This document shows positions 1-32,026 of a DNA stretch of 32,026 bases, piece by piece. The position numbers were made by a program, and so were the translations under genes. The notes under the pieces are model-generated. The model did not search any database. It was not told where the DNA came from and saw only the letters and a list, made by a program, of their open reading frames with translations. The stretch is from the NCBI GenBank assembly GCA_025934135.1, contig JAICYR010000017.1:1-32026 (forward strand), written 5' to 3'. Every line of letters begins with the position of its first letter. The first letter of the stretch is position 1. Source of the stretch: Acidobacteriaceae bacterium (GTDB lineage Bacteria; Acidobacteriota; Terriglobia; Terriglobales; Acidobacteriaceae).

Positions 1-164
1 ATAACGCAACTGGAGGCGTGCGATTTCCGGCATCTTATGCGTCTTGGTGTGCGGACGCAGGGCTAGATTATGTTCCCGCAATAGCTCGCCATGGTGCGGA
101 GATTGCGGTCTAGTATCTCGGTATCGATCACTATGGCCGGAGTTTCTATGTCGTAGAGGGTCAT
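1..164 (-). pseudogene. DSD1-family D-serine dehydratase / D-threonine aldolase, 5' part, frameshifted
   Basis: Reading leftward from ATG at 164-162 gives MTLYDIETPAIVIDTEILD and onward through an Ala-Ser-Tyr run, then an in-frame TAG at 65-63. A one-base shift at about 78-81 restores REHNLALRPHTKTHKMPEIA up to the window edge. Both halves match the start of the alanine-racemase-fold DSD1 family, whose PLP lysine lies in the His-Thr-Lys-Thr-His-Lys segment. The family cleaves D-threonine-type 3-hydroxy amino acids or deaminates D-serine. The gene begins 10 bases after the D-aminoacylase stop, so it would be the next gene of that operon. The lesion is either a true mutation or a one-base sequencing or assembly error; the rest of the gene lies outside the window. 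Confidence 0.8.
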
Positions 165-174
165 ATAGCCTGAC

Positions 175-1704
175 TTATACTGCTACCCCTGAATCCACTA
201 AAATCTGGCCGCTTCTAAGCACAAGCTTGATTCCTGTGGGCGCGACATCGGGTTTTTCATAGGTGGCATTTGTATGAATCCTTGCAGGATCGAAGACCGT
301 GACATCCGCCACGTAGCCCTTTGCGATCCGGCCGCGGTCATTCAAATGAAACCGTGACGCCGGTTTCGCCGTGACTTTATGGACAGCATCTTCAAGGCCA
401 AGCCACTTGCGCTCGCGCACGATATCACTCAGCAGGAGCGGGAACGTCGCGTAGAGACGCGGATGGGAGCGGCCCCGGGTATAAACACCGTCGGTGATGA
501 CGATGGAAAGAGGATGAGTAAGCAGAGCGTGAAGATTATCAATGGACTGGCAATGCTCAACGATGTTCACATTGCATTCCTGTTCCAGCAGGATGTCCAT
601 GACTGTGGTCTCCGGATCGGTGCCGCGCTCGTTGGCAATATCTTGCACCGAGCGACCGACCAGGGCTTCTTCATTGGTCGCGGCGGATGTCATGATGACG
701 CCGCTCCAGCGGGCTTCGGGCTTGATTCTGGGTCGAATCAGCTGGCGCTGTTCGGGATCCCGAAGGCGCGCCATGAGCTGAGGGATACCACCGTCGAGCG
801 CATCCTGGGGAAGCACCTGCGTGAGCACCGTTGACCCAGCCAGCCAGGGATAAACGTCGAAGGTAACATCGACTCCGCGCCGCTCGGCGTTTTCTATGGC
901 ATCGATCGCATGCCGCTGCAAAGGCCAGTAGTCTTCACCAGCGGCCTGGAGGTGGGAAATCTGAAGGCGGCAGCCTGAATGTTCGGCAACAGCAATTTGC
1001 TCCTCAACGGCCTCGACCAACCCGGCGGAGTAGCTCCTCATGTGCGTGGCATAGACCTTATTGCGGCGCGCCGCAACGCGACCGAGGACGGTCAACTCCT
1101 CCGCGGAAGCGCCGGATCCCGGAGCATACATCAATCCGGAAGAAAAACCAGCGGCACCCTCTTCAAGCGCGTCGTCGAGCAAACCGGCCATCGTATCGAG
1201 TTCCCGGCGAGTCAGTTCGCTGCTGGTATTGCCGGCGACCTTGATTCGTAGCGAACCATGCCCGACGAGCGAAGCAACATTGGCGACATGGGAACTGCTC
1301 GCGCTTGCAAGGTAATCGGCGGCGGAGTTCCAACCCCAGGTATCGTTGCCGCAGAGAATTCCGTTTGCGAATTCCCGCAGCACGCCTGGATTTTCCGGCA
1401 GCGGATAAGGCGAGAAGCCGCAGTTGCCCACTACTTCCGAGGTCACTCCCTGCAGCAGTTTCTCTGTGTGGTTCTCCAGCACCTTCAGATCGGAGTGGCT
1501 ATGCACGTCAATGAATCCCGGCGCTACAGCATAGCCGCTGCAGTCGATCACGTTGTAGTCCGAACCGGCAAACGCAGTTGCGGCGGATTCCCCAGCGGCA
1601 ACGATCCAACCGTTCTGAATAACCACGTCACCATGAATTGCGGGTAGTCCTGTGCCATCGATAATTGAGCCGCCCTTAAGGACGGTATTTCTGCTTTGCT
1701 TCAT
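175..1704 (-). CDS. N-acyl-D-amino-acid deacylase (D-aminoacylase)
   Basis: This 509-residue amidohydrolase is predicted to hydrolyse N-acyl-D-amino acids to a D-amino acid and a carboxylate in the cytoplasm. Visible family features are the metal-binding His68-Ser-His70 motif after PGFIDV, the Gly-Asn-Cys95-Gly-Phe segment typical of D-aminoacylases, later metal or substrate histidines in ATHMRSYS and QISHLQ, and the catalytic Asp region ITDGVYTRG. Length fits the family (about 480-510 residues). ATG at 1704 overlaps the upstream lyase gene by 4 bases (ATGA). A D-threonine aldolase/D-serine dehydratase-like gene follows after 10 bases, which supports a D-amino-acid role. The exact acyl and amino-acid specificity cannot be read from the sequence; D-glutamate- or D-aspartate-specific relatives are possible. 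Confidence 0.88.
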   Translation of the reverse strand: MKQSRNTVLKGGSIIDGTGLPAIHGDVVIQNGWIVAAGESAATAFAGSDYNVIDCSGYAVAPGFIDVHSHSDLKVLENHTEKLLQGVTSEVVGNCGFSPYPLPENPGVLREFANGILCGNDTWGWNSAADYLASASSSHVANVASLVGHGSLRIKVAGNTSSELTRRELDTMAGLLDDALEEGAAGFSSGLMYAPGSGASAEELTVLGRVAARRNKVYATHMRSYSAGLVEAVEEQIAVAEHSGCRLQISHLQAAGEDYWPLQRHAIDAIENAERRGVDVTFDVYPWLAGSTVLTQVLPQDALDGGIPQLMARLRDPEQRQLIRPRIKPEARWSGVIMTSAATNEEALVGRSVQDIANERGTDPETTVMDILLEQECNVNIVEHCQSIDNLHALLTHPLSIVITDGVYTRGRSHPRLYATFPLLLSDIVRERKWLGLEDAVHKVTAKPASRFHLNDRGRIAKGYVADVTVFDPARIHTNATYEKPDVAPTGIKLVLRSGQILVDSGVAV

Positions 1705-2639
1705 GCCTTGTTCCCAGCGCCAGCCCGCGCCGCCTGAATCCGCGCGAGTGTGATGATCTTTGAATTGAGATAGTCGATGTGATGGCGGTCCACCTCGTTG
1801 ACGGTAAGCGTTGCGTCGCGGACCACGGGGTTGGAGAGAACCCCGCGGGCGGCAAGCAGTGCCTTCTCCGCATGATGAAAAAACTCGAGGCTCTGCAGAC
1901 TGTAAGTAATTTGCGGCAGCACGCCCTGGAACAAATCGTACGCCGCGTCCTTCTCACCGGCGCGGGCCAAATCCCATATGCGCTGAAGCAGGTCGGCGAC
2001 GGCGAGTCCGGGCATCACTCCGCAAATTCCGGCCTCGATCAACTCCAGCATGTAGACGCCGCCCCAGCCGTCAATGACGCCGATGCCCCCGTCCGTGGCG
2101 TCGAGAATTAAACGCACCTTTGCAGACATCAAGGGTTCTTCAAGCTTGAGGTATCGGAAATGCGGATGCTGCGCGTGAAGAGACTTTATGAAGTCCACGC
2201 TGACGGTCGCGCCGCCGGGGTTGAAATCCTGAATGAGCAGCGGAATAGTGATGGCGGACAGAATCCGATCAAAGAAGCGAAACAGGTCCCGCTCCGGGAG
2301 ATTGAACAAACGCGGGACCGCGACCGAAATTGCCGCCGCGCCCGCGCGTTCGCACTCCTGAGCGAGTTGCGTCACATAATTGGACGACACATGATTTACC
2401 TGCGCGACAACCGGAAGCTTTCCACCTAACATTTCGATGGCGCTGTGGACCAGAGACAGCCGCTCCGCGTCGGTCAGCTTATAGAACTCGCTCGCATAAG
2501 CGGGGAGGCAAACGGCACATACGCGGGCTTGGACAGCGAAGTCCAACAGACCACGAAGCGCCACCGGGTCCACCTGATCGTCAGCCGCGAATGGAGTTGG
2601 AATAACAGGAACGATGCCGCTGATTGCAAAGGTATTCAA
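1701..2639 (-). CDS. DapA/NanA-superfamily class I lyase (dihydrodipicolinate synthase family)
   Basis: This 312-residue (beta/alpha)8 barrel belongs to the Schiff-base-forming DHDPS/N-acetylneuraminate lyase family. The lysine in YLKLEEP (Lys165) is the expected imine-forming residue. The N-terminal GIVPVIPTPF segment is family-typical. The conserved catalytic tyrosine usually found before the YNxP motif is not obvious: the matching region reads IQDFNPGG around residue 136-142. It is therefore unlikely to be the housekeeping DapA and more likely a catabolic 2-keto acid aldolase or dehydratase. The start is TTG, overlapping the upstream transporter stop by 4 bases (TTGA). Its place between a transporter and a D-aminoacylase suggests a step in the same pathway, substrate unknown. 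Confidence 0.82.
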   Translation of the reverse strand: MNTFAISGIVPVIPTPFAADDQVDPVALRGLLDFAVQARVCAVCLPAYASEFYKLTDAERLSLVHSAIEMLGGKLPVVAQVNHVSSNYVTQLAQECERAGAAAISVAVPRLFNLPERDLFRFFDRILSAITIPLLIQDFNPGGATVSVDFIKSLHAQHPHFRYLKLEEPLMSAKVRLILDATDGGIGVIDGWGGVYMLELIEAGICGVMPGLAVADLLQRIWDLARAGEKDAAYDLFQGVLPQITYSLQSLEFFHHAEKALLAARGVLSNPVVRDATLTVNEVDRHHIDYLNSKIITLARIQAARAGAGNKA

Positions 2640-3628
2640 TGTGCGCCCGCCTGTTTCATGCGACTCCTTTCCTCATAGACGGTCACGAGGAAGCAACTAA
2701 TAAAGATCAACAATCCGCCGGCGATCAGGCTGGCGGTCAGCTGTTCCTTCAGCAGGACGGCGGAAAAAATCACACCGAAGACCGGCAGCAGATAAATAGA
2801 GAGCGCCGCGCGCATCACCTCGACCGACTGAATCACGGCGAAGTACAGCAGCATGGAGATTCCGAGGCTGAACACCGCCACAAGAATCAAGCTCCACCAG
2901 ACGTAGGGCTGAAGATGCGGGAGCTGGCCCCAGCTTGCCGGCTGCATGATTTCGCAAAGAACAGCTAGTTCAACATCCGCGACCAAAAAGGTCCAGACGA
3001 GGACTTGCGCGGGCGAGAGCCGGGAGAGCGCGCGGCGGCTGTAGGAGTTGTTGAATGCGCTGCCCGCGCAGCTTGCAAGCACCAGCAGGTTTCCAGCCAT
3101 GTATTCGAGTTGAAAGAGCCGCGCCTGATGAATGTCTTTTGCAGAGATGATGCAGACGCCGAGAATTGCAATCAGAAAAGAGAGCCAGCGCAGCTTGGTC
3201 ATGTGTTCATGGAGAAAAAACGAAGCGCTGATGGCCGTGAACACCGGCACGGTGAGCGCCAGCACGCTGGCGTTCGAGGCCAGCGTCCGTTCGACTCCAA
3301 AGACGAGGCAGACCTGCGCGGGAAGGACTCCCAGGGTGCCGAGCAGAATCAGGTCAATCAGGACTGGCCGATTCTCCTTGCGAAAAATCTCCAGGTTCAG
3401 TTTGGCGAACGGAACGACCAGCAGGGTCGCTAACGCCAGCGGCAGCAGAGTCACCAGAACTGCGCCCAATTCCTCTGTCGCGATTCGCGCACCGGCGAAC
3501 TGAAACGCCCACATCGCGTTGACGGCAATCAGAGCGCCAAACGCGAGCATCGGCCGGCCTGTAAAACGATTCGACGGGCCAGTCGAAATGCTGTCGGTGC
3601 CGGAAATTTGCGACGTGGCGACTTTCAT
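2636..3628 (-). CDS. EamA/DMT-family permease
   Basis: A protein of about 330 residues with around ten hydrophobic helices in two related halves, as expected for EamA drug/metabolite transporters. The first half starts with ALIAVNAMWAFQFAGARIA. The second half includes LLPVFGVIFSAVLLKEQ, the family-typical end of an EamA repeat. EamA proteins are inner-membrane exporters or importers of amino acids, nucleotides and other small metabolites. The ATG at 3628 is preferred by protein start; an in-frame TTG at 3664 would add 12 residues, and neither has a strong ribosome site. It is translationally coupled to the downstream DapA-like gene, which points to transport of a pathway substrate or by-product. 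Specificity cannot be assigned. Confidence 0.85.
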   Translation of the reverse strand: MKVATSQISGTDSISTGPSNRFTGRPMLAFGALIAVNAMWAFQFAGARIATEELGAVLVTLLPLALATLLVVPFAKLNLEIFRKENRPVLIDLILLGTLGVLPAQVCLVFGVERTLASNASVLALTVPVFTAISASFFLHEHMTKLRWLSFLIAILGVCIISAKDIHQARLFQLEYMAGNLLVLASCAGSAFNNSYSRRALSRLSPAQVLVWTFLVADVELAVLCEIMQPASWGQLPHLQPYVWWSLILVAVFSLGISMLLYFAVIQSVEVMRAALSIYLLPVFGVIFSAVLLKEQLTASLIAGGLLIFISCFLVTVYEERSRMKQAGAH

Positions 3629-3724
3629 CAGTGCGATGCTACGGGCGCGGGGAAGCACCGTCAATACAGCAGGCGGTGGCGGGAGAGGTTATGTTCATTT
3701 GGCTGGACAGGCGTGCGCTTGGCC

Positions 3725-4912
3725 TTATTTCCAGAGCTTCAGCATTACCACTCCGCCCTGCGGGATCGTGACGGTGTAGGAGCCGTGAAGCACTCCGAGG
3801 TCCTTGTGCGCCCATAGATCGCGCGCATGAACAGGGCCGGTGATTCCAACATCCTTCAAGTAAAGCGTGAATGGCTCGGCTTCATCGTCGGTGACGTAGT
3901 TGAAGAGCGCCACCGCCTTCGCGCCGCCGCTCAAAGGCTTCTCCCAAATCTGCGGCGGGCCGACGCGATGGCCCTGGATTCCGAGCTTGTCCTGATCGAC
4001 GGCGATGACTTCCTTGTTCAGCAGAATGCTTTTAGTTGTCGCGTCCATTTTGGAGAGGTCATTGCCGGCCAGCAACGGCGCGGCAAGGATGGACCACAAG
4101 CTCATCTGCGTGCGGTACTGATCGGCATTCATGCCACCGTTGCCGATCTCCAGCATGTCGGGATCGTTCCAGTGACCCGGGCCGGCATACTGCTCCAGGC
4201 CCGCCTGCGAGAAGCCAATCAGCGCCATGCTGCGAAAGTTATCGCGAATGTCATCGGTAGTGCGCCACAGGTTGCCGCCAACTTTCGGGCCCCACTTCCA
4301 GACGTAATCCACGCCGTACTGGCACAGGCTGTAGACGATGGGCCGATGTGTGTTCACGAGCGCCTGGTGCATCTTGGCGAAAGCAGCCTCCATCATGGCC
4401 TGAGTCTTGCGCTGGTCGTGGTTCGGGTCATGCAGCTTCACAACGTCCATATAGCTGCACAGATCGTACTTCAGGAAATCCACGCCCCAACTGGCATAGG
4501 TGTTGGCGTCCTGCTGCTCATGGCCGTAGCTGCCCTCGTACCCGCCGCAGGTCTTGGGGCCAGGGGAGGAATAGATCCCGAGCTTCAGCCCTTTCGAGTG
4601 GACGTACGCGGAGAGCGCCTTCATGTCGGGAAATTTGTTGTTGGCGTGGATGTTGCCCTGCGCGTCTCGCTTGCCTTCCCAGGAATCGTCAATGTTGATG
4701 TAGACGTATCCGGCATCGCGCATTCCGCTGGCCACCATGGCATCGGCGGCGGCACGAACATCAGCGTCCGTGACTTTGGTCCCGAAATGGTTCCAACTGT
4801 TCCAGCCCATGGGCGGCGTGGCGGCTAGTTTTGTGGACTGTGCGCTGGCCGCCGGATAGGCGAGAAGCATGATGGCAGCCGCGAACAGCGCGGCGAAGGA
4901 ACGGATACGCAT
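3725..4912 (-). CDS. Secreted alpha-galactosidase, GH27
   Basis: A 395-residue glycoside hydrolase family 27 protein with an N-terminal signal peptide (residues 1-24, hydrophobic AALFAAAIMLLAY then ASA-Q cleavage site). The mature protein begins with TPPMGWNSWNHF, a GH27 signature. The nucleophile is Asp150 in DFLKYDLC, and the acid/base is in WRTTDDIRD (Asp221 likely). The C-terminal beta-sandwich is short, as in bacterial members. The enzyme should remove terminal alpha-galactose (or alpha-N-acetylgalactosamine or beta-L-arabinopyranose in some relatives) in the periplasm or outside the cell. It lies 51 bases after the RidA gene and 60 bases before the transporter gene, so co-transcription is likely although its function does not obviously match the D-amino-acid genes. 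Confidence 0.92.
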   Translation of the reverse strand: MRIRSFAALFAAAIMLLAYPAASAQSTKLAATPPMGWNSWNHFGTKVTDADVRAAADAMVASGMRDAGYVYINIDDSWEGKRDAQGNIHANNKFPDMKALSAYVHSKGLKLGIYSSPGPKTCGGYEGSYGHEQQDANTYASWGVDFLKYDLCSYMDVVKLHDPNHDQRKTQAMMEAAFAKMHQALVNTHRPIVYSLCQYGVDYVWKWGPKVGGNLWRTTDDIRDNFRSMALIGFSQAGLEQYAGPGHWNDPDMLEIGNGGMNADQYRTQMSLWSILAAPLLAGNDLSKMDATTKSILLNKEVIAVDQDKLGIQGHRVGPPQIWEKPLSGGAKAVALFNYVTDDEAEPFTLYLKDVGITGPVHARDLWAHKDLGVLHGSYTVTIPQGGVVMLKLWK

Positions 4913-4963
4913 GGGTTTTGGTCCTTTCGGTTCAAATACGATTGAATAAGCTGAAGACGCCTA

Positions 4964-5353
4964 TTATTTTTCACTCGGAATGCGGGCAATAGCGTCAATC
5001 TCCACTTTCAGGCCGCCCCAAAGCACCGCCTGAACGGTGGTGCGCGCCGGGGCCGCACTGGGGAAAAATCTGGAATAGGCCGCGTCGAAACCATCGAAGT
5101 CTTCGATGTGTGCAAGATAGCAGCTACACTTCACCACGTCCTCAAAGCCGCAACCGGCTTCCTTCAGCACTTTGCCAATGGAGTTGAGCGTGCGTTCCGT
5201 CTCCTCGCCAATGGTGCCCCTGATGACCTCGCCGGTCTTCAGGTTCTGCGAAGCGTGTCCGCTTACAAACAGCCATCCATCGCTACACAGTCCGGCGGAA
5301 TACGTGCCGGTGCTGGCGGTCTTATCGGGATGTTTCACGACTCTTTTGCTCAT
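4964..5353 (-). CDS. RidA-family reactive intermediate deaminase
   Basis: A 129-residue YjgF/YER057c/UK114 protein. RidA trimers hydrolyse 2-aminoacrylate and related imines to 2-keto acids and ammonia. The C-terminal PARTTVQAVLWGG region holds the arginine that binds the carboxylate in active RidA proteins, and KVEIDAIARIP is the family-typical end. Length matches the family. It is the first gene of the leftward block; a long stretch without genes lies upstream. 2-Aminoacrylate is produced by serine dehydratases, so a RidA gene upstream of a D-serine dehydratase/D-threonine aldolase-type gene is biochemically sensible. That link is inference. Confidence 0.88.
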   Translation of the reverse strand: MSKRVVKHPDKTASTGTYSAGLCSDGWLFVSGHASQNLKTGEVIRGTIGEETERTLNSIGKVLKEAGCGFEDVVKCSCYLAHIEDFDGFDAAYSRFFPSAAPARTTVQAVLWGGLKVEIDAIARIPSEK

Positions 5354-5701
5354 CTGTCCGGTGCCCGCTTCTTTGCGAAGAATCCTCGTTCGTACCGTCT
5401 CAATTCGGGAGTGTATGTGTCAATGCGCGGGCGGGCAGCGGCCCGAGAAAGCGTTCAGAATGCTGAATTCGATTTGGGACCGCGCCCGGCAACAGCCTAC
5501 CTTTTACTGTGGGCGTTTCCCCGGAGGATCGACCAACCGCATGTTGGGATGCCGATCAGGCCGCAGAATATATCATGCGCCGCATGACCGAACAGGTAAT
5601 CCAGTAGGGATCAACTTTTGTCCTATCTCTGGTTAGTCAAGTCGGTTATTGCCTTATTTGTTGAACGGGGAGGTTCGAGAAGGCGCGAGGAAGTGCGTGA
5701 T
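5354..5701. other. Intergenic stretch without a supported gene
   Basis: About 350 bases lie between the RidA start and the tRNA. No reading frame here looks like a protein. The only structure seen is a perfect 15-base palindrome at 5573-5587 beside an AT-rich hexamer. The stretch probably carries the promoter of the leftward operon and a leader of roughly 200 bases. Confidence 0.5.
5573..5587. promoter_or_regulatory. Perfect palindrome, possible operator for the leftward operon
   Basis: TCATGCG-C-CGCATGA is a perfect inverted repeat with a one-base centre. On the minus strand it is followed directly by TATATT (5572-5567), which resembles a -10 box. A -35 box at the right distance (CTGTTC) is poor, so promoter assignment is weak. 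The position about 215 bases upstream of the RidA start would suit a repressor site. The binding protein is unknown. Confidence 0.35.
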
Positions 5702-5775
5702 TGGTTGCCCCCCAGGGATTCGAACCCCGATTGATCGGTTCAGAGCCGACTGTCCTACCATTGAACGAGGGGGCA
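5702..5775 (-). tRNA. tRNA-Gln (anticodon CUG)
   Basis: On the minus strand the sequence folds as a complete cloverleaf: acceptor TGCCCCC pairing with GGGGGCA, D arm GTTC/GGAC, anticodon stem GTCGG/CCGAT with loop CTCTGAA (anticodon CTG, reads CAG), and T arm CGGGG-TTCGAAT-CCCTG. The discriminator base is A at 5705, and the next three bases (5704-5702) read CCA, so the 3' CCA appears to be encoded. No second tRNA was seen next to it and no integrase gene lies nearby. Confidence 0.93.
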
Positions 5776-5844
5776 AAGCAAAGGCGGCGGTGCACGCCTA
5801 GTATGCTGATGCTCCATTCATCATAAAGAGGTTGCGGAACACGG

Positions 5845-6465
5845 TCAATCAGCCGCACGGACGAAGCGCGCATGGAGAAACTGCTGCGGTTTGCCTGAGG
5901 GAGTCATGTGCATCTCGATCTCCGCGTCTTGCAGGATGAAGTCCTGGCCGAAGGCGGCGGCGAGGGATGCGCGGTCGTAACGACAGACTGCGAGTCCGCT
6001 GCATTGAACCGGGCCTTCAGGGCCGAAGGTTGAGAGCATGACCAGCCCGCCGGGTTTGAGCGCGCGCTTGATCTGGTCCAGGTATTGATGCCGCTGCGTG
6101 GGTTCCGTCAGGAAGTGGAAGAGCGCGCGGTCGTGCCAAAGGTCGTAGCGGCTCGGCGGCAGGGAAACGGTGGTTACGTCTCCGGCGATCCAGGTAACGA
6201 AAGCAGCCTGTTGTCGGAGGCGTTGGCGAATGTCTGCAAGCGCCGTCTCGGAAATGTCGAGCGCCGTGAGGTCCGTGTAGCCGCGGGTCAGCAGGTCGTC
6301 GATCAGAGTGGAGCGCCCGGCGCCCACGTCGAGGATGGCGGCTGTTTTTGGGAGTCCGGATTCCTTGATCCAGCGAAGCGAATGCTGGAGATGGGGCGTG
6401 TACCAACTTGTCTGGGCCGGAGTCCGGGCCTCGAAGGTTTGCTCCCAATGGCTTTTCACGTCCAT
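5845..6465 (-). CDS. Class I SAM-dependent methyltransferase
   Basis: A 206-residue Rossmann-fold methyltransferase. The SAM-binding motif I is ILDVGAGRS at residues 44-52, followed by the acidic ALDIS strand end, GDVTT and the LKPGG motif typical of class I enzymes. The opening [16 protein letters not shown] and the WYTPHL segment resemble small bacterial methyltransferases of unknown substrate, often annotated as thiopurine- or tellurite-resistance-like. ATG at 6465 is chosen because family similarity starts there; the longer upstream reading frame overlaps the divergent mutase gene. It is divergent from the acyl-CoA mutase subunit with 61 bases between starts. The substrate cannot be inferred. 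Confidence 0.8.
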
Positions 6466-6526
6466 GAGCAACTTTACCGCGCTGGCTTGCTCAGGGTGTA
6501 GCGGGGCTACTATTCTTAGGAGTTTT

Positions 6527-8278
6527 ATGAGCGGTGATTCCAATCCGGATCGGCGGCCCTCAGCGGCGGCGGAGCAGTGGCGCGAGGAGACGCTTCGGCC
6601 AGCACTGGAGAAGTCTCCGGAGCGGCCTATCGGCAAGGCATCGGGCGTGAATCTGGATGAACAAGGCAAAGCGAGGTTCACGACGGTTTCCGGCAAGCCG
6701 GTGGAGCGACTGTACTCGCCCGCCGATCTGGCGGGCTGGGACGTAGAGCGCGAATTGGGAGAGCCCGGTCAGCCGCCTTACACACGCGGCGTTCATGCCT
6801 CGGGTTATCGCGGAAAGCTGTGGACGATGCGGCAGTTTTCCGGATTCGCCAGCCCGGAGGAAACGAATCTTCGTTACAAGTATCTGCTGGAAAATGGCGG
6901 CGACGGGCTGTCGGTTGCCTTTGATTTGCCGACGCTGATGGGGCGTGACTCGGATGATGAGGAGAGCGAAGGCGAGGTCGGCAAGTGCGGCGTGGCCATC
7001 GACTCACTGGAAGACATGGAGACGCTATTTTCCGGAATCGATCTAGAGAAGACGACGACCTCGATGACGATCAACTCGCCGGCGAGCATTCTGTGGGCGA
7101 TGTATCTGGTGACGGCGGAGCGGCAGGGTGCGGACTGGGCGAAACTATCCGGCACGCTTCAGAACGACATATTGAAGGAGTACATCGCGCAGAAGGAGTA
7201 TTTGTATCCGCCTGCACCGTCAATGCGGCTGGTGATCGACACATTCGAGTTTGGGGCGCGGCGGACGCCGAGGTTTAATCCAATTTCGATCTCTGGCTAC
7301 CACAGTCGCGAGGCGGGTTCGACAGCGCTGCAGGAACTGGCGTTTACGCTCTACGACGGTGTGGAGTATGTGGAGTGGGCGCTAAGGCGCGGGCTTGAGA
7401 TTGACGATTTTGCACCGAGGCTGAGTTTTTTCTTCAATTCGCATAATGACTTTTTTGAGGAAATTGCGAAGTTCCGCGCGGCACGCAAGCTGTGGTACGG
7501 GCTGATGACGGAGCGCTTCGGGGCGAAGAACGCGCGCTCCACGTGGATGCGCTTCCACACGCAGACCGCGGGAGTTTCGCTGACGGCGCAACAGCCGAGG
7601 AACAACATTGCGCGGGTCGCCTTGCAGGCGTTGGCGGCGGTAATCGGCGGAACGCAGTCGCTGCATACGGACGCATTTGACGAGGCGCTGGCGCTGCCCA
7701 CAGAGGACGCAGCGCGGATTGCTCTGCGCACGCAGCAGATTCTGGCGTATGAGTCGGGAGTGGCGGAGGTGGTGGATCCGCTGGGTGGGTCGTATTTTGT
7801 GGAGCGAATGACGCTGGATATGGAGCAAGGCGCGCGAAGCTACTTTGAGAAGCTCGACGCGATGGGCGGAATGGTGCGCGCGATTGAGCAGGGCTTTCCG
7901 CAGAAGGAGATTGCGGAGGCGAGCTATGCGTATCAGCGCGCGGTGGAGGCCGGGGAAAAGATCATTGTTGGTGTCAATGAATATGTAGTGGAGGAGCGGC
8001 TTCCGAAGATTCTGTATATCGATGAGTCGATTCGTAAGGCGCAGTCGGCGAAGCTGCGGAAGCTGCGCACGCAGCGGTCGAATGAGCGGGTGGAGCGCGC
8101 GCTGGATGCGCTTTGCCGCGCGATGGAGAAGGAGCCGAGGGTCAGGGACGAGGACATTTCCGCGGAGAACACGATGCCGTTCATTCTGGATTGCGTGCGG
8201 GCCTACGCGACAGTGGGCGAAATTGCGGGCGCGATCAAGAAGGTAGTTGGCGAGTACCGAGAAGCCGGAGTGTTCTGA
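6527..8278 (+). CDS. B12-dependent acyl-CoA mutase large subunit, isobutyryl-CoA mutase-like
   Basis: A 583-residue TIM-barrel acyl-CoA mutase subunit. Landmarks are [10 protein letters not shown] (residues 127-136), SISGYH with the cobalamin-proximal His259, [24 protein letters not shown] and [11 protein letters not shown]. Known specificity positions can be aligned by spacing: Phe104 replaces the Tyr89 of P. shermanii methylmalonyl-CoA mutase, and Gln222, exactly 118 residues later, replaces Arg207. Both are the residues of isobutyryl-CoA mutase, so a C4 substrate (isobutyryl/n-butyryl-CoA) is more likely than methylmalonyl-CoA. The C-terminal B12-binding domain (DxHxxG) is absent, so a separate small subunit must be encoded elsewhere. 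ATG 6527 follows an AGGAG box at 6518-6522. Confidence 0.88.
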
Positions 8279-8326
8279 GGAACCGAAATTCGGGTCTCTC
8301 CAAGGACGCAGGCAGGGTTGTTTCGG

Positions 8327-8355
8327 TTGACGTGTAACATCGCGGCAAATAGGAT
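8327..8355 (+). promoter_or_regulatory. Sigma70-like promoter of the LacI-family gene
   Basis: TTGACG (8327-8332), a 17-base spacer and TAGGAT (8350-8355) make a reasonable vegetative promoter. Transcription would begin near 8362, about 33 bases before the LacI-family start codon. This suggests the regulator is transcribed separately from the mutase gene ending at 8278. Confidence 0.5.
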
Positions 8356-8359
8356 TGCG

Positions 8360-8377
8360 TCAGCGGCGCATCGCTGA
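8360..8377. promoter_or_regulatory. Palindromic candidate operator at the LacI-gene start site
   Basis: TCAGCG-N6-CGCTGA is a perfect 6+6 inverted repeat overlapping the predicted transcription start of the downstream LacI-family gene. Its size and location fit a dimeric regulator site and suggest autoregulation. No footprint or comparative data are available here. Confidence 0.45.
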
Positions 8378-8394
8378 TCCCTGAAAAACCTACT

Positions 8395-9438
8395 ATGAGC
8401 AAGACCAAGTCGCCCGAAGCCGGGCCAATCAACCTGAAGCAGTTTTCCCAGCTACTAGGGCTTTCGCAAACTACGATTTCGCTTGTGTTGAACGACTCGC
8501 CGGCAGCCAAATCAATTCCGGTGCATACGCGCGAGCGGGTTTTTGAGGCGGCGCGCAAGTTCCACTACAGGCCAAATTATTTTGCTCGATCGCTGAGGCG
8601 GAGCCGGAGCATGTCTGTTGGGGTGATTGCGCCGGACCTGAGCGAAGGCTACTTCACACTGGTGATGCGCGGAGTGGAGGAGGCGCTGCTGAAGGCCCAC
8701 TACTTCTACTTTACGGGGAACCATTACTGGAACCCGGAGCTGATGCGGCAGTATCCGCGGCTGCTGATGGAGCGCGCGGTGGATGGATTTTTGCTGCTGA
8801 ATACGCCGGCGACAGTGCGGAGTCCGCTGCCGGTGGTTTCGATTTCGTCGCATACCGGCGTTGCGGACGTGAGCGATATCGTGCTGGACCACGGCAAGGC
8901 CGCCGAGCTTGCCCTTGGACATCTGCATGAGCTTGGGCACAGAAAGATTGCGTTTATGAAGGGGCCGGAGATTATTCCGGACACCGAGCACCGCTGGGCG
9001 AGCATTCTGGAAACGGCACGACAGTTGAAGATTGAGGTGTGGCCGGAGCTTTGCCTGCAACTTGGAGCGGACAGCTTTTCACCAGAAGTTGGATACTCAG
9101 CAATGAAGAAGCTGCTGGAGGGTACGCGGGAGTTCACGGCGATTTTTTGCTTCAATGATATTGCCGCTATTGGAGTAATTCGAGCAATTGGCGACGCGGG
9201 GCTTCGGGTGCCCGAGGATATATCGGTGATTGGCTTTGACGACATTATCAGCGCGGCCTATCAGAGGCCCAGCCTGACGACCGTTCGGCAGCCACTGCGC
9301 GACATGGGCTACAAAGGCGCGCAGATGCTGCTGGAGATGATTGACAATCCGGACGCGAAGACCCCTACGGAAACGGTAATGGAGCCGGAGCTGATTGTGC
9401 GCGAGTCGACGGCGGCTGCGAATACGCTCCGGAAGTGA
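8395..9438 (+). CDS. LacI-family transcriptional regulator
   Basis: A 347-residue regulator. Residues about 13-65 form the LacI helix-turn-helix and hinge: LKQFSQLLGLSQTTISLVLN, then RERVFEAARKFHYRPN. The rest is a periplasmic-binding-protein-like sensor domain beginning at MSVGVIAPDLSEGYF and ending with the typical DISVIGFDDI, PSLTTVRQP and MGYKGAQMLLEMI motifs. LacI proteins usually repress sugar-use genes and are released by a sugar ligand. No adjacent sugar operon is divergent from it, so its target is unclear; the palindrome just upstream suggests it controls itself. Length is normal and both domains are intact. Confidence 0.93.
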   Translation: MSKTKSPEAGPINLKQFSQLLGLSQTTISLVLNDSPAAKSIPVHTRERVFEAARKFHYRPNYFARSLRRSRSMSVGVIAPDLSEGYFTLVMRGVEEALLKAHYFYFTGNHYWNPELMRQYPRLLMERAVDGFLLLNTPATVRSPLPVVSISSHTGVADVSDIVLDHGKAAELALGHLHELGHRKIAFMKGPEIIPDTEHRWASILETARQLKIEVWPELCLQLGADSFSPEVGYSAMKKLLEGTREFTAIFCFNDIAAIGVIRAIGDAGLRVPEDISVIGFDDIISAAYQRPSLTTVRQPLRDMGYKGAQMLLEMIDNPDAKTPTETVMEPELIVRESTAAANTLRK

Positions 9439-9474
9439 GCACGGCCACGCCAGTCCTGGCGCGGAAGAACACCT

Positions 9475-9480
9475 TATAAT
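9475..9480 (+). promoter_or_regulatory. Consensus -10 box before shikimate kinase
   Basis: A perfect TATAAT ends 10 bases before the shikimate kinase ATG. The expected start site at about 9487 leaves a leader of only a few bases. A matching -35 box is not evident (AGTCCT at the right distance). The site suggests a near-leaderless transcript, independent of the LacI-family gene. Confidence 0.4.
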
Positions 9481-9490
9481 TCAGAGAACC

Positions 9491-10042
9491 ATGGCCCTTT
9501 CGCGCGAACTACGGACCATCCTACTGACCGGCTTCATGGGAGCGGGGAAGTCCACTGTGGGGGCGCTGCTGGCGCAGAGGCTGGGCTGGGAATTCCTGGA
9601 TGCCGATGCCGCGGTGGAAGCGCGTGTTGGGAAATCAGTGGCGTCGATTTTTGCGGAAGACGGAGAGGCGGCGTTTCGCGCGCTGGAAGCGGAAGCGATT
9701 CGCGACCATGCGCAGCGGGAGAGGCTGGTGCTCGCCTTGGGCGGAGGCGCTCTCGAAACCGAATCCACACGCGAGGTTCTGGCCGGGCTTAATGGGGCGG
9801 GCGTAATCTTTCTGGACGCGCCTCTTGAGGCGCTGGTTGCGCGCTGCCTGGCGCAGCCGCAGGCGGCGGAACGGCCCGTGCTGGCGGACCACGAGGGACT
9901 GCGACGGCGGTTCGAGGCGCGGCTGCCGCATTACAGGAATGCGCACGTTACGGTATCTACGAACGGAATGGAGCCGGAGCAGGTTGCCGACGAAATTCTC
10001 GACGCGCTGGAACTCAGGAACGATGGCATTCGGACACGATGA
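9491..10042 (+). CDS. aroK: Shikimate kinase
   Basis: A 183-residue P-loop kinase that phosphorylates shikimate at O3, the fifth step of the chorismate pathway, in the cytoplasm. The Walker A motif is GFMGAGKST (residues 14-22). The DADA motif (Asp-x-Asp, shikimate and Mg binding) follows in FLDADAAVE. LALGGGALE is the glycine-rich substrate-binding segment, and RPVL holds the LID arginine. Length matches bacterial AroK. ATG 9491 is preferred over upstream in-frame starts because the conserved kinase core begins here. A perfect -10 box lies just upstream. The stop overlaps the permease ATG by 4 bases, so the two are probably translated together. Confidence 0.93.
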   Translation: MALSRELRTILLTGFMGAGKSTVGALLAQRLGWEFLDADAAVEARVGKSVASIFAEDGEAAFRALEAEAIRDHAQRERLVLALGGGALETESTREVLAGLNGAGVIFLDAPLEALVARCLAQPQAAERPVLADHEGLRRRFEARLPHYRNAHVTVSTNGMEPEQVADEILDALELRNDGIRTR

Positions 10043-11136
10043 TGAATGATCCCATTCTGATTCCGCGAGAGAGGCCGGTACGGGCGCAGCGCCATAAGGG
10101 CGATATTCTTTTTGCCATTGCAGTGCTGGTTGCGCTTTATGCCGCCTGGCATGTGCAGCATGAGCTGCTCATCATTTATGTGAGCGCGCTGTTCGCCGTG
10201 GTGTTCATGCCGGTCGTGCGGTTCATCATGAAGCTGCGGATCGGCAAGTGGAGTCCGGGGCGAGGGTCGGCGGTCTTCATCTTGTTTCTGGTCGTCGCGG
10301 CGGGAATCGCGTTGTTCGCTCTGCTGGCACTTCCTCCAATCCTGCATGATCTGCAAGAGTTTGGGAACGAGATGCCGACGCGGGGCCCTCGATTCCTCGC
10401 AAGGATACGGAATCTTCCGCTTTCACAGCACCTCGACCTCAACGCGCTCAACACCAGGCTGCAGGACTTCGCGTCGAACCTTGCGACCTATATTTTGCTT
10501 TCGATCCGAGATCTGGCGCGCACGGCGTTCGATATTGTGATTGGGGTCGTGCTGACGGTCTACTTCATGCTGGAGGGCGAGATTGCGTATTTCTGGGTAC
10601 TTTCGCTGGTGCCAGGCGACAAGCGCCAGCGCCTGAACGCAACACTGGTCCGGGCGGAACTTCGCATGGGGAAGTGGCTACTTGGACAGGGCGTGCTGAT
10701 GTTGATTCTGGGCGTGCTGAGCACGATTGTGTTTCTGGCGCTGAAGGTGCGTTACGCTTACGCACTGGGCGTGATCATGGGGTTATTCAATCTAATTCCT
10801 GTGATCGGCGCACTGGTTTCCGTGGCGCTGGCGGCGCTTGTGGCGGCAATGGATTCCTGGGGGCGCGTGCTTGGCGTACTGATCTTCTACGCGATTTACG
10901 CGCAGGTGGAAACCTCGTACTTGACTCCGCGCATCATGCGCACCAGCGTCGATCTGGCTGGGTTTTCCGTTATTATCGCGCTGCTGCTTGGCTCGGCGCT
11001 GGCTGGAGTGATTGGAGCCATGGTGGCCGTGCCGACGGCGGTATTGATCGCCGTTTTGCTGGACGAGTATGCGGTGCAGCGAGAGCCGATTGTGGCAGCA
11101 GATTCGGAACTGACTAAGATCGAGTCGCCGCGATAA
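10039..11136 (+). CDS. AI-2E transporter family (PF01594) permease
   Basis: A 365-residue membrane protein of the AI-2E exporter/PerM family. Hydrophobic helices are visible near residues 15-35, 38-58, 75-100, 155-180 and several in the C-terminal half. The conserved GLFNLIPVIGALVS motif and the AIYAQVETSYLTPRIM motif are the family signatures. Relatives include E. coli TqsA and YdiK and sodium-dependent transporters; substrates are often unknown. The start is ATGATG overlapping the shikimate kinase stop, so initiation at 10039 or 10042 cannot be separated. It is convergent with the topoisomerase gene, only 11 bases away, with no obvious terminator hairpin between them. Confidence 0.9.
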   Translation: MMNDPILIPRERPVRAQRHKGDILFAIAVLVALYAAWHVQHELLIIYVSALFAVVFMPVVRFIMKLRIGKWSPGRGSAVFILFLVVAAGIALFALLALPPILHDLQEFGNEMPTRGPRFLARIRNLPLSQHLDLNALNTRLQDFASNLATYILLSIRDLARTAFDIVIGVVLTVYFMLEGEIAYFWVLSLVPGDKRQRLNATLVRAELRMGKWLLGQGVLMLILGVLSTIVFLALKVRYAYALGVIMGLFNLIPVIGALVSVALAALVAAMDSWGRVLGVLIFYAIYAQVETSYLTPRIMRTSVDLAGFSVIIALLLGSALAGVIGAMVAVPTAVLIAVLLDEYAVQREPIVAADSELTKIESPR

Positions 11137-11147
11137 TTAGTGCGTCG

Positions 11148-12197
11148 CTATTTTCCGGAACGTTCTGAACGTCCCTGGAGCATGCGTAACAACTCGGCTT
11201 CATCATGGCCCAGCGCCGATTTTTCAAGCCCGTTTCTGCTGAAAGCCTCAGGAATTGCGCCCGCGAGATAACAATCCAGCACCGCCGGATGGATGTAGCA
11301 CTTGCGGCAGACTGAGCGGGTATTTCCGAGCCGGGAAGCCACGCTGTTGATGGCTTCGATGATGTTCTTTTTCGCCTGGGTCTCGGAGCCGAACGGCTCG
11401 AACTCGCGCAGGGCCGCGCAGGTGAGCACGGTGCCAGCCCAGGTGCGGAAGTCTTTCGCGGTAAATTCGTCCCCGCCAATCTCACGGAGATAGTCGTTCA
11501 CGTCGGCTGAGTCGATGGTGTGATGTCCTTCGCTATCTTCGTACTGGAACAGTTCGTACCCGGGAATGTCCTGACATTGGCGGATGATCTTTGCCAGGCG
11601 GCGATCTGTCAGATCGATTGTGTGGCGGACGCCGCTCTTGCCTTCAAACTTGAATGTGACGGTGGAACCGTCCACGCTGACGTGGCGATTTCGCATGGTG
11701 GTCAGGCCAAAGGAGTGGTTCTCTTTGGCGTACTCGTCATTGCCGATGCGGATGAACGTGGTTTCCATGAGCCGGACGACCGTGGCGAGGATTTTGCGGC
11801 GGGGCATTCCCGGCAATGCAAGATCATGCTCCACCCGGCTGCGAATTTCGGGCAGGGCCGCGCCAAAGGCAAGCATGCGCTCGTACTTGGTTTCGTCCCG
11901 GACCTCGCGCCATCGAGGATGGTAGCGGGACTGCTTTCGTCCTTTTGCGTCGCGGCCGGTGGCCTGCAAATGGCCTTTAGGGTTGGGGCAAATCCAGACA
12001 TCCTTCCATGCGGGAGGAATGGCCAGCGAGCGGATGCGCCCCAGCGTTTCAGGGTCGCGCAGCGAAGAGCCGTCAGGATTGCGATAGCGGAAGCCCTTCC
12101 CGCAACGAATTCTGTGGATGCCGGGCTTTGTGTCGGAAACGTACCGAAGCCCCGCTTGTTTGGCTGATTGAATGGGGTCAGTGGCAATTGTGTACAT
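11148..12197 (-). CDS. DNA topoisomerase IB
   Basis: A poxvirus-like bacterial type IB topoisomerase of about 349 residues. It relaxes supercoils through a 3'-phosphotyrosyl intermediate. Catalytic features are visible: Arg in KDFRTWAGT, Lys in the FKFEGKSG hairpin, and the nucleophile Tyr in RKCYIHPAVLDCY near the C-terminus. The N-terminal GLRYVSD and IPPAWKDVWICPNPKGHLQATG segments are typical of bacterial TopIB. ATG 12197 (MYTIATDPIQSAKQ) is chosen; an in-frame GTG at 12230 would add 11 residues. Bacterial TopIB is patchily distributed and accessory to the essential topoisomerases. It is divergent from the first glycan gene. Confidence 0.93.
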   Translation of the reverse strand: MYTIATDPIQSAKQAGLRYVSDTKPGIHRIRCGKGFRYRNPDGSSLRDPETLGRIRSLAIPPAWKDVWICPNPKGHLQATGRDAKGRKQSRYHPRWREVRDETKYERMLAFGAALPEIRSRVEHDLALPGMPRRKILATVVRLMETTFIRIGNDEYAKENHSFGLTTMRNRHVSVDGSTVTFKFEGKSGVRHTIDLTDRRLAKIIRQCQDIPGYELFQYEDSEGHHTIDSADVNDYLREIGGDEFTAKDFRTWAGTVLTCAALREFEPFGSETQAKKNIIEAINSVASRLGNTRSVCRKCYIHPAVLDCYLAGAIPEAFSRNGLEKSALGHDEAELLRMLQGRSERSGK

Positions 12198-12334
12198 CAG
12201 TCTCGGGGCCCAGACGGAGCTTTGGGGCACGCTCCGCCTTTATTGAGATGCTTGCGGGCAAGTTCCTGAAAACGCAAACATCTTGGCGTAAAGCGGCGCC
12301 ATCCCAGCAAAAGGGAAGGTTCTCTGGAGCGGGC

Positions 12335-13429
12335 ATGCACTTCGTAGTTTTCGGGCTTACCGTTTCTTCATCGTGGGGAAACGGCCATGCCACGCTCTGG
12401 CGCAGCCTGCTGAAGGCGATGTCGCTGCGCGGCCACACGGCGTCGTTTTACGAGAAGGATGTTTCCTATTACGCCGATACGCGCGATCTATGGACGCCGC
12501 CGCCGGGAGTGAGGCTGCACCTTTACGATTCGATTCAAGATATACGGCTGGACATCATGCGGGAACTCGCGAGTGCGGATGCGGCTTTCTGTACAAGTTA
12601 TTGCCAGGATGGCCCCGAGGCCTCAAGCATGATTCTGGAATCAAAGGCCACAATTAAGGGATTCTATGATCTTGATACCCCAGTCACGCTGAACGCAATT
12701 CAATCGGACGGTGCGGTGCCGTATCTGCCTGTCGAGGGTTTGGGCGGATTTGACCTGGTGCTGAGCTATACAGGCGGTCGCGCGCTGAGCGATTTGCAAA
12801 CGAAGCTGGGTGCGCGGCGCGTGGCCCCGCTGTATGGGTCGGTAGATCCGGAGTCGCATTGTCCGGTGGACCCGATGCCCGAGTTTCGGGGCGATCTCTG
12901 CTATTTGGGAACTTATGCGGGCGACCGGCAAAGGGCCTTGGAAGAGCTTTTTCTCAAGCCGGCGGCCCACATGCCGCGGGAGCGCTTTGTAATTGGCGGA
13001 GCGCAGTATCCGGACAGCTTTCCATGGGGAGAAAACATTTATTTTGTCCGGCACCTGCCGCCGTCGCTGCATCCGGCTTTTTTTTGCTCAGCGCGGGCGA
13101 CGCTGAATGTGACGCGCCGTTCGATGGCCGAGTATGGCTATTGTCCTTCGGGAAGATTGTTTGAGGCGGCGGCTTGCGGTGCGGTAATTGTGAGCGACTG
13201 GTGGGATGGGCTGGATGAGTTTTTCACGCCGGGAGAGGAGATTCTGAAGGCGCAATCGGCCAAAGAGGTGGAAAAGGCGCTTGCGCTGTCTGACGCGGAG
13301 TTGCGCCGAATTGGTAGCGCGGCGCGTGAGCGCGCCTTGGAGGAACACACGGCTAATCGCCGGGTGGTGGAACTTGAGTCAATCTGCGAAGGAGTGCTGG
13401 CGAGCGTGCCGAGCGCGTTCGCAGCGTAA
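12335..13429 (+). CDS. CgeB-like GT-B glycosyltransferase 1
   Basis: A 364-residue protein opening with VVFGLTVSSSWGNGHAT, a nucleotide-sugar glycosyltransferase N-terminal strand and Gly-rich loop. The C-terminal half (PSGRLFEAAACGAVIVSDWW and FTPGEEIL) matches the CgeB/Glyco_trans_1_2 domain common in surface-glycan loci. It is closely similar in layout and wording to the glycosyltransferase at 16742-17821 (SSWGNGHAT, YLGTYA.DRQ, YSPS/CPSGRLFEA), so the two are paralogs. ATG 12335 follows a GGAG box. It starts the rightward glycan operon, 15 bases before the nucleotidyltransferase. Donor and acceptor are unknown. Confidence 0.82.
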   Translation: MHFVVFGLTVSSSWGNGHATLWRSLLKAMSLRGHTASFYEKDVSYYADTRDLWTPPPGVRLHLYDSIQDIRLDIMRELASADAAFCTSYCQDGPEASSMILESKATIKGFYDLDTPVTLNAIQSDGAVPYLPVEGLGGFDLVLSYTGGRALSDLQTKLGARRVAPLYGSVDPESHCPVDPMPEFRGDLCYLGTYAGDRQRALEELFLKPAAHMPRERFVIGGAQYPDSFPWGENIYFVRHLPPSLHPAFFCSARATLNVTRRSMAEYGYCPSGRLFEAAACGAVIVSDWWDGLDEFFTPGEEILKAQSAKEVEKALALSDAELRRIGSAARERALEEHTANRRVVELESICEGVLASVPSAFAA

Positions 13430-13444
13430 ACGGAACCAAGAGCA

Positions 13445-14245
13445 ATGTGGGGAATTATTCCAGCAGCGGGAGCGGGCAGCCGGATTCAGCCGCTTGCCTT
13501 TTCAAAAGAGCTGCTGCCGGTGGGCAGCCGCGTGGAGAACGGGCGGGAGCGTCCGCGCGCGGTGAGCGAATATCTGGTGGAGCGAATGATTCGCGGCGGC
13601 GCGGACAAGCTGTGCTTCGTGATCGCGCCGGGAAAGACAGACATTCTGCAATACTACGGATCGCGTTTGTGGGGCGCCGACATTGCGTATGTGGTGCAGC
13701 CAAACCCCGGCGGTTTGTGCGATGCGGTGTTTCGCGCCGCGCCGCTGATTCATCCAGATGAGCCGGTGCTGATCGGGCTGCCGGACACAATATGGTCGCC
13801 GGATAATGGGCTGCAAGCGCTGCCTGAAAATTGCCTGTCCTTTCTCCTGTTCCCGGTGGAGCAGCCGGAATTCTTCGACGCCGTGGTGATGGATGATGAC
13901 GGCGCGGTGCGGCAGATTCAAGTGAAGCAGCGCGGAGCATCTTCAAAATGGATATGGGGGGCGATCAAGATGCCCGGCTCGGTTTATCATGCGCTGCATC
14001 GACTGTGGCTGCGCGCGGAGCGGCAGGACGAGTACTTTGGAACCCTGGTGAATGCATGGCTTGCGGAAGGCGGCGCGGCAGTGGGCGTAAAGGCGGGCCG
14101 CGAGTACGTGGATGTGGGCACGCTGCACGGATACAGGGCGGCGGTCCACATTCTGGAACAGCCATCGGCCGGGGAGCGAAGTTCCGGGAACAGCAACCCA
14201 AAGGAGAAGAGCATTGATGAGCCTGTCACAGTGGTCCGCGATTGA
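13445..14245 (+). CDS. Sugar-phosphate nucleotidyltransferase
   Basis: A 266-residue NTP_transferase enzyme. The signature PAAGAGSRIQPLAFSKELLP at residues 6-25 is the nucleotide-binding and catalytic Arg/Lys motif of glucose-1-phosphate thymidylyl/uridylyl/cytidylyltransferases. GLPDTIW carries the metal-binding aspartate, and EYVDVGTLHGY carries the second one. It should activate a sugar-1-phosphate to the NDP-sugar used by nearby transferases and SDR enzymes. The nucleotide cannot be read from the motif. The last 29 bases overlap the methyltransferase start, so coupling is likely. The C-terminal tail after about residue 240 is low-complexity and probably disordered. Confidence 0.87.
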   Translation: MWGIIPAAGAGSRIQPLAFSKELLPVGSRVENGRERPRAVSEYLVERMIRGGADKLCFVIAPGKTDILQYYGSRLWGADIAYVVQPNPGGLCDAVFRAAPLIHPDEPVLIGLPDTIWSPDNGLQALPENCLSFLLFPVEQPEFFDAVVMDDDGAVRQIQVKQRGASSKWIWGAIKMPGSVYHALHRLWLRAERQDEYFGTLVNAWLAEGGAAVGVKAGREYVDVGTLHGYRAAVHILEQPSAGERSSGNSNPKEKSIDEPVTVVRD

Positions 14246-15005
14246 CGAGCAGCGGCTGGAAGAAGAAATAGCCGTGCTGGGGCCATGGTTCCATAACCTG
14301 CGGCTGCGCGGGGTGCAGACCGCGCCGAACCATTTTCTCGGGGATTATCCGGAGGTAAAATTCGCAAATTTTCAACACGCCATCCCGGCAGACCTTTCCG
14401 GCAAGACGGTGCTCGATATCGGCTGTAACGCCGGGTTCTATTCGCTCGAAATGAAGCGACGCGGCGCGGCGCGTGTGCTGGGAATCGATACGGACGAACA
14501 TTACCTTAGGCAAGCTCGCTTTGCGGCGGAAATAGAAGAGGAGGACGTGGAATTTCGCCGCATGGCGGTATGGGATGTGGCTGAACTGGGCGAGAAGTTT
14601 GATCTGGTGATGTTCATGGGCGTGCTGTATCACCTGCGGCATCCGCTGCTCGCGCTGGATCTGATTCATGAGCACGTGGCAAAGGACTGGATGCTGTTCC
14701 AAAGCATGCAGCGCGGCAGCAGGGAGGTGGAGCAGCTGAACCAGGATTACGAGTTCAGCGCGACGGAGATGTTCGATGGCCCCGGATTTCCGAAGATGCA
14801 CTTTATCGAAAACCTCTATGCCCACGACGAGACGAACTGGTGGGTGCCGAACCGCGCCTGCGTGGAGGCGATGCTGCGTTCGTCCGGCTTTGTGATTGAA
14901 GAGCAGCCGGAAGAGGAAGTGTATCTGTGCCGCTGGCGCGAAATTGAAGTTCCGCCGGATGGTCCGCATTGCGTGTATCCGGCGAGGGGACCAAGGGAGC
15001 GATAA
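14217..15005 (+). CDS. SAM methyltransferase, CmoB-like (Rta_06860/TIGR04290-type)
   Basis: A 262-residue class I methyltransferase with motif I TVLDIGCNAGFYS at residues 64-76. The segments WFHNLRLRGVQTAP and FDLVMFMGVLYHLRHPL resemble CmoB, the tRNA uridine carboxymethyl transferase, but the chain is shorter and the context is sugar metabolism. From memory the TIGR04290 (Rta_06860) methyltransferase family fits, and it occurs with glycosyltransferases and a B12 radical SAM protein; this was not searched. ATG 14217 follows an AAGGAG box at 14201-14206 and overlaps the nucleotidyltransferase end by 29 bases. Likely role is O-methylation of a sugar or glycan. Confidence 0.83.
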   Translation: MSLSQWSAIDEQRLEEEIAVLGPWFHNLRLRGVQTAPNHFLGDYPEVKFANFQHAIPADLSGKTVLDIGCNAGFYSLEMKRRGAARVLGIDTDEHYLRQARFAAEIEEEDVEFRRMAVWDVAELGEKFDLVMFMGVLYHLRHPLLALDLIHEHVAKDWMLFQSMQRGSREVEQLNQDYEFSATEMFDGPGFPKMHFIENLYAHDETNWWVPNRACVEAMLRSSGFVIEEQPEEEVYLCRWREIEVPPDGPHCVYPARGPRER

Positions 15006-15009
15006 GAAA

Positions 15010-16065
15010 ATGGGTAATGTCATCGAGTTGTCTTGTGAGAATGTATTGAGCGCAGCTGAAAGCCTGCTTGCGAAGCGCAGGCTGGATGCTGCTTTGCGCC
15101 GATTTCAGGAAGCGGAAGAGATGGGCGCAAGTTTGGATGACTGTGCGGCGGGACGATGGCAAATTCATATGCTTCGCGGCGATTTCGCGGCGGCATGGGA
15201 GGAGAGTCGCAGGATTCGCGAGGGTGGGAAGCACGATCCAAATTGCCTTTGGCGCGGCGAAGATGTTCGCGGAAAAAGAGTGATGGTTCGGTGCCTGCAT
15301 GGACTTGGCGACGCGGTCCAGTTCTTTCGCTATGCTCCTCAATTGGAGGTGATGGCGGAAAGTGTTGTGTGGGAGGTCCCGCCGGAGCTTTTGCAATTAG
15401 CGCCCTATTTTCGCGGAGTGGAACGCGCAGTTACGTGGGGCGGCGAAGGAGAGACAGCTAAGGAGTGGGATGTTCAGATCGAGAGCATGGAACTGCCGTG
15501 CATGTTTAAGACGCGGCTGACGGACCTTCCGATATCGACCGATTATCTGTGGCTGCCGCGAAAGCTGGCGGACGCAGTCCATGCCGGGATGGGGGCGGCA
15601 TCCATGCCGCGCATCGGCCTGGTATGGGCCGCCGGCGAGTGGAACCAGTCGCGCTCTGTTCCGCCGGAGTTGCTCTCGCAGCTTCTGGAGACCAATGGGT
15701 GTGAATTCTGGAACATGCAGGGCGGACCCGCGCAGCATTTCACCGCGCCTGATAAATTGCGGGACACGAAACTTTGCCACAGCGGGATTCTCGCGCTCGC
15801 ATCCGTAATTGAGCAGTTCGATCTTGTCATCACGGTCGATACTCTGGCCGCTCACCTTGCGGGCGCGCTGGGCGTAGAGGCATGGGTAATGCTGCAATAC
15901 GCCGCGGACTGGAGATGGATGATGGGCCGCGATGACAGCCCGTGGTATCCATCGTTCAGGCTCTTTCGGCAGCCTTCGCCGGGCAACTGGGCAGCGGTGG
16001 TCCACGCGGTGCAATATGCTTTGCAGGAGTGGCTGGAATCGGAAGCTGAGGGAGAGGCGGCGTGA
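15010..16065 (+). CDS. TPR/GT9-like glycosyltransferase protein
   Basis: A 351-residue soluble protein. Residues about 10-80 form helix pairs of TPR type (SAAESLLAKRRLDAALRRFQ, then HMLRGDFAAAWEE). The remainder resembles the glycosyltransferase-9/heptosyltransferase-like domain fused to TPR proteins: CLHGLGDAVQFFRYAP, then DLVITVDTLAAHLAGALG and DSPWYPSFRLFRQPSPGNW near the C-terminus. In such proteins the DTLAAHLAGALG segment contributes to the nucleotide-sugar pocket. ATG 15010 lies 4 bases after the methyltransferase stop. Function is probably glycosyl transfer in the same pathway; donor and acceptor are unknown. Confidence 0.75.
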   Translation: MGNVIELSCENVLSAAESLLAKRRLDAALRRFQEAEEMGASLDDCAAGRWQIHMLRGDFAAAWEESRRIREGGKHDPNCLWRGEDVRGKRVMVRCLHGLGDAVQFFRYAPQLEVMAESVVWEVPPELLQLAPYFRGVERAVTWGGEGETAKEWDVQIESMELPCMFKTRLTDLPISTDYLWLPRKLADAVHAGMGAASMPRIGLVWAAGEWNQSRSVPPELLSQLLETNGCEFWNMQGGPAQHFTAPDKLRDTKLCHSGILALASVIEQFDLVITVDTLAAHLAGALGVEAWVMLQYAADWRWMMGRDDSPWYPSFRLFRQPSPGNWAAVVHAVQYALQEWLESEAEGEAA

Positions 16066-16760
16066 AGCCGCGCGCCTGGGACAGCTTCGACGTTTACCTG
16101 TTCGATATTGATGGAACGCTGCTGCATTGCAGGGACGCGGTGCATTACTTCGCGTTTTGCAGCGTGCTTCAACGGGTTGTACGCAGGCCCATGACACTGG
16201 AAGGCGTGGTTGCTCATGGCAATACGGATATTGGGATTCTGCGTGATGCTTTTAGACTCGCTGAAATTGAAGAAGGTTTGTGGCGACCGAGGCTGACTGA
16301 GCTTACCGGGGCCATGTGCGACTATGTGCAGCGGAGGGAGCGAGAACTCTGCATCGAGGCGCTGCCGAACGTGGGCCGGGTACTGGACCATCTGCGGGAT
16401 AAGGGGGCCGTGCTGGGAGTGGCGACTGGAAACCTGAGAGGTATTGGGGAACTGAAGCTAAAACGCGCGGGACTCCTAACCCGCTTCCAATTCGCCGGGT
16501 GGAGTGATGGATTTGAGGACCGCGCAGATGTCTTCCGGGCTGCAGTGGAGGGGGCCCGAAGCTTTGCCGGAGCAGGCGCGTCAATATGCGCGGTTGGAGA
16601 TACTCCAGCAGACATTATCGCCGCCCGTGCGAATGGATTGTCCATTATCGCCGTCGCTACTGGAATCTATACCGTAGATGTGCTTGCCAGCGAGAATCCA
16701 GACTTATGCGTGGGTTGTATGGATGAGTTGCTGGTGGCATCTCAAGCCCTGCCCGCATAA
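16062..16760 (+). CDS. HAD-superfamily phosphatase
   Basis: A 232-residue haloacid-dehalogenase-like hydrolase. Motif I is LFDIDGTLL near residue 11 with both catalytic aspartates. Motif II is in GVATGN, and motif IV is in CAVGDTPADI. The helical cap between motifs I and II suggests a phosphoglycolate-phosphatase-type (C1 cap) enzyme. In this cluster it could remove phosphate from a sugar phosphate. The start is GTG at 16062 overlapping the previous stop (GTGA). Its 3' end overlaps the convergent glycosyltransferase by 19 bases. Confidence 0.85.
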   Translation: MKPRAWDSFDVYLFDIDGTLLHCRDAVHYFAFCSVLQRVVRRPMTLEGVVAHGNTDIGILRDAFRLAEIEEGLWRPRLTELTGAMCDYVQRRERELCIEALPNVGRVLDHLRDKGAVLGVATGNLRGIGELKLKRAGLLTRFQFAGWSDGFEDRADVFRAAVEGARSFAGAGASICAVGDTPADIIAARANGLSIIAVATGIYTVDVLASENPDLCVGCMDELLVASQALPA

Positions 16761-17821
16761 CATTGCGCCACCACCTCTTCAAACTGAGTTGCGCGATGCG
16801 CGGCAGTATGGCTTGCGAGGATGCGTTCGCGCGCACGCTCGCCGAGTTTGATGCGGTCCGATTCCGGATAAGTCGCCAGGATGTCGACTAACTCGTCCTC
16901 GTTACGGGGAAGAAGAACTTCTTCGCCCGGAGTCAGGAATTCATTGAGGCCGGGCCACTCGTCGGAAATAATCGCCACGCCACAAGCAGAGGCCTCAAAG
17001 AGGCGGACTGAAGGGGAGTAGCCGGCGGCAACCATGTTGTCCCGAGTAAGGTTGAGGGTAAAGCGCGACGAAGAATAGAAGGAAGGGTGCCAGGTTGGCG
17101 AGACGTGTATGAAACGCCGGATATTTGGCTGCCATGGAGTGTCGGCTGGATACTGCGGCCCAGCGACGATAAAGTGGCTTTCGGGCAGCCGCGCGGCGGC
17201 GCCGTTCAGTAGGCGCATCAGCTTAGGCTGGCGGTCTCGCGCATAAGTTCCCAGATAGCTTAGGCCGCATTGAAATCTCTTGAGTACGGGTGAAGGTTTG
17301 TATATGTCTGGATCTACGGAACAGTAAAATGCCACGGTACGCGGGGAGCCATAAACTTCTTCGAGTTCGCGCAGGACAGGGCCGCCTGTAAAGCTAAGAT
17401 AAGTTGAGTAATGTGGAATCAATTCCGGATCAAGATAACTTGTGCTTCCGCGAGAGCGAAGCTGCGAGATCGTAATTGGGGTGTCGATGTCGTAGAAAAT
17501 AAGAGGGCCATAGCCCGCGTGAAGTAGCTCCCGGGTCGCAGCGATGGCATCGGAAAAGTAGGAGCCGATGATGACAGCATCGGCGTCCGCAGCCAACCTG
17601 ATGAGTTGGCGCGCACTTTCAGACCATTTGCTATACAGGTGGACTTTGCAAAATTCCGGCTCAGGAAGATCGCGATTGCTGCGATACCATTCCGTATCTT
17701 TCTCGATAAAGATGATGTGATGGCCATTGCGCGCGAGGGCTTTGGCCAGCGAGCGGTAGGTGGTGGCGTGGCCGTTTCCCCAGGAGGAAGTAATGGTGAG
17801 TCCGTAAATGACGATCTTCAC
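16742..17821 (-). CDS. CgeB-like GT-B glycosyltransferase 2
   Basis: A 359-residue protein beginning with a GTG codon and IVIYGLTITSSWGNGHATTY, nearly the same motif as the rightward glycosyltransferase at 12335. Shared blocks include a YLGTYA-DRQ segment, the GPQYP segment and SPSVRLFEASACGVAIISDE in the C-terminal CgeB domain. It is the last gene of the leftward glycan operon and overlaps the upstream gene by 4 bases (GTGA). Its end runs 19 bases into the convergent HAD gene. It probably adds one sugar of the same product made by its paralogs. Confidence 0.82.
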   Translation of the reverse strand: MKIVIYGLTITSSWGNGHATTYRSLAKALARNGHHIIFIEKDTEWYRSNRDLPEPEFCKVHLYSKWSESARQLIRLAADADAVIIGSYFSDAIAATRELLHAGYGPLIFYDIDTPITISQLRSRGSTSYLDPELIPHYSTYLSFTGGPVLRELEEVYGSPRTVAFYCSVDPDIYKPSPVLKRFQCGLSYLGTYARDRQPKLMRLLNGAAARLPESHFIVAGPQYPADTPWQPNIRRFIHVSPTWHPSFYSSSRFTLNLTRDNMVAAGYSPSVRLFEASACGVAIISDEWPGLNEFLTPGEEVLLPRNEDELVDILATYPESDRIKLGERARERILASHTAAHRATQFEEVVAQCYAGRA

Positions 17822-18936
17822 GCGGCCTCCTGAATCACCTCGATTGCCGGTTCAATGCGCTGGCCCGATTTTCGCTCGCATATCTGGAGAATTGCTTGCT
17901 CGGCCTGCTCGGCACGACGGGCGTAGGTATGGTCGCGCAGGGCACGGGCACGGAAGGCCCGGCCGATTTGTTTGCGGCTGTTCTCGTCATGGCGACGCAG
18001 CGCATTTATAACGTCCTGGGCCGTGCTGATGACGAGGATTTCGCTTTCAGGGTCGAAGCAGTCGTCGATCCCTGACCATTCATCGCACAACATGCAGGCA
18101 CCCGCACCGGCGACTTCAAAGACGCGCGTTGGAGGGGAGAATCCGCAATTGGCCATCGATGAGCGATTGATGTTGAGCACCATACCGGCGGAGCAGTTCA
18201 CGCGATTGTGGTCGTGGGTGGGAACGTGGCCGATCCAGCGAACGTTGCCGGGCATCGGCTTGTCTCCCCAGCCCTCGCCGCCAAGGAGAAAATGCTTTTC
18301 GGGTGCCATGGCAGCCGCGCGAAGAAATAACTCTTCCACCCGGCGCTCGCGGTCGGGAAGCCGGTTTCCAATGAATGCAACATCGCAGGCGAGGGCGGGA
18401 TCAGGCGTGACAGGATGGTGGGTGTCGGGATCAAGTCCGTTATAGACGCTGCAATACGACTGCGCGCCATGCCGGAGATAGGCGGCGCGCATCTCCGGGC
18501 CTCCGCCATAAGTGAAGATGGCGTCGTATTGGCAGATGCGCTGCCGGAAAGGATCGTGCGCATCACTTTCGATACGGCCGATGGTTGCGGGAGCATCCAC
18601 GTCCCAGAAAATGACTGCTGCGGGAGTCTTGAGATCGAGCACCGCGCCTTCGAGTAACTCATCGTCTACGCCGAGGCCGCTGTGCTTGATCACCACATCC
18701 GCGTGGCCGGCGTATTCCAACATGCGGGAAATGTCGATGGAAGGGCGATAGACGATGGAACTTACGTAGGAGTGGTTATGGTTATCACGATGCTGCTGGC
18801 GTCCGTAGGCGTCCGGTTCGGCAAAAGTAATGTGATGGCCCCGCTGCGCGAGATATTTATAAATGCCGCGATAGTAAGTGGCGGCCCCATTCCAGTAAGA
18901 CGAAACTATGCTGGACCCGAAGACAAAGATATTCAC
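17818..18936 (-). CDS. CgeB-like GT-B glycosyltransferase 3
   Basis: A 372-residue member of the same glycosyltransferase family. It opens with a GTG codon and IFVFGSSIVSSYWNGAATYY, a variant of the Gly-rich loop of its neighbours. The C-terminal half keeps the family block: GFSPPTRVFEVAGAGACMLC, DEWSGIDD, and FDPESEIL. GT-B proteins of this type are cytoplasmic or membrane-associated. Both ends overlap neighbouring genes by 4 bases, so it is tightly coupled in the leftward operon. Divergence from paralogs 1 and 2 suggests a different acceptor or linkage. Confidence 0.82.
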   Translation of the reverse strand: MNIFVFGSSIVSSYWNGAATYYRGIYKYLAQRGHHITFAEPDAYGRQQHRDNHNHSYVSSIVYRPSIDISRMLEYAGHADVVIKHSGLGVDDELLEGAVLDLKTPAAVIFWDVDAPATIGRIESDAHDPFRQRICQYDAIFTYGGGPEMRAAYLRHGAQSYCSVYNGLDPDTHHPVTPDPALACDVAFIGNRLPDRERRVEELFLRAAAMAPEKHFLLGGEGWGDKPMPGNVRWIGHVPTHDHNRVNCSAGMVLNINRSSMANCGFSPPTRVFEVAGAGACMLCDEWSGIDDCFDPESEILVISTAQDVINALRRHDENSRKQIGRAFRARALRDHTYARRAEQAEQAILQICERKSGQRIEPAIEVIQEAA

Positions 18937-20048
18937 TGGAGTAACTCCTCACAAATGTCTGTTAACTGCTCCGCGCGATGCCTGCAGGTGTGACGCGAAA
19001 GAATGGTTTCGAGTCCGCGCAGAGCCTGAGCGCGGGCTGCGGATTCGTCTGTAAGGAGCTTTTCCATCGCGCGCTTCATTTCCGCTCCGCTTCCGACAAA
19101 GAGAAGGTCGCCCTCGCGAAAGAGTTGCTCGTCATCGTCCCAGGGAGTCGAGATAAGAGGAATTCCGCAGGCCATGGCCTCAAACACACGAATGGTTGGG
19201 ATGCCGTGCATGGCCGATGCGTATTGCTGGCGCGGAATGTGAACCGTGAGTCGCGAGCGGGCATAGGCGGCGGATGCGTCGAGATTGGGCAGATATCCAC
19301 CGTAATGCGCCCCGGCATTGCTCAGAGCGGCGAGGCCCTGTTCGGGATAGCGCACTCCGAATACCTGAAAGCGCCGGTTGCGGAGGGCCATGGCCGGCCT
19401 GAGTAGGAATTCGCAGATTTCTTTGGAGCGCTCCTCGTCGCCCCAGTTGCCGATCCATACGACGTCGGTTGTTTTCTCCGCGCCGGGACGCGGGCAGAAG
19501 ACGGTGGTGTCGGCGGCCTCGTGCAAGATCCAGACATTGCGAATGCCGAACTGCTCCTGATAAATGCGGCGCAGCGAGTCGCCGAATGCGAGAATGCCGT
19601 CGAACCTATGTGTGCCAAAAAGACGAATCTGCTCGGGCGAGGAGGAGGCGCGGTGATGGGTGTCGTGAAAGAGCAGGCGGAAGCCCATCTGGGCCCGTAG
19701 CTCAAGCAGTGCGGCAGCCAGTTCGGGCGGGTTCCATTCGTGCAGAATGACGATGTCACAGCCCTTGAGCGCGTTGCGCCAGAAGTCGGGATTGTAGAGA
19801 GGCATTCCGTTGTACGGCGTGACGCGAAGTTCGGGATAGGTTGCGGCGAACTGCGAAAGCGAAGCCGCGCCTAGCGGCTCATCGCGAAGGTTGTTGATAG
19901 ACCAGGCGGGGCACGGCTCGAAGATGGCTACATTGTGCCCGATGGCGACCAGGCCACGCAGCAGGCCGCGAAGGAAATGGGCATTGCCGTTGTTCCAGTC
20001 AGAACGCACGGCGTGCGCCAGATACGCGATGCGAAGGTTATGCGACAT
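18933..20048 (-). CDS. CgeB-like GT-B glycosyltransferase 4
   Basis: A 371-residue glycosyltransferase with the N-terminal block RIAYLAHAVRSDWNNGNAHF. The middle has FHDTHHRASS and a VWIGNWGDEERS segment, and the C-terminal block is TIRVFEAMACGIPLISTPWD. The last matches the nucleotide-sugar-binding region of glycosyltransferase 1-type domains. Among the four CgeB-like proteins here it is the most divergent at the N-terminus. ATG 20048 overlaps the end of the upstream GT4 gene by 11 bases, and the stop overlaps the next gene by 4. Substrates are unknown. Confidence 0.82.
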   Translation of the reverse strand: MSHNLRIAYLAHAVRSDWNNGNAHFLRGLLRGLVAIGHNVAIFEPCPAWSINNLRDEPLGAASLSQFAATYPELRVTPYNGMPLYNPDFWRNALKGCDIVILHEWNPPELAAALLELRAQMGFRLLFHDTHHRASSSPEQIRLFGTHRFDGILAFGDSLRRIYQEQFGIRNVWILHEAADTTVFCPRPGAEKTTDVVWIGNWGDEERSKEICEFLLRPAMALRNRRFQVFGVRYPEQGLAALSNAGAHYGGYLPNLDASAAYARSRLTVHIPRQQYASAMHGIPTIRVFEAMACGIPLISTPWDDDEQLFREGDLLFVGSGAEMKRAMEKLLTDESAARAQALRGLETILSRHTCRHRAEQLTDICEELLQ

Positions 20049-21135
20049 AAGCCGGCGCCTCCGAGCGTGCGAGCGCGGATTGGAAAACTTGCAAATAGCC
20101 TTTGGTCATTCGCTGGGCAGTGAAGAGGCCGGCGCGCTGGAAAGATTGAATGCGCGCGGTCCGCAGCCGTTCGGGGCTGTCGCGAAGTTCGCGGAGCAAC
20201 GATGTGAGCGACTCCGCTCCGGAAAAGTAAAGCGCGCTGTCCGCCCAGACTTCGCGGAGTGAGGAAATGTCATTCGCGATGACGGCGCAGCCGCACAGCG
20301 CGGCTTCCAGCGGAGCAAGCCCGAACGGTTCATAGCGGGATGTGCAGATGTAGATAGAGCTTTCGCAAAACAAATTGAGCAGGTCGTTCTGCGAGAGCAT
20401 GCCCAGGGAGGTTATGTGGCCGGTGGCGGATGCGCCGAAGTCATCATGCGCTTCTCCCGCTACGAGGAGTGGAATCGGCGACTTCACCTCGCAAAGGATG
20501 GAAATGTTCTTGGCCTCGTCCCAGAGCCTGCCCGCCGTGACGGCCTGAAGCTTGCGGGCCGCTGAAGAAACGGCATCCAGGGTCCGGCCATTCGGGATGA
20601 CCGCGGTTGATTCTGGCAGAGGGAGATTACGGGCGAGGGCGTGCAACATCCAGCGCGTTGGCGCGATCACGCAGTCCGCCCCGGCGAGGCCGCGTTTCAC
20701 AAATCTTAGATATTGCCTGAGCCAGGCGGAGTCTTCGAGCTTGCCGTCGCGGCAGCTTTCGGACCAACTCATCACGTCGCTATGGGCGGTAATGATTTTG
20801 GGAATGGAAAGCGGTAGGTATCCGAAGCAAAATTGATTGCTGTGCAGCAGATCGGGTTGGAAGCCGCAGGCCATCTTCATGAGAAACGGCGCGGCACCGG
20901 AATAAGCGTGTTCGTTGTCCTGCATCCATTCGAGAGGCATGTTCAAGGCTTCGCAGCGGAAGGCTGCTCCCCATGCGCGGCTTGTATCGTAAAGCCACGC
21001 CTGCTGCGCGGCTGAGGGCTTTCTTCCCAGACTGACCAGCGCGACCGCGCAGCCGCTGCGCAGCAGCCCGGTGGCAAGCTCCCGCGTAAAGGTCCAGACG
21101 CCGCCGACCGTGTCGGTGGTCATCAGGATGCGCAT
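20038..21135 (-). CDS. GT4-family retaining glycosyltransferase
   Basis: A 365-residue GT-B enzyme. The N-terminus MRILMTTDTVGGVWTFTREL resembles the GGVW loop of GT4 enzymes. The C-terminal domain has the retaining E-x7-E motif SRYEPFGLAPLEAALCG with Glu269 and Glu277. It should transfer a sugar from an NDP-sugar with retention of configuration. ATG 21135 lies inside the end of the upstream radical SAM gene (13-base overlap). Being a different family from the CgeB-like proteins, it may add the first or a branch sugar. Confidence 0.87.
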   Translation of the reverse strand: MRILMTTDTVGGVWTFTRELATGLLRSGCAVALVSLGRKPSAAQQAWLYDTSRAWGAAFRCEALNMPLEWMQDNEHAYSGAAPFLMKMACGFQPDLLHSNQFCFGYLPLSIPKIITAHSDVMSWSESCRDGKLEDSAWLRQYLRFVKRGLAGADCVIAPTRWMLHALARNLPLPESTAVIPNGRTLDAVSSAARKLQAVTAGRLWDEAKNISILCEVKSPIPLLVAGEAHDDFGASATGHITSLGMLSQNDLLNLFCESSIYICTSRYEPFGLAPLEAALCGCAVIANDISSLREVWADSALYFSGAESLTSLLRELRDSPERLRTARIQSFQRAGLFTAQRMTKGYLQVFQSALARSEAPAYVA

Positions 21136-22430
21136 TCGAGCTCCGCCAGGGACTGTGGATGCTGGTCCTGGATGTCGCTGTAGCCCTTGTCGGCAAACAG
21201 GTTCAGATAAAAGGAGTGGGCGCGTTCCCAGGCTTCGTCATCTGGCTGCGCACCGAAGGTGGTGACGTACTCGGGGCTGCCGGGGAAGGGGAACATGGGG
21301 ACAGGCTCGCTGACCCAAACGCCGTTTGCCTTCAGGCGATTCTGCCAAGCCTGAATAGCGGCGGGATCATCTTTCGTGGTCTTGATAAGGTTCGCCTGCA
21401 CCCACGGGATGAACTTGCGCGCGTAGAGCAGCAGGTCGCCGATGCGGTCGGTGGAGAGGCGGCAGTTCTTATTCATCTCCTCGCGGCCTTCTTCGGTGAT
21501 GGATTCAATGCCGCACTCGAAGGAGACACAGTGGGCCTTGCCCAGCATCTCCAGCGTTTCTTCATTCCATAGATCGATGCGGGTTTGGAAGCCGATGGAG
21601 AGTGGCCGCTTCGCAATTTCCTGCAATAGCGTGCGAACTTGTTTGCCGACGCCAAAGATTTCATCGATGAAATAGATGTACTCGACGCCGCGCGCAATGA
21701 GCTGGTCGATTTCCGTTAACACTACAGAAAGGCTGCGCTCGCGGAATTTGTTGCGGAAGAGCGTCTTGTTGCAGAAGGTGCAGGAATAGGGGCATCCGCG
21801 CGCGAATTCGACTTCGGCGCCCAGTTTCAGGTGGTCCGCGCCGTGGCCGGGGAAGACGTGATGCAGGTGGGAGTGGCGCTCGACTGGATAGTCGGAGTAG
21901 TCGAGCATGGGAAGCGCCGACATATCGGTCGCACCCAGTCCCTCAGAGAGATGAATCGCGCCGCGCTCGCCGCGCCAGCAGCAGCCAGCGACCATCTCCC
22001 AAGGCATAGTTGCGAGATGTGGCAACGTCTGGTCAGGCTCGCCGCGCAGCGCCACATCCGCGCCTGTTTTTCGCAGCGTTGCGTGAGGAGTGACAGAGCC
22101 GTGAGGCCCAATCACAACGGTTGTGGAGTGGTGGTTGAGGGCCTTAATCCATTCCTGAGGGACGCGAAGTTCCGGCTGAGGGCAGCGCCAGAAGAGATAA
22201 GACGGCGCGGTGGGGATTACAAGAAAGTCCTCGTCGAAGCCCGCGAGCCGTGCAGAGACCTGGGTAGGCGTGAGCTTTTCCATGAAGGCGTCGATGAGCA
22301 TGGCCTCGTGTCCGGCGGCACGCAGCATTTCGCGCGCGGAAAGCAACTCGAGAGGAAAGTGCGGCTCGGGGCAGCCGAAGTAGGTTGATCCCTCAAAGCT
22401 CCATACCGGATTGACGAGGGCATATCTCAT
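21123..22430 (-). CDS. B12-binding-domain radical SAM protein (TIGR04295-like)
   Basis: A 435-residue radical SAM enzyme with an N-terminal B12-binding-like domain (residues 1 to about 150) and the cluster motif RGCPYSCTFC holding Cys213, Cys217 and Cys220. The segment YIYFIDEIFGVGKQVRTLLQ and the later FECGIESITEEGREEMNK fit class B-type methylthiotransferase/methylase-like radical SAM barrels. From memory it resembles the TIGR04295 oligosaccharide-associated family; no search was made. Such enzymes often methylate unactivated carbon. In this operon a C-methylation or other radical change of a sugar is plausible. The gene overlaps the downstream GT4 start by 13 bases and the upstream SDR gene by 4. 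Confidence 0.85.
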   Translation of the reverse strand: MRYALVNPVWSFEGSTYFGCPEPHFPLELLSAREMLRAAGHEAMLIDAFMEKLTPTQVSARLAGFDEDFLVIPTAPSYLFWRCPQPELRVPQEWIKALNHHSTTVVIGPHGSVTPHATLRKTGADVALRGEPDQTLPHLATMPWEMVAGCCWRGERGAIHLSEGLGATDMSALPMLDYSDYPVERHSHLHHVFPGHGADHLKLGAEVEFARGCPYSCTFCNKTLFRNKFRERSLSVVLTEIDQLIARGVEYIYFIDEIFGVGKQVRTLLQEIAKRPLSIGFQTRIDLWNEETLEMLGKAHCVSFECGIESITEEGREEMNKNCRLSTDRIGDLLLYARKFIPWVQANLIKTTKDDPAAIQAWQNRLKANGVWVSEPVPMFPFPGSPEYVTTFGAQPDDEAWERAHSFYLNLFADKGYSDIQDQHPQSLAELECAS

Positions 22431-23521
22431 GCCACCTCCATGTGCAGCGCGGCGGCGGGTTCGAGGCTGGCAGCGGGGAACGGAGTGACGTTGTGGTTCT
22501 GCCGCCAGAACTGATGGATGTCATCGAGGATTTGTACGATGGAGCGATGCGCACGCCAGCCGGTCATCTGCTCGAGCTTCGACGTGTCGGCGATGTAAAG
22601 CGGCTGGTCGCCCGGGCGTATACGGCTGTACTTGAGGCGCAGCGGCTTGCGAACTTTGCGCTCAATAGTGTGCAGCATTTCCACGATGGAGACGGCGCGT
22701 TCCATACCGCCGCCGAGGTTGAAGACTTCTCCCCGGGTACGGTCGATTGTGCGGCGGACGGCCATCATGGCGTCGATGAGGTCTTGCACGTGCAGCACGT
22801 CGCGGACCTGATAACCATCGCCATAAACGGTGATAGGTTTGCCGTTGAGGACTGAGTAGAGGAAGTGCGCCACCCAGCCCTGGTCCTCATTGCCGAACTG
22901 CCGCGGGCCGGCGATGCAGGACATACGAAAGACCACGGTCGGAAGATCGTATATGCGGGAGTAGTCGTGGATGTATTGATCGGCCGTGCCTTTGGAGCAT
23001 CCGTACGGCGAGTGGAAGTCGAGTGGTTCGGACTCATCGACTCCGCGAAAGCCACGCAGCGATGCACGATAGTGGGTGCCTTCAACCTCAACGGAAAGGC
23101 GTTTGAGGGAGCCGTAGACCTTATTAGTGGAGGTATAGAGGATGAAGGGCTTGCGTCCGGAAAGCCGCGCGGCTTCCAGCACATTGAGAGTGCCTCCGGC
23201 ATTAATTTCAAAATCGGTGGCGGGGTCGTCCACGGAAGTGGTGACCGCGACCTGCGCGGCCAGTTGGTAAATTTCCGATACGCCGGTGACGGCCTGCTGC
23301 ACCGCCCGGCGGTCGCGCACATCGCCTCGTACCACTTCCAGCCGCTTGCTGCCCGGCAGTGAGCGCAGCCATTGGACGTTGTGCATGACGCCCGCGCGCG
23401 AAAAATTGTCGAAGATTCGCACGCGGGTTTCGGGTTCCGACAGGAGCCGCTCGGCGAGATTGGAGCCGATAAAGCCCGCACCTCCGGTAATCAGAACGGT
23501 ACGGCCAATTCCGTTTTTCAT
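22427..23521 (-). CDS. Extended SDR NDP-sugar epimerase, CDP-paratose 2-epimerase-like
   Basis: A 364-residue extended short-chain dehydrogenase. The NAD-binding motif is GGAGFIGSN at residues 13-21. The catalytic Tyr173 and Lys177 lie in SPYGCSKGTADQY. STNKVYG and the DESEPLDFHSPYG block resemble RfbE/CDP-tyvelose epimerases. FNLGGGMERAVSIVEML is the usual C-terminal segment. It should epimerise or reshape an NDP-sugar for the nearby transferases. ATG 23521 is chosen because an AAGGAA box lies upstream and homology starts there; the reading frame could extend to 23668 but that would overlap the next gene. There is a 68-base gap to the upstream SDR gene. Confidence 0.86.
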   Translation of the reverse strand: MKNGIGRTVLITGGAGFIGSNLAERLLSEPETRVRIFDNFSRAGVMHNVQWLRSLPGSKRLEVVRGDVRDRRAVQQAVTGVSEIYQLAAQVAVTTSVDDPATDFEINAGGTLNVLEAARLSGRKPFILYTSTNKVYGSLKRLSVEVEGTHYRASLRGFRGVDESEPLDFHSPYGCSKGTADQYIHDYSRIYDLPTVVFRMSCIAGPRQFGNEDQGWVAHFLYSVLNGKPITVYGDGYQVRDVLHVQDLIDAMMAVRRTIDRTRGEVFNLGGGMERAVSIVEMLHTIERKVRKPLRLKYSRIRPGDQPLYIADTSKLEQMTGWRAHRSIVQILDDIHQFWRQNHNVTPFPAASLEPAAALHMEVA

Positions 23522-23589
23522 CGCTTCATTTCCTTTCGTGCTGCGCGGTGCATGGTTTTCAGAACCTACCTCCACTTTCTTCAGAGCAC

Positions 23590-24711
23590 TTAAGCGGTCA
23601 GCCCATACGCGCTTAGTTCCTTCAGCATGGTCTCCGCCCGGTCCTCGGCCTGCTGTTTGCTGAGCCACGCGGCCAGTTCGCTGAAACCTTCTTCATGCGT
23701 TACCTTTGGCGCGTAGCCAAGCAGGGCGCGTGCCTTCGTCAAATCCGCGTAGCAATGGCGAATGTCTCCGGCGCGGTATTTCCGGGTGACAACCGGCGCG
23801 ATTGAGGAATTGAGCGAGCCGGCAAGCATTTGTGCAACTTGCAGGATCGAAACCGGATTTCCCGAACCGATGTTGATGACTTCGCCGTCGGACTCCGGTC
23901 GCTCCATGGCCAGCATGTTGGCGCGCACAATGTCGTGAACACTTACAAAGTCGCGCATCTGCTCGCCGTCCTCGAATACGAGGGGCGCCTGCCCGTTCAG
24001 CAGCCGGGAAGCGAAAATGGCGGCCACTCCGGTGTAGGGGTTCGAGAGGGCCTGGCGCGTTCCGTAAATGTTAAAGAATCGGAGCGCTGTCACCGGCAGC
24101 CCGTAAGTGCGCCCGAAGATGAGGCACATCTCCTCCTGGTCGCGTTTGGAGAGGGCGTAAAAAGAATTGATTTCCGATGGCTTGGACTCATCTGTGGGGC
24201 GTGGCTCCAGCACGGTTCCACAATGTTCGCAGCGGAGGTCCCATTGTCCGGCTTTGAGTTGCGCGGTGGTGCGCACCGGCGGCGCGGCGGCTTTATCGCA
24301 GGCGGAGCAATAGTAGCGGCCTTCGCCGTAGATGGACATTGAAGAGGCGACGATCAGCTTGTCCAGCGCGCTCTTGTTGTCGAGAATGGCCTGGAGCAGC
24401 TCCGCCGTTCCGCCGGTGTTCACGCTCATGTAGCGGCTGATTTCGTACATGGACTGGCCGACACCGACGCATGCCGCGAAGTGAAAGACCACATCGACTC
24501 CGCGCAGCGCTTGTTTGAGGCAATTGGGATCGCGTACGTCGCCCGTCATTAACTCGACATCAGGAGACAGATAGGCGGGCGGGCCGTTCGGGTGGACCTG
24601 TGTATTGAGCGCATCGAGTACGCGGACCTCGTGGCCGGCGCCAAGCAGCCCATCGGCCAGGTGCGAGCCGACGAAACCCGCGCCGCCGCTAATCAGAATC
24701 CGCCTGCTCAT
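23590..24711 (-). CDS. Extended SDR NDP-sugar enzyme with inserted four-Cys zinc knuckle
   Basis: A 373-residue extended SDR with GGAGFVGSH (residues 9-17) for NAD binding, VASSMSIYG, and the catalytic pair Tyr185/Lys189 in FYALSKRDQ. It resembles NDP-sugar 4-epimerases/dehydratases. Between the serine strand and the catalytic tyrosine there is an insertion of about 40 residues with two CxxC pairs: Cys135/Cys138 (YCSACDK) and Cys161/Cys164 (RCEHCGT). The arrangement looks like a zinc ribbon placed close to the substrate pocket. The rest of the fold is intact, including RFFNIYGTRQ and MRDFVSVHD. The stop of the upstream glycosidase-like gene overlaps its start by 4 bases. Confidence 0.86.
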   Translation of the reverse strand: MSRRILISGGAGFVGSHLADGLLGAGHEVRVLDALNTQVHPNGPPAYLSPDVELMTGDVRDPNCLKQALRGVDVVFHFAACVGVGQSMYEISRYMSVNTGGTAELLQAILDNKSALDKLIVASSMSIYGEGRYYCSACDKAAAPPVRTTAQLKAGQWDLRCEHCGTVLEPRPTDESKPSEINSFYALSKRDQEEMCLIFGRTYGLPVTALRFFNIYGTRQALSNPYTGVAAIFASRLLNGQAPLVFEDGEQMRDFVSVHDIVRANMLAMERPESDGEVINIGSGNPVSILQVAQMLAGSLNSSIAPVVTRKYRAGDIRHCYADLTKARALLGYAPKVTHEEGFSELAAWLSKQQAEDRAETMLKELSAYGLTA

Positions 24712-25646
24712 GCCGCGTTTACCTCCTCTGCCTGGGTGTCATTTGCAGCCGTGTTGGCCGGGGCGTAGCGCTGCACGGCCCATCGCGCAAAGTCCGCGAA
24801 TTGGGCGTTGTCGCGCGGGGGACTGGTGTGGTGCTCCTCCAAGCCCAGGTGCGCCGGTGTAAAGCACAGCGTCACAGCAACATCGAAAGGCTCAAGGGCG
24901 TCCATCATACGGTCGAACCAAGCGACGGCGTTGGGACGGAACGAGTCCGCCCAGCTCAATCCGGTCCGCACATGGCGGACGCCATGCGCTTTCATCCATT
25001 CAACGGCCTGGTCCAGCCGGGGGTCTTCAAAGTGAAACCATTGGCAGAGCCCGACGGAGCCATCCGTTGGAAAGTACTCGGCGGCAAGCTTGGGCGAGCC
25101 ATCGCTCTTGAGCAGGCCGAGGTAGTAGTGGCGGTAATAGGACGAGCCCTCGGCCTCTTTGTGGCGGGTTTCGGCGGGCCAGCTTGGGGGCAGGTCAAGA
25201 AGGCTGTACCAGTGGATGCGCTCGGCTTTGCCCCGAATCAGATCCAGCGTTCGCTGAAGACCGAACGCCTGGACTTCTTCGGCGCCAAATGAAGACGCGC
25301 CCACCTCCAGCACCCAGACTGGCTTGCCGGATACCTCGGCAGCTTCCGCGATTCGATCTGGCCATTCATTGATTTGCCAGTGGTTCCAATCGAGCGGGAA
25401 TCCGTGTACGCCGACCGCGTCCACGTGTTCCATGACGCCCTCACCTGCCATGAGGCGTATAAAGTCGCAATCGCATGAGGAGACGCCGCCGAGGACAATC
25501 GGCAACCCGGGGCTTGCCTCCCGGACCGCGGTTGAGGCTTGCCTGGCCATATCGCAGAAGCGCGCCCATCCGGGGTCAAGATGAAAGTTCCAATGTGAGA
25601 GATTATTCGGCTCGTTCCAAAGTACAACGGCTTCCAGCACTGACAT
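24708..25646 (-). CDS. Glycoside-hydrolase-like TIM barrel with permuted order
   Basis: A 312-residue protein. It opens almost at once with VVLWNEPNNLSHW (Asn11-Glu12, the acid/base strand-4 motif of clan GH-A), then VWVLEVGASS (Glu114, strand-7 nucleophile) and HWYSLLDLP (strand 8). After about residue 195 it continues with GLCQWF, VRHVRTGLSW, VAVTLCFTP and FARWAVQRYAP, which look like strands 1-3 of the same fold. The order is therefore 4-8 then 1-3. An in-frame TAG 24 bases upstream and an AAGGGAG box support a true start; GTG at 25640 has better spacing from this box than ATG 25646. No signal peptide is visible. It is the first gene of the leftward operon, and both catalytic Glu residues are kept. 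Confidence 0.75.
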   Translation of the reverse strand: MSVLEAVVLWNEPNNLSHWNFHLDPGWARFCDMARQASTAVREASPGLPIVLGGVSSCDCDFIRLMAGEGVMEHVDAVGVHGFPLDWNHWQINEWPDRIAEAAEVSGKPVWVLEVGASSFGAEEVQAFGLQRTLDLIRGKAERIHWYSLLDLPPSWPAETRHKEAEGSSYYRHYYLGLLKSDGSPKLAAEYFPTDGSVGLCQWFHFEDPRLDQAVEWMKAHGVRHVRTGLSWADSFRPNAVAWFDRMMDALEPFDVAVTLCFTPAHLGLEEHHTSPPRDNAQFADFARWAVQRYAPANTAANDTQAEEVNAA

Positions 25647-25687
25647 CTCCCTTCGGCTAACCGCAAGCTAAGCAGAGATATCGCTTG

Positions 25688-25710
25688 CCTCCCCACTTAA
25701 AAGTGGGAGG
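25688..25710. repeat. Inverted repeat (hairpin) between divergent genes
   Basis: CCTCCCCAC and GTGGGAGG flank a short AT-rich loop (one C bulged), giving a stem of about 8 base pairs, or 10 if the loop AT pairs close. No U tract follows on either strand, so it is unlikely to be an intrinsic terminator. It lies in the 235-base gap between the divergent glycan operon and the 25882 gene and would be in the leader of one of them. Confidence 0.45.
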
Positions 25711-25774
25711 TACAAAGAAGTTTTGAGGTTGCTCTAAAAACTCAGATGGTTCCGCATGAAGACTGATGAAAACA

Positions 25775-25791
25775 GTGTTTTTCAGAAACAC
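25775..25791. repeat. Small inverted repeat upstream of the Arg/Ser-tail gene
   Basis: GTGTTT-TTCAG-AAACAC is a perfect 6-base-pair stem with a 5-base loop. It is one of three small hairpins in the leader region before the gene at 25882, the others being at 25688-25710 and 25816-25830. Function is unknown. Confidence 0.35.
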
Positions 25792-25815
25792 GTGAAATGG
25801 CAACCAATGGACAAC

Positions 25816-25830
25816 CTGCCTTGGAGGCAG
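25816..25830. repeat. Small inverted repeat close to the 25882 start
   Basis: CTGCC-TTGGA-GGCAG is a perfect 5-base-pair stem with a 5-base loop, about 50 bases before the start codon at 25882. It may help structure the 5' leader; no known riboswitch pattern was recognised. Confidence 0.3.
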
Positions 25831-25881
25831 TCCTATCAAACTCGGCAGAGGGTAAGCCACACTCAAAGGGGAGGAGTGGAA

Positions 25882-26280
25882 ATGGCATTGTCAAAAACTA
25901 CACAGAATCATGAAGAAATTAAGAATTGGGCAGAGAAACGAGGGGCTGTTCCGGCGGAAGTAGCCAGCACGCATCGCCGGGATGAACCGGGAATTCTTCG
26001 CTTTTGCTTTCCGCGCGCTAGAGGCAAGAACAACGACAATCTGACAGAGATCTCTTGGGACGACTTCTTCGAGAAATTTGATGAGAACAATCTTGAGCTT
26101 GTGTATCAGGAAAAAACCGCTGCCGGAAGGCAAAGTAATTTCAACAAGTTGATTCATCCGGGACCGATGGGCCGCGCTGGATCTGGAAGCAGCAGCAGAA
26201 GTGGCAGCCGCGCTGAGTCGCGGAGCCGCAGTTCAGAAAGCAAATCCACCACGAGCCGGAGCCATCGACGCGCGGCGTAA
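25882..26280 (+). CDS. Small protein with Arg/Ser-rich tail
   Basis: A 132-residue protein. Residues 1-95 form a charged globular part with NWAEKRGAVPAEV, GILRFCFPR and the ISWDDFFEKFDENNLELVYQ segment. This resembles a small conserved bacterial protein family, sometimes mis-named as glucan branching enzyme in databases; it has no such domain here. Residues 99-132 are almost only Ser, Arg, Gly, Glu and Lys (SGSSSRSGSRAESRSRSSES and onward), likely disordered and positively charged. ATG 25882 follows a strong GGGGAGGA box at 25868-25875. Nucleic-acid binding through the tail is a guess. The YagU-like gene follows after 21 bases. Confidence 0.75.
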   Translation: MALSKTTQNHEEIKNWAEKRGAVPAEVASTHRRDEPGILRFCFPRARGKNNDNLTEISWDDFFEKFDENNLELVYQEKTAAGRQSNFNKLIHPGPMGRAGSGSSSRSGSRAESRSRSSESKSTTSRSHRRAA

Positions 26281-26301
26281 TAGCTCACGAGAGGTCAAAA
26301 A

Positions 26302-26829
26302 ATGAGTTCACACAATGGCAAGCATCATCCAGTGCGCGGTGCGATGGCCGGAGTTGCGGGGGGTCTGATTGCTTCCTGGGTCATGAACGAATTTATAAGT
26401 GGCCCGGGCAAAAAGATTCAGGAATCCATGCAGGATCCCCAGCAGCAAAATGGCCAGAAAAGCTCGGAAGAGGAGACCGCCACGATGAAGACGGCTGATG
26501 CAATTGTCGAGACGGTGACGGGTGGCCAACACCTTTCCCATGAAGGAAAACAAAAGGGCGGAGTGGTTGTCCACTATGGATACGGCGCTTTGATGGGCGG
26601 TCTTTATGGAGGGCTGGTCGAGTACTGGAAAGCTCCGAAAGCCGGATTGGGAACAGTATTTGGGAGCGTGCTATTCGGCGCGGGAGACCTGCTGGCGGTT
26701 CCTGCGTTGAACCTGGGGCCGTCTCCTACGGAGCAGCCGGCGACTTCACAGACGAATTCGTTTCTGGCGCATCTGGTTTACGGCACGACGACGGAACTGG
26801 CGCGGCGCGCAGTGCGGGCGGTGTTGTGA
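26302..26829 (+). CDS. YagU/DUF1440-like membrane protein
   Basis: A 175-residue protein with two or three Gly-rich membrane helices. The first is at residues 13-33 (AMAGVAGGLIASWVMNEF), followed by a hydrophilic stretch. The second region is VVVHYGYGALMGGLYGGLVE and the third FGSVLFGAGDLLAVPAL. The layout and the late HLVYGTTTELARR segment fit the DUF1440 family of E. coli YagU, an inner-membrane protein of unclear function linked to acid resistance. It follows the Arg/Ser-tail gene by 21 bases and is probably co-transcribed. The assignment is by pattern memory only. Confidence 0.7.
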   Translation: MSSHNGKHHPVRGAMAGVAGGLIASWVMNEFISGPGKKIQESMQDPQQQNGQKSSEEETATMKTADAIVETVTGGQHLSHEGKQKGGVVVHYGYGALMGGLYGGLVEYWKAPKAGLGTVFGSVLFGAGDLLAVPALNLGPSPTEQPATSQTNSFLAHLVYGTTTELARRAVRAVL

Positions 26830-26833
26830 GGTT

Positions 26834-27154
26834 TCAGGCTGCCTGATTTTTTCCGGAGGACTGCTTTTCCAAATTGCCCGTCCACTTCAGGAATGAAAGC
26901 AGGTTCCCTCGCTCGCGCCAGGTGAAACGCAGCATGTCGAGGGCGGAGATTTGGTCCGCCTTCACGCCGGAGTAGGTCTCGATACGCCACCTCAGATATT
27001 CGCTGCGCCATGGGCGAAGGCGTGAGCCGCTGGTGGCCTTCCATAAAAATCGAATGGCAGCGATCAACAGAATCCTCTGCCCAAGTATAGCGACATCAAC
27101 AGAGTCGCGATCCAGCAGGGAAACCCGGTGTGTTGCAAGCAGCGTCCAAGCCAT
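26834..27154 (-). CDS. Small conserved-type hypothetical protein
   Basis: A 106-residue basic protein convergent with the YagU-like gene (4 bases apart) and divergent from the TPP enzyme gene (49 bases). One hydrophobic segment, DVAILGQRILLIAAIRFLW, lies near residues 19-37. It is followed by an Arg/Trp-rich patch, RLRPWRSEYLRWRIETYSGV, and then MLRFTWRERGNLLSFLKW. The Arg/Trp pattern is not random and resembles small hypothetical proteins I have seen in acidobacterial genomes, but no family is named. A membrane-associated role is possible. The start may lie further in. Confidence 0.55.
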   Translation of the reverse strand: MAWTLLATHRVSLLDRDSVDVAILGQRILLIAAIRFLWKATSGSRLRPWRSEYLRWRIETYSGVKADQISALDMLRFTWRERGNLLSFLKWTGNLEKQSSGKNQAA

Positions 27155-27203
27155 TAACTGGCGAGTTTTATTTCATAAACAATTCACCCCTGAGGAGACG
27201 GCC

Positions 27204-28946
27204 GTGGATGCTTCGGATGTATTGGTGGAACGCTTGATTGCATGGGGAGTCGATACTGTTTTCGGGCTGCCCGGCGATGGGATCAACGGTATGTTTGAGG
27301 CCCTTCGCAAGCAGAAGGACAAGATCCGGTTCATTCATGTGAGGCATGAAGAGTCGGCGGCCTTTATGGCCTGCGCGTATGCCAAGTTCACAGGGCGGCT
27401 AGGCGTGTGCATCGCGACCTCCGGGCCGGGGGGCATTCACCTGCTTAACGGGCTCTACGATGCCAAGATGGACGGCGCGCCGGTGCTGGCAATTACCGGC
27501 ATGCAACATAGCGACCTCATCGGCACCTTCACCCAGCAGGATGTGGAGTTGGATAAGCTCTACATGAACGTTGCGCAGTACAACGAGCGAGTGATGAACG
27601 GCGCGCATATGGAATCCGTGGCCGACATCGCGATTCGCACGGCACTCACCCAGCGGAGCGTTTCTCACATCACCATCCCCGTGGACGTGCAGGTCGAGTC
27701 CATGAAGAAGGGTCGATCCAAACGCGATCCGGTACACCACACGTCCGCGGTGCCGGCGAATTTTGAGCAGTTGCCGTCCAGCGTTGATTTGCAGCACGCC
27801 GCCGACATTTTGAACCGCGGCAAGCGCATTGCGATTCTAGCTGGCCAGGGCGCTTTGCAGGCCACCGACGAACTGGAAGCCATGGCGGAGAAGCTGGGAG
27901 CGCCGATTATTAAGCCGCTGCTGGGAAAGGCAGCCGTTCCCGACGACAGCCCGTACACCACCGGAGGCATTGGCTTGCTCGGCACGGAGCCATCGCAGGA
28001 TGCGCTTGAAGACTGCGACACCCTGTTCATGGTGGGAACATCATTTCCGTACATAGAGTTTTTGCCCGAGCCTGGCTCCGTCAAGTGCGTGCAAATCGAC
28101 CTCGATCCGCAGCGTATCAGCCTTCGCTATCCGGTCGACGCCGGATTGGTCGGGGATTCCAAAAACTGCTTGCAGGCGCTGCTGCCGATGGTGCGCCAGC
28201 ACAAGAAGGGATTTCTTGAAAAGGCGCAGAAGGCGAAGAAAGATTGGCAAAAGCTGTTGGAAGAGCGCGGAACATGGATGGATAAACCCATGAAACCCCA
28301 GGTGATCGGCTGGGAACTTGGCAAGCGCATCCCATCCAACGCCATCGTTACCTCCGACTCCGGGACCATCACCACATGGTGGGCGCGCTACGTCCCCGCG
28401 CTGCGCGGTCAGAAGCATAGCTGCTCCGGCAACCTGGCCACCATGGCCTGCGGGCTGCCTTACGCGATTGCGGCGGCGGTGGCGTATCCTGACCGGCCCG
28501 TTTACTGCATCATCGGCGATGGCGGGTTGAGCATGTTGCTTGGTGAGCTGATTACGGTCGCGGCATACAAGCTCAACATCAAAATTGTTCTCATCAAGAA
28601 CAACACGCTGGGCCAGATCAAGTGGGAGCAGATGGTCTTCCTCGGAAATCCCGAGTACGGCGTCGATCTTTATCCCGCCGATTTCGTCGCCATCGCGCGC
28701 GGGGCCGGGATCGAGGCCATTCAAATCGACGATCCCAACTTGTGCGCGTCGCAATTGGATAGTGTGGTCAAGAGGCCCGGCCCTGTTCTTATTGAGGCCG
28801 TGGTGGACCAATTCACGCCGCCTATGCCCGCGAAGGTCAAAGCGTCGCAGGCAGCAAAGTTTGCTGAAGCGCTCGTGCGAGGCGAACCCAACACAAGCAA
28901 AATCGTGCTGACGAGCGCTCACGAAAGAATTCGCGAGCTGGTGTAA
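27204..28946 (+). CDS. PoxB-like thiamine-pyrophosphate enzyme
   Basis: A 580-residue TPP enzyme of the pyruvate oxidase/acetolactate synthase group. The N-terminal Pyr domain has GLPGDGINGM and the catalytic Glu49 in VRHEESAAF, then ATSGPGGIHLLNGLYDAKMD. The C-terminal PP domain has the TPP/Mg motif GDGGLSMLLGELITVAAYK through to IKNNTLGQIKWEQ near residues 438-470. The middle domain is the usual FAD/ADP-binding region, with GRVLAGQGALQ-like wording (KRIAILAGQGAL). It may oxidise pyruvate to acetate and CO2, passing electrons to quinone, or act on another 2-keto acid. The start is GTG 27204 after a TGAGGAG box. It heads the operon that runs to the window end. Confidence 0.87.
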   Translation: MDASDVLVERLIAWGVDTVFGLPGDGINGMFEALRKQKDKIRFIHVRHEESAAFMACAYAKFTGRLGVCIATSGPGGIHLLNGLYDAKMDGAPVLAITGMQHSDLIGTFTQQDVELDKLYMNVAQYNERVMNGAHMESVADIAIRTALTQRSVSHITIPVDVQVESMKKGRSKRDPVHHTSAVPANFEQLPSSVDLQHAADILNRGKRIAILAGQGALQATDELEAMAEKLGAPIIKPLLGKAAVPDDSPYTTGGIGLLGTEPSQDALEDCDTLFMVGTSFPYIEFLPEPGSVKCVQIDLDPQRISLRYPVDAGLVGDSKNCLQALLPMVRQHKKGFLEKAQKAKKDWQKLLEERGTWMDKPMKPQVIGWELGKRIPSNAIVTSDSGTITTWWARYVPALRGQKHSCSGNLATMACGLPYAIAAAVAYPDRPVYCIIGDGGLSMLLGELITVAAYKLNIKIVLIKNNTLGQIKWEQMVFLGNPEYGVDLYPADFVAIARGAGIEAIQIDDPNLCASQLDSVVKRPGPVLIEAVVDQFTPPMPAKVKASQAAKFAEALVRGEPNTSKIVLTSAHERIRELV

Positions 28947-28967
28947 CAAAACTGAAAGGACACGATC

Positions 28968-30089
28968 TTGACGGGACTGTCGCAGGCGGCGGTGACCGGC
29001 GTCACCGTGCAGGCATACACAATTCCAACCGACGCTCCGGAAGCGGACGGCACATTCGCGTGGACTTCGACGACGCTGGTGCTGGCCGAGATTAGTGCGG
29101 GAGGGAAGACCGGCCTCGGCTATACCTACGGCAGCAAAGCCATCGCGGCGGTGTGCCAGCATCTGGCGGAGAAGTGCCTGCAGGGGCAATCAGCGTTCGA
29201 TATCTCACGGCTGCATCGGTCGATGCTGGACCAGGTCCGCAACGACGGTAGCCGGGGCATCGCGTCCATGGCCATTTCCGCTTTGGACGTTGCGCTGTGG
29301 GACCTGAAGGCCCGGCTGCTGGGCTGCTCGGTGGTTGAGTTGCTGGGCAGTTGCCATGAGAGAGTTGCGGGGTATGGGAGTGGAGGCTTTACGTCGTATT
29401 CAAATGCCAAACTTGCCGAGCAGCTTTCCGGATGGGCAAAAAGCGGACTGGAAATGGTGAAGATGAAGGTGGGCACTGATCCGTCAGCCGATCCTGAGCG
29501 CGTCCGCGTGGCGCGAAAGGCGATTGGTCCAAAGACCTCGCTGTTTGTGGACGCGAATGGGGCATACAGCACAAAACAGGCGGTCATGCTGTCCGAGAGA
29601 TTCGTAGAGCAGGGCGTGAGCTGGTTCGAGGAGCCGGTCAGCTCGGACCGTCTCGCCGATCTTCGCTTTGTGCGCGAATCAGTGCCGGCGCACATCGAAG
29701 TTGCCGCTGGCGAATATGGCTACGACCCCTATTACTTCCGGCGGATGCTGGAAGCGCAGGCGGTGGATGTGCTGCAAGTGGATGCGACGCGCTGCAAGGG
29801 CTATACGGGCTTCCTGCAAGCGGCGGCGATCGCGGAGAGTTTTGGATGCTCCATCTCCGCCCACTGTGCCCCGTCGCTCCACATGCATGTATGCTGCGCC
29901 GTTCCGGACCTTCGCCACGTCGAGTATTTCCACGATCATGTCCGCATAGAGAAGATGCTCTTCGACGGATTCATCGCCGCGAAGCACGGGGCGCTGGAAC
30001 CGGATCGCTCGGCTCCGGGGCTTGGGCTTACCTTCAAATACAAGGACGCGGAGCGCTACGCAGCCGACCGGCTTCGGAAGGCCGCATGA
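28968..30089 (+). CDS. Enolase-superfamily sugar-acid dehydratase-type protein
   Basis: A 373-residue protein of the mandelate racemase/muconate lactonising group. The KxK motif is Lys165/Lys167 (EMVKMKVG). Metal ligands are Asp195 (FVDANGAY), Glu221 (WFEEPV) and Glu249 (AAGEYGY). A C-terminal His299 in SISAHCAPSLH is the likely second catalytic base. The set fits acid-sugar dehydratases or related epimerases. The start is TTG 28968 after a GAAAGGA box. It lies 21 bases after the TPP enzyme gene, and the membrane protein gene overlaps its end by 4 bases (ATGA). Substrate is unknown; a hexonate or pentonate would suit the neighbours. Confidence 0.85.
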   Translation: MTGLSQAAVTGVTVQAYTIPTDAPEADGTFAWTSTTLVLAEISAGGKTGLGYTYGSKAIAAVCQHLAEKCLQGQSAFDISRLHRSMLDQVRNDGSRGIASMAISALDVALWDLKARLLGCSVVELLGSCHERVAGYGSGGFTSYSNAKLAEQLSGWAKSGLEMVKMKVGTDPSADPERVRVARKAIGPKTSLFVDANGAYSTKQAVMLSERFVEQGVSWFEEPVSSDRLADLRFVRESVPAHIEVAAGEYGYDPYYFRRMLEAQAVDVLQVDATRCKGYTGFLQAAAIAESFGCSISAHCAPSLHMHVCCAVPDLRHVEYFHDHVRIEKMLFDGFIAAKHGALEPDRSAPGLGLTFKYKDAERYAADRLRKAA

Positions 30090-31054
30090 GCTTTGTCCTG
30101 ACAACGGAACTAGAGCGCACGGCGAAACGTGTGCTTCCGAAGCGCGGCGGCGACTTCGTGGCGAACGCGCTGGAGCATATCCGGCGAGGCTGCTTTCAGC
30201 GCAGCCTGTGCCTAGTGGTGACGACGACCAGCATTGCCAGTGGAATTGAAGTTGGTTATGAGCACTACCGGGGAAGCTACAGCAATCCGGTGATGTATAC
30301 GCCGGTCATTCTCAGCGGAGTTGTGGCTGGCGCGGGGATTTCCGGAATCTTCAGCCGATGGGGTGCGCGGGTGGCGCTACGCGTGGCCAGCATTATTACG
30401 CTGGCGGATGGAATTATCGGGTTCTTCTTTCATGTGCGCGGCATCGCGCGCAAGCCCGGCGGCTGGGGACTTCCTATTACCAATATCGTGATGGGGCCGC
30501 CAATTTTTGCTCCGCTGCTGTTCGGAACCAGCGCATATCTGGGGCTGATGGCTTCGTATCTGCGCCGTGAAGAGGAGATGGGCACCGCGATTGAGCGGGC
30601 GCGCGAGACGGTCATCGAACTGAAGCCGGGCAAGACGGATTGGCGCGAGGACCTCCGCTACGGCAGGTTCCAGAAGCACCTGGCGATGGTCACATTTTTT
30701 TGGGCGTTGTTCAGCGGATTTGAAGCCTGGTACTCGCATTACAAGTCAAATTTTCGCTATAGGGTGCAGTGGAGTCCGGTGATTTTGACGCCGCTCATCA
30801 TGGCATCAGCCGCGGGCGCGGCCAAGAGCCGCCGCATGGCCAATACCGCGCTACCCGCGGCTTCCGCGCTGGCTCTGGTGAACGGCGCCGTCGGATTTTA
30901 TTTTCACGCGCGTGGAATCTTTCGCCGGCCCGGCGGCGCAAAGAAGCCGCTCTACAACGCGCTGTATGGGCCGCCGATATTTGCGCCGCTGCTTTTCGCA
31001 GCATGCGGATTTCTGGGCATGATGGCCAGCCTTCTTCGCAGGGAGCGCAAATGA
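30086..31054 (+). CDS. Internally duplicated multi-helix membrane protein
   Basis: A 322-residue membrane protein made of two tandem copies. Residues 37-162 and 195-320 match in order: FQRSLCLVV / FQKHLAMVT, YTPVILSG / WSPVILTP, GFFFHVRGIARKPGG / GFYFHARGIFRRPGG, MGPPIFAPLLFG / YGPPIFAPLLFA and GLMASYLRRE / GMMASLLRRE. Each copy has about four hydrophobic helices. The repeated FxFHxRGI-x-R-PGG and GPPIFAPL motifs, with His and Arg in the membrane edge, suggest a cofactor or redox role near the dehydrogenase genes, but this is inference. It overlaps the genes on both sides by 4 bases (ATGA). No family was recognised with certainty. Confidence 0.8.
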   Translation: MSFVLTTELERTAKRVLPKRGGDFVANALEHIRRGCFQRSLCLVVTTTSIASGIEVGYEHYRGSYSNPVMYTPVILSGVVAGAGISGIFSRWGARVALRVASIITLADGIIGFFFHVRGIARKPGGWGLPITNIVMGPPIFAPLLFGTSAYLGLMASYLRREEEMGTAIERARETVIELKPGKTDWREDLRYGRFQKHLAMVTFFWALFSGFEAWYSHYKSNFRYRVQWSPVILTPLIMASAAGAAKSRRMANTALPAASALALVNGAVGFYFHARGIFRRPGGAKKPLYNALYGPPIFAPLLFAACGFLGMMASLLRRERK

Positions 31055-31809
31055 GCAGCAAGCGTTCATTCCCAGTCGATCCGGCTACGGGCAAGCCCAT
31101 TCGAGATTTGGAGCAGCCGGGATATTATCCCGGCTACAGCACGCTTGGGCAGAAGAAGAAGTGGGATGAAACGACGCGCGGCGTAGTGGTGAAGCGGGCG
31201 TATTCAACAGGCGAAATCCGGTTCTTTGGCCCAGAGGAGGGGGCGCTGATGGAAGCGATCATCGAGAGGCTGGTTCCGCAGGATGACCGCTCGGAGGAGC
31301 GGACGATTCCGATACTGCCGGTGATTGATGAGCGGCTTTTTAAGAATGAGCTGAACGGATTTCGATACGAGGACATGCCTCCCGATCGCGAGGCGTATCA
31401 CCTGGGCCTGAAGGCGATTGACGAGATGGCCCAGAAGCGGTTCAAAATGCCGTTTACAGAACTGCCGGTTTTCAGCCAGGAGCTGATTCTGAAATCGCTT
31501 CACGATGGCAAGCCCGATCCTGACCATCCGGTGTGGAAGCGGATGCCGGTGCATCGCTTCTGGGCGCTGCTGATGGAGGACTGCGTGACCGCCTACTATT
31601 CGCATCCGTGGGCGTGGGATGAGATTGGATTCGGGGGCCCGGCGTATCCGCGCGCCTACATGCGGCTGGAAAACGGATTGTCTGAGCCGTGGGAGAAGGA
31701 TGAGTCGCGCTATGAATGGAAAGCACCCGCCGATTCGGTATCGGAAATAGAAGAGGGCGGCGCGCCGCCCGAGCATGGCTCGCTGCACGGGCATGGAGGC
31801 ACGCACTGA
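31051..31809 (+). CDS. Gluconate 2-dehydrogenase subunit 3-like protein
   Basis: A 252-residue protein resembling the small subunit of membrane-bound gluconate 2-dehydrogenase. The core includes GALMEAIIERLVPQDD near residues 63-80, a family-typical start, and later VHRFWALLMEDCVTAYYSHP and AWDEIGFGGPAYPRAY near residues 170-208. No Tat or Sec signal is visible at the N-terminus, which opens with a hydrophilic SSKRSFPVD. The C-terminus is Gly/His-rich (HGSLHGHGGTH). It should pair with the GMC flavoprotein encoded directly downstream, whose ATG overlaps this stop by one base (TGATG). Confidence 0.83.
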   Translation: MSSKRSFPVDPATGKPIRDLEQPGYYPGYSTLGQKKKWDETTRGVVVKRAYSTGEIRFFGPEEGALMEAIIERLVPQDDRSEERTIPILPVIDERLFKNELNGFRYEDMPPDREAYHLGLKAIDEMAQKRFKMPFTELPVFSQELILKSLHDGKPDPDHPVWKRMPVHRFWALLMEDCVTAYYSHPWAWDEIGFGGPAYPRAYMRLENGLSEPWEKDESRYEWKAPADSVSEIEEGGAPPEHGSLHGHGGTH

Positions 31810-32026
31810 TGGCGTGGTTTCTTGACGGCAAGAAAGACCGCGCGCACCGGCTGGGGCCCATGCAGACGCTTCCGGGGCCGATGCGCAAATTCACGCCAAC
31901 CGAAACCGTTGACTACTGCATTGTGGGCGTGGGGTCCGCTGGAGGCGTGCTGCTGCAGCGTCTCTCGCGCGCGGGGTTCAATGTAGTCGGACTGGAGGCG
32001 GGGCCATTCTGGGACACCGAACGCGA
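31809..32026 (+). CDS. GMC-family oxidoreductase (gluconate/alcohol dehydrogenase large subunit), 5' part
   Basis: Translation from ATG 31809 gives 72 residues before the window ends. VDYCIVGVGSAGGVLLQRLS at about residues 34-53 is the FAD-binding GxGxxG motif, and VVGLEAGP is the second strand of the Rossmann fold typical of GMC oxidoreductases. With the subunit 3-like gene just upstream it would form a sugar or sugar-acid dehydrogenase. No signal peptide is visible at its start. The remaining part of the gene, including the catalytic His region, is outside the window. Confidence 0.85.
   Translation, partial: MAWFLDGKKDRAHRLGPMQTLPGPMRKFTPTETVDYCIVGVGSAGGVLLQRLSRAGFNVVGLEAGPFWDTER

Follow-up and report, generated by a model that had tools for sequence, protein, structure and literature searches.

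The window, that is, the whole stretch of 32,026 nucleotides of an Acidobacteriaceae genome that was analysed, carries a putative glycan-assembly cassette in which a glycosidase gene is followed by epimerase, radical SAM and glycosyltransferase genes. Its features are the following.

24708..25646, minus strand: gene of a GH-A-type (GH39/PslG-like) barrel that is almost certainly circularly permuted, 312 aa from the ATG
23590..24711, minus strand: EpiA, NAD-dependent epimerase/dehydratase A
22427..23668, minus strand: EpiB, NAD-dependent epimerase/dehydratase B, whose counterpart is fused after an un-permuted barrel in Rhizobium etli, Tistrella and Agrobacterium
21123..22430, minus strand: TIGR04295 B12-binding radical SAM protein (E 2.4e-189, 629.4 bits, cut-off 400)
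16742..21135, minus strand: four glycosyltransferases, GT1-GT4
16062..16760, plus strand: HAD-type phosphatase
14112..15005, plus strand: TIGR04290 methyltransferase (E 1.3e-115, 384.6 bits, cut-off 300), in the second arm of the cassette
13445..14245, plus strand: sugar nucleotidyltransferase-like protein
12008..13429, plus strand: fifth glycosyltransferase

EpiA, EpiB, the TIGR04295 protein and the four glycosyltransferases follow the glycosidase in this order, and the glycosidase and EpiA genes overlap where the former stops and the latter starts. Neither a flippase nor a polymerase was seen among the window ORFs scanned. The start codon of the methyltransferase gene may be located further in. 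Such cassettes have been flagged in rhizobia by the TIGR family notes; no paper naming TIGR04295 or TIGR04290 was found in the open-access literature.

The first-pass annotation had taken a stop codon and a Shine-Dalgarno-like box just before the start of the glycosidase gene as arguments against its truncation. Both are indeed present, since an in-frame TAG 8 codons upstream of the ATG closes the ORF and an AGGGAG box is found there, but the start itself has probably to be shifted. The box abuts the ATG, while it lies 6 nt upstream of a GTG at codon 3 (25640). The 106 full-length relatives with which it was compared invariably had ATG, GTG or TTG at this third position (M 82, V 18, L 6). This set includes duplicate records (82 are left once rows above 88% identity are removed) and was drawn up without the partial or un-permuted loci L108, L109 and L110 and without the window's own L081. 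On the basis of this spacing and of the conserved start codon, the GTG at 25640 is probably the true start, giving a protein of 310 aa that begins a few residues ahead of beta4. Seven residues precede the W of WNEPN in 82 of 83 aligned permuted rows, the window row, counted from its ATG, having nine. The upstream open frames of several permuted genes extend past the conserved start codon, and the residues just upstream of it appeared, by eye, mutually unrelated from one gene to another.

AlphaFold2, fed with 61 aligned rows, predicted one complete (beta/alpha)8 barrel for the window protein (pLDDT 90.5, pTM 0.88), with a poorly modelled loop at residues 151-170 (pLDDT 67 and 52 for its two blocks of ten). 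The strands of this predicted closed fold, at residues 4-9, 50-55, 77-82, 110-115, 143-147, 199-201, 225-231 and 255-261, run along the chain from beta4 to beta8 and then from beta1 to beta3. Beta4 precedes WNEPN, beta5 comes next, and beta6, beta7 and beta8 correspond to VHGFP, VLEVG and HWYSL, respectively; in the C-terminal part, beta1, beta2 and beta3 correspond to GLCQW, VRTGLSW and TLCFTP. The earlier assignment of LWNEPNN to strand 4 and of VLEVG to strand 7 is thus borne out by the modelled strands and by the alignment. That of strands 1-3 stood in part: VRHVRTGLSW and VAVTLCFTP do correspond to strands, beta2 and beta3, but FARWAVQRYA is helix alpha3, so that the labels of the C-terminal part were off by one element, beta1 being GLCQW, from residue 199. 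The main claim, namely that the barrel is circularly permuted, agrees with the predicted structure, in which residues 196-300 provide beta1-beta3 and close the eight-strand barrel. The same layout was predicted for a Bdellovibrionales member, with which the window protein shares 58% identity (44 rows, pLDDT 88.5, pTM 0.88). With regard to the features of clan GH-A, the (beta/alpha)8 barrel is present in the prediction and the catalytic arrangement is conserved, N11-E12 falling directly after beta4 and E114 on beta7 in each of the 83 rows, while the chain order from beta1 to beta8 is not observed. The protein can be divided as follows.

25059..25640, minus strand: N-terminal module, residues 3-196, beta4-beta8 and alpha8, with catalytic E12 and E114 (profile, AlphaFold2, alignment)
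25053..25088, minus strand: new linker, residues 187-198, from alpha8, the former C-terminus, to beta1, the former N-terminus (83-row alignment)
24747..25055, minus strand: C-terminal module, residues 198-300, beta1-alpha1-beta2-alpha2-beta3-alpha3 (profile, AlphaFold2)

The new ends are located in the alpha3-beta4 loop. Between the invariant K186 and G199, the linker comprises 10 (31 rows), 12 (23 rows), 13 (28 rows) or 16 residues (1 row), and the tail beyond Y294 measures 1 to 35 residues in rows cut at 325 residues. A linker as short as this one, together with models made from single chains, leaves some room for a barrel that closes between two chains, as a domain-swapped dimer. This is nonetheless improbable, since AlphaFold2 closes the barrel within one chain with high confidence and 10-16 residues should suffice for the alpha8-beta1 connection. 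With the single-chain model as query, Foldseek, which is bound to chain order, returned 1,527 matches, of which 4 reached E <= 0.001. Among the 50 matches listed of these 1,527, those covering nearly the whole model had an rmsd of about 7-18 A (TMq <=0.46), the tight ones (2.7-4.4 A) spanned 158-184 columns, and neither PslG nor a GH39 enzyme was present. None of the listed matches was thus a good one over the full length, a pattern that would fit a permuted barrel.

Comparison with solved structures gave a more direct view of the order. The native 83-row profile matched PslG in two pieces whose order was swapped (whole E 2e-7), with positions 196-293 on chain residues 21-129 and positions 2-153 on chain residues 131-301. 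When a 12-row profile was rotated to the ordinary order, one continuous match to PslG was obtained (5-253 on 25-300, 51.2 bits, E 9.1e-13) vs 38.3 bits (E 7.1e-09) when these rows were kept in native order, and 19 PDB sequences were reached at E <= 0.1 vs 9, the rotated set having had its variable tails trimmed and the native one being untrimmed. The rotated profile also matched the GH39 beta-xylosidases 1px8, 2bs9 and 4ekj, at E 6e-4 to 0.06. With the single window sequence, Pfam yielded four weak families that did not reach the curated cut-off, GH13 and GH70 not being among them, and the NCBIfam scan gave no match.

Relatives of ordinary order were found both in the phylum and on plasmids. 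In one genome of the same class as the window (G087), query residues 197-295 aligned to residues 32-132 of the ORF and residues 4-187 to residues 135-313. The G087 barrel is unfused and adjoins an EpiA homologue and glycosyltransferases, in a cluster that partly matches that of the window; EpiB and the radical SAM gene were not found in the stretch examined, and a search for further un-permuted copies in seven genomes of the order of G087 returned G087 itself only (1/7). Eight un-permuted plasmid relatives were also used: R. etli CFN42 and CIAT 652, Tistrella mobilis, a Geminicoccaceae bacterium, Agrobacterium fabrum, Allorhizobium pseudoryzae, Rhizobium sp. SSA_523 and CB3090. They come from plasmid records (146 with P0001, 147 with P0002), of which 15 loci (L159-L173) were analysed, the order being typed in those where a barrel was found; a Xanthomonas sacchari copy split over two frames was left out. 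In the annotated records, those of CFN42, CIAT 652, Tistrella, Geminicoccaceae and A. fabrum, a protein of some 680 residues begins with the barrel, its second half being EpiB-like. Viral contigs scanned for both forms gave 15 and 19 pattern-matching stretches, with no encoded relative.

In all 12 un-permuted ORFs compared (the 9 close ones and 3 more distant; L112-L115, L136 and L163 not included), the native profile aligned as two swapped pieces and the rotated profile as a single piece, whole-sequence scores being raised by 8 to 15 bits. Rotation thus restores one alignment to homologues of ordinary order, these 12 as well as PslG, as for a natural circular permutant, and order and homology are here read directly from the sequences. 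When the cut was moved by every twelfth residue on the 9 close relatives, the mean of the best piece peaked at cut 193, with 160.6 bits vs 101.2 in native order, on a broad curve (152-161 bits for cuts 157 to 217).

These tests also bear on a reading of the protein as two independent domains, in which residues 1-195 would be a half or degenerate barrel and residues 196-300 a separate binding domain. The linker length does vary from 10 to 16 residues, as it may between domains, and the C-terminal piece (196-293) alone matches PslG weakly (6.8 bits). However, the C-terminal part is the first third of the un-permuted relatives (12/12) and supplies strands 1-3 of a confidently predicted barrel, and we reject the two-domain reading as very improbable on the strength of the rotation tests and of the model. 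The first-pass annotation had asked in which order homologues of the two parts occur: in the 9 close relatives of ordinary order, the part equivalent to residues 196-300 stands directly ahead of the WNEPN part. Nor does a second domain follow a full barrel, as the permuted relatives compared all begin just before WNEPN; the domain lists of the fetched loci contain one or two pieces each. We therefore regard the product of 24708-25646 (minus strand) as, almost certainly, a naturally circularly permuted single barrel of clan GH-A, related to GH39 and PslG.

The permuted order was clearly not restricted to the window. A genome scan gave 428 relatives, and the best 80 of these 428 were all in permuted order (80/80), including one (L004) which an automatic rule had set apart and which proved permuted on inspection. 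Records titled complete are among them (Minicystis rosea, Sorangium cellulosum So ce26 and Anaeromyxobacter oryzae), and complete plasmids, S. meliloti pSymB for example, carry the permuted order too. This matters because the window genome is a fragmented assembly (300 contigs, 88% complete), so that a truncated, split or misassembled ordinary barrel had to be considered, in which case assembly errors, or a tandem duplication that lost its ends, would have produced a false order. Tandem duplication with lost ends is a usual route to permutation and may be the origin of the permuted gene. As a present-day artefact, by contrast, this explanation is refuted and its probability practically nil: order and start position are constant in the best 80 loci, complete records included, and on complete plasmids. 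Among 100 genomes near that of the window (its own included), 35 had a match at E <= 0.001, although certain matches were short or distant. When 297 genomes were drawn evenly from the phylum, 10 had a match at E <= 1e-8, of which 6 were permuted (window included), 3 had a match of un-permuted type only and 1 a short partial one; one of the 6 permuted genomes (G322) additionally carries a distant un-permuted match.

The genomic context was also largely conserved. In the flanks of the best 80 of the 428 loci, many of which end at contig ends, homologues were found of EpiA (63), EpiB (60), the radical SAM protein (56), GT1-4 (59, 59, 56 and 35), the methyltransferase (52) and the nucleotidyltransferase (35); flank ORFs being labelled by their best window match, the EpiA and EpiB counts possibly include other epimerase-like genes. 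The permuted gene, EpiA, EpiB, the radical SAM gene and four glycosyltransferase genes occur together in the window and in L001 and L160. In the un-permuted loci of Tistrella (L165) and Geminicoccaceae (L167), EpiA, a fused barrel-EpiB, the radical SAM gene and four glycosyltransferase genes are found, in this same order in Tistrella, which has a UDP-glucuronate decarboxylase in addition. No separate permuted gene was present in the flanks of the un-permuted plasmid loci L161, L162, L163, L165, L166 and L167.

From a functional point of view, the putative acid/base E12 and nucleophile E114 were invariant in the 83 permuted rows, as were N11, H81, W146, R227 and many aromatic and polar positions around the catalytic glutamates. 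In the rotated-profile alignment, counted by hand, E12 and E114 align to PslG chain positions 139 and 250, which an offset of 26 turns into Glu165 and Glu276. These are described as the acid-base and the nucleophile of PslG, respectively (PMC11912335; PMC7237758). The nucleophile glutamate is kept in 8 of the 9 close un-permuted relatives and replaced by a lysine in G087. This lysine, as well as the epimerase fusion seen in several bacteria, which fits a substrate-presenting role, could point to a non-catalytic barrel that binds sugar or serves as a scaffold within the cassette. We consider such a role unlikely for the permuted form, given the invariance of the glutamate pair and of its surroundings in all 83 permuted rows. 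An enzyme is thus the preferred reading: the permuted barrel is likely a cytosolic retaining beta-glycosidase or transglycosidase, which would act on an intermediate or product of the glycan-assembly cassette, an assignment made from sequence. The cytosolic location is suggested by the lack of space for a signal peptide (judged by eye) and by the fusion of the counterpart to an NAD-epimerase, since enzymes of this kind are cytosolic. The permuted family is called 'beta-xylosidase' in several public records, a name which is no evidence of substrate.

From a mechanistic point of view, the ancestral barrel would have run from beta1 to beta8; a break in its alpha3-beta4 loop would have created the new ends, while the short alpha8-beta1 linker connected the former ones. 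Both changes would lie at the bottom of the barrel, which we take to be away from the catalytic face, and would leave the active site aside. The permuted chain would then fold as one closed barrel, retaining the E12 acid/base and the E114 nucleophile, and its start, a few residues ahead of beta4, would leave no space for a signal peptide. Such a protein would replace the un-permuted barrel fused to epimerase B in similar cassettes elsewhere.

Permuted tree rows belong, by record title, to Acidobacteriota, Pseudomonadota, Myxococcota, Bdellovibrionota and Nitrospirota; one metagenome-assembled record each stands for Bdellovibrionota and for Nitrospirota. In a 56-row tree, the 9 close un-permuted sequences clustered together (100/100), as did, in a group of their own, the 7 distant ones (100/98). 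In the free tree, whose bootstrap was unsettled and in which long branches were flagged, the 40 permuted rows require two changes and form a single group in 36% of 200 bootstrap trees. When constrained to one clade, they gave a likelihood 4.35 higher (p-AU 0.579), so that a single origin of the permuted form is permitted and slightly preferred by these sequences. We infer that the ordinary order is ancestral, because PslG and the distant un-permuted rows share it. A long branch (2.94) separates the two forms, which puts the dating and the mechanism of the permutation out of reach; duplication with loss of the ends, or fission from the epimerase fusion, are possible origins.

Among known systems, PslG, encoded in the Psl operon of Pseudomonas aeruginosa, is the closest, as the best PDB sequence match with equivalent catalytic glutamates, and, like the window barrel, a putative glycosidase, it is encoded in a glycan-biosynthesis cluster. 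It differs from the window protein by its ordinary strand order and by a signal peptide and a C-terminal carbohydrate-binding domain (PMC7237758). The epimerase-B-fused barrels of Rhizobium etli, Tistrella, Agrobacterium and Geminicoccaceae share whole-barrel homology and a matching cassette with the window gene, but run from beta1 to beta8 and are fused, whereas the window gene is separate and permuted. The GH39 beta-xylosidases mentioned above are themselves of ordinary order, and their weak profile matches improve on rotation. GH70 glucansucrases are described as permuted relatives of GH13 whose barrel begins at alpha3-beta4, with known un-permuted relatives of GtfC type (PMC4919382). Compared by description with these enzymes, the window barrel has nearly the same opening point, one helix further on, and belongs to a different clan; GH70 members, as partly described there, are transglucosylases making alpha-glucan, with extra domains. 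This near-coincidence suggests, by analogy, that the alpha3-beta4 region may be a favoured place for opening such barrels. Judging by titles and abstract openings, GH70 represents the permuted glycosidase barrels of the open literature, and the open-access literature searched yielded no account of naturally permuted members of clan GH-A or GH39.

To our knowledge, catalytic TIM barrels are rarely permuted in nature. On balance, we favour the view that this is the first natural circular permutation in clan GH-A, resulting from one event in a glycan cassette which would have freed the barrel from an epimerase fusion with a cut near that of GH70, the permuted form then having spread to at least five phyla, un-permuted forms doing the same job in matching cassettes. 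Many bacteria share the rearrangement, and relatives without it, in gene clusters of a similar kind, allow a direct comparison; permuted and un-permuted forms in similar cassettes therefore offer natural pairs for the effects of re-ordering on folding, stability and catalysis. Foldseek, Pfam and NCBIfam all performed poorly on the window barrel, and permuted enzymes may thus be under-counted. The cassettes of Bradyrhizobium, Azospirillum and Paracoccus additionally contain an inositol-3-phosphate synthase and a histidine phosphatase.

The un-permuted relative of the barrel in G087, a genome of the same class, lies at the following position of its locus.

L111 7543-8742, minus strand: un-permuted barrel relative

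Its nucleophile position is occupied by lysine, and the barrel carries no fused epimerase B; within the fetched stretch around it, no ORF was labelled as epimerase B. On the Xanthomonas sacchari plasmid (L163), the un-permuted barrel-epimerase gene is split over two reading frames, and is therefore broken or mis-sequenced.

The following three genes lie in or beside the window's cassette.

23590-24711, minus strand: epimerase A, with an extra stretch at about residues 130-170
14896-16065, plus strand: 389-residue ORF, part of the cassette
25756-26280, plus strand: small ORF adjoining the cassette

The insert of epimerase A contains two CxxC pairs (YYCSACD...LRCEHCG) and resembles a zinc ribbon. 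In the counterpart from G087 a similar insert is present, but without the cysteines. Scans of the 389-residue ORF against Pfam and NCBIfam gave no match at the cut-offs applied; an ORF matching it best among the window ORFs was found at 23 of the 80 loci (the best 80 of 428 relatives, all permuted). The small ORF, for which a Pfam scan returned nothing at E <= 1e-5, encodes a product ending in a Ser/Arg-rich tail.

A copy of the permuted gene at 76% identity to that of the window, as close to it as the Acidobacteriaceae copies are, was present in a record titled Verrucomicrobia (L006), which may reflect a misnamed bin or gene transfer.
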